This document shows, piece after piece, positions 1 to 64,000 of a stretch of 64,000 nucleotides of DNA. Position 1 is the first letter of the stretch. Each line of letters begins with the position of its first letter. Made by a program: the position numbers and the translations under genes. Below the pieces are notes generated by a model. The model was not told the DNA's origin. It saw only the letters and a list, made by a program, of their open reading frames with translations, and ran no database searches. The stretch is from Thermococcus zilligii AN1 (lineage in GTDB: Archaea > Methanobacteriota_B > Thermococci > Thermococcales > Thermococcaceae), in NCBI RefSeq assembly GCF_000258515.1, contig NZ_AJLF01000001.1:124001-188000 (forward strand). Direction: 5' to 3'.

Positions 1-134
1 TTGAGGGCGTTCTTAGTTTCCTCATCGTAGACAACGTAGTACGGGTTCTTCTTGGCCGAGAGGTACAACAGGAGGACTATTAAGTTCGTGAAAATAAGGA
101 CTATAAGCAGTGCCGCGTAGAGTCCGTTGACCAT
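1..134 (-). CDS. Partial small membrane protein downstream of minD
   Basis: Reading from an ATG at 134 toward the left edge gives 44 codons without a stop. The N-terminus (MVNGLYAALLIVLIFTNLIV...) forms one clear transmembrane helix followed by a basic, cytosolic-looking segment. It starts five bases after the stop of the MinD-like gene, so the two are probably co-transcribed. The rest lies outside the window and I do not recognise the family from this part. Confidence 0.6.
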   Translation of the reverse strand, partial: MVNGLYAALLIVLIFTNLIVLLLYLSAKKNPYYVVYDEETKNAL

Positions 135-139
135 TCCAA

Positions 140-919
140 TCACCTCTTTCCGCCGAATATTGCCTTGAAGACCCTCTTGATCGGGCTCTCTGGCTCGGGT
201 GGCTGCCACTTGATTCCAGCCAGCTTTGCGGCAAGCTGTTTGATCGCTATCGCGGCCGGGCTCGTCGGATTCTTTATGACGAGGGGAACACCGTAGGCAC
301 TGGCCCTCTTAACCTCCGGATCCTCAGGGATGACGGCTAAAACTGGAACTTCGAGGATGGCTTCTATTTCCTCCTGCGTGAGCTCGGTCTTCTCGTTGGT
401 GACCCTGTTGAGCACTGCACCCAGGGGAAGCGTTCCGAGCTTTTCAGCTATGAGCTTGGTCTTGAGGGAGTCCGTTATGGCAGATATCTCGGGGTTCGTG
501 ACTATTATGAGCTCCTTACCGATGAGCAGGGCAGTAACGGATGTCATCTCAAGACCTGCCGGGGCATCGATGAGGATGAAATCGGCCATCTGGCTGATCT
601 CCCTTATGACCTCCTTTAGTCTTTCTGGCTTGGCCTTCTTGACCTTCTCCAGGCTGAGCCCACCGGGGATAACTTTTACTCCGGCGGGCCCTTCGTAGAT
701 TGCATCCTTGAGGTCTGCTTCCTTCGCTAAAACGTCGTGGAGCGTTATGGGTATGTCCTCCATTCCGAGGACGAGGCTCAGGTTTGCCATAGTTATGTCT
801 GCGTCAATGAGAATCACTTCCTTTCCGAATTGAGCCAGTGCCACACCTAAATTTGCAACCATCGTGGTTTTACCGGTACCACCCTTTCCAGAGGCAAAAA
901 CTATGGACCTGCCCTCCAA
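140..919 (-). CDS. minD: MinD/ParA-family P-loop ATPase
   Basis: A 259-residue deviant Walker A ATPase of the MinD type. The N-terminus carries the signature SGKGGTGKTT with the extra lysine of the ParA/MinD superfamily, then LIDADITMANLS (switch I/Walker A' region) and LIDAPAGLEMTS (Walker B/switch II). The C-terminus ends in a basic stretch (IKRVFKAIFGGKR), where MinD proteins usually have their membrane-targeting helix. Archaeal homologues have no MinE and their role (surface-structure or cell-pole positioning) is inferred. The start is set at TTG 919 because AGGAGGTG lies six bases upstream; the GTG at 928 sits inside that Shine-Dalgarno sequence. A TATA-like CTTTAAAG lies upstream near 970. 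Confidence 0.9.
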   Translation of the reverse strand: MEGRSIVFASGKGGTGKTTMVANLGVALAQFGKEVILIDADITMANLSLVLGMEDIPITLHDVLAKEADLKDAIYEGPAGVKVIPGGLSLEKVKKAKPERLKEVIREISQMADFILIDAPAGLEMTSVTALLIGKELIIVTNPEISAITDSLKTKLIAEKLGTLPLGAVLNRVTNEKTELTQEEIEAILEVPVLAVIPEDPEVKRASAYGVPLVIKNPTSPAAIAIKQLAAKLAGIKWQPPEPESPIKRVFKAIFGGKR

Positions 920-1085
920 AGCCGGCACCTCCTGCTGGGTATATCATCGCGTGGCTTCGAGTAACCTAAGCTCTTTAAAGCGAAACGGCTTTTATCTTTT
1001 GTGGTTGGGCGTGTACATAAAAAGCCCTCTCAAGGCCCAGCAAACTTTTAAAAGATGTGAAAAAAGCAGATGGGTGGGTGAAAAA

Positions 1086-1439
1086 GTGAGGCCAGACAAC
1101 AAATTTGCACTCATCGTGTATCTCTGGGGGTCAATAGCCGGGGTCATCAGCGGATTGCTTTCAACTTACTACCGCCCCGGATGGGTTATTGGCGCCCTTA
1201 TGTTCCTGGCAACGGATCTCTTTGTAAAATTGCTCCTGGGGGAAGATTTGCCCCGGGACATAAAGGAGCTTCCCGAGGACGGGAGGCGGAAGGCTATCCT
1301 GAGGAGGGCTTTCTGGGGATGGTTACTGTTCTGGCTGTACTTCACTATGCTTGTCTACACCCTTGGAATAGGGTTTGAACCGAAGGCTTACAACAACCAG
1401 AGCCTCCTCTCAAAGATGATGAATGGAACCGGACGGTGA
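1086..1439 (+). CDS. Small membrane protein, possibly EMC6-like
   Basis: A 117-residue protein with hydrophobic helices near residues 8-25, 30-48 and 75-95 and a charged loop (GEDLPRDIKELPEDGRRKA) between the second and third. Helix 1 has small-residue spacing (GSIAGVISG). The pattern recalls archaeal EMC6-like proteins, but this is from layout only. The start is GTG 1086, after GGGTGGGTG at 1071-1080; a TATA-like AACTTTTAAAAG lies near 1046. It sits ten bases before rpiA, so the two probably form one transcript. Confidence 0.7.
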   Translation: MRPDNKFALIVYLWGSIAGVISGLLSTYYRPGWVIGALMFLATDLFVKLLLGEDLPRDIKELPEDGRRKAILRRAFWGWLLFWLYFTMLVYTLGIGFEPKAYNNQSLLSKMMNGTGR

Positions 1440-1448
1440 GGTGGTATT

Positions 1449-2135
1449 ATGGATTTGGAAGAACTGAAAAAAACCGTCGCAAGGGAAGCGCTGTCATTCG
1501 TTGAAGACGACATGGTTATTGGCCTCGGTACGGGCTCAACAGCTTCTTATTTCCTGAAGTTCTTAGGCGAGAAGATCCGGGAGGAAGAGCTTGAGATATA
1601 CGGCGTTCCAACGTCCTACCAGTCAAGGCTTCTGGCCCTTGAATATGGGATACCGATTCGGGCCCTCGACGAGGTTGATGCCATAGATATCGCCGTTGAC
1701 GGGGCGGATGAGGTCGATCCTCAGCTCAACCTCATAAAGGGGCGCGGGGCCGCGCTCACCATGGAGAAGATCATCGAATACCGGGCTGGAACCTTCATCG
1801 TCCTCGTTGACGAGAGCAAACTGGTGAATAGACTGGGGGAGAAGATGCCCGTTCCGGTTGAGGTGATCCCCGCCGCCTGGAGGGCCATAGCTGAAGAGAT
1901 AGAGGTCTTCAACGCCAGGGCTGAACTCAGGATGGCGGCCAAGAAAGATGGGCCAGTGATAACGGACAACGGCAACTTCATACTGGACGTTAAGTTCGAG
2001 AGGATCGACGACCCGCTGGATATGGAAATAGAGCTCAAAACCATTCCCGGCGTTGTTGAGAACGGCATATTCGCGGATATAGCCGATATAGTCCTCGTTG
2101 GGACGCCTCAGGGGGTTAGAAAGCTGGAACGTTAA
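1449..2135 (+). CDS. rpiA: Ribose-5-phosphate isomerase A
   Basis: A 228-residue RpiA interconverting ribose 5-phosphate and ribulose 5-phosphate. Visible family motifs are GLGTGSTAS (phosphate-binding loop), AVDGADEVD (catalytic Asp region), KGRGAALTMEKI and VDESKLV. Full length for the family. In Thermococcales, which lack the oxidative pentose phosphate branch, it acts with the reverse ribulose monophosphate pathway to supply ribose for nucleotides. RBS GGTGAGGTGG lies just upstream, and a tRNA-Leu gene follows 37 bp after the stop. Confidence 0.96.
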   Translation: MDLEELKKTVAREALSFVEDDMVIGLGTGSTASYFLKFLGEKIREEELEIYGVPTSYQSRLLALEYGIPIRALDEVDAIDIAVDGADEVDPQLNLIKGRGAALTMEKIIEYRAGTFIVLVDESKLVNRLGEKMPVPVEVIPAAWRAIAEEIEVFNARAELRMAAKKDGPVITDNGNFILDVKFERIDDPLDMEIELKTIPGVVENGIFADIADIVLVGTPQGVRKLER

Positions 2136-2145
2136 GTTTATAAGG
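2134..2145 (+). promoter_or_regulatory. TATA box of tRNA-Leu
   Basis: An A/T element (AAGTTTATAAGG) overlaps the rpiA stop and lies about 30 bp before the mature 5' end of the tRNA, the normal distance for an archaeal TBP site. Confidence 0.55.
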
Positions 2146-2172
2146 TGGCTTTAATCTTCTCTCTCTGGCGGC

Positions 2173-2260
2173 GCGGGGGTTGCCGAGCCTGGTCAAAGGC
2201 GCGGGATTCAGGGTCCCGTCCCGCAGGGGTTCCGGGGTTCAAATCCCCGCCCCCGCACCA
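2173..2260 (+). tRNA. tRNA-Leu (anticodon CAG)
   Basis: Acceptor stem GCGGGGG (2173-2179) pairs with CCCCCGC (2250-2256), followed by discriminator A and an encoded CCA. The anticodon arm CGGGA-TTCAGGG-TCCCG gives CAG, decoding CUG. A long variable arm, typical of tRNA-Leu, precedes the T arm (GGGGTTCAAATCCCC). Confidence 0.96.
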
Positions 2261-2357
2261 CAAACCCCAAAGGCTGGGAAGGCGCTTTTTCTGGTGAATT
2301 CCTGAACCCTGCCGATTGGGTTAAAAGGCCAAACCCGTTCATCCCTCGGGGATAAAA

Positions 2358-2790
2358 ATGAATGTCCACTACGAGTGCTTCGCCTGCGCCGCCAACCAGT
2401 GCCAGAAAATCGTCGAGATGGGCACTGGTAATCTTGAGCCCAGAAAGAAAGGCGTCATCGAGGCGGCAAAGCTCATGAGTACAAGGAGCTCTCGAACAGG
2501 CTGCCGAGAGGACAGTCTCAGACCTCGAGGGGAAAGAAATAGGCCTTAAGACCGCGCTAAAGCTCGCCATAACCGGCAACGTGATAGATTTCGCCGTCGG
2601 CTACTCCCCGGAGAGGATCGAGGAAGATGTTAAGGCGATGCTCAAGGAGGAGCTCTACGTTGACAACTCCGACGAGCTCTTCGAGAGGCCGGAGAAAGCC
2701 AGAACCCTCCTTTACCTTACGGACAACTGCGGGGAGGTTTACTTCGACAGGCTCTTTGTAGGGGCGCTCAAAAAGTCCTTGCGGGGTTAA
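2358..2790 (+). pseudogene. DUF89 (ARMT1-like phosphatase) gene, frameshifted and truncated
   Basis: The first segment begins MNVHYECFACAANQCQKIVE, the N-terminal pattern of archaeal DUF89 damage-control phosphatases. Near 2475-2500 the frame is lost. A second frame then reads DLEGKEIGLKTALKLA and NVIDFAVGY, and ends with LYLTDNCGEVYFDRLFVGAL before a stop at 2790. The DNCGE motif belongs to the metal/phosphate site of the family. Intact relatives are near 290 residues; here only about half is covered, and the C-terminal half is missing where the oppositely oriented ATPase gene ends. At least two indels are needed to restore one frame. RBS and start look intact, so the decay is probably recent. 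Confidence 0.8.
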
Positions 2791-3905
2791 TGGAGAAGGG
2801 CGAACTCAAGCACGGGGTCGGCTATGCCGTAGGTCACGTTTCTCCCCTCAACCCTCTTTTCTACGAAGGAAGCTTTCAGGAGCGCGTTGAGGAGCCTTGC
2901 CAGTGCGGCATCTTCGATCTCCCTCTTCTCCTTTCTTTCGACCTCTCTCTTCAGCTCGCCCCATGTGTTCTTACCCGAGGCTATCGCCCGGAGAACGGTC
3001 AGATAGCGCCTTCTCGCAAGGGGGCGCTTTTCAAGGAAGCGCTTGAGCTCTGCCAAAGCGAGCCTGGATGCCTCTTCAAGAACCTTATAGATAACCTCCT
3101 CCCTAAGACCTTCCCTGAGCGAAACCACACCGAACTTTACGAGCCAGCCCACTATTCCGTCGAGCCTGTCAATGGCATTCTCAAGAACTTCCTCCGGGGC
3201 ATCAATGCCAGCCTGCTCAAAGCCCTTCCTGAGGAAGTCCAGGCTCTGCTCCCTTGAAAATCTTAAAAGCTCTATCTCTTGGAAGGCCCTCCCGTAGAGG
3301 GGAGCATCGGGGTTCTCAACGCCGAGGAAGTCGTATAGGAGGCCAATTTCTGAACCGGTCAGGATGAATGTTGTCTCCCCGTAGTCGTAGAAGTGGGCTA
3401 TCAGGGAGGCAAGTTCTTTTCCAGCCGGCCCTCTCGCTTCCTGGACTTCATCGAAGGCTATAACAAAGCCCTCGCCTTCGAGCGCCGAAATCAGGGAGTA
3501 AAGCGTTTCCGGGTTCTTCCACGAGAGCGAGACACCGATTTCCGAAAGGTTCACGCCTTCTATGAGTTTTATCTTCTTCTTCAGCCTCGCAAAGAGGGAG
3601 GCGTTCTTTGAGAGATACTCATTTAGCGCCGCCTGAAAGCGGAGGTAGAGGTCGCGCCTTGAGTTCGGGTTCACCCCGCGGAGGTCTACTATCACGTGCG
3701 GAACCCTGGCTTCGTTGAGGGCAACCCTCAGGAGAGAGGTCTTCCCGAGTCTGCGGATTCCCTTGAGAACCACCAGCGGTTTACGGGATTCAATGGAGGT
3801 GAGTATCTCCTCAAGCTCCCCCTCCCTGTCGTACAGGTCCTCCCTCCTGCTCTTGGGCCTCTCGTCGAAGTACAAACTAACACCCCGATAGTATGCTAAC
3901 ACCAC
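2787..3905 (-). CDS. Archaeal ATPase (PF01637-type AAA ATPase)
   Basis: A 372-residue archaeal ATPase of the ATPase_2 family that is expanded in Thermococcales. Visible: YDREGELEEI (family N-terminal motif), Walker A GIRRLGKTS, Walker B VIAFDEVQEA, sensor region FILTGSEIGLL and a C-terminal winged-helix-like part. The substrate of these ATPases is unknown; several lie in mobile or defence neighbourhoods. The first codon is uncertain: GTG 3905 is the longest, with other GTG codons close by. The start lies inside two tandem copies of ACTATCG[T/G]GGTGTTAG. Its 3' end abuts the truncated DUF89 gene. Confidence 0.85.
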   Translation of the reverse strand: MVLAYYRGVSLYFDERPKSRREDLYDREGELEEILTSIESRKPLVVLKGIRRLGKTSLLRVALNEARVPHVIVDLRGVNPNSRRDLYLRFQAALNEYLSKNASLFARLKKKIKLIEGVNLSEIGVSLSWKNPETLYSLISALEGEGFVIAFDEVQEARGPAGKELASLIAHFYDYGETTFILTGSEIGLLYDFLGVENPDAPLYGRAFQEIELLRFSREQSLDFLRKGFEQAGIDAPEEVLENAIDRLDGIVGWLVKFGVVSLREGLREEVIYKVLEEASRLALAELKRFLEKRPLARRRYLTVLRAIASGKNTWGELKREVERKEKREIEDAALARLLNALLKASFVEKRVEGRNVTYGIADPVLEFALLH

Positions 3906-3910
3906 GATAG
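3874..3910 (-). repeat. Tandem 16-bp direct repeat over the ATPase start
   Basis: On the minus strand ACTATCGTGGTGTTAG is followed, with a 19-bp period, by ACTATCGGGGTGTTAG. The repeats overlap the proposed start codon. The one-mismatch conservation and helical-turn-like spacing suggest a protein-binding site, possibly autoregulatory, but they are also partly translated as the protein N-terminus. Confidence 0.55.
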
Positions 3911-4069
3911 TTAAAAGGGTTACGGTTGGGTGGCCGGGGGATTAATATTAACCGAACAGAGTGAAAAGGTGTTTTTGTCCTTCGTGGGGGACTGCCCCGG
4001 GCAAAATCGCCCGAAGACCCCAATACTCGGGGCCCGGCGCTTTATGAGCTTGAAAAATGCAACAATCCG

Positions 4070-4907
4070 TTAAGTTGCCCTCTTCTCCTTTTCCGGGAAC
4101 TTCCAGCTCTTCGTTATCTTCGTTACGTTCCTCACGAGGGCCCTCTCCTCTGGATGCCTTGAGACGAGCTCTTCCAGGAAGGAAATCAGCCCATCGTATG
4201 CAGGCCTGTCAATCGGGAAGGGAACGCGATCCTTGCCGCCGACGGCGTAGCTGAACTTGAAGGGATCTGGCGGGTGGGTTACAGGATCCTTCCAGCTCGG
4301 GTGGACGTCGTAAACCAGCTCGAGGACGAGCGAGAGGGCCCTCAGAGTGCCCGGCCCGAGGCCTTTCACAAGAAGAAACTCCTCGTAGTTGCTCACGCCC
4401 AGCTCGCGGGCGAACTCCAGGGCTTTTTTATTCAGCTCAAACTTTCCGAGGCTCCCGTAACGCTTGAGAATAGCTTTTTCCCCGGGCTCGCGGGGCCTGT
4501 AATAGACGAGCGGCATATACCCCTTCGCCATGGTCTTCAAGCCCTCAAGCTCTGACTTAGGGCTCGGGGTCGAGCTCGTAGAGCTCGGCTATCTTCTTCA
4601 GCTCCTCGGGAGTTGCCCTGCTCTTCTTCCCCTTCCCTCCGGCCGCTTTTACCCCAAGCTCTTCCTCCCAGAGGGCGTCCTTTATCATGCCGGCCGTTAC
4701 AGTTGTCGAGCCACTGCTGTCCCAGTCCATTCCGATAACGTTGTTGAAGGCCTGAAACCATATGGGGTCGGAGAGCCTCTCGAGGAGGCCCTTCGTGTAT
4801 TCCTCAACTGCCAGGATGAGGACTAACCGGGTGAGCTTCCTCATCCGCCGGGCGAGCCAGGCCGGGACATGCCCGCCGTGGAGGGGCAGGTCAGCGACGT
4901 TCCTCAT
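4070..4907 (-). pseudogene. DUF763 gene with internal deletion
   Basis: The 5' part (4907 to 4557) reads RNVADLPLHGGHVPAWLARR and GMDWDSSGSTTV, the conserved N-terminus of DUF763 proteins, and stops at 4557. A second frame (about 4560 to 4070) carries the family's C-terminal half, with a helix-hairpin-helix-like LLVKGLGPGTLRALSLV and FSYAVGGKDRVPFP. Together they give about 275 residues against roughly 370-390 in intact relatives; the His-rich middle region is absent. The junction near 4555 shows a frame change as well as the missing block, so this is a deletion plus frameshift. DUF763 proteins are uncharacterised. Confidence 0.8.
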
Positions 4908-5076
4908 CGGAGTTATTTGGGCCTTTGGTGTTTTAACGGTTGTCCCTTAAAATCCTCGGGATTTTCCGTGCTTTTCCGCAAAATGCCCGGAGGATGTTGT
5001 GTGCATAGAAGGGAAAGCCTTTTTACCCCCCGTTTCGAGAGTGGTCTGAAGGTTTAACGCTCACGGAGGGTTGGAG

Positions 5077-5805
5077 ATGGGAGTTGAAAAGGTTCCGAAG
5101 TACGACATCCCGACCAGGAAGGTTGACTACGTTTTTATCGAGCTCGACAAGATGAAGCCCCACGAACAGCTCGTCCAGAAGGAGCTCGAGGCCTTCATCG
5201 AGAGCGTCACAGGAAGCGGCATCTTCTGGAGGCCGATGCTCCTCGCGAAGGTTCCGGGCGAGGATGCCTACCTTATAGTTGACGGTCACCACCGCTGGGC
5301 TGGATTGCAGAAGCTTGGAGCGAAGAGGGCCCCTGCAGTGATACTCGACTACTTCAGCGATGAAGTCAAAGTCTACACCTGGTATCCGGCCTTCAAGGGG
5401 GACCTCAACGAGGTGCTTGAGAGGCTAAAGAAGGCAGGCCTTGAGGTAATCGAGGATCCAAAGGCGGAGGAGAAAGCAGAGAATGGAGAGATAGCCTTCG
5501 CCCTCGTTGGCGAGAAGAGCTTCGCCATCCCCGGCTCGCTGGAGGAGCAAAAGAAGGTAAGTAAAGTGCTCGACGAGATGAGCGTTGAGGGGAGGATAGA
5601 GCTCATATACTATGGCCTCAAGGAGGACGCGAGGGAAGACATGGAAAAAGGCGAGATCGACTACGTCTTCATCAGAAAAGCCCCGAGCAAGGAGGAAGTT
5701 ATGGAGCTCGTCAAGAGGGGTGAGGTCTTCTCTCCAAAGACCACCAGGCACGTCCTCCCCTTCAACCCGGACAGGATAGACGTCAAGCTCGAAGAGCTGT
5801 TCTGA
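5077..5805 (+). CDS. serK: ADP-dependent L-serine kinase SerK (ParB/SRX-like fold)
   Basis: A 242-residue protein matching, as far as I recall, the T. kodakarensis SerK (TK0378) along its whole length. It phosphorylates free serine to O-phosphoserine with ADP, feeding cysteine synthesis. The ParB-like core shows the acidic residue at position 30 (KPHEQL), reported as catalytic, and VDGHHRWAGLQKLG. The start is ATG 5077: GGAGGG ends at 5070, which is too close to the in-frame TTG at 5071, and this start also puts the catalytic Glu at residue 30. A TATA-like CTTTTTAC lies near 5020. A C/D box RNA follows 30 bp after the stop. Confidence 0.93.
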   Translation: MGVEKVPKYDIPTRKVDYVFIELDKMKPHEQLVQKELEAFIESVTGSGIFWRPMLLAKVPGEDAYLIVDGHHRWAGLQKLGAKRAPAVILDYFSDEVKVYTWYPAFKGDLNEVLERLKKAGLEVIEDPKAEEKAENGEIAFALVGEKSFAIPGSLEEQKKVSKVLDEMSVEGRIELIYYGLKEDAREDMEKGEIDYVFIRKAPSKEEVMELVKRGEVFSPKTTRHVLPFNPDRIDVKLEELF

Positions 5806-5836
5806 AGGTTTTTAACCTCCCCACCTTTCCTTCTTC

Positions 5837-5893
5837 GCCCGATGACGAAGGATCAACCGGCTGAGCCGTGATGACATCGGTCTTGTCTGAGGG
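5837..5893 (+). ncRNA. C/D box sRNA, D' guide against the 5' end of 16S rRNA
   Basis: The element has the full archaeal C/D plan: box C CCGATGA (5839-5845; core GATGA kept, first two bases unusual), guide of 15 nt, box D' CTGA (5861-5864), box C' GTGATGA (5868-5874), 12-nt guide, box D CTGA (5887-5890). The D' guide GGATCAACCGG is the exact complement of CCGGUUGAUCC at the start of archaeal 16S rRNA; by the D+5 rule it would direct 2'-O-methylation of the first U of that segment. The D guide (CATCGGTCTTGT) I cannot assign. It lies between serK and the DUF835 gene and may be processed from the serK transcript. Confidence 0.85.
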
Positions 5894-5977
5894 TGCTTTA
5901 TTTTTACACAGGCACCTACACAACCACCTGCGAAAAAGGCCTTTAAATTTTCGGGCGTTTAAACATGTGGTGGAAAA

Positions 5978-6430
5978 ATGCTGCCGATCAGGAGCTTGGT
6001 CGCCCTCATTGGTCAGCTTTTTTCAGTGTCAATCCCACCCCAGATCCACTATACCCACCCGACCCCTGTTGAGATAGTACGCTCCCGGGGGCAGGTGAGG
6101 GAGCCAAAGGTTCTTACCGTTGGCAGGCCGGGGGCCCCTGTGGAGGGCGATGCCATTTTTGTCAGCTCCCTCCCCGGCTTTGTGGGCCCCCGGGAGCTCC
6201 CCAGGCTTTTGCAGGTGCTCATCTCACACCTGCAGGCGAACCCCGATGTCCCGGTGGTTGTAGAATGTCTTGAGTACCTCGCACTCCACAACGGTTTTGA
6301 AAGCCTGCTAAAGTTCCTGAATACCCTCCGGGACTATGCCATCCTCCACGGCGGGAGGGTTTACCTCGTGACGGATCCCTCGGCGTGGACTGAGAGGGAA
6401 TACGCCCTCCTCGAGGGGCTTACCTTTTAG
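5978..6430 (+). CDS. DUF835-family protein
   Basis: A 150-residue protein whose C-terminal half, GFESLLKFLNTLRDYAILHGGRVYLVTDP, is the conserved end of the DUF835 domain, common in Thermococcales and without a known function. The N-terminus (MLPIRSLVALIGQLFSVSIP) is hydrophobic enough to be an anchor. The start ATG follows GTGGTGG; a TATA-like CTTTAAATTTT is near 5940. It runs convergently into the wHTH gene below, with an 11-bp overlap. Confidence 0.75.
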   Translation: MLPIRSLVALIGQLFSVSIPPQIHYTHPTPVEIVRSRGQVREPKVLTVGRPGAPVEGDAIFVSSLPGFVGPRELPRLLQVLISHLQANPDVPVVVECLEYLALHNGFESLLKFLNTLRDYAILHGGRVYLVTDPSAWTEREYALLEGLTF

Positions 6431-6686
6431 CCAGCCACTTATCAAGCTTTATAGGATTTCTTCTGATGTCCCTGAGGGTGAGAACGTAGAGCTTCCTCCC
6501 ATCCTGGCCTCTCCTTATTCTTATCTCCCCCGCTTCCTCGAGAAGAACCAGCGCGTTCTTTATCTCATCCTCATTCAGACCGGCCTTTTTGACTTCCTCC
6601 CAGAAGTTGCCCGATAGTGAGTACATCGAGGCCTCCCTGACGATCCTCCAGGCGCGTTTTATTTTGGTGTCTTTTGCCCCCGTCAT
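6420..6686 (-). CDS. Small winged-helix-like protein
   Basis: An 88-residue basic protein. Residues 20-65 fit a winged helix: helices (FWEEVKKAGLNEDEIKNALVLLEEAG) followed by a beta hairpin (EIRIRRGQDGRKLYVLTL). It is probably a DNA-binding regulator, target unknown. A TATA-like TTTTATAATCC lies near 6705, about 25 bp before the ATG, so the message may have a very short leader. Confidence 0.65.
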   Translation of the reverse strand: MTGAKDTKIKRAWRIVREASMYSLSGNFWEEVKKAGLNEDEIKNALVLLEEAGEIRIRRGQDGRKLYVLTLRDIRRNPIKLDKWLAKR

Positions 6687-6779
6687 GATGGTTGTTTCCT
6701 CGTCAGGGATTATAAAACCCCACCCAGCCGCTTAAAAACGGGGGGTGCAAACTTTTTAAACTCTCATGAGTACTAAATA

Positions 6780-8138
6780 ATGGCGATGAAGATGAGAGTG
6801 GGAACACTGGTCGGCCTCATCTTTCTGGTTTCCCTTTTAGTTCTCCCTTCGGCCAGCGCTTCTGCTGGCGGGGCCAGGGTGGTTTACGTTGCCACTTTTG
6901 AGGGAGTGATAACCAGCTATTCCGTTGACCAGTTTTCACGGTACATTGAGATTGCGGAGTCCAATCACGCCGAAGCCCTGATAATAGAACTCGACACCCC
7001 CGGAGGCAGGGGAGATGCGATGCAGGAGATCATCCAGAGGATCCAGGAGTCAAAAGTGCCGGTGATAATCTACGTCTATCCAAGGGGAGCAATAGCGGCA
7101 TCGGCCGGTACTTACATAGCCCTCGGCTCCCATCTAATAGCCATGGCGCCGGGGACAAGTATAGGTGCCTGCGAGCCGATACTCGGCTACTCCTCAAACG
7201 GGAGCATAGTGAGGGCCCCCGAGAAGATCAGGAACTTCTACATAGCCTACATCAAAAGCCTGGCCCAGGCGAGCGGGAGAAACGAAACAGCAGCAGAGCT
7301 GTTCATTACCGAAGACTTAAGCCTCACGCCGGAGGAAGCCCTGAAAAGCCAGGTTATAGAGGTTGTAGCTGATGACGTCAATGACCTCCTTCAGAAGGCG
7401 AACGGGATGAGAACCAAGATTCCCGTCGCTGGGAAAGGCTACGTAACCCTGAACTTCACAGATGCTCGGATTGTAAAGGTTGGCCCCTCCCTCAAAGACG
7501 AGGTGGTCAGGTACATATCTGACCCAACGGTGGCTTATATCCTCATAAACATCGGCATCCTCGGCCTCATCTTCGGCTTCTTAACACCCGGCTGGCACGT
7601 CCCCGAGACGGTGGGGGCAATACTCCTCGTCCTTGGTGTTATAGGCCTGGGTTACTTTGGCTACAACAGCGCGGGCCTGCTCCTCATCGGGCTCTCGATA
7701 ATCTTCTTCATAGCCGAGGCGCTGACACCGACCTTCGGCCTCTTTACCGTTGCGGGGATAATAACCATGGTAATCGGCGGAGTCCTCCTCTTCGGGGGTG
7801 GAGACGAGTATTTGATACAGGGTTCAACGTTCTCGACGCTGAGAATGGTCATCATAACAATAGCCCTGCTCCTTGGCCTGTTCTTCGCCTTCGGTGTTGC
7901 TGCCGTCGTGAGGGACAGGAAAAAGAAAGCCCAGACTGGCAGGGAGGAAATGATAGGTGAAACCGGAAAGGTCGTCCAGGACCTCAGCCCGGAGGGGATG
8001 GTGAAAATAAGGGGCGAGCTCTGGAAGGCAGTGAGCAGGAACGGGGAAACAATAAAGGCCGGGGAAGTCGTCAAGGTTGTTGGGATGAATGGTCTGACTC
8101 TTATTGTTGAGAAAGTTGAAGAAAAGGAGGTGCAGTGA
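6780..8138 (+). CDS. NfeD-type membrane serine protease (PH1510 family)
   Basis: A 452-residue protein: signal/anchor helix (residues 8-28), ClpP-like protease domain (about 33-225), three to four membrane helices (about 245-370) and a C-terminal OB-fold NfeD domain (390-450). The catalytic Ser is residue 108 in IAASAGTYI and the Lys is residue 149 in APEKIRN, equivalent to Ser97/Lys138 of P. horikoshii PH1510. That enzyme cleaves the C-terminal hydrophobic part of its partner stomatin. A TATA-like CTTTTTAAA (6753-6760) lies about 27 bp before the ATG and no RBS is seen, so the mRNA is probably leaderless; ATG 6786 is an alternative. The stop touches the stomatin ATG. Confidence 0.93.
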   Translation: MAMKMRVGTLVGLIFLVSLLVLPSASASAGGARVVYVATFEGVITSYSVDQFSRYIEIAESNHAEALIIELDTPGGRGDAMQEIIQRIQESKVPVIIYVYPRGAIAASAGTYIALGSHLIAMAPGTSIGACEPILGYSSNGSIVRAPEKIRNFYIAYIKSLAQASGRNETAAELFITEDLSLTPEEALKSQVIEVVADDVNDLLQKANGMRTKIPVAGKGYVTLNFTDARIVKVGPSLKDEVVRYISDPTVAYILINIGILGLIFGFLTPGWHVPETVGAILLVLGVIGLGYFGYNSAGLLLIGLSIIFFIAEALTPTFGLFTVAGIITMVIGGVLLFGGGDEYLIQGSTFSTLRMVIITIALLLGLFFAFGVAAVVRDRKKKAQTGREEMIGETGKVVQDLSPEGMVKIRGELWKAVSRNGETIKAGEVVKVVGMNGLTLIVEKVEEKEVQ

Positions 8139-8945
8139 ATGGCAGGTGTGGGAAGTTTGGTTTTGGCCATAGTGTTGCTTTTTGTTTTGATTTTCTTGGC
8201 AAGCGCAATAAAGATAGTGAAGGAGTACGAGAGGGCAGTGATTTTCAGGCTTGGCAGAGTCGTCGGTGCCAGAGGCCCGGGACTGTTCTTCATCATTCCA
8301 ATATTCGAAAAGGCCTACATAGTGGACTTAAGAACCAGGGTTCTCGACGTCCCGGTTCAGGAGACCATAACCAAGGACAACGTGCCCGTGAAGGTGAACG
8401 CCGTCGTTTACTTCCGCGTCGTCGATCCGGTCAAGACTGTGACCCAGGTGGCCAACTACATAATGGCGACCAGCCAGATAGCCCAGACAACGCTGAGGAG
8501 CGTCATTGGCCAGGCCCACCTCGATGAACTCCTCAGCGAGAGGGAGAAGCTCAACATGGAGCTCCAGAAGATCATAGACGAGGCAACCGACCCCTGGGGA
8601 ATAAAGGTCTCCACGGTGGAGATAAAGGACGTTGAACTACCTGCTGGAATGCAGAAGGCCATGGCAAGGCAGGCAGAGGCCGAGCGTGAGAGGAGGGCGA
8701 GGATAACCCTCGCCGAGGCAGAGAGGCAGGCCGCCGAGAAGCTCAGGGAGGCGGCTGAGATCATAAGCGAGCACCCGATGGCCCTGCAGCTCAGGACGCT
8801 TCAAACAATAAGCGACGTCGCGAACGACAGGAGCAACGTCATAGTACTGCCCCTCCCGATGGAGATGCTCAAGCTATTCAAGAGCCTTGCCGAGGTCAGC
8901 GAGGCCGCGAAAAAGGCCATAGAAGAGAAGAAGGCCTCCGAGTGA
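8139..8945 (+). CDS. Stomatin/prohibitin-family SPFH protein (PH1511 family)
   Basis: A 268-residue SPFH protein: one N-terminal transmembrane helix ([20 protein letters not shown]), SPFH core (residues 28-190), an Ala/Glu/Arg-rich coiled coil (about 180-225) and a C-terminal hydrophobic patch ([15 protein letters not shown]), the region cleaved by the protease partner in Pyrococcus. It begins on the base after the protease stop; RBS GGAGGTG lies in the protease gene. The pair is conserved and thought to act in membrane quality control. Confidence 0.95.
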
Positions 8946-9019
8946 GGCCGCTACATTTTTAAACTTTTTTCTGCTGATTCCTTCAGCTGAGCTTTGAAAA
9001 GTTTAAACGGGTGTGTCAA

Positions 9020-9568
9020 ATGAGCGAGAAGGAGAGGCTCATCGAGAAGATGTTCGAGGCAAAGGCCGTTCTCTTCGGCCACTTTGTTCTGGCCTCGGGA
9101 AAGGAGAGCAACTACTACATCAACGTCAAGAAAGTGGTCACCGACCCGGAGGCCCTGAAGCTCATAGCCCGCCTGATGGCCGAAAAGGCTCAATCGGAGG
9201 GGATTGAGTTCGACAGGGTGGCAGGCCCGGAGCTCGGTGCGGTGCCAATTGCGACCGCTCTATCCCTCGAAACCGGAAAGCCCCTCGTCATAGTCCGGAA
9301 GAAGCCCAAAGAATATGGAACAACCAGTCAGGTCGAGGGGGAGGTAAGGGAGGGAGAAAGGATCCTGCTCGTCGAGGATGTCACAACGACCGGGGGAAGT
9401 GTTCTGAATGCCGCTAAGGTTCTCGAGTCCCTCGGGGCTAAGATAGCTGCCATATCGGTTGTCGTTGACCGGGAGGAAGGGGCGGAAGAGAACATAAGGG
9501 GGAACGGATACAGGTTCTTGCCAGTCCTCCGGGTATCGGAGTTGCTGGGATCTAACTCCAGTGGATGA
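9020..9568 (+). CDS. pyrE: Orotate phosphoribosyltransferase
   Basis: A 182-residue PRTase transferring orotate to PRPP to make OMP in pyrimidine synthesis. Motifs: FVLASGKESNYYINVKK (orotate/PRPP contact) and LLVEDVTTTGGS, the PRPP-binding motif. Start at ATG 9020, since GGGTG lies just before it; GTG 9011 is too close to any RBS. The 3' end overlaps the convergent MinD-like gene by 17 bp. Confidence 0.95.
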   Translation: MSEKERLIEKMFEAKAVLFGHFVLASGKESNYYINVKKVVTDPEALKLIARLMAEKAQSEGIEFDRVAGPELGAVPIATALSLETGKPLVIVRKKPKEYGTTSQVEGEVREGERILLVEDVTTTGGSVLNAAKVLESLGAKIAAISVVVDREEGAEENIRGNGYRFLPVLRVSELLGSNSSG

Positions 9569-10019
9569 TCCCGTGGAGGGCCTCCCAGATCGAATGCCCG
9601 TATTCGCCCCATTTTGACTTTTTGTGATGCTTTTTCCCGAAAATCCAGGTGATCAGGTTTTCTCCGAGTTCCAGAAGATCTTTGGAAGCCTGAGTCCTGG
9701 GGAACTTTGCAAGAACCGGTGTTCCGTAGTTCGAAGCTAAGGGAACGTTGCTGTCAAAGGATAAAACGCCCAGAACGGGTGCTTTAACGACGTCCTCAAT
9801 GAAATCCACGACCTCGTCCAGATCCCCTTTGGCTTCCCAGACCTTGTTGATGACGACGCCCACCTTCAGGTCGAACTCTTCCCCCAGGGCTTTCAGCTTT
9901 ATTAGCTCGTTTTCCAGCATTCTCTTGAAGCTGTATATCGGTGACCTCTCCAGCTCCAAAACTATCAGCTGGTATTCCACGAGGTTGAACGTCGATAGTG
10001 TGTCGACTGTACGGCCCAA
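9552..10019 (-). CDS. C-terminal half of a MinD/ParA-like ATPase (no P-loop)
   Basis: About 155 residues align only with the second half of MinD-type ATPases: KVGVVINKV (beta strand with the Asn-Lys nucleotide contact), APVLGVLSFDSNVPLASNYG and VLAKFPRTQASKDLLELGE, which parallel VLGVIPEDPEVRKA...GVP of MinD. No Walker A or DAD motif is found upstream. The frame remains open for some codons before TTG 10019 but only into the upstream wHTH gene. It could be a decayed ATPase or a functional regulatory fragment; the C-terminus is His/Lys/Trp-rich. The start codon is not certain. It follows the wHTH gene on the same strand. Confidence 0.6.
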   Translation of the reverse strand: MGRTVDTLSTFNLVEYQLIVLELERSPIYSFKRMLENELIKLKALGEEFDLKVGVVINKVWEAKGDLDEVVDFIEDVVKAPVLGVLSFDSNVPLASNYGTPVLAKFPRTQASKDLLELGENLITWIFGKKHHKKSKWGEYGHSIWEALHGIIHWS

Positions 10020-10041
10020 AACAAAATGGGAGTAAGGGGGA

Positions 10042-10263
10042 TTAAACTTTAACGTAATCGGCGAGAGTTTTCGCCTTTACAAAGATGCTGGCCTTGTCCT
10101 TTCCGTAGAAGAGCTCAACTAAACCGTCGGATTCAAGTTCTTTCAGCGTCGAGAGAAGCTCCGGGCGGGATGTTTCAAGCTCGGCGCTCAGGTGCTGGAG
10201 GGCAACGGCCTTTTTCTTCGTTGCCAGAACCTTATACACAATCTCTTTCCTGCGCCTCGACAT
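10042..10263 (-). CDS. Small winged-helix DNA-binding protein
   Basis: A 73-residue wHTH protein: helix 1 RRKEIVYKVLATKKKAVAL, helix-turn-helix LSAELETSRPELLSTLKELESDGLV and a beta wing (ELFYGKDKASIFVKA). A TATA-like TTTATTTATAGGG lies near 10300 on the minus strand. It precedes the MinD-like fragment and is probably in one operon with it, so it may regulate that gene. Confidence 0.7.
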   Translation of the reverse strand: MSRRRKEIVYKVLATKKKAVALQHLSAELETSRPELLSTLKELESDGLVELFYGKDKASIFVKAKTLADYVKV

Positions 10264-10343
10264 CCACCGAACACCAGTGTAGTATACGACTCCCTATAAA
10301 TAAACTTTGCTGAAAAAATCTGGACAATGCGGCAACCGGCATA

Positions 10344-10354
10344 GTTTATAAACC
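10344..10354 (+). promoter_or_regulatory. Promoter of the m5U methyltransferase
   Basis: The TATA box GTTTATAAACC is centred about 26 bp before ATG 10375 with no RBS between them, which predicts a leaderless mRNA. Confidence 0.6.
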
Positions 10355-10374
10355 TCTCTCCCCACAGCCAACCC

Positions 10375-11640
10375 ATGCCCTTCGAAATTGAGATCAAAAG
10401 CCTGAGCGACGAAGGCCTTGGGGTTGGTCTTCTGGGTAAGAAGAAGGTCTACGTTCCCTTTTCTGCTCCGGGGGATTTGGTCAGAGTTTACAAAACACGC
10501 GGAAAAAAGAGAAAAATCCTTGCAGAAGAATTCGAGTTTTTAAGGCGGTCTGATCTCGTTGTTAATCCCGCGTGCCCATACGCGGGAAAATGCGGGGGCT
10601 GTCTTCTCCAGCACATCCCCTACGATGAACAAATACGCTTTAAAGAGGCAAAACTCGGGCGGTTTCTCGGGATGGACATTAAAGTCATCCCTTCCCCGAA
10701 AATTTTTGGCCACAGAAACAGGATCGACGTTGTCATTTCGACAAAAGGCATCGGGTTCAGGCGCTATGGGACCTGGTGGGATGCAGTGGAGATAGATCAC
10801 TGCCCCGTCTTCGGGGATTCATCCGGGAGGGTTCTCTCCTCTTTGAGGGAGTTCATTGAGGATCACAGGGTTACCCTTTATGAGCTTCAAAAAAACGAAG
10901 GTTTTCTCCGCTACATCGTTATCCGGGAAGGCAAGTTCACGGGGGAGCTCATGGTGAACCTGGTTACGTCACCCGGGGAACTGCCGCAGGAGTTCCCAGA
11001 CTACTTCGACTACGCAGATTCAGTATACTGGAGCGTCAATAGAACGCCGAGCGATGTCTCCTACGGGGAAATCGAGAGGTTCTGGGGGGAGGAGTACATA
11101 AAAGAAAAGCTCGGGGACGTGTTCTATCTAATCCATCCAAACAGCTTTTTCCAGACGAACAGCTACCAGGCCCTCAACCTCGTTGAGGCAGTGGGCAGGT
11201 TCTCCGAGGGCGGGCGGGTTCTCGATCTTTACTCGGGCGTGGGCACCTTCGGTGTTTATCTCGCCAGGCGGGGCTTTGAAGTTGAGGGGATTGAGATCAA
11301 CCCCTTCGCGGTGGAGATGGCCAGGAGAAACGCGCAGATCAACGGCGTTGAGGCGGACTTTAAAGTTGGCTCCGACCGCGACGTGGGGGATCTCTCACGT
11401 TACGATACAGTTGTTGTTGACCCGCCCCGGGCGGGGCTCCACCCAAAGCTCGTTGAGAGAATTTTAAAGGACGAACCCGAAACCCTTATCTACGTTTCAT
11501 GCAATCCGGAGACGCTCGCCAGGGATCTCAATCAGCTTTCGAAAAAATACTCCGTGCTGGATGCCGTGGGGCTTGATATGTTCCCCCACACTCCCCACGT
11601 GGAGGTTGCCGTTAAGCTGGGCCTGAACAGGAACCAATAA
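10375..11640 (+). CDS. TrmA/RlmD-family RNA m5U methyltransferase
   Basis: A 421-residue SAM-dependent (uracil-5-)methyltransferase. It has an N-terminal TRAM-like beta domain, a [4Fe-4S] cluster motif (CPYAGKCGGC, plus HCPVFG), SAM-binding LDLYSGVGTFGVYLA, the VVVDPPRAG motif and catalytic Cys in YVSCNPETLARD. Thermococcales have two such paralogues, one for U54 of tRNA (PAB0719 type) and one for 23S rRNA (PAB0760 type); I cannot decide between them here. The start is fixed by the leaderless promoter. Confidence 0.9.
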   Translation: MPFEIEIKSLSDEGLGVGLLGKKKVYVPFSAPGDLVRVYKTRGKKRKILAEEFEFLRRSDLVVNPACPYAGKCGGCLLQHIPYDEQIRFKEAKLGRFLGMDIKVIPSPKIFGHRNRIDVVISTKGIGFRRYGTWWDAVEIDHCPVFGDSSGRVLSSLREFIEDHRVTLYELQKNEGFLRYIVIREGKFTGELMVNLVTSPGELPQEFPDYFDYADSVYWSVNRTPSDVSYGEIERFWGEEYIKEKLGDVFYLIHPNSFFQTNSYQALNLVEAVGRFSEGGRVLDLYSGVGTFGVYLARRGFEVEGIEINPFAVEMARRNAQINGVEADFKVGSDRDVGDLSRYDTVVVDPPRAGLHPKLVERILKDEPETLIYVSCNPETLARDLNQLSKKYSVLDAVGLDMFPHTPHVEVAVKLGLNRNQ

Positions 11641-11694
11641 GTTAATATACAACTCCGTCGTAGTTTGGATTTAGAAGCGAAGGGGTGATGGAAA

Positions 11695-12120
11695 GTGCTG
11701 GACGAGAGGGATAAGATCATCATCGAAATGTTGACCAAAGACGCCAGGACACCGTTCACCGAGATAGCCAAGGTTCTGGGCATAAGCGAAACCGCCGTGA
11801 GGAAACGCGTCAAGGCCCTCGAAGAGGCAGGGGTTATAAAGCAGTACACGATAGTCGTGGATCCCTCAAAGCTGGACTACAACCTGGTCAGCATAACCGG
11901 GGTGGACACACTCCCGGAGAAGATCTTTGAAGTGGCCCAGAAGCTCAGGGAGTTTGAGTTCGTGAAGTCTGTCTACCTTACGAGCGGAGACCACATGATA
12001 ATGGCCGAGATATGGGCCAGGGACGGGAACGACTTATCTGAGATAATCTCCAACAAAATCGGCAAGATCAGCGGAGTTACCAAGGTCTGCCCGGCGATAA
12101 TCCTGGAAAAGCTCAAGTGA
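11695..12120 (+). CDS. lrpA: Lrp/AsnC-family regulator LrpA
   Basis: A 141-residue Lrp-family protein with an N-terminal HTH ([26 protein letters not shown]) and a C-terminal RAM/ligand domain ([17 protein letters not shown]). It closely follows the P. furiosus LrpA sequence as I remember it, a repressor that binds its own promoter. GTG start with RBS GGGGTGATGG. TATA-like TTAATATACA at 11642 begins right after the methyltransferase stop. Confidence 0.9.
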
Positions 12121-12122
12121 GT

Positions 12123-13226
12123 TCAGAACAGGTCGAGGGCCCTTGCCTCGAACTCCCTTTGGATCTTTACTCCCAGGTCGAAAATCCTCTTAGAAAGGGC
12201 CCTGAGCCCGGGGTCGTTCCTCGCTTCCGCTTCCCCGAGGAGCTCAAAGGCAAAGGACTTGAGGGCCCTCGCAAGGAGGTAGTCGCTTTTGGCATTCATT
12301 GTTTTTCGAAGGGTATCCCCGTCCAAAACGTCCATCTCCAGCATTTTTTGCAGAAGCAGGAGCTTTTTAACTGGACTCAAAATCTTTCTGGCAAACTCCG
12401 GGGCCTTTCCAAAGTCGCCTTCATCGAGCGCGTGGAGGGCTAAGAGATAGCTGAGCTCGCTGGCACTGGAAGCTCTTTCCCAAAGCTTCTCTGCCTTCTC
12501 AAAGTTCCCCGCTTTCAGGTATATAACCCCGGCTTCCTCAAGGAGGCGGCTCCTCAAGGGTTCTTCAAGCAACCCAGCCCAGTACTCGAGCTCCTCAACG
12601 TTGGCGCTCCAGATCGGGATCTCAAAGTACTCGATGAGGTATTCCTTCCGCCCCTTTCCCGGTGCCCCCGCCTCTGGCTTCGGGGGAACCGCCCCGGGGG
12701 CCTCACCCTGCGGAACAACGGCGTTCCTGAACTCCCCTTTCATCCTCAGAAGCTCCGAACCAGGCATTAGCTTGCCGTCCTTGAGGCTTATCCCGTACGG
12801 CAGGGGTTTAAGGAGCTCTATGTCCCCCTCGTCCAGGCCCAGCTCGCTCAGGCTCACCCCGGTGTTGTGCTTCTCAACTATTGCCCTGGCCAACATGGCA
12901 GAGACCGCTTTGAGGGCCTTTTTACGCGTGAACTCACTTTTTATCTTACCCGCCGCCAGGATTGCCTGCCTGAAGAGCCCGCTCTTGGAAAAAACGTATG
13001 AGATGTCCCTGAGCGTCTCGTCACGGAGGGACTCTGTTGAGATGCTCTCCGCCACTTCCAAGGCCTTCTCGGGTCTCTCCATGGCGTAAGCCTCAGCTAT
13101 CCATTTCAGGGCGTAGTCCCTCCAGTAGGGATCCTTTATATTCCCGGCTAAAGCCAGGGCCGCGCCGGGGTTCCCCCCGTTTAGGAGCCTCTTTATCTCA
13201 ATCAACCTTTCGTCCAAGCCCCTCAC
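12123..13226 (-). CDS. Helical-repeat (TPR-like) protein of unknown role
   Basis: A 367-residue protein made of paired helices with TPR-like spacing, for example AALALAGNIKDPYWRDYALKWIAEAYA, KALEVAESISTESLRDETLRDISYVF and YLKAGNFEKAEKLWERASSASELSYLLALHAL. A low-complexity Pro/Gly/Ala linker (APGAVPPKPEAGAPG) near residue 180 separates two helical halves. No catalytic motif. The start ATG overlaps the uridine phosphorylase stop by four bases (ATGA), so it is translationally coupled to it; a link to nucleoside metabolism is only inferred from that. Confidence 0.75.
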   Translation of the reverse strand: MRGLDERLIEIKRLLNGGNPGAALALAGNIKDPYWRDYALKWIAEAYAMERPEKALEVAESISTESLRDETLRDISYVFSKSGLFRQAILAAGKIKSEFTRKKALKAVSAMLARAIVEKHNTGVSLSELGLDEGDIELLKPLPYGISLKDGKLMPGSELLRMKGEFRNAVVPQGEAPGAVPPKPEAGAPGKGRKEYLIEYFEIPIWSANVEELEYWAGLLEEPLRSRLLEEAGVIYLKAGNFEKAEKLWERASSASELSYLLALHALDEGDFGKAPEFARKILSPVKKLLLLQKMLEMDVLDGDTLRKTMNAKSDYLLARALKSFAFELLGEAEARNDPGLRALSKRIFDLGVKIQREFEARALDLF

Positions 13227-14068
13227 CGCGCACCCTTAGACCTGAGCCCCGGGAACCAGACCTTTTTCCCGGCCTTCTCCTTCTCCTCATCCCACTCGTG
13301 GAGTATCCTTACAGCCTCGCTCGCTACCAGGGCCGCTTCTTTCTCTCCCGCCTTGCCGAACTCGTTGGTGATCCTGTTGGCAAAGACGGCGCAGATGCAA
13401 CCCGCTCTGAGGCCGTAGATGTTCGCCAGCGTGTAGAGGGTAGCGGCCTCCATCTCAAAGTTGGTAACCCTCGCTTGCCTGAGGTCGTCGAGGATGTTCC
13501 TGGCAAAGCTCGGGAAGTAGCCGTTCAAGCCCGGCCTGCCCTGCCCGAGGTAGAAGCTGTCCGTTGAAGCTGCTATACCTATGTGGTACCTGACGCCTAA
13601 ACTCTCGGCCGCTTCAATTAAAGCCATCGTGACCTCCAAATCGGCAACGGCGGGGTATTCAATCCTTACGTACTGCTTTGAAGTCCCTTCAAGCCTCACA
13701 GCGGCCTTCGCAATGATTAAGTCCCCTATCTCTATCCCGGGCTGTATCGCACCGGTCGAGCCAACGCGGATGAAGGTGTCGGCACCTATCGCTGCAAGCT
13801 CCTCAACGGCTATAGCTGTCGACGGCCCGCCTATACCCGTTGATGTGACGCTTATCGGAACGCCCCTGTATTTCCCGGTGTGCGTCCGGTACTCGCGGTG
13901 GAAGGCTATCTCCCTCGCCTCATCCCAGAGCGAGCTTATCTTAGGAACCCTCCCGGGGTCCCCTGGAAGGAGAACGTAGCGCGCAACGTCACCGGGCTTG
14001 CAGGCTATGTGGTACTGGTAGCCCTCCTCAGTCTGGGGTCTTTCGGCTGAGACGAACTTCTCCCCCAT
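13223..14068 (-). CDS. udp: Uridine phosphorylase
   Basis: A 281-residue NP-I family phosphorylase cleaving uridine with phosphate to uracil and ribose 1-phosphate. Motifs: VLLPGDPGRVPKI (phosphate-site Gly-Asp-Pro), TSTGIGGPSTAIAVEEL, FIRVGSTGAIQPGIEIGDL and the nucleoside-site VTNFEMEAATLY. The start is ATG 14068, five bases after AGGTGG; GTG 14077 lies in that Shine-Dalgarno sequence. In archaea this supplies ribose 1-phosphate to nucleoside degradation. Confidence 0.93.
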   Translation of the reverse strand: MGEKFVSAERPQTEEGYQYHIACKPGDVARYVLLPGDPGRVPKISSLWDEAREIAFHREYRTHTGKYRGVPISVTSTGIGGPSTAIAVEELAAIGADTFIRVGSTGAIQPGIEIGDLIIAKAAVRLEGTSKQYVRIEYPAVADLEVTMALIEAAESLGVRYHIGIAASTDSFYLGQGRPGLNGYFPSFARNILDDLRQARVTNFEMEAATLYTLANIYGLRAGCICAVFANRITNEFGKAGEKEAALVASEAVRILHEWDEEKEKAGKKVWFPGLRSKGAR

Positions 14069-14139
14069 GACAACCACCTTTTTATGCTCCTTTGCGCTAT
14101 GATCAACGCTGGGACTAAAAAGCCTTTGGGGTTGAAAGC

Positions 14140-15204
14140 ATGCTCAGGTGTACGAGGTGCGGCAGGACTTATCCCGAGACCTTCAGGATAGGATGCGACT
14201 GCGGTGGGACGCTACTCGTTGAAAGGGACTACTACGACTTCTCCGGAAGCCTCCTGCCCTACCTGGACATCAGGAGATACCTCAGCTTCCTCCCCATCGG
14301 GGGCAACTACCTTCCCCCCGCGATACCGGCTATAACGCCGACCGCTTCAGTTCAGATAGGGTCGGTCTTTGCCCTCTTCAAGCTCGACTACCTCCAGCCG
14401 AGCGGCTCTTTCAAGGATAGAGGAACATGGGTAACCGTGGCAAAGCTGATGGAAGAGGGCATCACCGAGGTAGTCCTCGACAGCTCCGGAAACGCCGCCC
14501 TGAGCATGGCCCTCTACTCACCCCCCGCCGGTATAAAGGCCCACGTCTTCGTCTCCTACGGTACCCTTCCAGAAAAGCTTGCCCTCCTCCAGAGGCTCGG
14601 GGCGGTTGTCCACTTCGTCGAAGGGGAGAGAATGGCCGTTCACGAGAGGGCTAAGGAGTTCGCCGAGCGGGAAGGCTTAACATACGTCTCCCACTGGCTT
14701 AACCCCTACTTCATCGAAGGAACAAAAACGGCCGCCTTTGAGGTTTACGAGCAGGTTGGAGTTCCTGACTACGTTTTGGTCCCCACGGGGAGTGGGACTC
14801 TGTTCCTCGGCCTCTGGAAGGGCTTTAAAGAGCTTGAGATGATGGGTGAGATAGCGGAGCCCCCGGTCTTCGTTGCTGTTCAAGCGGCCGGCTATGAGAG
14901 CCTGTGTAACCGCTCGCCCGTAAAGAACAGACTCGCCGATGGAATAGCGATTCCCAGGCCACCACGCCTTGAGGAGATGAAGCGGGCCCTAAAAGAGACG
15001 AACGGCCTCTGCGTGAGCGTTGATGAAACTGAAACCCGGAGGGCACTGGGCTGGCTTAAAGGGGCGGGCTTCCTCGTTGAGCCCACCTCTGCCGTTGTTC
15101 TTGCGGCAATGTGGAAGCTTGTCGAGACCGGTGAAATAGCCGAGGGCTCAAGGGTTCTGCTCCCCCTGACGGGCTCGGGCCTCAAGCTGACCGAAGGAAT
15201 TTAA
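14140..15204 (+). CDS. thrC: Threonine synthase-like PLP enzyme
   Basis: A 354-residue fold-type II PLP enzyme. An N-terminal zinc-ribbon-like CTRCGRTYPE...GCDCGG is followed by the PLP lysine motif LQPSGSFKDRG, the pyrimidine-side DSSGNAALS and the phosphate-binding VPTGSGTL. This is the threonine synthase pattern (O-phosphohomoserine to threonine). Family members can also be other beta-replacing lyases, so the substrate is likely but not proven. TATA-like ACTAAAAAG lies near 14114, about 25 bp before the ATG. Confidence 0.85.
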   Translation: MLRCTRCGRTYPETFRIGCDCGGTLLVERDYYDFSGSLLPYLDIRRYLSFLPIGGNYLPPAIPAITPTASVQIGSVFALFKLDYLQPSGSFKDRGTWVTVAKLMEEGITEVVLDSSGNAALSMALYSPPAGIKAHVFVSYGTLPEKLALLQRLGAVVHFVEGERMAVHERAKEFAEREGLTYVSHWLNPYFIEGTKTAAFEVYEQVGVPDYVLVPTGSGTLFLGLWKGFKELEMMGEIAEPPVFVAVQAAGYESLCNRSPVKNRLADGIAIPRPPRLEEMKRALKETNGLCVSVDETETRRALGWLKGAGFLVEPTSAVVLAAMWKLVETGEIAEGSRVLLPLTGSGLKLTEGI

Positions 15205-15237
15205 ACTTCGATGACGAGAATGTTGGGGGGTGAGAGA

Positions 15238-16116
15238 ATGGAAGTCAGGTACCCTGCGGTCGCGGGTAGCTTCTATCCCGATGACGAGACCCTTATAGGG
15301 ATGCTCGAGAGGTTCTTCAGAGATCTGGGTGAAGAAGGTAGCGGGAGGAAGATCACCGCAGGCGTTGCACCGCACGCCGGCTACGTTTTCTCGGGTTATA
15401 CAGCCAGCAGAACCTACAAGGCGATATTTGAGGACGGCTTGCCTGAAACCTTCGTGATACTCGGGCCCAACCACACCGGACTGGGCTCACCCATAGCCGT
15501 CTACCCGGGGGGTGAGTGGCTAACCCCGCTTGGCGGCATAGAGGTCGATTCCGAGATGGCCAAGGCGATAGCGAGGCTCTCGGGAATAGCTGATCTGGAC
15601 AAGCGGGCGCACACTTACGAACACTCTATAGAGGTGCAGGTGCCCTTCATCCAGTACATCGCCGAGCAGGCCGGAAAGGACGTAAAAATCGTCCCCATAA
15701 CCCTCGGGATCCAGGACGAAGAAGTTGCCCGGGACCTTGGAAAAGCCATCTTTGAGGCCTCTAAGGAGCTCGGAAGGGACGTTGTTGTTATTGCCAGCAC
15801 CGACTTCACCCACTACGGGGTAGTTTACGGCTACGTGCCGTTCAGGGCCAGGGCTGACGAGCTCCCCCACAGGATAAAGGAGTGGGACTTTCAGGTGATA
15901 AGGCACATACTTGATTTTGACGTCGACGGGATGTTCAACGAGGTCAGAAAGCTCGACCACACGATGTGCGGGCCCGGTGGCGTTGGGACCGCGATAGTTT
16001 ACTCCCGCCTGGCTGGTGCGGTTGAGGCCGAGCTGCTCCACTACACCACGAGCTTTGAGGTGAGTCGCTCGACCGACGCCGTGGTTGGCTACGCGAGCAT
16101 CGTGATGAGGAAGTGA
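15238..16116 (+). CDS. Memo-family protein (AmmeMemoRadiSam system protein B)
   Basis: A 292-residue Memo-like protein. Family features: [11 protein letters not shown] at the N-terminus, [38 protein letters not shown] and [11 protein letters not shown]. These His/Asp/Cys residues form the metal site of the LigB-like fold. Function in archaea is unknown; homologues co-occur with AMMECR1 and a radical SAM protein. Start at ATG 15238 after GGGGGTGAGAG, not the upstream in-frame ATGs. It leads into the mevalonate kinase gene. Confidence 0.88.
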
Positions 16117-16229
16117 GCGAAAGGGTGATAAGGATCCCCGGTAACCGGAGGGCGCTCAAAAAGAACTTGAATTGTTTTCGGAATGAAAACGACCTGGATG
16201 AGTTGAAAAAGTACTCCGGAGGGTCAAAG

Positions 16230-17234
16230 ATGAGGGTTCTGGCCTCTGCTCCCGCTAAAATCATCCTCTTCGGGGAGCACAGCGTGGTTTACGGAAAGCC
16301 GGCAATAGCGGCCGCCATAAACCTCCGAACCTATGTCAGGGCCGAGTTCAACGACTCCAAAAGGATAAAGATCGAGGCCCACGACATAAAGACGCCAGGT
16401 TTGATAGTTTCCTTCTCAGAGAACGAGATATACTTCGAGAGCGACTACGGAAAGGCCGCCGAGGTTCTAAGCTATGTCCGCCAGGCGATAGAGCTTGTCA
16501 TGGAGGAGGCTGATGCAAACGGGAAAGGGGTAACGGTCTCAATAACTTCCCAGATCCCCGTTGGGGCAGGACTTGGAAGCTCTGCCGCCGTTGCCGTTGC
16601 AACCATTGGGGCGGTCTCGAAGCTCCTCGGCCTCGAGCTCACCCGCGAGGAGATAGCCAGACTCGGCCACCGCGTTGAGCTCCTGGTTCAGGGTGCTTCA
16701 AGCGGGGTGGATCCGACTATTTCCGCCATAGGGGGGATAATCCACTACGAGAAGGGCAAGTTCGAGCACCTCCCCTTCATGGAGTTGCCGATAGTCGTTG
16801 GTTACACGGGCTCGAGCGGCCCAACCAAAGAGCTGGTGGCGATGGTGAGGAGAACCTACGAGGAGATGCCCGAGGTAGTCGAGCCGATCCTAACTTCGAT
16901 GGGCAAGGTCGTGGAGGAGGCGATTGAGACATTATTGTCTGAGCTCGGGGAGGGAGAAAAGCTCGCCCGCCTCGGCAGGCTCATGAACATCAACCACGGC
17001 CTTTTGGACGCCCTGGGCGTCTCCACCAAGAAGCTCAGCGAGCTTGTCTACGCCGCGAGAACAGCCGGCGCCCTGGGGGCGAAGATAACCGGAGCCGGGG
17101 GAGGCGGCTGTATGTATGCTTTAGCCCCTGAGAAGCAGAGCGAAGTGGCAACGGCCATAACGATAGCCGGCGGAACGCCGATGATAACTAAGATAAGCCG
17201 CGAAGGGCTCCGCATAGAGGAGGTTCTGCCATGA
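16230..17234 (+). CDS. mvk: Mevalonate kinase
   Basis: A 334-residue GHMP kinase phosphorylating mevalonate for isoprenoid synthesis. Motifs: [19 protein letters not shown] (N-terminal), [15 protein letters not shown] (ATP-binding GHMP motif 2) and [15 protein letters not shown] (motif 3). Start at ATG 16230, seven bases after GGAGGG (16218-16223); the longer reading frame back to 16113 only overlaps Memo. The stop overlaps the ipk start (ATGA), so the two are coupled. Confidence 0.97.
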
Positions 17235-18022
17235 TAATCGTCAAAATCGGCGGAAGCGTCTTCAGCGACAAGAGGGGCAATCCAGAGAACTTTGACATGA
17301 AAACCGTCAGGGCGATAGCGAGGGAGATAGCGGGCTTTTATCCCGGAAAAGACTTTATCGTAGTCCACGGCGGGGGCAGCTTCGGCCACCCGGAGGCGAA
17401 AAAGTACGGCATAAGGGAAGGCCTGCCCGGGGACTGGGAGTCGGCAAGCCTCAAAAGGATCGGCTTTACTCTGACCCACCAGGCGATGCTGAGGGCAAAC
17501 GCGAGGTTCATAGAGGCCTTTGTCGCCGAGAACCTGCCCGCTTTCTCTGTGTCCACTTCCTCCGTCTTTATAACCGAGAACGGGGAAGTGGCCCACGGCG
17601 ACCTTGAGGTCATTGAAAGGTTACTGGAACTGAAGTTCATCCCGGTGCTCTTCGGCGACGTCTCCCTCGACCTGGCGAAGGGGATAGACATCCTTTCCGG
17701 CGACCAGATAATAACCTACCTCGCCAGGATGCTCGAGCCTGAGAAGGTGATCTTCCTAATGGACGTCGACGGCATCTATTACGGAAAGCCAGGGGAGGGG
17801 GAGCCGATCCAGAACCTCTCGAGGGATGAAATCGACGCCCTGCTCGAGGGGCTCCACTGCACTGCCTCTGGAACAGACGTTACCGGGGGAATATGCAACA
17901 AGCTCCGGGAGGCAAAAAAGATAGCAGGTTACTCCGAGGTCTGGTTCGTGAACGGAAAAGTCCCCGGAAGGTTGAGCGGGGCGATAAGGGGGGATGGCTT
18001 CGGGACGAGGGTGAGGGGGTGA
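17231..18022 (+). CDS. ipk: Isopentenyl phosphate kinase
   Basis: A 263-residue amino-acid-kinase-fold enzyme that phosphorylates isopentenyl phosphate to IPP in the archaeal alternative mevalonate pathway. Motifs: [12 protein letters not shown] (Gly-rich, phosphate Lys), [17 protein letters not shown] with the His conserved in IPKs, and [13 protein letters not shown]. It follows mvk by a four-base overlap and precedes a CinA-like gene. Confidence 0.96.
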
Positions 18023-18026
18023 GAAC

Positions 18027-18788
18027 TTGCTGGCTGAAGTTATGACGGTAGGTGATGAGCTCCTCACGGGAAACACCGTTGACAGCAACTCCGCTTTCAT
18101 AGCGAAGAGGCTGAGCGAGAGGGGCTACTGGGTGAGGAGGATAACCACCGTTGGAGACGACGTTGGGGAGATAAAGAAGGCAATCAACGAGATCCTCGAG
18201 AGGAAGCCCGATGTCCTCGTTATCTCCGGTGGGTTGGGCCCGACCCACGATGATGTCACCATGTTAGCCGTCGCCGAAGCCCTGGGGAGGAGGCTCGTTC
18301 TCTGCGAGGAATGCCTCGAGAAAATTAAGGCCTTCTACGAGCGCCTTTACAGGGAGGGCTACATAGACGACCCGGCTCTGAACGAGGGGAGGGTGAAGAT
18401 GGCCTACCTTCCCGAGGGGGCTGAACCACTGGAGAACAGCGAGGGGGCGGCCCCAGGTGCTTATATCGAGCACAATGGCGTTAAAATCTTCGTCCTCCCC
18501 GGAATGCCGCGGGAGATGAAGGCTATCTTAGAAAACGAAGTCCTCCCGAGGCTTGGCGAGAGAAAGTTCGTCCAGCTTAAGTTTCTCGCCGGAATAACCG
18601 ACGAGAGCAAGCTCGCGCCCCTATTGAAAGAGGCCCTGGAGCGCTTCAACGTCAGGATCCACTCCTCACCGAAGGGCTTCGGGAAGTACATAGGCCTGAT
18701 AATCTTCGCCGGGAGCGAGGAGGAAGCAGAAAAGGCCGCCCGCTTCCTGGAGGAAAGGGGGATCCCCCTGGAAAGGTGGAAGCTCTGA
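18027..18788 (+). CDS. CinA/MoaB-like protein (COG1058)
   Basis: A 253-residue molybdopterin-binding-like domain protein: VGDELLTGNTVDSNSAFIAKRL, ISGGLGPTHDDVT and VLPGMPREMKAIL match the N-terminal domain of CinA. Bacterial relatives act as NMN or ADP-ribose pyrophosphatases; the archaeal stand-alone form is not well characterised. The TTG start follows GGGGGTGAGAAC. It lies five bases after ipk, in the isoprenoid operon, with no evident metabolic link. Confidence 0.85.
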   Translation: MLAEVMTVGDELLTGNTVDSNSAFIAKRLSERGYWVRRITTVGDDVGEIKKAINEILERKPDVLVISGGLGPTHDDVTMLAVAEALGRRLVLCEECLEKIKAFYERLYREGYIDDPALNEGRVKMAYLPEGAEPLENSEGAAPGAYIEHNGVKIFVLPGMPREMKAILENEVLPRLGERKFVQLKFLAGITDESKLAPLLKEALERFNVRIHSSPKGFGKYIGLIIFAGSEEEAEKAARFLEERGIPLERWKL

Positions 18789-18990
18789 GCATAAGCTTTT
18801 CGAGGAACGGGCTTCTGACGGCGGTCAAAACCCTCTTTAAACTCTCACCTTCGACCTTAACGCCAAGTCTGAAGACGCTCAGTGAGAAGCTGTTTACGAG
18901 CTCCACGATGTTCTCCGGAAACAGCCTGACGTTGAAGGTCATCAGTATCCCGTTGTTGCTACCCAGGGACAGGGTTATTGTGGGAACCAT
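18652..18990 (-). CDS. Possible small protein divergent from idi2
   Basis: A minus-strand frame starts at ATG 18990, eight bases after GGGTGG. The first 75 residues look protein-like (PENIVELVNSFSLSVFRLGV), filling an otherwise empty 257-bp gap. The last third runs antisense into the CinA-like gene and becomes Pro/Arg/Ser-rich, as antisense frames do. Either a short protein that reads through, or chance. I recognise no family. Confidence 0.3.
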   Translation of the reverse strand: MVPTITLSLGSNNGILMTFNVRLFPENIVELVNSFSLSVFRLGVKVEGESLKRVLTAVRSPFLEKLMLRASTFPGGSPFPPGSGRPFLLPPRSRRRLSGLCTSRSPSVRSGS

Positions 18991-19045
18991 GACAGCCACC
19001 CAAAACCTCTTAACTTCCCCCGCCCTTCTCCCCCAGGTGGTGTGA

Positions 19046-20164
19046 ATGCAGGCCTTTGACAGGGAGGAGCTCACGCTCATCAGGAAGTTTGAGCACATAG
19101 AGCACTGCCTCAACAGGAACGTGCAGGCGCACGTTTCCAACGGGTTCGAGGAGGTTCACTTCGTCCACACGAGCCTCCCCGAGATCGACAAGGAGGAAGT
19201 TGACCTGAGCGTCGAGTTCCTGGGAAGACGCTTTGACTACCCGATTTTCATAGCGGGGATGACCGGCGGAACGAAGGGTTCCCAGCTCGCCGGAAGGATA
19301 AACAGGACCCTGGCCAAAGCCGCCCAGGAGCTGAACATCCCGATGGGAGTTGGAAGCCAGAGGGCGATGATAAGGAGGCCAGAAACCTGGGAGAGCTACT
19401 ACGTGAGGGATGTCGCCCCGGATGTATTCCTCGTCGGTAACCTCGGCGCCCCCCAGTTCTCCGGGACAATACCAGAGCGCTATGGCCTTGAAGAGGCCTT
19501 GAAGGCAGTCGAGACCATTCAGGCCGACGCTTTAGCAATCCACATGAACCCCCTCCAGGAGAGCGTCCAGCCCGAGGGGGACACGCATTACAGGGGTGTT
19601 CTGAAGGCCCTGGCAGAGCTCAAAGCCGAGTTCCCTTACCCGATAATAGCTAAGGAAACCGGTGCAGGAGTTTCGAAGGAAGTTGCCATAAGGCTCGAGA
19701 GCATAGGGATTGACGCGATAGACGTCGGCGGCCTCGGCGGGACGAGCTGGAGCGCGGTCGAGTACTACAGGGCGAAAAACGAGATTGGAAAAGCCCTGGC
19801 CCTGCGCTTCTGGGACTGGGGGATCAAAACGGCCATAAGCGTTGCCGAAGTGCGCTATTCGACCGATCTCCCAATAATAGCGACCGGCGGGATGAGGGAC
19901 GGAATAACCATGGCCAAGGCCCTGGCAATGGGTGCCACCTTCGCCGGTGTGGCCCTCCCGCTCCTCAGGCCAGCTGTGAAGGGCGACGTTGATGGAGTGA
20001 TCAAAATCCTGAGGCGCTACATCGAGGAGATAAGGAACGCCATGTTCCTCGTCGGAGCTAAAAATGTGGAAGAGCTGAGGAAAGTCCCGCTCGTGATCAC
20101 GGGCTTCACGAGGGAGTGGCTGGAGCAGAGGATTGATCTTAGGGAATACCTGAGGCACAGGTGA
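19046..20164 (+). CDS. fni: Type 2 isopentenyl-diphosphate delta-isomerase
   Basis: A 372-residue FMN-dependent isomerase interconverting IPP and DMAPP. Visible: [34 protein letters not shown] (catalytic Gln/Glu and Mg site), GGLGGTSW, and ATGGMRDG with the FMN phosphate loop. Full length for the family. RBS AGGTGGTG. It makes the allylic starter for the IdsA synthase encoded downstream. Confidence 0.96.
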
Positions 20165-20239
20165 CGCGTGGATTTCATCGGGGCTTTGCGCTTAGTTTTA
20201 ATCCCCCATCCCCTGGCTTTGGGATGAGAACGATTGGCG

Positions 20240-20325
20240 CACACATTTTTAAACCCCTGGGCCAAACTAAAACCAGCGCAGCCCCACGCCTCATGAGAGG
20301 CCTGGGGGCGTGAGGAGGAAGAGAG
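20240..20325 (+). promoter_or_regulatory. RNase J promoter and structured leader
   Basis: A TATA-like CATTTTTAAAC (20242-20252) precedes a leader whose bases CACGCC (20285-20290) and GGCGTG (20307-20312) are complementary and enclose a smaller CCTC-ATGA-GAGG hairpin. The Shine-Dalgarno GAGGAGG follows directly, so the fold could affect initiation. Confidence 0.4.
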
Positions 20326-21696
20326 ATGATAAAAATCTACACGATCAGCGGTTACGAGGAAGTTGGCAAGAACATGACGGCTGTAGGCTACAGCGACGGA
20401 GGCAGGGAGGAAGTCGTTATAATCGACATGGGCATTCGCCTCGACCGCGTCCTCATCCACGAGGACGTTAACATCCAGCAGTTCCCGACGAAGGAGCTCC
20501 AGAAGCTCGGGGCTATTCCAGATGACTCGATCCTCAGGGATAAAAAGGTCGTGGCAATAGCCCTTACCCACGGCCACCTCGACCACATAGGTGCCGTCGC
20601 AAAGCTGGCCCCCCACTATCCCGACGTCCCGATCTACGGCACGCCCTACACTGTAAAGCTCGCCAAAAGCGAGGTCAAGAGCGAGGAGTACTTCGAGGTC
20701 AAAAACCCGATGTACGAGACCCAGTTCGGCGAAATAGTCCAGGTCAGCGAGAACCTCGCCATAGAGTTCGTTCGCTCAACCCACTCGATACCGCAGGCGG
20801 CCATGGTTGTCGTCCACACACCCGAAGGGGCGGTGGTCCACACCGGAGATTTTAAGTTCGACAACAACAACCCGCTCGGCGAGAGGCCCGACTATAAAAG
20901 GCTGAAGGAGCTCGGAAAGGAGGGCGTTAAAGTCCTGATCGCGGAATCAACCCGCGTTGCCGAGCCGACTAAAACCCCCAGTGAAGCTGTCGCCCAGATG
21001 CTCCTCGAGGACTTCTTCCTCTACGAGGGGGTTGAGGAGAAGGGTTTAATAGCGACGACCTTCGCTTCCCACATAGCCCGCCTTCAGGAGCTCATCTGGA
21101 TAGCCAACAAAATGAACAGGCAGGCGGTTTTTGTGGGCCGCTCGCTGGCGAAGTACACGGGTATAGCGAAGCAGCTCGGGCTGATAAAGATGAAAGGTGC
21201 CAGGGCCGTTAAGAGCCCGAACGCGATAGGAAAAGTCCTCTCGGAGGTCTCAAGTGCGAGGGAGAACTACCTCCTCGTCGTTACCGGCCACCAGGGCGAA
21301 CCCGGGGCTGTTCTCACGAGAATGGCAAACGGTGAGCTCTATGATTTAGGAAAGGACGACACCGTGGTCTTTTCAGCCGGGACGATACCGAACCCGCTCA
21401 ACATGGCCCAGCGCTACGTTTTGGAGACAAAGCTCAGGATGAAGGGCGTCAGGATGATAACGGACCTCCACGTAAGCGGCCACGCCAGCAGGGAAGACCA
21501 CCGTTACCTCATAAGGATGCTCAATCCAGAGAACATCGTTCCCGCCCACGGCGAGTTCAGGATGCTGACCCACTACGCCGAACTGGCCGAGGAAGAGGGC
21601 TACCTCATTGGCAGGGACGTCTTCGTTTCGAGGAACGGTTATACCGTTGAGATAGGTGATGGGGTGGCGAAGCTCTCCAGTGAGGCAAAAAACTGA
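20326..21696 (+). CDS. Archaeal RNase J (beta-CASP 5'-3' exoribonuclease)
   Basis: A 456-residue MBL/beta-CASP ribonuclease equivalent to P. abyssi aRNase J. The metal site is HGHLDHIG (residues 83-88 region), followed by HTGDFKFD, and the beta-CASP part ends with GHASREDH and PAHGEFRM. It degrades RNA 5'-3' and works with the ribosome-associated aCPSF/ASH-Ski2 machinery. Placement between idi2 and idsA is the usual Thermococcales order. Confidence 0.94.
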   Translation: MIKIYTISGYEEVGKNMTAVGYSDGGREEVVIIDMGIRLDRVLIHEDVNIQQFPTKELQKLGAIPDDSILRDKKVVAIALTHGHLDHIGAVAKLAPHYPDVPIYGTPYTVKLAKSEVKSEEYFEVKNPMYETQFGEIVQVSENLAIEFVRSTHSIPQAAMVVVHTPEGAVVHTGDFKFDNNNPLGERPDYKRLKELGKEGVKVLIAESTRVAEPTKTPSEAVAQMLLEDFFLYEGVEEKGLIATTFASHIARLQELIWIANKMNRQAVFVGRSLAKYTGIAKQLGLIKMKGARAVKSPNAIGKVLSEVSSARENYLLVVTGHQGEPGAVLTRMANGELYDLGKDDTVVFSAGTIPNPLNMAQRYVLETKLRMKGVRMITDLHVSGHASREDHRYLIRMLNPENIVPAHGEFRMLTHYAELAEEEGYLIGRDVFVSRNGYTVEIGDGVAKLSSEAKN

Positions 21697-21745
21697 TAAA
21701 GGTGTTCGCCCTTTCCCTCTCGGCTTAAGGTTAAGGGGTGATACA

Positions 21746-22777
21746 ATGGGCAATTACGATGAACTGTTTGCTCGGATCAAAATAATCACGAGGGACGTTG
21801 ACAGGGTGATTCTGGAGTTAGTCCCGGAGAAGGATCCAAAAACCCTTTACGACGCCGCCAGGCATTACCCGCTTGCGGGCGGGAAGAGAGTCCGCCCCTT
21901 CGTCGTTCTCCGCGCGGCCGAAGCGGTCGGCGGCAACCCGGAGGAGGCCCTTTACCCCGCGGCATCGGTCGAGTTCATACACAACTACTCCCTCGTTCAC
22001 GATGATATAATGGACATGGACGAGCTGAGGCGCGGGAGGCCGACCGTGCACAGGCTGTGGGGAGTTAACATGGCGATTTTAGCCGGCGACCTGCTCTTCA
22101 GCAAGGCCTTCGAGGCGGTAGCCAGGGCCAGTGTTTCCCCGGAAAAGAAGGCCAGAATCCTGGATGTCCTCGTCAGGACTTCCAACATGCTCTGCGAAGG
22201 CCAGGCGCTCGACATAGAGTTCGAGAAGAGGGAGGAGGTTACCGTCGAGGAATATCTCCGGATGATAAGCGGAAAGACCGGCGCGCTGTTCCAGGGTTCG
22301 GCTGAAATAGGAGCAATAGTCGGGACAGACAACGAGGAGTACATTCAGGCCCTGTCGAAGTGGGGCATGAACGTTGGAATGGCCTTCCAGATATGGGACG
22401 ACGTGCTCGACCTCATAGCGGACGAGGAGAAGCTGGGCAAGCCCGTTGGCAGCGACATAAGGAAGGGCAAGAAGACCCTCATAGTCAGCCACTTCTTCAG
22501 CAAGGCCAGCAAAAAAGATAAGGCCGAGTTCCTCAAGGTCTTTGGTAAATACGCAGGGGATGCTAAGGGCGACGCGCTCATACACGACGAGAGGGTTAAA
22601 GAAGAGGTCGCCAAAGCCATCGATCTCCTCAGAAAGTACGGGAGCATTGACTACGCCGCCCAGTACGCCAAGAACCTCGTTAGGGAAGCTAACGAAGCCC
22701 TCAAAGTCCTCCCCGAGAGCGAGGCGAGGAGGGATTTGGAGCTTTTGGCCGAGTTTTTAGTTGAGAGGGAGTTTTGA
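21746..22777 (+). CDS. idsA: Bifunctional short-chain prenyl diphosphate synthase (FPP/GGPP)
   Basis: A 343-residue trans-prenyltransferase with first Asp-rich motif VHDDIMDMD and second WDDVLDL. Residue 81, the fifth position before the first motif, is Tyr; in T. kodakarensis IdsA the same residue controls chain length. Start at ATG 21746 after AAGGGGTG; upstream in-frame codons belong to the RNase J end. It produces GGPP for archaeol synthesis. Its TGA overlaps the next ATG by one base. Confidence 0.95.
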   Translation: MGNYDELFARIKIITRDVDRVILELVPEKDPKTLYDAARHYPLAGGKRVRPFVVLRAAEAVGGNPEEALYPAASVEFIHNYSLVHDDIMDMDELRRGRPTVHRLWGVNMAILAGDLLFSKAFEAVARASVSPEKKARILDVLVRTSNMLCEGQALDIEFEKREEVTVEEYLRMISGKTGALFQGSAEIGAIVGTDNEEYIQALSKWGMNVGMAFQIWDDVLDLIADEEKLGKPVGSDIRKGKKTLIVSHFFSKASKKDKAEFLKVFGKYAGDAKGDALIHDERVKEEVAKAIDLLRKYGSIDYAAQYAKNLVREANEALKVLPESEARRDLELLAEFLVEREF

Positions 22778-23391
22778 TGGGAGAGTTTAAACTCTCCGAT
22801 TACTCTTCCGACCTCGTTGTTCTCTTCCTTCTGCTGCTATTATTTTCTCTCATGGCAGTCCCCCGGGTCGAGATTTCCGTGAGTTCTCCGTGGGATGCCT
22901 TCTACATCCATCTCCTGCCCTGGGTTCTGTTGATTCCGCTCCATGAGGGACTTCACACCCTTACCGCCAGGCTTATGGGGGCCAGGGTTCGATTCGGAGT
23001 TACAACGATTGGCAGATTTAACTTAACGCCATACATGGCCATTGAAACCCCACTGCCTGCAGGAAAATACGTCCTCGTGTCCCTCTCCCCTCTGATCCTT
23101 TCGCTTGTGGCCCTGAGCCTGGCCTGGCTCCTCCACTCGGCCTTCTGGGTTCTCGTTTACGCCTACAACACGGCCGGCATGGCCGGGGACTTTGTTACTG
23201 CCCTTGTTCTCCTGAGAATGCCCGGGGATGCAGAGGTTTTCGATGACGGGATTGTGCTCCGTTCAGCAGAGGAGATACCGAGACCTTACCCGGTCTGGGT
23301 TTCGTCACTTCTAAAGGTCTTCGCAGTGATAGCCTTTCTGCTGTTCCTACGTTTACTTTTCGGCCGTGTGGATATTGTGGTTGAGAAGTGA
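22777..23391 (+). CDS. Membrane zincin-like protein (DUF3267 type)
   Basis: A 204-residue membrane protein with about four to five helices. LIPLHEGLHTLTARLMG carries an HExxH zinc-protease motif in a transmembrane context, as in DUF3267 putative peptidases. A third ligand is not obvious. It is coupled to idsA by a one-base overlap. Substrate unknown. Confidence 0.8.
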   Translation: MGEFKLSDYSSDLVVLFLLLLLFSLMAVPRVEISVSSPWDAFYIHLLPWVLLIPLHEGLHTLTARLMGARVRFGVTTIGRFNLTPYMAIETPLPAGKYVLVSLSPLILSLVALSLAWLLHSAFWVLVYAYNTAGMAGDFVTALVLLRMPGDAEVFDDGIVLRSAEEIPRPYPVWVSSLLKVFAVIAFLLFLRLLFGRVDIVVEK

Positions 23392-23461
23392 GCTTTTGCC
23401 ACAATCCCGTCCACCGGCAGTGCCCGGCCCCTTCTTTCCACTTCCCGTGAACCGAAAAGCC

Positions 23462-23634
23462 CGAGGCAAGGTAGTGTTAATGGAATTGCTTCAACAGCAT
23501 CATTGGACACTAAGCCAAATAGTAAAACTTATAAAGGAGCTTGATCTATAATTGAGCGCAAAACTGGTGGAGGTGAATCCCATGAAGTGGAAGCCCTTGT
23601 TTGCAGTCCTGCTGGGACTGCTGATGCTTGGAGT
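23462..23634 (+). repeat. Promoter-leader cassette, copy 1
   Basis: This stretch holds a TATA box (CTTATAAA, 23528-23535), 5' leader, RBS GGAGGTG and the first signal-peptide codons. It is repeated at 24597-24768 with scattered differences; shared strings include TGTTAATGGAATT, AAATAGTAAAACTTATAAAG and TTTGCAGTCCT.CTGGGACTGCT. Confidence 0.85.
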
Positions 23635-24355
23635 AACGGCTGGAAGTGCAAGTGCAACGGCTATGGTTTTAAATGGCAACCCTGCGCCCCTTCAGGTGAG
23701 GGTATCCCCATTGTCCGTTCATGATATGATAAAGATACGATCCTTAGTCTTGAACGAGATTGGGGCATTTGGAATATCAAAAGACGAACTCTCTTTAGGG
23801 AACATCCATGGATACAAGGCTGGCTCATACTCCGTCTTCACTATAGACACTTCTAAGGGAGCAATAACAGGAATCTATGATGGAGCATCAATTACTCTCT
23901 CTAAGGTTATAACAACTACAGAGGACAATGTTGTAATCAAAACAGTGACAGATGGTAGGGTTAATGTCCACAGTTACTCAAAAGAGGAAATGCAAAAATT
24001 GACTGAACCTTTTAAGAGAATAACATACTATTATTTGCCCACTACACCGCTCTTAACAAAAAATAATTTAATACAGCCAGATGCCACTTTCGAGAGACAT
24101 TGGTGGGGATGGAAAGTAACATTTACTGAACAGGAAACTCAGGACATAGTTACGATACTTAGAGATGGATCTGCGACGGCAGGAGCTATAGCGGCATATT
24201 TAGCATCTACTGGCGTATCAGCAAGTATTGCCCTGGCGGTCGCAGCAGCACTCATCGCTAGCGCGGGTATTATATACGCGATAGATGCAATTGGAGGGCA
24301 TAAAGGAATTTACGTTGCGTACTTTATGGGCACCACATGGATATGGCACAACTAA
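23582..24355 (+). CDS. Secreted protein with bacteriocin-like hydrophobic C-terminus
   Basis: A 257-residue protein. Residues 1-27 form a signal peptide (MKWKPLFAVLLGLLMLG...ASATA). A polar middle (residues 30-195) follows. The last 60 residues are an Ala/Gly-rich double helix (AGAIAAYLASTGVSASIALA, VAAALIASAGIIYAIDAIGG) ending in aromatic GTTWIWHN. That tail resembles the membrane-active end of ribosomal bacteriocins in composition; no family is recognised. Start at ATG 23582 after GGAGGTGAATCCC. Codon use is more AT-rich than in flanking genes, which points to transfer. A 56-residue membrane protein follows 15 bp later, and a second secreted protein has a near-copy of this promoter and leader. 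Confidence 0.8.
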   Translation: MKWKPLFAVLLGLLMLGVTAGSASATAMVLNGNPAPLQVRVSPLSVHDMIKIRSLVLNEIGAFGISKDELSLGNIHGYKAGSYSVFTIDTSKGAITGIYDGASITLSKVITTTEDNVVIKTVTDGRVNVHSYSKEEMQKLTEPFKRITYYYLPTTPLLTKNNLIQPDATFERHWWGWKVTFTEQETQDIVTILRDGSATAGAIAAYLASTGVSASIALAVAAALIASAGIIYAIDAIGGHKGIYVAYFMGTTWIWHN

Positions 24356-24370
24356 ACTGGGGGAAGGCCT

Positions 24371-24541
24371 ATGGATGCTTACATGATAGATGCTGCTGTT
24401 GGAGTCCTGGTTGTTATTTACTCTTTGGTTGTTGGGATAATTGGCGCAAAAGCCAAGAACCCCACCAAGCAGATGTGGGCAGCAATGGCGTTGTTCTTTG
24501 GAGCGCTTATCTTCGGCCTCTGGACTGAATATCGCCGGTGA
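24371..24541 (+). CDS. 56-residue two-helix membrane protein, candidate immunity partner
   Basis: MDAYMIDAAVGVLVVIYSLV opens the first transmembrane helix, then a short basic loop (GAKAKNPTKQ) and a second helix (AAMALFFGALIFGLW), ending EYRR. RBS GGGGGAAGG lies just upstream. It starts 15 bp after the secreted protein gene and shares its promoter. Size, topology and position are those of small immunity or export-helper proteins of bacteriocin operons; this is inference. T-rich sequence after the stop (TTCTTTCTCATTTTCC) could terminate the transcript. Confidence 0.75.
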   Translation: MDAYMIDAAVGVLVVIYSLVVGIIGAKAKNPTKQMWAAMALFFGALIFGLWTEYRR

Positions 24542-24596
24542 TTCTTTCTCATTTTCCTAAAGAAAATTTACCCTATTCTATTTCTCTCAAAACGCT

Positions 24597-24768
24597 CGAG
24601 GCGAAGTGGTGTTAATGGAATTACTCAAGCAGTATCGTTGAACACTAAGTCAAATAGTAAAACTTATAAAGGGCTTGATCTAAAATTGAGTGCAAAACTC
24701 CTGGGGTGAATCCCGTGAAGTGGAAGCCGTCGTTTGCAGTCCTACTGGGACTGCTGATAGTGGGAAGC
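24597..24768 (+). repeat. Promoter-leader cassette, copy 2
   Basis: Second copy of the cassette at 23462-23634, about 1.13 kb downstream in the same orientation. The TATA box (CTTATAAA, 24663-24670) and the start context GGGGTGAATCCC-GTG are kept. Similarity stops inside the signal peptide, after which the two proteins are unrelated. Confidence 0.85.
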
Positions 24769-25887
24769 ATGGTCTTCGCAGACACACTTCGGGATAATAT
24801 GTCCGAGCCCACCTCCAAGGACCAACCTCCAATTTTTTCAACTCCCCAAAAGGGGGTTATCATGAAAACGTTTGTTGGGGAATCAAGTACACGCACAGCA
24901 GGGCAGTTCCTTCGGAAGTATTGGGACAAACTAACGCTTAGAGTGAACCTTGAGGAATTCAGAAATTGTACCTTCGTAGGGTTAGCCCTCAAACCAACGC
25001 CGGATGGTAGGTATGTCCCCCTCTATTACTTCGCTATGGATGATCCTGTACCTGCCAATCCTCAGGTTTTGGAGGAGTCTTTCACCGCCGAGGCCACTCG
25101 ATTTGTAAGCCTTCCGATGAAAATGAAAGGAGCACTTGGGGATGAACCTCCCCGGGAATGGAACTCAATAGGACGTATCAGTACAGTAACGGCATCTAAG
25201 GAAATAACCACGCGGCGGGGCAATAAGGTTATGGTATACAACAAGTTTGGGGCCGATTTCTGGGTGGCAGAAGCCAGGATGGGGTATTACTACTATGTGT
25301 ATACGAGTCACGAGGCGAAAGTCCCCAGTGAGAGGGATGTTCCAAGGGATTTCAGAGTGGCTGTGAAAGAAGTTCGAGAAAGGACCACTATCCTAAACCC
25401 CTCACCGGACAGGGCATATTTTGGGGTTGGAAGCTTTAAACCGGAGGGCAGTGGCTCTTCGCCTGAACCTACGGTTACGTGGGGCTTAAACCTAAATGTT
25501 GATTCCACAGGGCTCCCAAATGCCGGGGCGGGATTCAGTGAAACCCGCACCAAAGGACTTACCTTCAAATGGTATACCAATGACATTGACGCCAATAGGG
25601 ATATCGAGTTCCAGTTCTATGACTTGAAAAAAGGAACATGGCTGGGAAGTTCGCCTGCGTGGGGTCAGATATTCATAACACATCCGGTAGTAGTTCCCTT
25701 TGTAAAAAAGGGAACCCTCTTTCACATGGTTGAGATGAAATTGAGGGCAGAGGCGGACTTCGTGTATGAGGAGGACGTTCCCGTATGTGGGGGAGGTCAT
25801 GGTTGCTGGGTTTCCCATCAGAGACACGATGTCCGGGCTCCTGCAATTGAGTTCACCGTTGAGATGTATCCATGGTTCATAAACTAG
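24715..25887 (+). CDS. Large secreted protein of unknown function
   Basis: A 390-residue protein: signal peptide VKWKPSFAVLLGLLIVGSMVFA, then a mostly beta-strand, aromatic-rich body (GYYYYVYTSH, GLNLNVDSTGLPNAGAGFSE, IEFQFYDLKKGTWLGSSPAWG) and a Cys pair in VCGGGHGCWVSHQRHD near the C-terminus that could form a disulphide or bind metal. GTG 24715 is chosen because it aligns exactly with the ATG of the paralogous leader. No family recognised; a beta-rich secreted effector or surface protein is possible. AT-rich compared with neighbours. Confidence 0.8.
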   Translation: MKWKPSFAVLLGLLIVGSMVFADTLRDNMSEPTSKDQPPIFSTPQKGVIMKTFVGESSTRTAGQFLRKYWDKLTLRVNLEEFRNCTFVGLALKPTPDGRYVPLYYFAMDDPVPANPQVLEESFTAEATRFVSLPMKMKGALGDEPPREWNSIGRISTVTASKEITTRRGNKVMVYNKFGADFWVAEARMGYYYYVYTSHEAKVPSERDVPRDFRVAVKEVRERTTILNPSPDRAYFGVGSFKPEGSGSSPEPTVTWGLNLNVDSTGLPNAGAGFSETRTKGLTFKWYTNDIDANRDIEFQFYDLKKGTWLGSSPAWGQIFITHPVVVPFVKKGTLFHMVEMKLRAEADFVYEEDVPVCGGGHGCWVSHQRHDVRAPAIEFTVEMYPWFIN

Positions 25888-25914
25888 GGATAACGGGGGA
25901 CTTGTTTCTATTTC

Positions 25915-25947
25915 CCCTTTTCAGGAAATCCTGAGAAAATAGGGGGT
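25915..25947. terminator. Hairpin between convergent genes
   Basis: CCCCTTTTCAGGA and TCCTGAGAAAATAGGGG form an almost perfect inverted repeat, with A/T runs on both sides. It lies between the ends of the secreted protein gene and leuS, so it could serve both. Confidence 0.5.
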
Positions 25948-25973
25948 AATTAAAGGGATAAAAGCGGAGGATG

Positions 25974-28877
25974 TCACTCCACGTAAACGGCGGGCTTCAG
26001 CGGCATGGCCTGCTTCTTCTTTCCACCCTTGTCTTCTTCCGCGTTGATGATTATCTCCAGACCAAGCTCCTTCTCCAAGAAGTCCTTCGCCTCTCTCAGC
26101 GCTTTCTCCTCATCGATGCGCTTCACCTCAAAGGCGCGCTCCTGGATGAGGTGCCCTATCAGTTTGCTCACCTCCTTGCCCCGCTCCCTCATCTCCGGCT
26201 CCTTCATCAGCTCTGCCATCGCTGACTTGAAGTCCTTCTTTTCTGCAACGACTTCGACCACCTTCCACTTCCACTCCGGAGCCGTGTAGATGTAGGCCTT
26301 CTTTGCATTTTCGAGCCTGGCAACCTTTACTATCTCCTTGATGTCCTCGATGACTGACTGGACGAACTGCTCCTCTCTCTCAACCGTCTCGTTCCACCAC
26401 TCTGGAACCGGCTCGGGCCACTTCGCCAGGCTGACGAAGCCCTCCCCTCCGAGCTTCTCCCAGAGTTCTTCGCTTATGTGGGGTGTGAAGGGCGCCATGA
26501 GCCTGACCCAGACTTCAGCGAGCTTCCTCAGCACGTAGCGCTTTGCCCCGTCGTCCCTGCCTTCAGTTCTGTGCATGTACCAGCGCAGGTCGTTGAGAAC
26601 TGAGTAAAACGCCCACTGCACTGCCGTCCTTGTCTTGAACTCCTCGAGGGCCCTGGTTGTTTCCTCGATGGCTTTGTTCAGGCGGTGGAGCATCCAGCGG
26701 TCGATGTCCTTGAGCTCAACTCCCTCTTTGGCCTCATAGCCTGCGAACTCGCTTACGAGCTCGTAGAACCTCTCAACCTGCTTGCGGAGCTTGCCCACGT
26801 CCTTCCTGCGCCAGTCAAAGTCGCTGTCGTGCTCCGCCAGTCCCATTATGTAGAGCCTCACAACGTCTGCCCCGTTCTCCTCGATTGCGTCAATGAAGTT
26901 CAGCACGTTGCCCTTGCTCTTGCTCATCTTCTCGCCCTCAAGCGTCCCGAAGCCGTTTACCGCTATGCCCTTCGGCCAGTGTTCCCTCCTGAATATCGCC
27001 ACGTGGTTGAATATGAAGAACGTCAGGAGGTTTGGGATGAGGTCTTTGGCCGAGCAGCGCCAGTCGAGCGGATACCAGTACTCGAACTCCTCCTTCATAT
27101 CGTGAATGGTCTCCGCCGGTATTCCGGTCTTCCCGGCGAGCTTTCTCTCCTTCTTCTCATCAAAGTCCTCCCTGAATATGTAGTCGAAGAACTCCCTGTC
27201 GAGCTTCTCCGGGTCGAGCTTGCCTTCGTCCCTGAGCTGGTTGATGTGCCTGCTTATGGTGTAGTAGGCCATGTATATGGTTGAGTCGCTCAGGCTCTCG
27301 ATTACCCAGTCGGGATCCCAAGGAAGCGGCGTTCCAAGGCCAACTTTCCTCGCACAGGCCTTTTCGTCGAGCCAGTCTATTATGCTCTCGAACTGGGCTC
27401 TCCTGCTCTCCGGGTAAATCTTCATGTTGGCCAGGGCTTCCCTCGCCTTCTCCTTCCACTCCGGATTTCCGTAGTCTATGAACCACTGGTCGTGGATTAT
27501 CTTGATTACCGCCCTGTTCCCAAAGCGGCTTATGACCGGCTTATCCGCGAACTCATGCATTACCTCGGCAATACCCCTCTCCTGGAGCTCCTTCGCTATG
27601 ATATCCTTTACCTCCTGGACCGGCTTCCCAGCGTACGGCTCCACCTTGAAAATTCCCTTGTGGTACTCGGCCTTGTAGATGTTCCTTGTGGCTTCCTCAA
27701 GCTTCTCCCTGTCCTTCTGGCTCTTCACCCCGAGCCTCTGGGCTTCTTCAACTGCCGGGAACTCGCCGTAGCCTTCCAGCTTGATCAGCGAGATGTAGCT
27801 TATCCCCTCAACAACTCTGGGGTCTATATCGTATTTGAGGAGTATCTCGGCCTCCTTCTTCAGGTCTTCCAGGGCGATGTGGTCAAAGGGCGCGTGTGCC
27901 GGCACGCTCATAACAACTCCGGTCGCGTTGTCCGGGTCAACGAACTCGGCTGGAAGGATTATGACCTCGTCCCCTGTGACGGGGTTCTTCACGTATTTCC
28001 CTATCAGCCTCTCGCCCCTGAACTCCTCGATGACTTCGATTTCCCTGTCCTGGAAGGAGAGCTTGTAGGCGGCCTCCTTGCTGACTATCCAGGTCTCCTC
28101 CCTCTCGCCCCTCCTGACCTTTGCCTTGACGTATGTCGCGCCGGGGTTCACCCACATGTTGGTGACGCCGTAGACGGTCTCTGGCCTGAGCGTTGCCGCG
28201 GGGAGATAGATAACCTCGCCGTCCTCCTCGAGGATGAACTTGATTATGATGTAGTCAAGAATCTGGATGTCCTCTCCTTCCATTATGTCGTGGTCGCCGA
28301 GCGGCGTCTCGACCACTGGATCCCAGCGGACGCGGTGGGCACCCTTGATTACAAGCCCCATGTCCTTGAGCGTCCAGAACTGCCACTCTATGAACTTGCT
28401 GAAAGGCGGGTAGAGGCTCGTTGTGTAGAACTCCCTCGTCCAGTCGACGCTGAAACCTGCCCTTATGAAGGTCTCCTTGGCGGCCTTCATGAAGTACTTC
28501 ACAATTTCCTTCGGGTCTTCGAATTTCCAGAGCACGTCCTCCGGAACCTTGTAGATGTCGCGGTAGATCTGTATCGTCTTTGGGTCGCGGTTCTTTATGC
28601 GCTCCGCTATCCCAACTATAGGCGCTCCGGTGATGTGCCACGCCATCGGGAAGAGGACGTTGTAGCCCTGCATCCTCTTGAAGCGCGCTATTACATCTGG
28701 AATCGTGTAGGTCCTCGCGTGGCCGATGTGGAGATGACCGGAGAGGTACGGGAAGGCCACCGTTATGTAGAACTTTTTGTCCCTGGGCTTTGCATCCCTC
28801 CGGGGCTCGAAGACCCTCGCCTCAATCCAGCGCTTCTGCCACTTCTCCTCAATGGCCCTGAAGTCAAGCTCAGCCAT
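25974..28877 (-). CDS. leuS: Leucyl-tRNA synthetase
   Basis: A 967-residue class Ia synthetase of the archaeal/eukaryal type. HIGH motif in [19 protein letters not shown] (residues 44-62), CP1 editing domain (about 200-450, with [12 protein letters not shown] and the later [14 protein letters not shown]), and KMSKS in [14 protein letters not shown]. Anticodon and C-terminal domains complete the length. Start ATG 28877 follows GGAGG. It charges the tRNA-Leu species, one of which lies at 2173-2260. Confidence 0.98.
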
Positions 28878-29062
28878 GGCTAAAACCTCCTTTAAGTTTC
28901 ACCGCCAAAAGGGGACTGCCAGCTTCAAAAGCGCGAAACTCCAAAATAGGGGGGTTATCGGTGAAATCAGTTGCCGCTGAGATCGCGGTGGAGAAGACAT
29001 TCCCCCCTCATCGGCATCGGAAAGCGGTTGAGGCTTTGGGTATTTAAGGTTTTTGGATTAGG

Positions 29063-30139
29063 TCAGAGCACCACGAGCTCCCCCCTGGCCCTCGTCAGTC
29101 TCTTTCCCCTGCCCCCGTCCACGAGGACGTCGTCCTCTATCCTAACTCCCCCCAATCCTGGGATGTAGATCCCCGGCTCTATCGTGAAGGTCATGCCGTC
29201 CTCAAGGGTTACCTCGCCTTCTGGGCTTATGTAGGGCTCTTCATGTATCTCCAGACCGAGGCCGTGGCCCGTCCTGTGGGTGAAGTATTCACCGTAGCCC
29301 GCCTTCGCTATAGTTTCTCTCGCTGCTCTGTCGACTTCCCTGGCCTTCACGCCTTCTCTAACGGCCCTGTAAGCGTTTTCCTGGGCCTCTTTGACGACGT
29401 CGTATACCTCAACCAGCTTCGCGTCGGGCTGTCCTACCGCTATCGTTCTCGTTATGTCGGAGCAGTAGCCCCTAACCTTTGCGCCGTAGTCAAGGATCAC
29501 GATGTCCCCTTTGCGTATCCTCCTGTCCCCGGGGGCGTGGTGCGGGTTGGCCGCGTTTTCGCCGCTCGCCACTATCGGCTCGAAGGAGATGCCGTCCGAG
29601 AGCTCCCTGATCCTGAGCTCGATTTTAAGCGCAAGCTCCTTCTCGCGCATCCCGGGGATGTCCCAGCTTAACACCTCTTCAAAAACGCGGTCTGCCACCT
29701 TAGCGGCTTGCTCCATCGCCTCGATCTCGTTGGAGTCCTTCCTCATGCGGAGCTCCCGCATCACGGGGCTCAGGGGGTATGGCTCGAAGGCGCGGTTTCC
29801 AGTGCGCAGGATATTTAGAAGCCAGTCTGCCCTCATGGTGTCCTCGACGAGCAGTTTACCCCCCGAGAGCTCCAGCTCCCCGAGGATCAGGGCGAGCTTG
29901 TGGTAGGGGTTCTCGCCGTCCCTCCAGAAGGTGACGGGAAAGTCCCCGATGGTGTTCTCGTAGAGGCTGGGGGCGAGGAGGTGGTAGTTTCCATCGGCGT
30001 TTACCACCAGAAGGGTGAGCCTCTCGCCGACTTCGTGAAGATTAAGCCCGGTGAGGTAGTAGAAATTGGCGCCGGGGCTTATGAGGGCCCCTTCAAAGCC
30101 CCTCTCCCGGATCAGGGAAACAAACTTTTCGATGCGCAA
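29063..30139 (-). CDS. M24 metallopeptidase (aminopeptidase P/prolidase family)
   Basis: A pita-bread metallopeptidase of about 358 residues with an N-terminal creatinase-like domain (LISPGANFYYLTGL). The C-terminal catalytic domain holds ligands Asp-Asp in ILDYGAKVRGYCSDITRT, His in THRTGHGLGLEIHEEP and Glu in TIEPGIYIPGLGGVRIED. It removes residues preceding proline in peptide turnover; Xaa-Pro aminopeptidase versus dipeptidase cannot be decided. TTG 30139 is preferred because GGTGATC precedes it by about six bases; GTG 30148 gives three more residues. Confidence 0.9.
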   Translation of the reverse strand: MRIEKFVSLIRERGFEGALISPGANFYYLTGLNLHEVGERLTLLVVNADGNYHLLAPSLYENTIGDFPVTFWRDGENPYHKLALILGELELSGGKLLVEDTMRADWLLNILRTGNRAFEPYPLSPVMRELRMRKDSNEIEAMEQAAKVADRVFEEVLSWDIPGMREKELALKIELRIRELSDGISFEPIVASGENAANPHHAPGDRRIRKGDIVILDYGAKVRGYCSDITRTIAVGQPDAKLVEVYDVVKEAQENAYRAVREGVKAREVDRAARETIAKAGYGEYFTHRTGHGLGLEIHEEPYISPEGEVTLEDGMTFTIEPGIYIPGLGGVRIEDDVLVDGGRGKRLTRARGELVVL

Positions 30140-30277
30140 GCCGATCACCGCCCTTCTCTATCCCCTGGAGTTAAAAACCTTCCCGGGATTCCTCTCGCTT
30201 CACAGGGGAGGTGATGTGTTTCTCCACCAAGACCGCAAGATTTATAAATGCCCCCGGTATTCCCTACATTGGGTCGT

Positions 30278-30353
30278 GCCGCCGTAGCTCAGTTGGTAGA
30301 GCGCCGGACTGTTAATCCGGCGGTCCCCGGTTCGAGCCCGGGCGGCGGCGCCA
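30278..30353 (+). tRNA. tRNA-Asn (anticodon GTT)
   Basis: Acceptor GCCGCCG pairs with CGGCGGC; discriminator G and CCA are encoded. The anticodon arm CCGGA-CTGTTAA-TCCGG gives GTT. A TATA element (GATTTATAAATG, 30238-30249) lies about 30 bp upstream and probably drives both this and the following tRNA. Confidence 0.97.
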
Positions 30354-30358
30354 GCCGT

Positions 30359-30436
30359 GGGCCCGTAGCTCAGCCTGGTCAGAGCGCGCGGCTCATAACC
30401 GCGTGGTCGGGGGTTCGAAGCCCCCCGGGCCCACCA
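30359..30436 (+). tRNA. CAT-anticodon tRNA, probably tRNA-Ile2
   Basis: Acceptor GGGCCCG pairs with CGGGCCC, then discriminator A and CCA. The anticodon arm CGCGG-CTCATAA-CCGCG gives CAT. It is not the initiator, which begins AGCGGGG and has three G-C pairs in the anticodon stem. The GGGCCCG acceptor is that of archaeal tRNA-Ile, so it may be the AUA-reading tRNA-Ile2 whose C34 becomes agmatidine; elongator Met remains possible. Starts five bases after tRNA-Asn. Confidence 0.9.
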
Positions 30437-30467
30437 CAGCTTTTTGGTGCCCAAAAATTTGGAGAAC

Positions 30468-31292
30468 TCAAAGGTCTCGGAGCTTCTTAACCTTTCCGGC
30501 CTTCCTGTCTATGTAGCCTTTCTTCTCAAGAAAGCGAAGAAGGTCTTCAAGGAACTCCCTGGAGGCGTTTATAACGAGTGTTCCCCTTTCCGTCGGTATC
30601 TCCATCGGCATGGCCTGCAAGAACATTGTTTTTAGCGCATCCTCTTCGATCTTTTGTTCCCCTATAACACGGAGAAGCTCCGAGGACAGTATGGCCCTGC
30701 CTATCAGCCCAAAGTAAAGTTTTAGCACCTGCTCCTCCGGGAAGTACCTCCCGAGTATCTGGGCCAATTCGTTGATCCTGCCTATGTCAAGTTCGCCTAT
30801 TTCAAATTCGTACTCCTCAACGAGGTCCGTGAACACGAACTGCTTCGCTATCCTTTCAACCTTTTCCGGGTCGTGGACGAGTTCGAAGGGAAACTTAAAG
30901 TGGAACCTGACGGATGACACATCGAATCCATCCCTGAGTTTTACAGTGCCGTTGGAATACTCCAGCGCTCCCGCTCTGAAGAGCTGGTCAAGAACCTCAG
31001 CCACCCACGGCCCTTCGGCCAGGATTTCGTCCACTTTCTCTCCTTCCTTCAAGTGGCCCGACAGGTGATCCAGGCTCTCTTTAAAGGCATTGAATCCCTT
31101 CAGAAGTTCCTCTTTTTCAACGCTTTCCATGGCCTCTATCTTTGCCCTTATCTCCTCCAGGGTACCTTCGATTGCATACCCCACGAAGGCTTCGTAGGAC
31201 TGTCTTTCCCTCGTCTCAAAGGAGATTCCCCTCCCCTTAAACTCACTCAGGAGGGCTTCCTTTATTGCCGGACTTTTGGTTGCAACCCTCAT
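30468..31292 (-). CDS. Conserved hypothetical protein
   Basis: A 274-residue, mostly helical acidic protein without catalytic motifs that I can see. Long amphipathic stretches (EELLKGFNAFKESLDHLSGHL, EEYEFEIGELDIGRINELAQIL) and a basic C-terminus (KKGYIDRKAGKVKKLRDL) stand out. Start ATG 31292 follows GGTGG; the much longer open frame upstream is only antisense of the LSm and MobB-like genes. It diverges from the LSm gene. Function unknown. Confidence 0.75.
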   Translation of the reverse strand: MRVATKSPAIKEALLSEFKGRGISFETRERQSYEAFVGYAIEGTLEEIRAKIEAMESVEKEELLKGFNAFKESLDHLSGHLKEGEKVDEILAEGPWVAEVLDQLFRAGALEYSNGTVKLRDGFDVSSVRFHFKFPFELVHDPEKVERIAKQFVFTDLVEEYEFEIGELDIGRINELAQILGRYFPEEQVLKLYFGLIGRAILSSELLRVIGEQKIEEDALKTMFLQAMPMEIPTERGTLVINASREFLEDLLRFLEKKGYIDRKAGKVKKLRDL

Positions 31293-31355
31293 ACCTTCCA
31301 CCCGTGGCGGAAAGGCTAAAAAGCCTTTTAGATTTTTGCTCGTGGAGGTGGGACG

Positions 31356-31577
31356 ATGAGCCACGAGGAAAAGCAGTACCTCCTGGACAGAACTCTGGAG
31401 CGCTGGAAAGGCAAGAGGGTGGCGATAGGTCTGGGAGGCGAAACGAGCTTTTCGGGCACGCTCGTGGACTTCGACGAGGAGGTTGTCCTCATCAAGGACG
31501 TCACGGACTACACCGGCAACAAGACCAGGGAGCTCATAGCCAAGATAGAGGATATAAACTGGATAACTCTCCTGTGA
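31356..31577 (+). CDS. LSm-like small RNA-binding protein
   Basis: A 73-residue Sm-fold protein. LERWKGKRVAIGLGGETSFSGTLVDFDEEVVLIKDV fits Sm motif 1 (strands 1-3), and the tail (ELIAKIEDINWITLL) the last strands. The Sm2 motif is weak, so it is a divergent relative rather than classical Lsm1/2. RBS GTGGAGGTGGG. It shares a divergent promoter region with the gene at 30468-31292, where AGGCTAAAAAGCCT forms a palindrome. Confidence 0.75.
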   Translation: MSHEEKQYLLDRTLERWKGKRVAIGLGGETSFSGTLVDFDEEVVLIKDVTDYTGNKTRELIAKIEDINWITLL

Positions 31578-31587
31578 GGTGCCGCCC

Positions 31588-32322
31588 ATGAGGGCGGTAG
31601 CTTTTGTGGGCTTCAAGAAGAGCGGGAAAACTACCACCGTTGAGGCAGTCGCGAGGGTTTTGAAAGAGCGAGGCCACCGGGTGGCGGTAGCTAAAAGCAT
31701 GCACTCCGAGTTCGATAGGGAAGGGAGCGACACCTGGCGCTTCTCGAGGGTGGCCGATTCTGTCCTTGTGAGGGCTAACGACACCGACGCCCTGTTTTTT
31801 AAGGCTAAAGACATCAACGCACTCTTCTCGATGGTCAACGCGGATTTTCTCCTTTTGGAGGGGTTTAAATCTATCCAGCACGTCCCCAAAGTCATCTGCG
31901 CCAGGGACGGGGAGGAGGTTACAGAACTAAACGACGGACTTGCGATAGCGGTTAGCGGGGTCATAGCTGGAAGCGGAGTTAATGAGATCAACGGCCTCCC
32001 GGTTATAGATGCCACAAAAGAGCCAGAGAAGCTTGCTGACCTGGTGGAAAAGCACGCCTTCATGCTGCCCAACATAGACTGTGGCCTATGCGGCTTTAAG
32101 TGCGCCGAGATGGCGAGGATGATAGTCAGGGGCGAGAAGACCCTCCAGGACTGTGTTGTGCTCAGCTCAAAGCCAAAAGTAACGGTCAAAGTTGACGGCC
32201 AGGTTCTTCCCATGAAGGACTGGGTACAGGAGCTGGTTGAGAAGACGATAAAGGGCATGCTTTCGGCAATGAAGGGCTACCGCGGGGGGAAGAGGATAGA
32301 GATCGTGATAAGGGACGAATAA
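31588..32322 (+). CDS. MobB-like GTPase with C-terminal FeS-type motif
   Basis: A 244-residue protein. The N-terminal 160 residues are MobB-like: Walker A GFKKSGKTTTVEAVA, then KSMHSEFDREGSDTWRF and LLLEGFKS. A C-terminal segment has four cysteines (DCGLCGFKCAEM...LQDC), spaced like the [4Fe-4S] domains found in other archaeal oxidoreductases. MobB assists molybdopterin dinucleotide assembly; Thermococcales use tungstopterin enzymes, so a role there fits. Start at ATG 31588 after GAGGTG. Confidence 0.85.
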   Translation: MRAVAFVGFKKSGKTTTVEAVARVLKERGHRVAVAKSMHSEFDREGSDTWRFSRVADSVLVRANDTDALFFKAKDINALFSMVNADFLLLEGFKSIQHVPKVICARDGEEVTELNDGLAIAVSGVIAGSGVNEINGLPVIDATKEPEKLADLVEKHAFMLPNIDCGLCGFKCAEMARMIVRGEKTLQDCVVLSSKPKVTVKVDGQVLPMKDWVQELVEKTIKGMLSAMKGYRGGKRIEIVIRDE

Positions 32323-32510
32323 GCTGAGCCCGGCGCCCCTCCCGCGCCTTCAGTATTGAAATGGACGCTTAAGTGCATCACGGGGTTTTATGTTCAGTTC
32401 TGTCCATTTAATCCTAAAATTTTGCGAGCATTGATGACCAAAAGATAGCAGTAAGGGTTTTAAAGAGTTCTCCTTGCACCTCACTTGGAGTGATACATGG
32501 AGGTGAGAGC

Positions 32511-32660
32511 ATGCTCGCCAGAATCCTCTACTACCGCGAGAAGGAGATGCCCTGGGAGATTGTGGTTCCGGCCAACGACATTGCCCGGGCCGAAGAACTC
32601 GCCAGGAAAAAGATGCGCGAGTTCAGGGCGGTTGACTACGAGATTGAACTCATAGCTTAA
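32511..32660 (+). CDS. Small 49-residue protein
   Basis: MLARILYYREKEMPWEIVVP opens a compact protein ending in YEIELIA. A helix rich in Lys/Arg/Glu (ARAEELARKKMREF) sits in the middle. A strong RBS (GGAGGTGAGAGC) and a TATA-like GGTTTTAAAG (32456-32465) support expression. No family recognised. Confidence 0.7.
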   Translation: MLARILYYREKEMPWEIVVPANDIARAEELARKKMREFRAVDYEIELIA

Positions 32661-32707
32661 TTCTCCTCCCCTCCTCCAATAAGTTGGGCTAAAATAAATG
32701 GGAGAGC

Positions 32708-32953
32708 TCAGCTCTCTCCCTCTATCTCTATAACTTTGATGTAAATTGGCATGTTCTGGAGCTCGGACACCATTCTCTCCGCGGCCCGGTTTGAACGGGC
32801 GAGCATCACGAAGGCAACGTCGCCCCTGTACCTCGCCTCGGTGAAGCTTATCACGTCCCCCCTTGCTATCCCGTAGCCTATTGCCTTTCTGACTTCGTCC
32901 TCATACTTGGGAACCAACTTTTCAGGAATGCTCAGCAGAACCCCGTAAATCAT
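32708..32953 (-). CDS. 81-residue protein downstream of Cdc48
   Basis: A ferredoxin-like alpha/beta pattern: MIYGVLLSIPEKLVPKYEDE, helix KAIGYGIARG, strands DVISFTEARY and DVAFVMLARS, helix RAAERMVSELQ and strand YIKVIEIEG. Start ATG 32953 follows GAGGTGGGGGG. It lies about 70 bp after Cdc48 on the same strand, separated by a hairpin. Function unknown. Confidence 0.7.
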   Translation of the reverse strand: MIYGVLLSIPEKLVPKYEDEVRKAIGYGIARGDVISFTEARYRGDVAFVMLARSNRAAERMVSELQNMPIYIKVIEIEGES

Positions 32954-32981
32954 CCCCCCACCTCCTCGGGAATGGAAAATT

Positions 32982-33004
32982 GGGGGCATCAGCCCCCGAC
33001 CGCA
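32982..33004 (-). terminator. Hairpin after Cdc48
   Basis: On the minus strand GGGGGC-TGAT-GCCCCC is followed by AATTTT. It lies between the Cdc48 stop and the 81-residue gene and could attenuate or separate the two messages. Confidence 0.4.
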
Positions 33005-33023
33005 CGAACATTCGTTCGCTGGG

Positions 33024-35417
33024 TCACGCTCCGCGTGACTGCTTGAACTGCTCCTGTATCCTTCTGTAGTACTCCATCGTCTCCCTGCTCACGCTCGGGC
33101 CGATCTTTTTCAGCGCCTCCTCGAAGTCCTTCATCGTTACCTTGACCTTCTGCCTTATCTCGTCGGCCTTCATGCCGGGCCTTATGATGCCCTCCTGGAG
33201 TGCCTTTCTCATCGCAAGCATCGCGGCCTCCCTGACCACTGCCTCGATGTCGGCACCGGTGTAGCCTTCTGTTCTCTTCGCCAGCTCCTCGAGGCTGACG
33301 TCTTCAGCAAGCGGAACCTTCCTCGTGTGCACCTTGAATATCTCGAGCCTTGCCTTCTCGTCCGGCGCCGGGACGAGGATTAGCCTGTCAAACCTCCCCG
33401 GTCTGAGCAGGGCCGGGTCAATGATGTCAGGCCTGTTTGTGGCGCCTATGACGACAACCCCGCTGTTCTCCTGGATTCCATCCATCTCGGTGAGCAGCTG
33501 GTCGATGAGCCTGTCCGTGACCCTGTTAACGTCTGTTCCCCTGCGAGGGGCTATCGCGTCTATCTCGTCGATGAATATCACCGTCGGGGCCGCCTGACGG
33601 GCCTTCCTGAATATCTCGCGGACGTTCTTCTCGCTCTCTCCGACCCACTTGCTCAGCACTTCAGGCCCCTTAATCGCTATGAAGTTGGCCTCACTCTCGT
33701 TCGCCACAGCCTTAGCTAAGAGCGTCTTACCTGTTCCAGGCGGGCCGTAGAGGAGTATGCCCTTCGGCGGTGTGATGCCGAGACCCATGAATGCCTCCGG
33801 ATACTTCAGCGGCCACTCGACTGCCTCCCTGAGCTCCTGCTTCACCTCTTCAAGTCCTCCAATGTCGTCCCAGCGGACGTTGGGAACCTCGATGAGGACC
33901 TCCCTGAGGGCCGAAGGCTCGACCATCTTCAGCGCCTCATAGAAGTCCTTCCTGGTCACCTTGAGCTCTTCAAGCACCTCCCTGGGTATTTGCTCGGCCT
34001 CGAAGTCTATCTTGCCCTCCTGGATGAGCCTCCTGAGGGCGGCCATTGCCGCTTCTCTCGCGAGCGCCGCTAAGTCGGCACCGACGAAGCCGTGGGTAAC
34101 CTCTGCCAGCTCGTCGAGCAGGGCATCGATGAGCTTTGCCTTGACCTCATCGTAGAGCCTCTCGTCTGTCTCGCGCAGTGCCTTCTTTATTTCCTCCTCG
34201 CTCTCGGCCTTCTTGATCTTCATCAGGGCCTTCTCCGCGGCATCCCTGTATGTCTCGCTCCTCTCAAGCTCCTCGAGTATCTCTATGACCTTGCTCTTCC
34301 TGAACTCTGGCTCGATGGGCATTCCCCTGGTGTGTATCTGGAGTATCTCCCTTCTTCCCTGCTTGTCTGGAACGCCGACTTCGAGCTCCCTGTCAAACCT
34401 TCCCGGCCTCCTCAACGCCGGATCGATCGCATCAGGCCTGTTGGTGGCACCGATGACTATGACCTTACCCCTGCTCTTCAGACCGTCCATCAGAGTAAGC
34501 AGCTGGCTCACAACTCTCTTTTCAACCTCGCCGCTGACCTCTTCCCTCTTCGGCGCAATGGCATCAATCTCGTCGATGAAGATTATCGCAGGAGCGTTCT
34601 CCTCGGCCTCCTTGAAGACTTCCCTCAGCCTCTCCTCGCTCTCTCCATAGAACTTGCTCATTATCTCGGGCCCGTTGATGGCTATGAAGTGGGCGTTAGC
34701 CTCGTTGGCAACGGCCTTAGCTAAGAGCGTCTTACCCGTTCCGGGAGGACCATAAAGGAGAACACCCTTCGGCGGCTCAATGCCAAGCCTCTCAAAGAGC
34801 TCCGGGTGCTTGAGCGGGAGCTCTATCATCTCCCTGACCTTCTGGATGACGTCCTTAAGTCCGCCGATGTCCTCGTAGGTGACGCCCAGTGTAGTGGTCT
34901 TGCTGACCTCGGTAACGGGCTTTTCACTGACCTGGAATTCGGTGAACTCGGTGATCTGGACTACCCCAGCAGGGGTTGTCGCCGTGACGACGAAGGTCAG
35001 CTCCTGGCCGAGAATACCAACCTTTATGTAGTCTCCCCTGACGACGGGCCTGCCGACGAGCCTGCTGTGGAGCCACTCGACGAAGTCCCCGCCAAAGCGT
35101 ATTGGCTCAGTCGGGGCGACGATGACCTTTTTGGCCTCCTTGACCTCTGCCTTCCTTATCGTTACCTCGTCGCCGAGTCCAACTCCCGCGTTCTTCCTGA
35201 GGGTTCCGTCCATCCTGATGACGCCCAGACCCTCGTCTTCTGGGTAAGCGGGCCAGACCACGGCGGCGGTGTTCTTGGTTCCGATGATCTCGATTATGTC
35301 GCCGCTTTGCACGCCAATCTCGCGCATGGCCTTCCTGTCTATCCTGACTATCCCCCTACCAACGTCGCGCTGGTAAGCGGAAGCCACCTTCAACTTAACC
35401 TCTCTCCTTTCGGTCAT
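33024..35417 (-). CDS. Cdc48/VCP-type AAA+ ATPase (VAT)
   Basis: A 797-residue unfoldase: N-terminal double-psi barrel domain (residues 1-185), D1 (Walker A GPPGTGKT, Walker [13 protein letters not shown]) and D2 ([23 protein letters not shown]), with a second region of homology in both rings ([38 protein letters not shown]). It unfolds substrates for the proteasome. The C-terminus (QFKQSRGA) lacks the HbYX motif. RBS GGAGGTGGTG. It lies just downstream of Hsp20; in P. furiosus an AAA+ ATPase and Hsp20 are both controlled by the heat-shock repressor Phr. Confidence 0.96.
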
Positions 35418-35472
35418 TTTTCACCACCTCCAGCTTTTCATGACCGGTGACAGTTAAACCCGCTGATTTTAC

Positions 35473-35500
35473 CCGCAAATCATAAAAAAATCAAAAAGCC
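35473..35500 (-). terminator. Oligo-T terminator of hsp20
   Basis: Directly after the hsp20 stop the minus strand reads GGCTTTTTGATTTTTTTATG. Two T-runs without a hairpin are the usual archaeal termination signal. Confidence 0.55.
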
Positions 35501-35501
35501 G

Positions 35502-35987
35502 TCACTCGATCTTAACCTCGAAGCCCTCCGTCTCCGGCTTGGTGGGCTTCTTCTTGGGCACCTCGATCTCAAGGACGCCGTTGTTGTAGCGGGCCTTGGC
35601 CTTCTCTGGAATGACCTCCTCTGGTAGCCTGATGACCCTCCTGTAGCCGCTGTAGTAGCGCTCGATCCTTATTGCACCTTCGCGCTCAAGCTCCTTCTCG
35701 CGCTTCATCTGGGCCTCAATGTAGACGGTGTCCTCTGTAACCCTGAGCTTGATGTCCTCCTTGCGGACTCCCGGGAGCTCCACTGTAATGACGAACTTAT
35801 CACCGCGGTCGAAGATATCAGCGAAGGGCTCCCTCCAGGTCTCGCTGGTAGCAATGCCCTCCTCGGGCTCGCGCCAGCTCCAGAGCCTCGGGCCGCGCAT
35901 CATGTCCCTGAATATGGCGTCGATCTCCTCCTGTATCTCCCTCATCAGGTCGAAGGGGTCCCAGTAGCGGTCCCTCCTCCAGGCCAT
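35502..35987 (-). CDS. hsp20: Small heat shock protein Hsp20
   Basis: A 161-residue alpha-crystallin protein. N-terminal WDPFDLMREIQEEIDAIF drives assembly; the crystallin domain (about 55-145) includes FVITVELPGVRKEDIKLRV and ends with the A-x-x-x-n-GVL motif (YNNGVLEIEVPK). Start at ATG 35987 after GGAGGTGG; the longer frame upstream reads through the promoter. Operator and TATA features lie at 36016-36052. Confidence 0.96.
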   Translation of the reverse strand: MAWRRDRYWDPFDLMREIQEEIDAIFRDMMRGPRLWSWREPEEGIATSETWREPFADIFDRGDKFVITVELPGVRKEDIKLRVTEDTVYIEAQMKREKELEREGAIRIERYYSGYRRVIRLPEEVIPEKAKARYNNGVLEIEVPKKKPTKPETEGFEVKIE

Positions 35988-36015
35988 ACCCCACCACCTC
36001 CCGACACCTTTTTGA

Positions 36016-36052
36016 TTACCGTTAGTTACTAAAAACGTCACCCTTTATAAAC
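36016..36052 (-). promoter_or_regulatory. hsp20 promoter with Phr-like operator
   Basis: The TATA box GTTTATAAAG (36043-36052) is followed downstream by TTTTTAGTAACTAACGGTAA (36016-36035). This matches the P. furiosus Phr consensus, TTTTA-N2-TAAC-N5-GTNA as I recall it, at all but one position. It covers the likely transcription start, where Phr binds to repress heat-shock genes. Confidence 0.65.
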
Positions 36053-36093
36053 TTTTCGATTTTAGTATGCGGTGGTGACTAAAATCGACCCGG

Positions 36094-36951
36094 CTATGGC
36101 TTCAGCACGAAGCCGGATTTGATGGGGAGGGCATCGTAACCGAGTCCCCTGAGAATCCTCGCAAACTCCTCAGCGAAGCCGTAGACCGTGAAGATTTTCT
36201 CCGGGTTAACCTTTTCCACAATCCTCATCAGCTCCCAAAAATCAGCGTGGTTGCTCAGCTTGAGCCCCCCGAAGCCCGAGACGGTAAGCTCCCAGGGAGA
36301 AAGCGAGTTCTCCACATCCGGCGAGCGGTATGAGCGGAGCACAACTTCCCCTTCTTTGTCAATGTTCCCGAACTCGACCCCGAACTTGGAGTAAACCTTA
36401 GCGACCTTCACCATCGTCCCGCTTGGCCTGACTGTGTAGCCGTGGACTTCGAGTATCTTCATGACCTCCTGGGCTTTTCCCGTTTGATTAACGTAGAGAA
36501 CAGGCCTCTTTCCCCTGTCAAGGGCCTCCTCAACAAAGGCTACCAGCTTTTTCTCGGCTTCCCTCGGCGCTGGAAAGGTGAAGCTCGGGACGCCGAAGGT
36601 TGCTTCGATTATCAGGAAGTCAGCCCCCGGAAAGCGGCTCTTTTCAGCGGTTCTCAGCCTGAACCACTTTGTATCCCCGGTGTAGAAGAGCGTTCCGCCC
36701 TCGAGCCAGAGCTTTATTCCAGCCGAGCCGAGCATATGGCCGGCAGGGTAGAGCCTGGCCTTGAAGTCCCCAATGTAGAACCTCTTCCCGAAATCAACCT
36801 CCCTGTAAAAGCCGCCTTTCCGGAGGTGGCTGAGGTATTTCGTTGCCCTGGTCGCGAAAATGACCTCCCCGCTGACGAAGTGGTCGGTGTGGGCGTGGCT
36901 CTGGAAGGTGAAGCGCGCCGAGCTGTCGAGGCCAACTTTCCCGATTATCAT
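36094..36951 (-). CDS. MBL-fold hydrolase, COG1236-like exonuclease
   Basis: A 285-residue metallo-beta-lactamase-fold protein. The metal motif is SHAHTDHF, with AGHMLGSAGIKL, FYTGDTKWF and a C-terminal SNHADFWEL, the arrangement of RNA/DNA-processing MBL enzymes. It is shorter than full beta-CASP nucleases. A TATA-like GGTTATATTGG lies about 25 bp before ATG 36951 and no RBS is seen, so a leaderless message is likely and the upstream TTG is unlikely. It diverges from the ABC cassette. Confidence 0.82.
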   Translation of the reverse strand: MIIGKVGLDSSARFTFQSHAHTDHFVSGEVIFATRATKYLSHLRKGGFYREVDFGKRFYIGDFKARLYPAGHMLGSAGIKLWLEGGTLFYTGDTKWFRLRTAEKSRFPGADFLIIEATFGVPSFTFPAPREAEKKLVAFVEEALDRGKRPVLYVNQTGKAQEVMKILEVHGYTVRPSGTMVKVAKVYSKFGVEFGNIDKEGEVVLRSYRSPDVENSLSPWELTVSGFGGLKLSNHADFWELMRIVEKVNPEKIFTVYGFAEEFARILRGLGYDALPIKSGFVLKP

Positions 36952-37036
36952 CGTTACTGAATACGCCTCGACCAATATAACCTTCCCGCTCGAAACCCTT
37001 AATTACGTCCCTTTCGATAGTACTCCGGGTGTTGAG

Positions 37037-37976
37037 ATGGAGACCTACGTAATCGAGACCAAGGATCTCACCAAGTTCTTCGGCAAGAGGAACGTCGTCT
37101 ATCACCTGAACCTCAGGGTGCCGAAGGGCGTGGTTTACGGCTTCCTCGGGCCGAACGGAGCCGGAAAGACGACGACCATTAAGATGCTCACCGGCGCCCT
37201 GAAGCCCACCTACGGTGAGGTAAGGATTTTTGGCATGGAGATGCCGCGCGAGAGGGTTGAGCTAATGGGGAAAGTTGGCTACATGCCCGAAAAGCCCATA
37301 GCCTACGATGATATGACTGTCTTCGAGTTTTTTGACATATATGGGGCGCCTTCTCGGGCTCAAAAAGGAAGAGGCTATAAGGCAGGCAAGGGAGCTTATG
37401 GCCTATACAGGGGTCGGAAAGCTGGCATTCCACAGGGTAAAGGAGCTCTCCAGCGGGCAGAGGCAGAGGGCCATATTCGCGGCTTCCCTCCTCGGCAACC
37501 CGGAGCTCCTCATTTTGGACGAGCCAACGAGCAACCTCGACCCCGTTGGGAGGATGGAGTTCATCGGGAAGGTTCTTGAACTGGCCAGGTCGGGGAAGAC
37601 TATATTCATAAGCTCGCATATTGTTAGCGAGATAGAGCGAACCTGCAACTACGTTGGTCTCATAAAGGACGGCCAGCTCATCGAGCAGGGCCGCATTAGG
37701 GATCTCGTGAACATGGAGAGCAACGACTACGACATTGTGGTCTCGGACAACTCAAAGCTCATTGGCTTCCTCAGGGACAGGATCTACGTCAGGGAGGTCT
37801 GGGAGGAGGAAGGCGTTGTGAGGGTCGTGCTCGATGAGAGGTTCTCTGAAAGCTTTTTCCTCGAGGTTCCTAAGTTTATAGCAGGTGAAAACCAGGCCCT
37901 CAAACTCTTCAAACCCCACACAAGCCCCCTTGAAAGGATCCTCATGAAGCGCTTCAACGCGGGGTGGAACGAATGA
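37037..37976 (+). pseudogene. ABC exporter ATPase, frameshifted at a T6 run
   Basis: Two frames make one 312-residue ABC ATPase. The first holds Walker A FLGPNGAGKTTTIKML and runs to MTVFEF; the second holds RLLGLKKEEAIRQA, signature ELSSGQRQR, Walker B LLILDEPTSNLD and the H-loop SSHIVSEIE. The break is in the T6 run at 37328-37333: with five Ts the join reads TVFEFLTYMGRLLGL, exactly as expected. Either a real mutation, a sequencing error or slippage. RBS GGGTG precedes ATG 37037. The 3' end overlaps the permease start by four bases. Confidence 0.85.
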
Positions 37977-38787
37977 AGTTGAAAGTTGATAAACTGTTTT
38001 CGTCCCCCCTGTGGGTCGTCTTTTCCACTGAAATCGTAAAGCTGCTCCGTTCGAGGAAGTTCAAGGTTCTTCTGGCTATAACCCTGTTCCCGTCGGTGAT
38101 TTACCTCCTCAGTCCAAATCCTTCGGGAAGCGGAGTGGAGGGCATGAGAAAAGCCTTCCAGACGCTGATGCTCGACCTGCTTCCTAACTACTGGCTCGGG
38201 ATAATAGGCCAGCTCATAGTCATAATCCTCATGAGCGACCTTCTCGCAGGGGAGATCGATAGGGGCACCATACGGCTCCTAATCGCGAAGCCCCTTCGCC
38301 TCTCGGAGCTCGTGGCGGCCAAGTTCCTCACAGGATTGGGCACTCTGTTGCTCCTGTTTGGCATCCCCTACGCGGTGATCTGGCTCTACAATCCCGTCGT
38401 TTACGGGGCGGGAGTTGGTGGGCTCTGGGAAGGCTTCAGCGACCTCCTCTACGTCCTCGGTGTAACGGCCCTTCTGATGGCCAGCATAGGAGCCCTCTCG
38501 ATGCTCCTGTCGGTGGTTATAAGCCGCCCCCTTTACGCTTCCCTCGCGACCTTTGCCTCATCTTCCTGCTACAGTTCCTCCTACCCCAGATTCCCTACAT
38601 CAGCAACCCCGAGAGCTACACCCTCGGCTACAGGGCGGTTCTCCTCCTCAGGGGCGGGTTCCGCGAGGTTGATCTCTCAAGGTTCCAGGGAAGTCCAGGA
38701 TACACGGCTCTCTTTTTCCTGTCTTCGACAGTCCTCCTGCTGGTACTAACGTGGGCCGCTCTCGAAAGGAGGGAGTTCCCCGATTAA
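37973..38787 (+). pseudogene. ABC-2 type permease, frameshifted
   Basis: The first frame encodes a permease with an N-terminal cytosolic part (STEIVKLLRSRKFK) and helices at LLAITLFPSVIYLL, YWLGIIGQLIVIILMSDLL and VLGVTALLMASIGALSMLL. At 38555-38558 (TTTGCCTCATC) one base appears lost. The other frame then continues naturally with LIFLLQFLLPQIPYISNPES through a last helix LFFLSSTVLLLVLTWAALE and ends at TAA 38785-38787. A third C in the CC run would restore FALIFLLQF. Topology and length fit ABC-2 exporters paired with the upstream ATPase. Confidence 0.85.
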
Positions 38788-38874
38788 TGGATTTTTTATC
38801 CAATACCAAGGAAGGGCTTGAGCTATGTAAAAGCTTTTTATAGGCCGGCGCCCAAGTAGGGGCAGGTGGTAGGC

Positions 38875-40563
38875 ATGACCTTCGATAAGGATAAGCTCGC
38901 CAAGATTCGCGAGGAGGAGAAGCGCTGGGAGGAAACTACCGTCAAGAAGTTTCTCCAGAGTGCTCCGGAGAGAAAGGAGAAGTTCACGACGGAGGACGGT
39001 TTTGAGATAAAGCGCGTTTACACCCCGGCGGACCTCGGCGAAGATTGGGAGTACACCGAAAAGCTCGGCTTCCCGGGTGAATACCCCTTCACGAGGGGTG
39101 TCTACGCGACGATGTATCGCGGCCGTTTCTGGACAATGAGGCAGTACGCTGGCTTTGGAACAGCTGAGGAGAGCAACAGGCGCTACAAATACCTCCTCGA
39201 GCAGGGGCAGACCGGTCTGAGCGTTGCCTTCGATTTGCCGACCCAGCTCGGCTACGACTCCGACCACCCGATGGCCGAGGGCGAGGTCGGTAAGGTTGGA
39301 GTTGCCATTGATTCCCTCCGGGACATGGAGATACTCTTCGATGGAATTCCCCTCGACAGGGTCTCCACAAGCATGACCATAAACTCCACCGCCGCAAACC
39401 TTCTCGCCATGTACATCCTCGTTGCCGAGAAGCAGGGCGTGACCCAGGACAAACTCCGCGGAACGGTTCAGAACGACATCCTCAAGGAGTACATTGCCAG
39501 GGGCACCTACATCTTCCCGCCCCAGCCGAGTATGCGCCTTACAACCGATATCATCATGTACTGTGCCGAGAAAGTTCCCAAGTGGAACCCGATAAGCATA
39601 AGCGGCTACCACATCCGCGAGGCTGGAGCAAACGCCGTCCAGGAGGTTGCCTTCACCCTCGCCGACGGTATAGAGTACGTTAAGGCCGTCATAGAGAGGG
39701 GCATGGACGTCGACAAGTTCGCCCCGAGGCTGAGCTTCTTCTTCAACGCCCACAACAACTTCCTCGAGGAGATCGCCAAGTTCAGGGCGGCAAGAAGGCT
39801 CTGGGCTTACATCATGAAGGAGTGGTTCAACGCCAAGAACCCTGAATCCATGATGCTCCGCTTCCACACCCAGACGGCGGGTTCAACCCTGACAGCTCAA
39901 CAGCCCGAGAACAACATCGTCAGGGTTGCAATCCAGGCCTTGGCGGCAGTTCTCGGAGGAACCCAGAGCCTGCACACAAACTCCTACGACGAGGCCCTGA
40001 GCCTGCCCACCGAGAAGAGCGTCAGGATAGCCCTCAGAACCCAGCAGATAATCGCCTACGAGAGCGGCGTCGTTGATACCGTTGACCCCCTCGGAGGAAG
40101 CTACTACATCGAGTGGCTCACTGACCACATCTACGAGGAGGCCCTCAAGTACATCGAGAAGATCCAGAAGATGGGCGGGATGATGAGGGCCATTGAGCGC
40201 GGTTACGTCCAGAAGGAGATAGCGGATGCGGCCTACAAGTACCAGAAGGAAATAGAGGAGAAGAAGCGCATCATCGTCGGCGTAAACGAGTTCATAGTTG
40301 ACGAACCGCTTGATGTGGAGATCCTCAAGGTCGACCCGAGCATCAGGGAGAAGCAGATCGAGAGGCTCAGGAAGCTGAGGGGCGAGCGCGACAGCAGGAA
40401 GGTCAAGGAGGCCCTGGACAAGCTGAGAAAAGCGGCCGAAACCGAGGACGAGAACCTGATGCCTTACATCATCGAGGCCCACAGGCACCTCGCTACCCTC
40501 GGGGAGGTCACCGACGTCCTGAGGGAGATATGGGGTGAGTACAGGGCACCGCTGGTGTTCTGA
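38875..40563 (+). CDS. mcmA1: Methylmalonyl-CoA mutase, large (catalytic) subunit
   Basis: A 562-residue catalytic subunit, as in archaea and some bacteria where the B12-binding domain is a separate protein. Motifs: [48 protein letters not shown] and [18 protein letters not shown]. The cobalamin-binding subunit is not in the window next to it. The enzyme interconverts methylmalonyl-CoA and succinyl-CoA in propionate or amino acid catabolism. Start ATG 38875 after CAGGTGGTAGG; TATA-like GCTTTTTATAGG near 38834. Confidence 0.96.
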
Positions 40564-40659
40564 TCTTTTCACTTTTTGAGTTCCGGGGTTCTACAAAAAA
40601 GCTTAAAAACGGATGGCTGAAGGTGGGTTAGGCATTCGCGATTATTCGGAGGTGTGGTC

Positions 40660-40815
40660 ATGGCGAGGAACAAGCCACTCGCAAAGAAGCTGAGGCTCGC
40701 TAAGGCAGCAAAGCAGAACAGGCGCGTTCCGGTCTGGGTTATCGTTAAGACCAACAGGAAGGTTATGACTCACCCTAAGAGGAGGCACTGGAGGAGGACC
40801 AAGCTTAAGGAGTGA
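40660..40815 (+). CDS. rpl39e: Ribosomal protein L39e
   Basis: A 51-residue, very basic protein: [20 protein letters not shown], then [15 protein letters not shown] and the C-terminal [14 protein letters not shown], the conserved L39e end lining the exit tunnel. RBS GGAGGTG; TATA-like GCTTAAAAACG near 40600. First gene of L39e-L31e-aIF6-LX. Confidence 0.96.
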
Positions 40816-40825
40816 GGTGATCTAA

Positions 40826-41098
40826 ATGCCGATAAAGCCAGGTGAAGAGGTCATATTCGTTGTCCCCATCAAGAAGATAAAGAAGCGCGTTCCACGCTGG
40901 AAGAGGGCACCGAGGGCGGCTCGCTTCCTCCGCGAGTGGATAGCAAGGCACGCCAAGGCCGACGAGGTCGTCATCGGTACCGACGTCAACGGGAAGATCT
41001 GGGAGCGCGGCGCTGAGAAGCCGCCCAACAAGCTCCGCGTCAAGGTCGTTGTCGAGGAGAACGAAGGCAAGAGGATTGCCAGGGTCTCCCTCGCCTGA
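40826..41098 (+). CDS. rpl31e: Ribosomal protein L31e
   Basis: A 90-residue L31e of the large subunit, sited near the exit tunnel. Typical segments are [38 protein letters not shown] and [11 protein letters not shown]. It starts ten bases after L39e with RBS GAGGTGATC. Confidence 0.97.
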
Positions 41099-41127
41099 AT
41101 CCTTTACTTTTGCCGCGAGGGATAATT

Positions 41128-41814
41128 ATGCACATAGAAAGGCTTGATTTTGAGAACTCACCGTATCTCGGCGTTTACGGCGTTGCGACCGATAGGGTAG
41201 TGCTGGTTAGAGAGGGCCTTAATGAGAAGAAGCTCAACGTTCTCCGGGAAGTCCTTAAAGTTCCGGTAGTTGAGACGAGCGTTATGAAGTCGCGCATAGT
41301 GGGAATTTTTACCGCCGGCAACTCGAACGCCATACTGGTCCCGTGGTACATATGGGATGCTGAGCTGGAGCACATAAGGAACTCCTTCAGGGAGAGCGGA
41401 GTTGACACCGAAATAGTCCCCTTTAAGAGCACTCTCACTGCCCTTGGGAACCTGATCCTTGCCAACGACAGGGCGGCCTTGATAAGCGCCAAGTTCACCC
41501 GGGAAGAGGCAAAGAAGCTCGAAGACATACTCGGCGTCGAGGTTGAGAGGGGAGTGATAGCGGACTATCATGCGGTCGGCAGTGCCGGCGTTGTTACGAA
41601 TAAAGGCGGTCTGGTTCATCCTGAAGCGACGGATGAGGAGCTCGAATGGCTTAGGGGTCTCTTCGGGGTTGACATATACGTTGGAACCGCCAACATGGGT
41701 GTGCCTTTCGTCGGCTCGTGCATGCTGGCCAACTCCAATGGTGTTGTTGTGGGCCACCTGACCACCGGGCCCGAGATAGTGAAAATTGAAGAGGCTTTGG
41801 GATTCCTTGACTGA
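41128..41814 (+). CDS. eif6: Translation initiation factor aIF6
   Basis: A 228-residue anti-association factor that binds the 50S subunit. The fivefold pseudo-symmetric repeats are visible (FENSPYLGVYGVATDRVVLV, SRIVGIFTAGNSNAILVP, LTALGNLILANDRAALIS, SAGVVTNKGGLVHPEAT and SCMLANSNGVVVGHLTTGPE). Start at ATG 41128, where the family's N-terminus (MHIERLDFENSPYLG) begins. Confidence 0.97.
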   Translation: MHIERLDFENSPYLGVYGVATDRVVLVREGLNEKKLNVLREVLKVPVVETSVMKSRIVGIFTAGNSNAILVPWYIWDAELEHIRNSFRESGVDTEIVPFKSTLTALGNLILANDRAALISAKFTREEAKKLEDILGVEVERGVIADYHAVGSAGVVTNKGGLVHPEATDEELEWLRGLFGVDIYVGTANMGVPFVGSCMLANSNGVVVGHLTTGPEIVKIEEALGFLD

Positions 41815-41827
41815 GGGGGTGTGAAGA

Positions 41828-42061
41828 ATGGAGGTTAAGGTCTTCCGCGTCAGGGGTACCTTCGAAAGGCTCGGAAAGAAGCAGCCCTTCACTAAGGAGT
41901 ACAGGGCTTTGAATGAGGAGCACGTTAAGGAGCTTGTTTACTCCGAGATAGGAAGCAAGCACGTGGTTCCAAGGACCAAAATATGGATAGAAAGCATTGA
42001 GGAGATCAGCCCGGAAGAGGCAGAGAACATGGTCGTTAGAAGGCTCAGCCTTCAACTCTGA
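41828..42061 (+). CDS. rpl18a: Ribosomal protein LX (L18a/L20e family)
   Basis: A 77-residue archaeal LX protein: [37 protein letters not shown] and [12 protein letters not shown] are diagnostic. It follows aIF6 by 13 bp. RBS GAGGGGGTGTG. Confidence 0.96.
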
Positions 42062-42107
42062 CGACAGGTTTTTAACCTCTGATTTTTTACAATTATGAGT
42101 GGTCACC

Positions 42108-42626
42108 ATGGGTGGGGAGGCCCTCTATTTTTCCGGAGGAGTCACCTGGGTTGTAAAGACCCCCAGTGCGGTCTACGGGGAAGTTCTGGGTGATTACTCC
42201 TACAGGGTAAAAATCGACCTCTCCACGGGTTCCTCTTTTTGCACGTGTCCAAAGGGCGGTTCCTGCGAACACGTAGACGCCGTTAAGATCGCCCTTGAGA
42301 GGGGATTTTACTTCGAATGTAACACTGACGTCTTTCCCGAAGCATGTGCGCTTTCAATGATGGAGGAGGTACCCGCCCTCGCGCTTGAGTACTCCATTAA
42401 GATGCTCAGATATGAGCTTCAGACGGATGAAAGTGGCAGTAAGGCCGCTTACTTTTTCATGCTGTCCCTGAATCTCGAAAGAAAGCTTAGAGACCCGAGA
42501 AAATTGCCCGTTCTCCAGGAGTTGCTCGATGAATACGCCCGTCTATTTCCTGATTATCCGCTTACAGAAAGGCTTAAATCCGAATTCAGGCTTTTGAAAA
42601 GTGAGTTAATAACGGCCCGGGAGTAA
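42108..42626 (+). CDS. SWIM zinc-finger protein upstream of reverse gyrase
   Basis: A 172-residue protein. Residues 20-60 form a SWIM-type finger, [12 protein letters not shown] (CxC...CxH), preceded by a beta hairpin ([15 protein letters not shown]). The rest is helical. SWIM fingers bind DNA or proteins in chromatin and recombination contexts. It ends 14 bp before the reverse gyrase start and probably shares its transcript, so a role with DNA topology is suggested by position only. TATA-like TTTTTAACC near 42068. Confidence 0.8.
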
Positions 42627-42640
42627 CGGGGAGGATAAAG

Positions 42641-45600
42641 ATGAAGGCGATCTACCGGGAGATGTGCCCGAACTGTGCAGGTGGAATATCCGATGACAGG
42701 CTTGTGATGAAAAATCCCTGTGCAGAATGTCTTGACGAACCCGTCCAAGCTGATTCCTATTTTCAACTCGTTTCTGCCGTGAGAAGCGCCCTTAACCTCA
42801 GGGGGACCCTGAGAGAGTGGGAGAGGATATACCGGCTTGAAAGCCAGGTTAGAGAAGTCGAGGAGCTCTTTAAGAAGGCCACCGGCTTTACCTTCTGGAG
42901 TGCTCAGAGAACCTGGGTGAAGCGCCTTTTAAAGGGAAGGAGCTTTTCGATAATAGCCCCTACCGGCATGGGGAAGAGCACCTTTGGAGCCTTCATGGCC
43001 CTCTGGCATGCCACCAAGGGCAAGAAAAGCTACCTAATCGTCCCGACGACGCCCCTGGTTATTCAGACGGTCAAGAAGATAAATTCAATGGGCGAGAGGC
43101 TCGGGCTAAACGTCAAGCTCGCCTACTACCACGGCAGCCTCAACAGGAAGGAAAAAGAGGAGATGCTCGCCCTCATAGACTCGGGAGAGTACGATATCCT
43201 CGTAACGAGCGCCCAGTGGTTAGCAAGAAACTTCGAGGACAGGCTGAAGGGGAGGCACTTCGACTTCATCTTCGTCGATGACGTTGACGCTTTTCTGAAG
43301 GCGAGCAAGAACATAGACCGCTCCCTCTATCTGCTCGGCTTCAACGAGGAGGTTATTCAGAAGGCCTGGGAGATAGTGAGGCTCAAGAAGGGCATGGGCC
43401 GCTACCTCAACGGGAACTCGGAGGACAAAAACGGGAAGCTCAGAGAGCTGGACAAGCAGATTGAGAAAATCCAGAGGGAGATAGAGTCCTACAAGCGGGA
43501 GAACAGGGTAGGCGTCATGATAATCGCTTCCGCCACCGGCAGTGCCAGGGGCGACAGGATAAAGCTCTACCGCGAGCTTCTCGGCTTTGAAGTGGGAAGC
43601 GGAAAGAGTGCCCTCAGGAACGTCATCGACAGCTATCTTAAGCCGGGCAGGGACGTCAGGGAACAGGTGGCAGAGCTACTGGAAAGGCTCGGCAGGGGCG
43701 GGCTGATTTTCGTCCCCATCGACCAGGGCCTTGGCTACGCCGAGGAGCTTGTTAGATACCTTCGCGAGCGCGGTTTCAGGGTAGAACTCGCGAGCTCAAA
43801 GAACAGAAAAGCCGTCGAGAGGTTTGAAAACGGAGAGGCAGATTACCTCGTCGGCGTCGCAACCTACTACGGCTCAATAGTGAGGGGCCTTGACCTGCCA
43901 CACCTCATACGCTACGCCGTCTTCACCGGTGTGCCCAAGTTCAGGTTTAGCGTAGACCTCGAGAGGCCGACCATCTACAGGGCCCTGGGCCTTCTAAGTG
44001 AGGTAATGGACTTCCTGGGCGATGAGGACAGGAGAACCGCCGAGAGGCTGTACTCAAGGCTGGGGAGACTCATAAGGAACATACCTCAGTTTGAACTGCT
44101 GAGGATAGAAGAGGCCTTAGCTGAGGGCCTTCCCATTGAGAACGAGTTCCACAACCATGTTTTGGGGGTTTTCCGCGAGCTGGTTGAATTCCTCAGGAAG
44201 GCGCTCCGCAAGGAGGAGGTTCTGAAGAAACTCGCCGAAGACCCCTTCGTGAGCCTCACCGAAGAGGGCGGCAAGTGGTTCATCGAGATACCCGACGTTA
44301 GAACCTACATCCAGGCAACTGGAAGAACGAGCAGGCTCTTCGCCGGTGGCATCACCAAGGGTCTCAGCGTTCTCCTGGTTGACAACGAGAAGGTCTTCAA
44401 CGGCTTAGTGAGGCAGATGCGCTGGCGCTTCATGGAGTTCAAGATGGTTCCCTTCGAGGAGCTGAACCTCGGCGAGGTCCTCAGGCAAATCGACGAGGAC
44501 AGGGAGAAGGTTCGCCTTGTCATGGAGGGCAGGATAAGCACCAAGGTAAAGGATTTGGTCAAGTCCTCGCTCATGATAGTCGAGAGCCCCAACAAGGCAA
44601 GAACCATAGCGAACTTCTTCGGCCAGCCGAGCAAGACGAGGATAGGCGACTTGGTTGCCTATGAGGTGAGCATAGGGAACAGGATGTTGACGATTTTAGC
44701 CAGCGGAGGGCACATGTTCGACCTTGTGACAAACGAAGGCTACCACGGCGTTTTGATAGAGAAAAAAGACGATGTGATGAAGTTTATCCCAGTCTACGAC
44801 ACCATAAAGCGCTGCCGCGATTGTGGTCACCAGTTCGTCGACTGGGAGAATAAGGGCGTCTGCCCGCGCTGTGGGAGCACAAACGTTCGCGATGCCCTGG
44901 AGAACGTTGTAGCCATGCGCGAGCTGGCGCAGGAAGTTGATGAGATTCTCATCGCGACCGACCCTGACACCGAGGGTGAGAAGATAGCCTGGGACATAAG
45001 GAACGTGCTGAGCCCATACACGCCGAACATCAGGAGGACGGAGTTCCACGAAGTTACGAGGCCGGCCATACTCAAGGCAATCGAAGAGGCAAGGGACGTA
45101 AACGAGAACCGCGTTGAGGCCCAGATAGTCAGAAGAATAGAAGACAGGTGGATAGGTTTCGAGCTGAGCCAGGAACTCCAGCGCGTCTTTGAGAACAGGA
45201 ACCTCTCCGCGGGGAGAGTTCAGACGCCCGTTTTGGGCTGGATAATCGAGCGCTATAAGGAGTTCAGCGAGAGCGAGACCTATTTCCTTGGCCTGACCCT
45301 TGAGAACGGCCTGCAAGTGACAGTAGAGATAGGGAACGACGGGAAGAACGTGGAACCGCCGGAGTACGTCACGGTTGAGGAAGTTCAGCTCGAGGAGAGG
45401 GAGCTCAATCCATCTCCACCTTACACGACCGATGCAATGCTGAAGGACGCCTCGACCTTCCTGAAGCTTTCCGCACCGGAGACGATGAGACTGGCGCAGG
45501 ATCTGTTCGAGGCGGGTCTGTGTGTCACTCCCGATACGCTGGTAACCCTCGCCGATGGAAGGCTGATGAAGATTGAAGAGGCCGTTAAATCTGGGGAAGG

Positions 45601-47776
45601 GAACCTTCTTGCCGTTAACGGGCTGAGGGCCAAAGAAGCTAAGGCTATCAAGTTCTGGGAGATCGAGTGGGACGGGCCGCTGAAGGTCGTCAAACTGAAG
45701 AACGGCCACGAAATAAGGGCTACTCCAGACCACGGGCTACTTGTTATCCGGGACGGAAAACCAGGCTGGGTCTCGGCGAAGAACATACGGCCCGGTGACT
45801 ACGTTGCCTTTGCCTACAACACTGGACACCCTGGGAAAAAGAAGTACTCACTCCTTCGGGTGCTCATTGAGCTTGGCATCACGGACGTCATGGTTGAACT
45901 TGACAGAGACCACTTTGATAGCACCATCGCTCCCATCGTGAAGGCAAAAGTCCGGACGAGCACCAAATACAAATACCTGAGAAACAGGGTAGTCCCCCTC
46001 AAAAAGCTCCTTGAATGGGGTGTTAAAGATTTTGAGCACCATGTCAGATCCCTCTACCGCCAGAGGGCAGGAAGCAAGAGGATTCCAAACTTCGAGCTTG
46101 ACGAAAAGTTCTGGTACGTCTTCGGTCTGGTTCTCGGTGATGGAACACTAAGGGATGGCAAGGTTCTCATATCCCAGACACCCCCCAAGCAGGTTAAGGA
46201 GATACTCGAGGAGACGTTCCCGTTCCTCCACGTATTCGAGACCACAAAGCAGGCGGGCTTCTCAAACTCGATACTCGTAGAGCTCTTCAGGAGGCTCGGT
46301 AGCCGTTCGGGAGAGCTCCACCCAATAGTCTTCACCCTGCAGGAAGAGATGATAAACGCAATGATAGCGGGCTACTTTGACACCGACGGAACCTTCTCAC
46401 TTCTCCACGACAAGAAAGGCGTTAACCTTAGGGCAACCCTAACTTCCAAGCGCTCTGAAGTGCTCAAAAAGATCAGTGTTTACCTCCACCAGATTGGCGT
46501 TCTGAACTACCTGAAAGAGGACAAAAGGACTGGAGTCTGGGACCTTATAATAAGCAACCGCAGTCTCGAGGTTTTCAGGGAGAAGATTTATCCATACCTC
46601 AGAATCAGGAGGAAGCAGTTCGAGGAGGTCTATTCGGCTTACAGAGGAACGAGAAAGCCAATGGAGTCTGACCTGATACCCGCTGGGGAGCTTGTGGGGG
46701 AATTAGTGTTCCCTGATGGCTCTAGGGCAAAGATCCTCAGAGAAACGGGAATAGACGTCTGGAACTGGCTGAAGAAACCGGGTAGCGTGCCCAGAGACAA
46801 ACTCGCCAAAGCCCTAGAATACGCTGAAGATGGGCCCGCTAAGGATTACCTCCGCTCTCTAGTCGAGGCAAACGTTACCTGGGTTCCCGTCATAGAGGTC
46901 GGGGAAGAACACTACACAGGAAAGCTCTACGACTTCACAACAACGACGGAGAACTTCCTCTCAAACGGCATCGTTTCTCACAACTGCACATACCACAGAA
47001 CGGACTCAAGCCATGTCAGCAACACCGGAATAGAGGTGGCGAAGGAATACATAACCCAGGAGATAGGCGAGAGATACTTCAAGCCGAGGCCATGGGGCGA
47101 AGAGGGAACCCATGAGGCCATAAGGCCGACGAGGCCGATTGACACCGGCAGGCTCATGCAGCTGGTCAGAGACGGAGTAATCCAGCTCCCCAAGAACCTC
47201 ACCAAGAACCACTACCGTCTCTACGACATGATATTCAGGCGTTTCATGACAAGCCAGATGGTCCCGGCGAAGATACTCTACGAGAAGGCAATCATAAACG
47301 CCGGGGTTGGAAAGGTTGAGCTTGAAGGCTACGTTGAAATCCTTGAGGACGGCTGGACGAGGCTCAGGAACCCGCCGCTTAAACAGATGCAGAGGCTTGA
47401 AAAAGGCGCGAGACTGAAGGTTATCGAGGCCAAAAAGTGGAAGGCCCCCAGGGTTTCGCTCTACGGCCAGGGTGACATAATAGCCCTCATGAAGGAGAGG
47501 AAGATAGGAAGGCCCTCAACGTATGCCAAGATAGTCGAGACCCTGCTCAGGAGGGGCTACGTCCTTGAGACCAAGGGCAGGAAGAAGCTTGTACCCACTG
47601 AAAAGGGCATAAAGGTCTACCACTACCTCGTCAGCAAATACCGCGGCCTCGTCAGCGAGGAAAGGACAAGGGAGCTTGAGGAGATAATGGACAGGATAGA
47701 AGAGGGCAAAGCGGACTGCCAGGAAGTTCTTAACGGGCTCTACTCGGAGATAGCGGAATTCATAGGCAAAGCTTGA
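42641..47776 (+). CDS. rgy: Reverse gyrase with an intein
   Basis: A 1711-residue precursor; removal of the intein leaves 1223 residues, the normal size. Order: N-terminal zinc finger ([11 protein letters not shown]...CAEC), SF2 helicase-like part with Walker [10 protein letters not shown] and FVDDVDAF in place of DEAD, second zinc finger (CRDCGHQF...CPRCGS), Toprim ([25 protein letters not shown]) and type IA topoisomerase with the active Tyr in [12 protein letters not shown]. It introduces positive supercoils and marks hyperthermophily. RBS GGGGAGG. Followed by trmBL2 as in T. kodakarensis. Confidence 0.98.
45521..46984 (+). other. Intein in reverse gyrase (488 aa, LAGLIDADG endonuclease)
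   Basis: The intein begins at Cys 961 ([14 protein letters not shown]), has block [11 protein letters not shown], two LAGLIDADG helices ([10 protein letters not shown] and [11 protein letters not shown]) and ends NGIVSHN before a Cys (+1). Splicing joins EAGL to CTYHRTDSS, two residues before the catalytic Tyr. A reverse gyrase intein is known in Pyrococcus and Thermococcus at a comparable site. Splice and endonuclease residues look intact, so it should be active. Confidence 0.95.
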
Positions 47777-48015
47777 GCATGTAGGACATCGTTTTTTCTC
47801 CCCGCAATCTTTGTTTCCGCTTTTGTGGTGGCACCGAAGGTTTTAAATATCGGGCCGGTAGTAATGAGTTTGCATAATCATGCATTTCCTGTAGGATTTT
47901 CGAAAGTTATTCGCCTTATATCCGGCCCTCGAATTGGTTCGACATAATAAGGGAGGAAAAAATTTATATGGCCTAAAATCGATATTCCATTGACAAGAAT
48001 ATGGTGGTGGTAAAG

Positions 48016-48810
48016 ATGGTTAAGGACAGGATGGTAGACCTCCTCCAGGAGCACTTTGAGTTGAACCTCTACGAGGCGAGGGCGTACGTGGCACTCGTTG
48101 GCTTTGGCGTACTTACGCCGGCTGAGCTGGCCAGCGTCTCCGAGGTTCCCGCCCCGAGAACCTACGACGTGCTGAGGAGCCTTGAGAAGAAGGGCTTCGC
48201 CATAAGCCAGCCGGGAAAGGTCAACAAGTACAGGCCCGTCCACCCGGAGAACATCCTCGAGAAGTTCATCGAGGAGTGGCAGGAGCGCGTCAAGGTGGAG
48301 CTTGAGGCAAAGAAGAAGGCCAAAGAGGAACTTATAGAGCTAATGACTCCCCTTATCGAGACGGAGATTCCAAAGTACGGCGTTGAGAGGGTCTGGGTAG
48401 TCCGCGGGATACGGAATGCCACCCTTAAGACGAGGGAGATGTTCGAGGAAGTTACGGAGAGGATACTCCTGGTTGACAGCGGCTACGTCGCAGTCAACTT
48501 GGAGAGCGACATAATTTCGGCGGTCGACAGGGGCGTTAAGGCAAAGATCATAGTGGCGGAGAGCCTCCTCCCGAGGCTCAGGGAATCGAAGCTCCTCGAG
48601 TATGCCAGGAACGGAAAGCTTGAGCTGAGAACCCTGGACAAGTTCGACCTGCCGATGCTCATCTGCGACGATGAGGTCTTCTTTGCCCTTGAGGACATGG
48701 CGGCTCGCTACTTCAACTATGAGACCCAGGTCTGGATCAGGGACTTCAGGGTCAGGGCCCTCTTTGAGGCCAAGTTCAACGAGTACTGGGAAAAGGCTAA
48801 GGCGGTCTGA
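48016..48810 (+). CDS. trmBL2: TrmBL2, abundant chromatin/regulator protein
   Basis: A 264-residue TrmB-family protein, the exact length of T. kodakarensis TrmBL2. The N-terminal wHTH is NLYEARAYVALVGFGVLTPAELASVSEVPAPRTYDVLRSLEKKG; a coiled coil (ELEAKKKAKEELIELM) and a C-terminal domain without the sugar site of TrmB follow. TrmBL2 coats DNA as thick fibres, largely non-specifically. Start ATG 48016 after GGTGGTGG; TATA-like ATTTATATGG near 47962. It neighbours reverse gyrase. Confidence 0.94.
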   Translation: MVKDRMVDLLQEHFELNLYEARAYVALVGFGVLTPAELASVSEVPAPRTYDVLRSLEKKGFAISQPGKVNKYRPVHPENILEKFIEEWQERVKVELEAKKKAKEELIELMTPLIETEIPKYGVERVWVVRGIRNATLKTREMFEEVTERILLVDSGYVAVNLESDIISAVDRGVKAKIIVAESLLPRLRESKLLEYARNGKLELRTLDKFDLPMLICDDEVFFALEDMAARYFNYETQVWIRDFRVRALFEAKFNEYWEKAKAV

Positions 48811-48825
48811 TTGCCCTTTAATTTT

Positions 48826-49038
48826 TCAAACATATTTAAACTCTTCTTCAAGTTCGTCCTTTCCCTTGATCTTCCAGTAGATTTTCCCGTCTTCTTCAAA
48901 GCTTTCGACTTTCCCCTGTTCGGCAAAGCGAAGTAGGTACCTCCTCACTTCCATGGCGGGGAGGCCTGTCCTCTCGGATATTCCCTCAACTGTTAGGGGC
49001 CGATCTTTTAGGGCCTCAAGAACCCTTCTGTTCTTCAT
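48826..49038 (-). CDS. Small winged-helix protein
   Basis: A 70-residue wHTH: KNRRVLEALKDRPLTVEGISERTGLPAMEVRRYLLRFAEQGKV followed by a wing with EEDGKIYWKI. Start ATG 49038 lies seven bases after GGAGG; GTG 49044 overlaps the previous stop. Last gene of a minus-strand operon with the zinc-ribbon protein and the arginase-like protein. Confidence 0.75.
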   Translation of the reverse strand: MKNRRVLEALKDRPLTVEGISERTGLPAMEVRRYLLRFAEQGKVESFEEDGKIYWKIKGKDELEEEFKYV

Positions 49039-49040
49039 CC

Positions 49041-49358
49041 TCACCCCTCCAGTTCTTTGTACTTCCTCAGGACATCTATTATTCTCTCCATAACCCTTAA
49101 GTGTTTCTCCATCTCCTCCGGATCGCCCGGAAGGGAATTTGCTATCTCCACGAGTTTTTTCATGAGGATCCCTTTTACGTCATCTACCTCCTCCATCTGT
49201 TTCTTTGCCCTGTACTCACATACGGGGCAAAAAACTCTCCCCTCCTTCTCAAAGAGGGGGGAACCACATTTCGGACAGTGTCTGTCAAGCATCTTTGCCC
49301 CCGAGAGCATCAGGGGCATTATCACGTTTTTGATTTCCTCTTCCGTTGGTTCCCTCAA
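49041..49358 (-). CDS. Sjogren/scleroderma autoantigen 1-like zinc-ribbon protein
   Basis: A 105-residue protein with the SSSCA1 pattern: a helix MLSGAKMLDRHCP leading into a ribbon CPKCGSPLFEKEGRVFCPVC, then a coiled coil (KHLRVMERIIDVLRKYKELEG). Archaeal members are uncharacterised; the human protein (p27/ZNRD2) links to chromosome segregation. TTG start after GGGGGTGATC, four bases after the arginase-like stop. Confidence 0.85.
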   Translation of the reverse strand: MREPTEEEIKNVIMPLMLSGAKMLDRHCPKCGSPLFEKEGRVFCPVCEYRAKKQMEEVDDVKGILMKKLVEIANSLPGDPEEMEKHLRVMERIIDVLRKYKELEG

Positions 49359-49362
49359 GTGA

Positions 49363-50094
49363 TCACCCCCTCAGCGCTGAGAAGACTTCGATTAACGCTT
49401 TCTTGCCAGACCTAGAGCGCTTTATCCTGTCTGAAACCTCGGTAATGTCGAAACTCAGAACTCTGAACTTTTCTTTGATCCCTTCAATTACATCCAGAAG
49501 CCGGTCAAGCGTTAGTTCCCCGTGCTGAAACCTTGCGATCCGGTATTCCGGCCTCAATACGTCCAGATCTACGGTTAGGTATACCTCTTTTCCCAAGTAT
49601 CTTTTTACGTCCTCAAGTACTTCCTCAGCGTCGTTGTTTGTGAGGTTTAGATAGCTTTCCCAGCCCCGCTCAGACCTCCGCGTTCTGGGAAGGGCGGGAT
49701 ATATCCTTACCCTCCTCGTCCACAGCTTCGTCCTTTTGCTGGTCGGTATCATCAGCACAGGTCCGATTACAGCCGCCCGGTGAACCTTTCTCTCCTCCAG
49801 GGCGTATGCCAGCCAGGAGCCGTGATCCAGGTAATCATGGAGAAGATCCGTATGGGCATCGAGGCTTATTAATGAAGCAGGCCTGAGCTTTTCGAGGATG
49901 GCGTAGGTAACGAGATGTTCGCCCGTGACGTAGCAACAGTCGGGAGTTATTTTTCCGGCTATGGTCTCCAACCTGTTACCCTCTACAGCTTTAACTTCGG
50001 ACTCTTCCACTAGCCCCTCCCGGATTAAGAGTCTGGCGGCATATTCCACGCCTTCCCTATTTGGCTTTTCGCCAAAAGGTATAAACGTGACCAT
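49363..50094 (-). CDS. Arginase/agmatinase-superfamily protein
   Basis: A 243-residue ureohydrolase-fold protein, shorter than typical agmatinases (about 280-300). Metal motifs are recognisable: GEHLVTYAI for GGxH, SLDAHTDLLHDYLDHGSW for DAHxD and HG, and TVDLDVLRP for SxDxDxxDP. The last Asp is replaced by Arg, and the first Gly by Glu, so substrate and activity are uncertain. First gene of a three-gene operon. Confidence 0.8.
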   Translation of the reverse strand: MVTFIPFGEKPNREGVEYAARLLIREGLVEESEVKAVEGNRLETIAGKITPDCCYVTGEHLVTYAILEKLRPASLISLDAHTDLLHDYLDHGSWLAYALEERKVHRAAVIGPVLMIPTSKRTKLWTRRVRIYPALPRTRRSERGWESYLNLTNNDAEEVLEDVKRYLGKEVYLTVDLDVLRPEYRIARFQHGELTLDRLLDVIEGIKEKFRVLSFDITEVSDRIKRSRSGKKALIEVFSALRG

Positions 50095-50157
50095 GCGTCA
50101 CCCACCGTTTCTTCTTCCCCGAAGGATTTTTAAATGTGCCAGTGGCTGGGGGATGAG

Positions 50158-50385
50158 ATGACTGTGGAAGGCAAGTTCATGGGCAGGTTCGTGGGAGCCA
50201 TGGTATTGAAGCTCTCCGGGGCGGGGATTGCCCGGTCTGCAGGGCACTTAACCGTCCCGGGTAATACAGCTTTCTGGATGATTGCCGAGAACCGCAGGCT
50301 CAGAATGGAACCGGGTTTATCCTGTAAAAAGTATCCCGATTTGAGGAAAGGATACGACACTGCCCCAATTAGAAAGAAGGGATAG
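50158..50385 (+). CDS. Short ORF, possibly a small or remnant protein
   Basis: A 75-residue frame starting at ATG 50158 behind GGGGGATGAG, with a TATA-like ATTTTTAAATG (50125-50135) upstream. The N-terminal KFMGRFVGAMVLKLSGAGIARSAGH is Gly-rich and could fold back on a membrane; the C-terminus is charged. The opposite strand is also open. I recognise no family. Confidence 0.4.
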   Translation: MTVEGKFMGRFVGAMVLKLSGAGIARSAGHLTVPGNTAFWMIAENRRLRMEPGLSCKKYPDLRKGYDTAPIRKKG

Positions 50386-50389
50386 GGAA

Positions 50390-50680
50390 TCAGGTAGTTT
50401 TTCTCCTTATTCCCCTCAGCTTGGACTTGACTGCCAACTTCTTGGAGTCTACAATTATTACTTCTCCAACGCTTCTAACAGCGCTCACGGGAATCAGAAG
50501 GAGTCCCTCGTGATCCACTACGAAATCGCTCTTGTCGAGGTCTTCATCCGGCTCTGCCACAATAACAAGTAATTCACCACTTTTTTCGTCGAAGCTAAGG
50601 TCGTAGACCCATCCGAGTCTTACCCCGGTGTCGGTTATCAGCTCAACGTCCCTGAGCTTTGAGGCGAGTATCCTCACCAT
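50390..50680 (-). CDS. PRC-barrel domain protein
   Basis: A 96-residue PRC-barrel protein: MVRILASKLRDVELITDTG, LGWVYDLSFDEKSGELLVIV and HEGLLLIPVSAVRSVGEVIIV match the beta-barrel repeats. Archaeal stand-alone PRC proteins bind RNA or partners in RNA processing and, in haloarchaea, cell division (CdpB); the role here is unknown. Start ATG 50680 after GGGGTG. Confidence 0.85.
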   Translation of the reverse strand: MVRILASKLRDVELITDTGVRLGWVYDLSFDEKSGELLVIVAEPDEDLDKSDFVVDHEGLLLIPVSAVRSVGEVIIVDSKKLAVKSKLRGIRRKTT

Positions 50681-50788
50681 TTTATTCACCCCAGCTTTTA
50701 TGGCTTGGTGTAATTGTCGGTGTCACCGTATAAAACTTTTCCGGCAACGTTATTAAGGAGAGTTATGTTAAGGGGGTAGGTGGTTGGC

Positions 50789-51955
50789 ATGGAAAGGGAA
50801 GTTATCCTGCTAACTGGCCCCCCGCTCAACGGGAGGGACGAGTACATAACTCAAGCTCTGGCGGGTGTGGATGAGAAGGAGTATAATTATTACCACGTTT
50901 TTGACTACATCAGAGAGGTCGGAAAGGAGAGGGGTGTCAAAATAACGAGGAAGAACGTTTTGGACTTTGCCATAAGCCATCAGGATATAATGAACGAGAT
51001 CCGGGATGAGGCCTTCGAGAGGATCAGGCAGGAAATAGACAAGAGCAACAGGAAGTTTCACCTTGTTTCGACTCCAAGTCTCTTCAGGTGGGGAAGTGGT
51101 AGCGTCATTGGCTTTACCCTCAGCAACCTCAAGCTTTTGAAACCCGACAGGGTCATCATAGTTCTTGATGATGTCCTCTCCGTTAGGAGGAGGATAATCA
51201 ACGATCCCGAATGGTTTGAGCGCTTTGGAATGGATCCCGACAACATAAAGCTTACAACTTTGGTGATGTGGCGTGAAGATGCCATAAACCACGTCAAAAC
51301 TCTCGTCCACGAGCTCAAGAAAGAGGGAATCAACGTCCGCTACATCCTTCAGTTCGGCATAAGGCATCCCCCGGAAGTTTTTCTTGATCTGATATTCCGT
51401 GAAAAGGAAAAGCCGCTCGTCTACCTCAGCTATCCCATGACGGGTCATGAGGAGGAGTACTACCACCGCGTTAGGGACTTCTACACCAAGCTGAGCCAGC
51501 ACTTTGCGGTTCTTGACCCCGGAGCCTTGGACGACTGGTGGGTTGTTGCTGAATACGATGGCCAGGTCAACCAGAACCCGGAGATCAAGAAGATTCGGAT
51601 AAAGCACCTGCTCGATGGGGATGCCGTTGAGGAGCTTGACAGGGAAGACATAGAACAGGCCACGGACATCCTTAGAAGACAGCTTGTTGAGAGGGACTTT
51701 AACCTGGTAAACGTCAGCAAGGCAGTAGCTGTTTACCACTACGCAGAGGGCGTTTCCGCGGGGGTGATCAGTGAAATGGCCGAGGCTTACAGAACGTTTG
51801 CGGCGATATACCTCTACTACCCATTCAAGAGGCGGCCGAGCCCCTTCATGGAGTTCTACGGCATGCAGAACCCCTCCAGGAGGACTATGTTCAAGGATGA
51901 GGACGAAATGATAAGGGCGATGGTGGAAGAGAAAGAATACTGGACGAAGGCCTGA
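50789..51955 (+). CDS. Two-domain protein: kinase-like NTPase plus deoxyribosyltransferase-like domain
   Basis: A 388-residue protein. Residues 1-205 look like an adenylate-kinase-type NTPase with a degenerate P-loop (LLTGPPLNGRDEYITQAL; no GKT). From about residue 210, KPLVYLSYPMTG begins a Rossmann-like domain with VLDPGALDDWW and NVSKAVAVYHYAEGVSAGVISEMAEAYR, the order of motifs in nucleoside 2-deoxyribosyltransferases (SD..v.....S.G...EM..A, catalytic Glu). The pairing suggests nucleotide salvage or signalling; unproven. ATG 50789 after AGGTGG. Confidence 0.75.
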   Translation: MEREVILLTGPPLNGRDEYITQALAGVDEKEYNYYHVFDYIREVGKERGVKITRKNVLDFAISHQDIMNEIRDEAFERIRQEIDKSNRKFHLVSTPSLFRWGSGSVIGFTLSNLKLLKPDRVIIVLDDVLSVRRRIINDPEWFERFGMDPDNIKLTTLVMWREDAINHVKTLVHELKKEGINVRYILQFGIRHPPEVFLDLIFREKEKPLVYLSYPMTGHEEEYYHRVRDFYTKLSQHFAVLDPGALDDWWVVAEYDGQVNQNPEIKKIRIKHLLDGDAVEELDREDIEQATDILRRQLVERDFNLVNVSKAVAVYHYAEGVSAGVISEMAEAYRTFAAIYLYYPFKRRPSPFMEFYGMQNPSRRTMFKDEDEMIRAMVEEKEYWTKA

Positions 51956-52023
51956 CCGTTCCGGTTATTCACTTTTTTGGAGCTTTTGAAGTGATCTTAG
52001 CGGATAATTTCCCGCTTCCGCCT

Positions 52024-52090
52024 TCCTCGTGGAGTTTTCGGGGGACACTTACCCCCACGTCTTCAGGGCTTTAAGCTCCACGTATCGAGG
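52024..52090. other. Strong inverted-repeat structure in a gene gap
   Basis: CGTGGAG (52028-52034) pairs with CTCCACG (52076-52082), and within it GGGGG-ACACTTA-CCCCC forms a second hairpin. CCTCG (52025-52029) can also pair with CGAGG (52086-52090). It lies between two convergent genes and may be a terminator or a structured RNA. Confidence 0.4.
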
Positions 52091-52124
52091 ACTACCACAC
52101 CGCAGATGTCCCCTCCGCTGCTAT

Positions 52125-53021
52125 CTATGAAGCGGCCCAGGAGTAGCTGTCCACGAGGTTTCCCCTTTCGTTGTAGAGATACACAGTATCGCCGTCGTTG
52201 TCCCATACCGGTACTTCAGAGCCCCAGTACAGGTCCGTGGAATTGTTCATTCCGCTGCCAGAATACAGCTTTATTTTTCCTCCTGGCTCAAGGATGATGT
52301 CCGGAAATGTGTATGCATTTCCATCGGAGTCTTCTATTTTCCATCCTCTTAGATTGACCGGTGTCTTTCCGATGTTTTTCAGAACAACGTACTCGCCGTT
52401 TAAGTTCGTGGAGTCATCCCCGGGTGCATCGTAGACGACCGTTAGGATGATTATTGATTTCGTGGCCTGTCCGGGCATGCAGACCCACAGTCCCAGTCCC
52501 TTCCCCATGGCACGTTCTTGCTCTTCAAGGTAGGCCCCCTTTTTTTCGAATTTCCCTTCGATGTAAACCCTGGCGTAGCCGAGCCTCACAAGTTCTGCTG
52601 TAAAGTCCGTACCGTTCTGAAGGTAGATATACGCAAGAAGCCTCCCGTAGTAATCCCTCCTGGGGGAAATTGGATCAAAAACAAGGTAAACCTCCTTGCC
52701 TTGAAGGGCTTTCTCTGTGAATTCCTTGGCCCTTAGTCCCCACTCCGTGAGGCACTCCATGTCCGTGATGTGGTCGTACTCATTTGGTTTATTTTTGTCC
52801 ACCTCAGTTTCTGGGGTGTCTACACCGAGAAACCTGACCTTTTCAACAGTTCCGTTGGGAAATCTAACGTAGGCCGTGTCCCCGTCCACTACCCTTATTA
52901 CGTGCGCCAGAACCCTATTCTGAGGGCTGTCATTGTCCCTATAGGCCTCTCTGTTCTGGAATGTGCATCCGGCAGACAGGACAAGACCCGCTATTAACAG
53001 TACAATGAAAACTTTCTTCAA
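52125..53021 (-). CDS. Secreted lipoprotein nuclease (SNc) with lamin-tail domain
   Basis: About 298 residues. A signal peptide (KKVFIVLLIAGLVLSAGC) ends in a lipobox-like Cys. The staphylococcal-nuclease domain (residues 35-185) has the Ca-binding Asp in VVDGDTAYV, catalytic Arg/Glu in VRFLGVDTPETE and the second Arg in PRRDYYGRLLAYIYL. A lamin-tail domain follows (about 200-298: DSTNLNGEYVVLKNIGKTPVNLRGWKIED). It would degrade extracellular DNA/RNA near the cell surface. TTG 53021 is preferred after GGTGG; ATG 53048 is possible. Confidence 0.88.
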   Translation of the reverse strand: MKKVFIVLLIAGLVLSAGCTFQNREAYRDNDSPQNRVLAHVIRVVDGDTAYVRFPNGTVEKVRFLGVDTPETEVDKNKPNEYDHITDMECLTEWGLRAKEFTEKALQGKEVYLVFDPISPRRDYYGRLLAYIYLQNGTDFTAELVRLGYARVYIEGKFEKKGAYLEEQERAMGKGLGLWVCMPGQATKSIIILTVVYDAPGDDSTNLNGEYVVLKNIGKTPVNLRGWKIEDSDGNAYTFPDIILEPGGKIKLYSGSGMNNSTDLYWGSEVPVWDNDGDTVYLYNERGNLVDSYSWAAS

Positions 53022-53113
53022 TCCTGCCACCCGCAGCGGGGAATGCATCTGGATTATAAAAAGTTAGCCCTCTTCAGCAACTGAAACTAAATCAAAACAG
53101 AAAAGAGAGGAAA

Positions 53114-54373
53114 TCACTTCTTCACCCATCCGCGGTCCTTCATGGCCTGGTAGACCTTGCTGACGGCAACGACGTAGGCACCGTCGCGCATGTGGATGTT
53201 CTTCTCCCTGGCGGTGTTGTAGACGTCCCAGAAGGCCTTGGTCATCTTCTTGTCGAGCTTCTCGCGGACCTCCTCCTCGGTCCAGTAGTAGCCGTTGATG
53301 TTCTGGACCCACTCGAAGTAGCTGACGGTGACACCACCGGCGTTGCACAGGAAGTCCGGAATCTGGAGGATGCCCTTCTCGCGGAGGATCTCGTCGGCCT
53401 CCGGAGTAACCGGACCGTTGGCGACTTCGGCAACGATCTTGGCCTTGACTCCATCGGCGTTCTTTCCGGTTATGACTCCCTCTATTGCCGCCGGGGCGAG
53501 TACCTCAACTTCAAGCTCGAGGAGCTCCTCGTTGCTGATGTTGGTGGCCCCTGGGAAGTCCTTAACTGAGCCGGTTTCGTTCTTCCACTTGAGAACCTCG
53601 TCCGGGTCAAGGCCGTTCGGGTTGTAGATACCGCCCTGGCTGTCGCTTACAGCGACGACCTTCATGCCGAGCTGCTCCTTGGCGAGCTTGGCGGTGTAGT
53701 AGCCGGCGTTACCATAGCCCTGGACGGCGATGGTCTTGCCCTTGAGGTCAATGCCGAGGGCCTTAGCGGCTTCCCTGATGGTGAAGATGGCACCCTGGGC
53801 TGTGGCGGTGCCCCTGCCAACTGAACCGCCGATGCTGAGCGGCTTTCCGGTGATGACACCGAAGGCCGGGCCCGTGCGCCTCATTATGGTCTCATACTCG
53901 TCCATCATCCAGCCCATGATCTTCGGGTTGGTGTAAACGTCCGGGGCAGGGATGTCGCTCCATGGGCCGATGACGTCGTAAACGGCCCTTATGTATGAGC
54001 GGGCGAGCCTCTCCTGCTCCCTCTCGGAGAGCTTCTTCGGGTCAACGATGATGCCACCCTTACCTCCACCGTAGGGGAGGTCAACGACGGCAACCTTCCA
54101 GGTCATCCAGGTTGCCAGAGCCTTAACGGTGCTGAGGGTCTCGGCCGGGTGCCACCTTATACCACCCTTGGTCGGACCGCGGGCCCAGTTGTGCTGAACG
54201 CGGAAACCGGTGAAAACCTTGACAGAACCGTCGTCCATCTCCACTGGAACGCTAACCTCAACAATCCTCATGGGCCTCTTGAGCCACTCGAGGGCCTCTT
54301 CGCTTATGTCCATGAACTGGGCAGCCCTCTCGAGCTGCTGAACAGCCATCTCAAAGGGGTCAAGCTCGACCAT
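53114..54373 (-). CDS. gdhA: Glutamate dehydrogenase
   Basis: A 419-residue hexameric GDH, the length of T. litoralis and P. furiosus enzymes. Motifs: [11 protein letters not shown] and [11 protein letters not shown] (substrate lysines), [19 protein letters not shown] (catalytic Asp) and the dinucleotide fold [17 protein letters not shown]. It links 2-oxoglutarate/ammonia with glutamate and is very abundant in Thermococcales. Start ATG 54373 after GAGGTGGG. Strong promoter and palindrome upstream. Confidence 0.98.
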
Positions 54374-54382
54374 TTTTCCCAC

Positions 54383-54705
54383 CTCGGGTTTCGGTAATTT
54401 GCGCTACATCTTGGGAGTTTACATATATAAACCTTTCGGTAAACAGGCAGGAGAACCGCCTGTTTTAAACAAAACGTGAACTACTGAAACTTTCGGAAAA
54501 AAGAACCGCTCCCCGAGGATATTTGGCCAAAAGGAGCGATGTGCATTGAGAATTTTTTATACATCAAAGCTCATAGAAGAGCATCAAGGTAATTAAATGG
54601 AAAGGCGACGTCCTCAGCGAGAAGTCGGTCATCACGCTTCAGCTCACTCTCGTTCCAATCATCGGACAAGAACGGTAGAGCTTATCGGGTTAAAATAGTT
54701 TTGGC
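54383..54705. other. Gap between gdhA and tRNA-Thr
   Basis: This 320-bp stretch holds the gdhA promoter and palindrome, a second inverted repeat (CGCTCC...GGAGCG, about 54507-54538), and at 54577-54680 an open stretch reading KSIKVIKWKGDVLSEKSVIT and ending at TAG. It looks coding but has no start codon and is bounded by a stop; it may be a gene remnant. No intact gene seen. Confidence 0.4.
54416..54465 (-). promoter_or_regulatory. gdhA promoter with upstream palindrome
   Basis: On the minus strand the TATA box TTTATATATG (54421-54430) is preceded by an 8-bp inverted repeat, AAACAGGC (54441-54448) and GCCTGTTT (54458-54465), with a 9-bp spacer. Its place just upstream of BRE/TATA suggests a binding site for a regulator. 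Confidence 0.5.
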
Positions 54706-54782
54706 TGGAGCCCCGGGCGGGATTTGAACCCGCGGCCTGCGGATTACAAGTCCGCCGCCCCGCCAGGCTAGGCTACCGGGGC
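54706..54782 (-). tRNA. tRNA-Thr (anticodon TGT)
   Basis: On the minus strand acceptor GCCCCGG pairs with CCGGGGC, discriminator T and encoded CCA follow. The anticodon arm GCGGA-CTTGTAA-TCCGC gives TGT. A TATA element (ATTTATATTTT, near 54806-54818) lies upstream. Confidence 0.96.
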
Positions 54783-54874
54783 ACGGTTTCAAGAAGACGG
54801 GTGAAAATATAAATCTTTCGGCCCTTCCAAAAAGGTTTTAATGCTTGACTCCCTGTTAAATTCCGGTGTTTAAT

Positions 54875-55318
54875 ATGGGGTCGAAGAGTTTTCTCACCGA
54901 CGAGCAGATTAAAATCCTCCGCCTCCGCGCGAAGGGGCTGAAGCAGAGCGAGATAGCCGAGATGCTGGGAACGAGCAGGGCGAACGTGAGCATCCTCGAG
55001 AGGCGTGCACTTGAAAAGATAGAGAAAGCTAAGAACACGCTCCTCCTCTGGGAGCAGATAAACTCGAAGATAAGCGTTGAAGTTAGGGCCGGCGAGGACA
55101 TCTTCACCGTACCGGAAAAGCTCTTCAGGAAGGCCGACGAGCTCGGTGTTAAGGTTCCCTACAGCACGGCGGAGGTTATAGCGTTCCTCGTTGAACACGC
55201 CCCGGTGGAGGACAGGCTTGCCAAAAGGGACTTCACCCTCTTCCTCGACGCCAGGGATAAGCTCAGGATAAGCGAGTGCCTACTTGAGGACTTCGATAAG
55301 GAAGGGAAGGACAATTGA
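54875..55318 (+). CDS. Tfx-family DNA-binding regulator
   Basis: A 147-residue protein. The HTH (FLTDEQIKILRLRAKGLKQSEIAEMLGTSRANVSILERRALEKI) is sigma-4/LuxR-like, as in Tfx, the regulator first described in Methanothermobacter for the molybdenum formylmethanofuran dehydrogenase operon. Here the targets are unknown. ATG 54875 gives the expected N-terminus. The 3' end overlaps the convergent lrgB gene by 39 bp. Confidence 0.88.
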   Translation: MGSKSFLTDEQIKILRLRAKGLKQSEIAEMLGTSRANVSILERRALEKIEKAKNTLLLWEQINSKISVEVRAGEDIFTVPEKLFRKADELGVKVPYSTAEVIAFLVEHAPVEDRLAKRDFTLFLDARDKLRISECLLEDFDKEGKDN

Positions 55319-55954
55319 GGTGAAGATTCCGTTCAGGGCCATGGCTAAACCGCTCACCGCTCCCGCAAGTTCATCCTCAAGGATTATCCTTGCCGTGCCG
55401 AGGCCGTGGGAAGTAACGCCCATCGCGAGCCCCCTCGCTATTCTGTTCTTGATCCCCGTCACGTTCAGGAGCTCAACACCGACCGCGTTGCCGAGTATCC
55501 CTGTCAGGACGACCAGAACTGCCGTCAGCTCCGGGATTCCTCCTATTTTTTCGCTCACCCCTATCGCTATCGCCGTTGTAACGCTCTTGGGTGTTATGCT
55601 GAGGAGGACTTCCTCACTTCCCCCCAGGAGCTCCGCGGTGTAGAATGCGCTCAGAATCGCGACCGTTCCGCCGATGACTATGCCGGCGGTTATCTCGCGC
55701 GCGTAGGCTTTTATCGTCTCCCTACCCTTGTAGACGGGAACCGCAAGGCTCACCACCGCTGGCCCGAGGAGGAACTTGAGTATAACCGCGCTCTCCATGT
55801 AGGACTCGTAGGTGAAACCCCCCGCCCAAAGAAGGGCCGCTATCGTGATTATCGAGAGCAGAACCGGGTTCGTGTAGAAGGCCTTCCTCCTCCCCTGGAT
55901 CTCTGAGAAGGCGTAGAAGACCACCAGGGTTAGCGCTATCCCGTAGGGGTTCAT
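55280..55954 (-). CDS. lrgB: LrgB/CidB-family membrane protein
   Basis: A 224-residue membrane protein with six to eight helices. The LrgB signature is clear: LLGPAVVSLAVPVYKG and LLSITPKSVTTAIAIGVSEKIGGIPELTA, then MGVTSHGLGTARIL. Family members act with LrgA in murein hydrolase/overflow-metabolite (for example glycolate or pyruvate) transport. It overlaps lrgA by four bases (ATGA). Confidence 0.92.
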   Translation of the reverse strand: MNPYGIALTLVVFYAFSEIQGRRKAFYTNPVLLSIITIAALLWAGGFTYESYMESAVILKFLLGPAVVSLAVPVYKGRETIKAYAREITAGIVIGGTVAILSAFYTAELLGGSEEVLLSITPKSVTTAIAIGVSEKIGGIPELTAVLVVLTGILGNAVGVELLNVTGIKNRIARGLAMGVTSHGLGTARIILEDELAGAVSGLAMALNGIFTSIVLPFLIEVLK

Positions 55955-56298
55955 TCTTCACCCCTCCTGAGCAGCTCAACGGTCTTCGCCGTGACGAGGA
56001 TTGTTATTAGGAAGCTGATTATAAGCGCGCCGAAGATGGGAACGGCCTGGCTCTTCAGCAGGCTTATGTAGACCATTATCCCCACCCCGGGCGGCACGAA
56101 CATGATGCTCATATTCTTCACGAAGAGTTCCGCCTCGCTTTCCACCCAGTCGAGCTTCACCGCGCCTCCGAGCAGAGCTGTGAGCAGGCAGAGCATCCCC
56201 AGCACACTCCCCGGGATGGGGAGGTCTAAAGCAGAGCTTGTGAACTCGCCCAGCGCGTAGAAGCCAAAGATTATAGCGAGCCCCCTGTATGGCTTCAT
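55951..56298 (-). CDS. lrgA: LrgA/CidA-family membrane protein
   Basis: A 115-residue protein with four helices; LDLPIPGSVLGMLCLLTAL, LFVKNMSIMFVPPGVGIMVYI and the C-terminal ALIISFLITILVTAKTVELLRR mark the holin-like LrgA family. A TATA-like CTTTTATATTT (near 56325) lies about 28 bp before ATG 56298 with no RBS, so the message is probably leaderless. It forms an operon with lrgB. Confidence 0.9.
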   Translation of the reverse strand: MKPYRGLAIIFGFYALGEFTSSALDLPIPGSVLGMLCLLTALLGGAVKLDWVESEAELFVKNMSIMFVPPGVGIMVYISLLKSQAVPIFGALIISFLITILVTAKTVELLRRGEE

Positions 56299-56381
56299 GA
56301 TTCCAGTTATGGCCGGGAAATATAAAAGTTTCCTCCCGAAAAGGCAATAAACCACGGGCACGTAAAACCTGCGGTGGTGTC

Positions 56382-57848
56382 ATGCTCCTCAGGAACTACC
56401 GCTTTCCAGGCAGATACGGCCCCGAGTGGGGCAGCGGGGGAATATTCGGGCTGAGATACCACAACGGGACACTCTACTTTACCCTCGCCTTCGAGGCGGA
56501 GGCGCACTTCATCGACGTTAAGGGTGGTGAAGAGAAAACCTACGACTTCACGCTCCTCGGTGAGGCCCCAACGAGCGGCGGCGACACCTACAACGCGGTC
56601 GAGACGGTTGACGGGTTCATCTACTTCGGCGGCTGGGTTCACGCCCCGGCCGTTTACAGGGAAGACCGGAGGATACTCTTCAACAACAAGTACTCCCACG
56701 TGCACGTCTACGACACCGAAGAAGGCTCGGTAAAGCTCCTCTGGAAGGACTCCATTCACCACGAGACCGACTGGGCAGGCGAGGTGAGCGATATAATCTA
56801 CGACCCCTACGGTGACAGACTCCTGCTCGCGAGGGAGGACGGGCACGCGAACCTCGGCGTTTACTCCCTCGACAGGAGAAGCGGGAGGGCCGAGGCATTA
56901 ATCCGCGAACCCTCTCCAAAGGGGACCAGGGTGCACGACACTGCCTTCTTCGGAATCGGGAACAACTTCACCGGAGGGCTGAGGGAGTTCAGAGCGCTGG
57001 ATTTAATAAGCGGAAGGTGGGAGGCCTTTAAACCCGGGAAAAGTGTCGATGGGAGGCCCTACATACGGCCGGAGCTCGGAGCTATGGCCTCTGCCTACAA
57101 CCGCGCCTTTGCCTTCGTCCGCGGGGGAATCTTCGCAGGAAACCCCTTCATGGGTGAAGAGTTCAGCTTTTACCGCCTCTTTGACTTCTACACCTTCTAC
57201 GCGCCCTTCAGGGTGAACGCTATCAACGTCGGCGGTGGAATTTTAACGGCGTTCAACGCCCACCACGACGCTGTTTACAGGCCGAATTCGGGCGATTCTG
57301 GAATCGGCTGGACAAGCACGAACACGATGGCTGGCCCAAGTGTTCTGGTCTACACCGCCCCGCCGGTGGTTAAGATAGTCGGGGCCTTTGGGGCGAGGGT
57401 GACAAGCATCGAGAAGATGAATGGAAAGCTTCTTGTTGCCACCAACAGCGCACCAAACACCGGCGCTACTGAGGCGACGCCCTTCGACACCGGCAACAGG
57501 GATATAGTCCTCCTCGATGAGAAAGTGCTCCAAGAACGGCCCCCTGCCGTGAGCTTCTCGCTCCCGCTGGCGCTGCCGAGCATGGCGAAAGAGTTGAAGG
57601 CCGGAACCTTCGGCGGCTTCCCCCTCGACGGCTACCGCGAGCCGAGGGCCCTCTTCTACCTCAGCGGGGACAACAGACTGACCGTTTACGAGTACGACCT
57701 CTCGCTCCCGGCTGGAGAAGCGACGGCTGAGACCTTTGAGCTCAGGGCGGGCAAGAACATCCTGGACTTAAGCTCCTTCAGCGGAATCGTGAGCTTCGAG
57801 CTGGAGAAACCCGAAAAGAGGGGGAAAATAAGGGTGGAGCTCCGCTGA
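56382..57848 (+). CDS. DUF2139-like beta-propeller protein
   Basis: A 488-residue protein with repeated beta-strand blades (GLRYHNGTLYFTLAFEAEAHF, DGFIYFGGWVHAPAVYREDR, DIIYDPYGDRLLLAREDGHA) and no signal peptide. The layout and sequence recall DUF2139, an uncharacterised archaeal family. His/Asp-rich loops (HHETDWAGE, VHDTAFFG, NAHHDA) could form a metal or active site. TATA and start are shared with the divergent lrgA region; RBS GGTGGTGTC. Confidence 0.75.
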   Translation: MLLRNYRFPGRYGPEWGSGGIFGLRYHNGTLYFTLAFEAEAHFIDVKGGEEKTYDFTLLGEAPTSGGDTYNAVETVDGFIYFGGWVHAPAVYREDRRILFNNKYSHVHVYDTEEGSVKLLWKDSIHHETDWAGEVSDIIYDPYGDRLLLAREDGHANLGVYSLDRRSGRAEALIREPSPKGTRVHDTAFFGIGNNFTGGLREFRALDLISGRWEAFKPGKSVDGRPYIRPELGAMASAYNRAFAFVRGGIFAGNPFMGEEFSFYRLFDFYTFYAPFRVNAINVGGGILTAFNAHHDAVYRPNSGDSGIGWTSTNTMAGPSVLVYTAPPVVKIVGAFGARVTSIEKMNGKLLVATNSAPNTGATEATPFDTGNRDIVLLDEKVLQERPPAVSFSLPLALPSMAKELKAGTFGGFPLDGYREPRALFYLSGDNRLTVYEYDLSLPAGEATAETFELRAGKNILDLSSFSGIVSFELEKPEKRGKIRVELR

Positions 57849-57854
57849 GCTCTT

Positions 57855-58160
57855 TTATGATTCTGTTTTTCCCAAGATGTTTTTCCACGAATAGCTGGCC
57901 TCCGCAAGCTCGCTCACTGTGAGTTTCTTTTCCCCCACTATTTCCGGCTCCAGCTCCTTTAGAATCCCCAGGAGCTTCTCCCGGGGCATGGCTTCTTCGT
58001 CGAAAACCGCGAAGCCCCTCCTGGTGTAGCCGTTGAGGAAAACCCTCCAGATGCCGAGCTCCTTCTCGAGCTCGTACTGCTTTACCGTGGCCTTCTCCCA
58101 GTCGATGTTCCCAAACTTGAGGTCGAGCCTCACGAGCTCCTTATCGGGCCTGACGCTCAT
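57855..58160 (-). CDS. 101-residue protein downstream of the Tes-like enzyme
   Basis: A small alpha/beta protein: MSVRPDKELVRLDLKFGNID, strand WRVFLNGYTRRGFAVFDEEA, and helices PREKLLGILKELEPEIVG and TVSELAEASYSWKNIL. Start ATG 58160 follows GAGGTGAGG and lies about 10 bp after the radical SAM stop, so they are probably one operon. No family recognised. Confidence 0.7.
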   Translation of the reverse strand: MSVRPDKELVRLDLKFGNIDWEKATVKQYELEKELGIWRVFLNGYTRRGFAVFDEEAMPREKLLGILKELEPEIVGEKKLTVSELAEASYSWKNILGKTES

Positions 58161-58170
58161 GCCCCTCACC

Positions 58171-61100
58171 TCACTCCTTCTGGCTGAAATAGTTCTCGAT
58201 GTCGATGTAGGTCTTCCTGTAGAGCTCGCTGTTCCTCATCTTCTCCACGAACTCCCTGTTCCTGAAGTACTTGTCCTTCCTGTAGTCCCAGTCGGGGTGG
58301 AGTGCCTTCCACTCGTCCCAGGTGTAGCTGAACTGGGCCTGGACTTTGTCGCGGTAGAGCTCCGGGATCACGTTGAATGTACAGAATGGTACAATCCTTC
58401 CGTCGGGCATCGCGTAGTGTATGACGCAGCGCTCAACCCTCTCCACGTCGTAGTTGTACTCGTCCATGAAGTGCATTAGGCCTATGAAGAGCGCGTTCTC
58501 GTGGAACTTTCCGAGGGCGTCGTAGTTGCCGTGCATGAATGCGTTCTTTATGAGGTCGAGGACGCTCAGCCCCCTGGGCGCGTACTCCTCGTCGTAGAAG
58601 GAGCGGAACTTCATGAATATTTCTGCGCCGAGCTTGAGCTTCTTGAGCCTGCCCATGGTCTTCCACTGCTCTATCTCTTCCGCCTTCTCCTCGAGGAACT
58701 CCACGAAGCCCTCGACGTCTATGAACCTCGGTATCGGAACGACGCGCCTGTTCTCCCTGTCAAGGAAGACGTAGGTCGCGGCCCCGCAGGCGAAGTGGCT
58801 CGTCATGTAGTAGCGTGAGCCCGTAAAGGCCTCAAAGAACCTCGCTATGTGGCCCGCTATCGGTATCGGGTACCAGTCTTCTTTGGCTATTGCGCCGTTC
58901 GTCTGCTCCTCAATCCTCTTGATGGCGCCGGGTATCGTTATCCTGAAGCGCTGGCGCTCCGTCTTGGGAACCCTTCCGACCTGGGAAATGGGCTGGAAGT
59001 TGACTCCCCTGACTATGTCAAGGTGGTTGAGGCCGAAGTTGATTATCGCCCCGAGCTCGTGGTCGTTGACGTTCCTTATTGTTGTTGGCACGAGCACTAT
59101 CCCGGGCCCATTGGCTTTCCTCACGTTCTCGAAGATGAGGGGAACTTCCCAGTGGTTCTTCCAGTTGGTCTGTGGCGTCATTCCGTCGTAGCTCAAATAG
59201 AGTGTGTTGACCCCGGCCTCGCGGATTTTCTTGACGAGCTCGGGCTCGAAGGCGAGCTTTATACCGTCGGTGTTTAGCTGGACGTGGTCGTAGCCCTCCT
59301 CCTTGGCGATTTTGATTATCTCGATGATGTCCTCCCTGAGGGTAGGCTCTCCACCGGTAAACTGGACTGCGTTGGCCCCAATCGGGTGCTCCTTCTTGGC
59401 GTTTCTGAGCATGGTGCGTATCTGCTCAAGGGTTGGCTCGTAAATCGGCTGGCCCTCCTTGGCGTAGAAGAAGCAGTTGCTTATGAGCACCCCGTCGCCA
59501 GCGACGAAAGCGTGCTCCTCTGCGTCGACCTCGAGGTCGTAAACGTAGCCGCTGTATTCCTCGGTTTCGATCCTCTCCACGGTGTCCACGAAGAAGTCCC
59601 CGACCTCCGCGGAATTCCCCTTTCCAATTTCGCCGAGCCGTCCCCTGTGGCCCCCCCTGAGTTTGAGGAGTTCAAGCAGCTTCACCATGTCCTGACCTGC
59701 TATGTAGAGCCTGTGGAGGTCGTGGTTGGCCCCTTTCATTTTCTCCTTTGGAACCGTGTAAACCCTCGCGAAAACTCCGAGGGAAGCCAGGAGGTAAAGC
59801 ATGTCTCTGACTAGCTCCCTTGAAACGCTGGCGTAGCCTATGTTAAGGTGCTTCTTTCCCCTAACTGCATGCCCGTCGCCGTTGAAGAGCCCGCTCAGGA
59901 GGGCAACCCTGGCCTCGAAGGGGAACCTCAGGAAGTCCCTCGGGAGCCTCTTGTTCTCGGCCTTCTCGGGGATTCCCAGGGCGTACTTAAATACGAGCCT
60001 CATGAGCCCGCTGCCGATCACTATCTGCTTCGCCTTGCCCTTCCACTCGAGCGAGCTGTGCGGTAGGCCGAGTCTTTCGAGGATTCCGGTTATCTCCCTC
60101 TCAACGTCCTCGCGGGCAACTGTTATCCTGAGATCACTGTCGGTGTAATGACCGTCCGCGATGAAGTAGCCGATTAACTTTGCCAGTTCCGGGGTAACCT
60201 CGAGTCGGGATGGGAGCTCATGGGAAGTTCCATCTCTTCCGAGCCTGAAGTTGCCATCTGCGTTGAGTTTATAGAACGCATTTAATGGTATGGAGTCGCC
60301 GTCCCTCCACCTGTAAACGGCATCGCCGTACTCTTCCCTGAGCGGCGAAAGATCCAGCCCGCTGATCCCACTGACGTAAATCTTCCCCTTTTCCTCGTCC
60401 GGAAGTTCCTTAAACGCCTCCAGGAGGTCTATCTCAAACCTCTCCCCTTCCCCGTTAAAGCTCCAGAGGAGAACCAGCTCGTCGCCCGGTTCAAGCTCGT
60501 CGGCCCTCTTCTTCACGAGTTCGCCGCCGGAGTAAACGAGGAACTTGTGCTCTGGGGTGGTTCTTATGGTTCTGCCTGTGTGGGTCACTATCCTGTAAAC
60601 CTTGCCCTCGTGCTTCCTTCTCAGGAATTTGGTCACCCCTGCCCACTCTGCCTTTCCGTCCCTGAAGGTGAGCACCTCAAGCCAGTCCGGGGTTCCGTAC
60701 TCGCCCGAGAAGCCGTCTATTTCAACACGGTATTTGAACTCCACGAGACTGGCTATGTCCTTCATCTTAGCTATCAGAGGCTTCCCATGGACCCGGAAGA
60801 GAACCTCCTCGTCCCCTGGGAGACAATACCAGCACGATAAGTTACACCTATTGGTCAAAACTATGTTCAGAAGGTTCGTGTGGGAGCGGTGCCTCGGGCA
60901 GAGGCCGCAGTCGAGCGGGCAGTTCATTCCGCTGTTCTCGACGTTGGTGCTGTAGAGCTCCTTCCTCTCCCAGCGCCACTCGGAGAAGCGGTGATAGAGC
61001 TCAACGTCTTCATAGTAAAGGTCGGTTATCATTCCCTCCGGGCACTTCTTGGTTATCCAGACCTTCCCGTCCTTCTCCCACACAAGGGCAGGGACGATTC

Positions 61101-61290
61101 TCCTCGTCTCGGGGCAGAGTGAGTGTGTCCTGCGGGGGAGATCACCGCCGTAGGCCCTGCTCGCTTTCTCGAGAAGTGAGTAGAATTCCTCCTCGCTTAT
61201 TTCGGGGAACTCAACGATGTCCCTGACCCTCTTAGTTGATTCCGCGAACTCTTTCTCCCCGCTGGGGATTTCACCGAGGTTCTCAGCCAT
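58171..61290 (-). CDS. tes: Radical SAM enzyme, probable tetraether lipid synthase (Tes), with intein
   Basis: A 1039-residue precursor; without the intein, 589 residues. It resembles the COG1964/MJ0619 family, shown to join phytanyl chains into tetraether (GDGT) lipids. Features: N-terminal cluster CPLDCGLCPRHRSHT, radical SAM motif NRCNLSCWY|C, FTGGEPTLRED, and C-terminal FACGAATYVF and VPFCTFN for a further cluster. The SAM motif is completed only after splicing. RBS GGTGATGAG before ATG 61290. Tes assignment follows the multi-cluster pattern and is an inference. Confidence 0.85.
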   Translation of the reverse strand: MAENLGEIPSGEKEFAESTKRVRDIVEFPEISEEEFYSLLEKASRAYGGDLPRRTHSLCPETRRIVPALVWEKDGKVWITKKCPEGMITDLYYEDVELYHRFSEWRWERKELYSTNVENSGMNCPLDCGLCPRHRSHTNLLNIVLTNRCNLSCWYCLPGDEEVLFRVHGKPLIAKMKDIASLVEFKYRVEIDGFSGEYGTPDWLEVLTFRDGKAEWAGVTKFLRRKHEGKVYRIVTHTGRTIRTTPEHKFLVYSGGELVKKRADELEPGDELVLLWSFNGEGERFEIDLLEAFKELPDEEKGKIYVSGISGLDLSPLREEYGDAVYRWRDGDSIPLNAFYKLNADGNFRLGRDGTSHELPSRLEVTPELAKLIGYFIADGHYTDSDLRITVAREDVEREITGILERLGLPHSSLEWKGKAKQIVIGSGLMRLVFKYALGIPEKAENKRLPRDFLRFPFEARVALLSGLFNGDGHAVRGKKHLNIGYASVSRELVRDMLYLLASLGVFARVYTVPKEKMKGANHDLHRLYIAGQDMVKLLELLKLRGGHRGRLGEIGKGNSAEVGDFFVDTVERIETEEYSGYVYDLEVDAEEHAFVAGDGVLISNCFFYAKEGQPIYEPTLEQIRTMLRNAKKEHPIGANAVQFTGGEPTLREDIIEIIKIAKEEGYDHVQLNTDGIKLAFEPELVKKIREAGVNTLYLSYDGMTPQTNWKNHWEVPLIFENVRKANGPGIVLVPTTIRNVNDHELGAIINFGLNHLDIVRGVNFQPISQVGRVPKTERQRFRITIPGAIKRIEEQTNGAIAKEDWYPIPIAGHIARFFEAFTGSRYYMTSHFACGAATYVFLDRENRRVVPIPRFIDVEGFVEFLEEKAEEIEQWKTMGRLKKLKLGAEIFMKFRSFYDEEYAPRGLSVLDLIKNAFMHGNYDALGKFHENALFIGLMHFMDEYNYDVERVERCVIHYAMPDGRIVPFCTFNVIPELYRDKVQAQFSYTWDEWKALHPDWDYRKDKYFRNREFVEKMRNSELYRKTYIDIENYFSQKE
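59476..60825 (-). other. Intein inside the radical SAM CxxxCxxC motif (450 aa)
   Basis: It starts at Cys 156 (CLPGDEEVLFRVHGKPL), has block B RTTPEHKFLV, LAGLIDADG helices (LIGYFIADGH and LLSGLFNGDGH), and ends AFVAGDGVLISN before Cys (+1, CFFYAKEG). The third cluster cysteine of the host is the +1 nucleophile. The residue before the terminal Asn is Ser, not the usual His. Confidence 0.95.
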
Positions 61291-61455
61291 GACTCATCAC
61301 CTTTATCCAACAACTCCTGCTTCCTGAAGCGGTTCAATTTGGGAGTATAAAAGCTTTTGCGTAAATATGAAGATTTTCCTTCATGGGTATGGACAAAAGT
61401 GGGAATCGGCAGGTTAAGGTTAAAAGGGGGCGGGAAAAGTATTGCCGGTGGTCGA

Positions 61456-61815
61456 ATGTCGGCGAGGGACATGAGGGTGGAGATGTTCGCCAGGGCCATT
61501 ATGAGGGGGGACCTGGCCAAGGCAAAGGGGCACGCTGAGAAGCTCATTAAAATTGCCGGTGATGACGAGTGGGGAAGGGGCTACTCGAGGGCCATTGAAG
61601 GGATAGTGAACGCTATAAATGACAACGATACTGACTCCCTCATAGTCCAGCTCCTTAACCGCAACGACAGGGAGAGGGCAAAGGAGCTTCTGGACCTTTA
61701 CTCTGAACTGGCAGCCCAGGAATTCAGGGATGAATACGAGAAGGGCTACTACACCGCCTGGGTGGAATTTCTCAGGGCTTACCTCAGCCAGAAGACTTTG
61801 AGTGATGTCCAATGA
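61456..61815 (+). CDS. Helical protein coupled to uracil-DNA glycosylase
   Basis: A 119-residue, largely helical protein (MSARDMRVEMFARAIMRGDL, KAKGHAEKLIKIAGDDEWGRGY, RAKELLDLYSELAAQEFRDE). Its stop overlaps the glycosylase ATG (ATGA). It may work with that enzyme; no motif supports a specific role. Start ATG 61456 after CCGGTGGTC. Confidence 0.75.
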   Translation: MSARDMRVEMFARAIMRGDLAKAKGHAEKLIKIAGDDEWGRGYSRAIEGIVNAINDNDTDSLIVQLLNRNDRERAKELLDLYSELAAQEFRDEYEKGYYTAWVEFLRAYLSQKTLSDVQ

Positions 61816-62396
61816 AGGAAGAACTCATGAGAAAGCTCGAAGAGCGCATAAGGGCCTGCCGGAGATGTCCGCTGGGCCAGCTCAGAACCAACGCTGTTCC
61901 GGGCTCCGGGAGCTACAACGCAAAGGTGATGTTCGTCGGCGAAGCTCCCGGCTACTGGGAAGATCAGGAGGGCCTCCCCTTCGTCGGCAGGGCCGGAAAA
62001 ATGCTCGACGGGCTTTTGGAGACGATAGGCCTGAGCAGGGAGGAGGTCTACATAACCAACGTAGTCAAGTGCCGCCCGCCCGAAAACAGAGATCCCACGG
62101 AGGAGGAAATCAGGGCCTGCGCACCTTACTTGGACAGCCAGATCGACATAATCCGGCCAAAGGTCATCGTTCCGCTCGGCAGGCACTCGATGGGCTACAT
62201 CCTGAGAAAGTTCGGGTTTGAACCGGAGCCGATAAGCAAGATCCACGGGAAGACCTTCGAAGCCTACACCCTCTTCGGGAAAGTCGTCATCATGCCAACC
62301 TATCACCCGGCAGCTGCCCTCTACAACCCGCCTATACGGGAGGAGCTCCAGAAGGACTTCATGAAGCTCAGGGAGCTCATAAGCTCTTTCTCCTGA
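61812..62396 (+). CDS. Family 4 uracil-DNA glycosylase
   Basis: A 194-residue thermostable UDG removing uracil from DNA. The [4Fe-4S] cysteines are visible (C16 and C19 in ACRRCPLG; then KCRPPENRDPTEEEIRAC). The active-site motif is GEAPGYWEDQEGLPFVGRAGKMLD and the second motif is MPTYHPAA. Deamination repair matters at the growth temperature implied. Confidence 0.96.
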   Translation: MKEELMRKLEERIRACRRCPLGQLRTNAVPGSGSYNAKVMFVGEAPGYWEDQEGLPFVGRAGKMLDGLLETIGLSREEVYITNVVKCRPPENRDPTEEEIRACAPYLDSQIDIIRPKVIVPLGRHSMGYILRKFGFEPEPISKIHGKTFEAYTLFGKVVIMPTYHPAAALYNPPIREELQKDFMKLRELISSFS

Positions 62397-62701
62397 ACTT
62401 CTCTTCACGTTTCAATTACTCCTCTGAGTGCTTGAAAAAGCCTTTGACGTTTTTTAAGCCCAAACCGGATCTGTCCGAAGCGTTCCCGGGAAAGGTTTTT
62501 ATGGTGGTGAGCGTTATTGTACTTGAGGGTACCTATTAGTGTGGCAGGACATAATTATACACAGCGATGCAGAAGTTGGGTCAGCAAAATGCGTGGTAGA
62601 GCAACAGCATTTTCGAAGAATCGCAAAAACGCCAAAATTATTTCAGAAAGGCTTATATAATGCCGATTGTTGTTGGGGTGAAATCCCCTGGAGGTGAAAC
62701 C
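62397..62701. other. Gap upstream of the antiporter
   Basis: About 305 bp, AT-rich. It holds a TATA box GGCTTATATAATG (62650-62662) and the RBS GGAGGTGAAACC just before the GTG. A second TATA-like GGTTTTTATGG is near 62496. I find no RNA gene or protein. Confidence 0.5.
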
Positions 62702-64000
62702 GTGTCGGACTTCGGTGTACTCTCCCTGCTACCGCCGCTGGTGGCCATCATCTTAGCGGTTTGGACGAAGAGGGTGCTTTTTGCACTTTTTGCCGGTGTC
62801 TGGATCGGCGGAGTAATGGCATCGGGATGGGACATCGTCGGAGGAACGATTCAAACCTGGTCGTGGGTGGTAGGAAACGTAACCGACAGCTGGAACGCCA
62901 CAATACTGGTGTTCGACCTGCTGATAGGTGCCGGTGTTGGACTCATATACAAGTCCGGTGGCGTTCACGCGGTGGCAAGGGTACTTTCCAGAAGGGTGAA
63001 GAGCAGCAGAGGCTCCTCTGTCCTCGGCTGGCTCATGGGGGTCCTGGTCTTCTTCGATGACTACACCAACACCATCATCGTCGGAAACACGATGAGGCCA
63101 ATAACAGACAGGACGAGGGTCTCGCGCGAGATGCTCGCTTACATAGACGACTCTACCGCCGCCCCGGTTGCTGGCATAGCCCTCGTCTCCACCTGGATAG
63201 GCTACGAGCTCGGCCTCATAAAAGGGGCCTTCGTTGACCTCGGCGTAAGCACCGGTGAGTACTACGCCTGGCTCCACAGCGTTCCCTACACCTTCTACTC
63301 GATACTGGCGATAATCCTCGTCTTCATCGTCGCCTACACCCACAGGCACTTCGGTGCCATGCTCCACGCAGAGTACCGCGCCAGGACGACAGGAAAGGTT
63401 CTCCGCGACGGGGCGAAGCCGCTGATGACGACTGAAGTTGACTTAGGCCAGCCAAAAGAAGGAGGAAGCGTGTGGAACTTCGTTTTGCCTATAGCCATGC
63501 TTGTCCTCATAACCCTCGGCGGGATGTGGCACACTGGTTCAAACGCCTACCGCGACGGCTTTATCTCTGACAACCAGGACATACTCAATGTTATCGGGCT
63601 CTCGGACAGCAGCGATTCCATAATGGAAAAACTGATGGCCGGCCAGAGTGTTACCCTCGATGACGTCACGATAATTCCCTACAACGATAGCGTCAAGCAG
63701 TTCTTCTACGTTGACAGCGATTCCGCAATGAAAACCTACAACGAGTCCGTCAAGAAAGTTCTCAACGCGGCTGGAATACTCGGAGAGGAGAAGAGGAAAG
63801 AGATAATGGATCAGCTGACAAGCGGGAAGCCCTACCATCTTGGGAAGCTTACCCTCGAGGGCTACAAACCACCGAGCGCCATGGACATCCTGAGCAACTC
63901 CGACGCCGCCACAGCTCTCCTCTGGGGTTCGTTCATGATGGTTCTCACGGCCCTGATCCTCATAGCCCTCCAGAGGCAGATGACCTTTGAGGAAATTGAG
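62702..64000 (+). CDS. NhaC-type Na+/H+ antiporter, N-terminal part
   Basis: 433 codons remain open to the right edge. The protein has many transmembrane helices; features of the NhaC family are LIGAGVGLIYKSGG, VFFDDYTNTIIVGNTMRPITDR and YIDDSTAAPVAGIALVSTWIGYE, with intramembrane Asp and Asn residues. A polar loop (residues about 280-380: DNQDILNVIGLSDSSDS...) separates helix groups. GTG 62702 after GGAGGTGAAACC. It probably exports Na+ or exchanges organic acids with it. Confidence 0.88.
   Translation, partial: MSDFGVLSLLPPLVAIILAVWTKRVLFALFAGVWIGGVMASGWDIVGGTIQTWSWVVGNVTDSWNATILVFDLLIGAGVGLIYKSGGVHAVARVLSRRVKSSRGSSVLGWLMGVLVFFDDYTNTIIVGNTMRPITDRTRVSREMLAYIDDSTAAPVAGIALVSTWIGYELGLIKGAFVDLGVSTGEYYAWLHSVPYTFYSILAIILVFIVAYTHRHFGAMLHAEYRARTTGKVLRDGAKPLMTTEVDLGQPKEGGSVWNFVLPIAMLVLITLGGMWHTGSNAYRDGFISDNQDILNVIGLSDSSDSIMEKLMAGQSVTLDDVTIIPYNDSVKQFFYVDSDSAMKTYNESVKKVLNAAGILGEEKRKEIMDQLTSGKPYHLGKLTLEGYKPPSAMDILSNSDAATALLWGSFMMVLTALILIALQRQMTFEEIE

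Follow-up and report, generated by a model that had tools for sequence, protein, structure and literature searches.

A putative mobile class 1 intein at the radical-SAM cluster motif of a predicted tetraether lipid synthase in Thermococcus zilligii

Results

The window, a stretch of 64,000 nucleotides of the Thermococcus zilligii AN1 genome, contains a reading frame that is, by profile score and motifs, a gene for tetraether lipid synthase (Tes), with the joining of phytanyl chains to GDGT or macrocyclic archaeol as its predicted activity (Table 1). Its protein scores 2131.5 bits against the NCBIfam model NF045703, "tetraether lipid synthase Tes, intein-containing" (cut-off 1700), and 683.9 bits against NF045702, "tetraether lipid synthase Tes" (cut-off 450), and the two matches bear out the host proposed by a sequence-only reading of this DNA. 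The Pfam models Radical_SAM, Intein_splicing and LAGLIDADG_3 each match above cut-off, and as a MoaA protein the product stays below it (68.4 vs. 325.25 bits for TIGR02668 and 72.5 vs. 284.05 bits for TIGR02666). The exteins can be aligned with phmmer to the M. jannaschii enzyme 7TOL over almost the entire length of that enzyme, and the metal motifs of Tes are complete, consisting of C149/C153/C606 after splicing, C124/C128/C131 and the PF23545 domain; a rubredoxin-like metal site is known in the solved relative (PMC9433317). A 104-aa frame lacking an NCBIfam match (57855..58169, minus strand) begins directly behind the tes stop and probably belongs to the same operon.

Table 1. Features of the intein-containing tes gene, in window coordinates
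Feature	Position	Strand	Description	Basis
tes precursor gene	58171..61290	-	N-extein, intein and C-extein, 1039 aa	ORF and NCBIfam match
N-extein	60826..61290	-	residues 1-155, ending ...NRCNLSCWY	comparison with intein-free genes
PF23545 domain	61012..61137	-	N-terminal zinc-ribbon/rubredoxin-like domain, residues 52-93	Pfam match
First CX3CX2C	60898..60921	-	C124, C128, C131; putative auxiliary cluster	analogy with M. jannaschii C73/C77/C80
Cys-7 (C149)	60844..60846	-	radical-SAM cluster ligand 1	
Cys-3 (C153)	60832..60834	-	radical-SAM cluster ligand 2, candidate disulfide partner of Cys1	
Tes intein	59476..60825	-	450 aa, residues 156-605, CLPGDEEV...GVLISN	motifs and comparison
Cys1 (C156)	60823..60825	-	splicing nucleophile 1, in the third-ligand place of the precursor	
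Intein block B	60544..60561	-	TTPEHK (TxxH)	
LAGLIDADG motif 1	60145..60186	-	LAKLIGYFIADGHY, catalytic Asp kept	
LAGLIDADG motif 2	59866..59901	-	LLSGLFNGDGHA, catalytic Asp kept	
Intein block F	59500..59550	-	GYVYDLEVDAEEHAFVA (YDLEV...EHAF), Asp and His kept	
Intein block G	59476..59499	-	GDGVLISN, terminal Asn, penultimate Ser not His	
Cys+1 (C606)	59473..59475	-	splicing nucleophile 2, radical-SAM cluster ligand 3 once spliced	
C-extein	58171..59475	-	residues 606-1039 and stop, starting CFFYAKEGQP	alignment with 7TOL

Both ends of the intein are fixed by more than motifs, since 67 intein-free Thermococcales genes read without interruption across the site as C(N/D)L(S/N/A)CWYCFFY(A/H)xEG; the interval that the sequence-only reading had assigned to the intein proved exact to the base. 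The predicted junction peptide of the spliced protein is CNLSCWYCFFYAK, and the sequence expected after ligation is that seen in the intein-free orthologues. Alignment with 7TOL and with the intein-free genes further agrees with the earlier proposal that the +1 residue of the intein provides the last cysteine of the radical-SAM CX3CX2C motif. The same reading held that the linear motif is broken until the intein leaves, and here it was mistaken: the intein Cys1 stands right behind CNLSCWY, so that the precursor still spells CX3CX2C with Cys1 as its third cysteine, and phmmer aligns C156 and C606 to one and the same cysteine of 7TOL. The unspliced precursor should nonetheless be inactive, as had been claimed, the reason being not the loss of the motif but a barrel divided by 450 residues, with its C-terminal part displaced.

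Judged by its motifs, the insert is a class 1 intein, and both of its LAGLIDADG motifs look intact. It has Cys1, the TxxH of block B, the Asp and His of block F, a terminal Asn and a Cys at +1, and its LAGLIDADG_3 match of 69.8 bits (Pfam) includes both catalytic Asp residues. Among the 29 copies of the intein found at the Tes site, the first residue is always Cys, and both LAGLIDADG Asp residues are kept in 28, the exception being L130, where motif 2 reads NGNG. Cys1 is the only cysteine of the window intein, and a disulfide of Cys1 is thus possible only with cysteines of the exteins.

The sequence-only reading had named a second, intein-free copy of Tes as evidence against its idea. None exists in the whole genome (1.76 Mb, 99.9% complete), which holds a single Tes and whose best other radical-SAM match is an ordinary MoaA. 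The search for inteins at the same site that the reading had suggested was productive, yielding the curated model NF045703, 17 Thermococcaceae genomes and other archaeal lineages. Within the Thermococcaceae, 87 of 94 genomes have a Tes match, and the intein lies within one frame in 16 genomes and is split over two contigs in G088; 67 of the 84 rows of the extein tree are intein-free, including the nearest host relatives of the window Tes. Mapped on this host tree, presence and absence require at least 13 changes, 10 of which are forced by well-supported branches. Outside the family, inteins at this site were found in MAGs of Archaeoglobales (L130, L135), Brockarchaeota (L131), Desulfurococcales (L132-L134, L136, L141) and others. 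A further MAG, labelled Thermoproteota (L126), has a Thermococcales-like copy with an extein 75% and an intein 66% identical to those of the window, and is either a mis-binned contig or a case of whole-gene transfer. Two genomes, G024 (a chromosome of 2,088,737 bases) and G063, gave no Tes match in protein or DNA pattern searches or, above cut-off, with NF045702; the neighbour genes of the tes locus are likewise absent or weakly matched in them, and for G024 the cause may be a stretch missing from the sequence analysed. T. kodakarensis is known to make tetraethers (PMC4870337). In some relatives the gene was flagged for an internal TGA, for which a selenocysteine reading was considered and rejected, the codon being the ordinary stop near the C-terminus.

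The intein and its host appear to have had separate histories. Compared with the window, the Brockarchaeota copy (L131) has 48% identity in the extein and 58% in the intein, and a Desulfurococcales copy (L132) 46% and 58%; an intein closer than its extein is the opposite of what joint descent predicts and shows that the intein moves apart from its host. Within the Thermococcaceae, divergence is faster in the inteins than in the exteins. Three copies (L018, L019 and L021, from genomes G076, G081 and G077) have almost identical inteins in exteins about 0.5 apart in dS, and between L018 and L021 (G076/G077) dS amounts to 0.028 for the intein vs. 0.535 for the extein. From these sequences, the three inteins are the product of recent transfer. 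For most intein pairs dN/dS lies at 0.03-0.15, which indicates purifying selection on the insert, intein and extein both being kept functional. Homing elements cycle through invasion, endonuclease decay and loss, and the G088 copy (L093, L092/L034), having lost the first LAGLIDADG Asp and, by deletion, motif 2 while retaining the splicing residues, is by its motifs an endonuclease-dead decay intermediate of that cycle. Patchy presence, the mismatch between intein and host divergence and this decayed copy together point to a homing element.

A native disulfide trap between Cys-3 and Cys1 is described for the Pyrococcus abyssi "MoaA" intein, a finding that passages of PMC3922620 and PMC10663303 credit to Callahan et al. 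2011. Our genome G004 is that of P. abyssi GE5, its second contig matching the plasmid NC_001773.1 of the strain at 100% over 3444 bases. In this genome, intein matches fall in frames for RIR1, IF-2, MCM, a KlbA-like ATPase, RFC, VMA, RtcB and PolII and in Tes, and among the intein-bearing frames found, Tes is the only radical-SAM gene. The P. abyssi Tes is a frame of 1052 residues with an intein at the identical site, a Cys at -3 and Cys1, and the intein is 67% identical to that of the window; the genuine MoaA, a frame of 329 residues scoring 414.5 bits against TIGR02668, is intein-free. With Tes the sole intein-bearing radical-SAM gene found and the true MoaA uninterrupted, we strongly infer, by elimination, that the intein published under the name "MoaA" is the one in Tes, and the weak score of P. 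abyssi Tes as a MoaA (59.4 bits, TIGR02668) would explain the early label.

Discussion

The insert is very probably a selfish, mobile class 1 homing-endonuclease intein that sits at the most conserved spot of tes, splices itself out constitutively, and is sensitive to redox conditions only incidentally. The sequences show the junctions, the motifs, the single tes copy, the distribution and the transfer; for T. zilligii, we infer splicing in the cell, endonuclease activity (from the pattern of transfer) and an oxidation block. The intein would be removed after translation by an N-to-S shift at Cys1, transesterification to Cys+1 and cyclisation of the Asn. Ligation of CNLSCWY with CFFYAKEG would restore the radical-SAM cluster motif, in which Cys+1 serves as the third ligand; before that, the single-copy Tes, with its barrel split, would be inactive. 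The element would spread by cutting intein-free tes alleles and would persist by sitting where an imprecise loss would kill Tes. In the precursor, the CxxC pair of Cys-3 and Cys1 could form a disulfide that would halt splicing under oxidation. The pair is automatic, however, since Cys1 comes three residues past a cluster cysteine, and the trap comes free with the site, given that every intein-free Tes likewise uses Cys-3 to bind its cluster; we therefore regard the Cys-3/Cys1 trap as a side effect of where the intein inserts and not as an evolved switch.

A few observations speak against the homing-element reading. The penultimate residue of the intein is Ser in all 29 copies at the Tes site, and a Ser in place of the usual His can slow Asn cyclisation. 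Functional inteins with a penultimate residue other than His are known (PMC4031507). Also counting against it, no viral or plasmid vector was found: phage and plasmid collections gave nothing beyond weak hits on inteins or endonucleases of unrelated kinds, and IMG/VR gave none. Finally, the codon signs of flank co-conversion are weak. The codons just before the intein (60826..60861; TTG ACC AAT AGG TGT AAC TTA TCG) are AT-rich for the genome, with a third-position AT of 42% vs. 18% in the remaining extein, and the flank codon test gave p = 0.005 on the N side and nothing on the C side; we take the N-side flank as a weak sign of homing co-conversion.

Alternatively, in the Thermococcales that have it the Tes intein could be a physiological switch, in which a Cys-3/Cys1 disulfide formed by oxidation, or a cluster on Cys-7, Cys-3 and Cys1, would hold the sole synthase inactive, the fraction of membrane-spanning lipids would follow redox state or iron, and the "MoaA" switch would be a membrane-lipid switch. 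We think this unlikely; regulation of membrane lipids by the intein in vivo is possible, but a minority reading. An adaptive redox gate would have oxidation lock the precursor through the Cys-3/Cys1 disulfide and so protect or withhold the oxygen-sensitive Tes until conditions turn reducing, leaving tetraether synthesis tuned to redox. The trap reported for the P. abyssi intein, if its host is Tes, would suit this idea, as do the lack of any other cysteine in the window intein, which leaves an extein cysteine as the partner, and the retention of the intein in several archaeal lineages. Yet most rows of the Thermococcaceae tree do without the intein, Cys-3 is fixed as a cluster ligand in intein-free Tes and is uninformative about selection for a switch, and the hosts are strict anaerobes. 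A patchy distribution that moves horizontally, requiring so many changes across the host phylogeny, weighs against regulation as a conserved role, and an evolved redox gate seems to us quite improbable. Of the redox gating envisaged by the sequence-only reading, the trap itself has a reported counterpart in P. abyssi, which makes the redox idea plausible, and the patchy spread speaks against the regulatory part.

The other two gates fare worse. Splicing would depend on iron or on the cluster if Cys-7, Cys-3 and Cys1 of the precursor bound a [4Fe-4S] cluster that occupied the Cys1 thiol and so blocked the first splicing step, and the precursor does retain a CX3CX2C whose third position, Cys1, is invariant among the copies. 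Cys1, however, is also simply the normal splicing nucleophile and, lying in the splicing active site of the folded intein, is probably kept from adopting the geometry of a cluster; we find such a lock barely credible. Temperature dependence is known for inteins of hyperthermophiles, for example that of P. horikoshii RadA (review PMC10663303), and splicing confined to near growth temperature would delay active Tes in cold, resting cells, but such dependence is a general property of thermophile inteins, and the patchy distribution weighs here as it does on the redox gate, making a temperature gate very unlikely.

The insertion as such is already known, being curated in NCBIfam: the window protein matches NF045703 (rSAM_Tes_intein) over positions 1-1040 of 1040, with the same host, insertion site and intein length, and the gene is a further member that differs in nothing of substance. 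The extein domains and metal ligands align nearly full-length with the GDGT/macrocyclic archaeol synthase MJ0619 (PDB 7TOL/7TOM) and with the Tes proteins Saci_0703 and MA_1486, although the solved MJ0619 chain, unlike the window Tes, has no intein. The P. abyssi intein shares the site, Cys-3 and Cys1 with that of the window and differs in its published host name, MoaA. With the published host almost certainly being Tes, the redox-trap part of the earlier idea had been published already under that other name. The intein-containing Rv2578c family (NF038136) is also a radical-SAM protein with an intein, but a different host family. The redox trap can be likened to the oxidation-sensitive, cysteine-based splicing of the M. 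tuberculosis SufB and M. smegmatis DnaBi1 inteins (PMC6195587), which differ from the Tes intein in host, site and disulfide partner.

In the literature searched, no publication mentions both tetraether lipid synthase and an intein, the terms intein and GDGT co-occurring in one paper, a proteome study of T. kodakarensis, and linking the redox intein of the P. abyssi "MoaA" to tetraether lipid synthase appears to be new. Should the identity be right, the redox-trapped intein that serves as the standard natural example sits in an enzyme of archaeal membrane-spanning lipids rather than in one of molybdenum cofactor synthesis, and the physiological argument made for MoaA in reviews (PMC10663303) needs a re-test on Tes and lipids. 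Close relatives with and without the intein offer a natural experiment on its effect upon the host.

The Tes intein has company in this genome, where intein matches occur in about 14 long frames. One of them lies within the window, in a reverse gyrase gene (42641..47776, plus strand; 1453 bits to TIGR01054) with an intein at about residues 961-1452.
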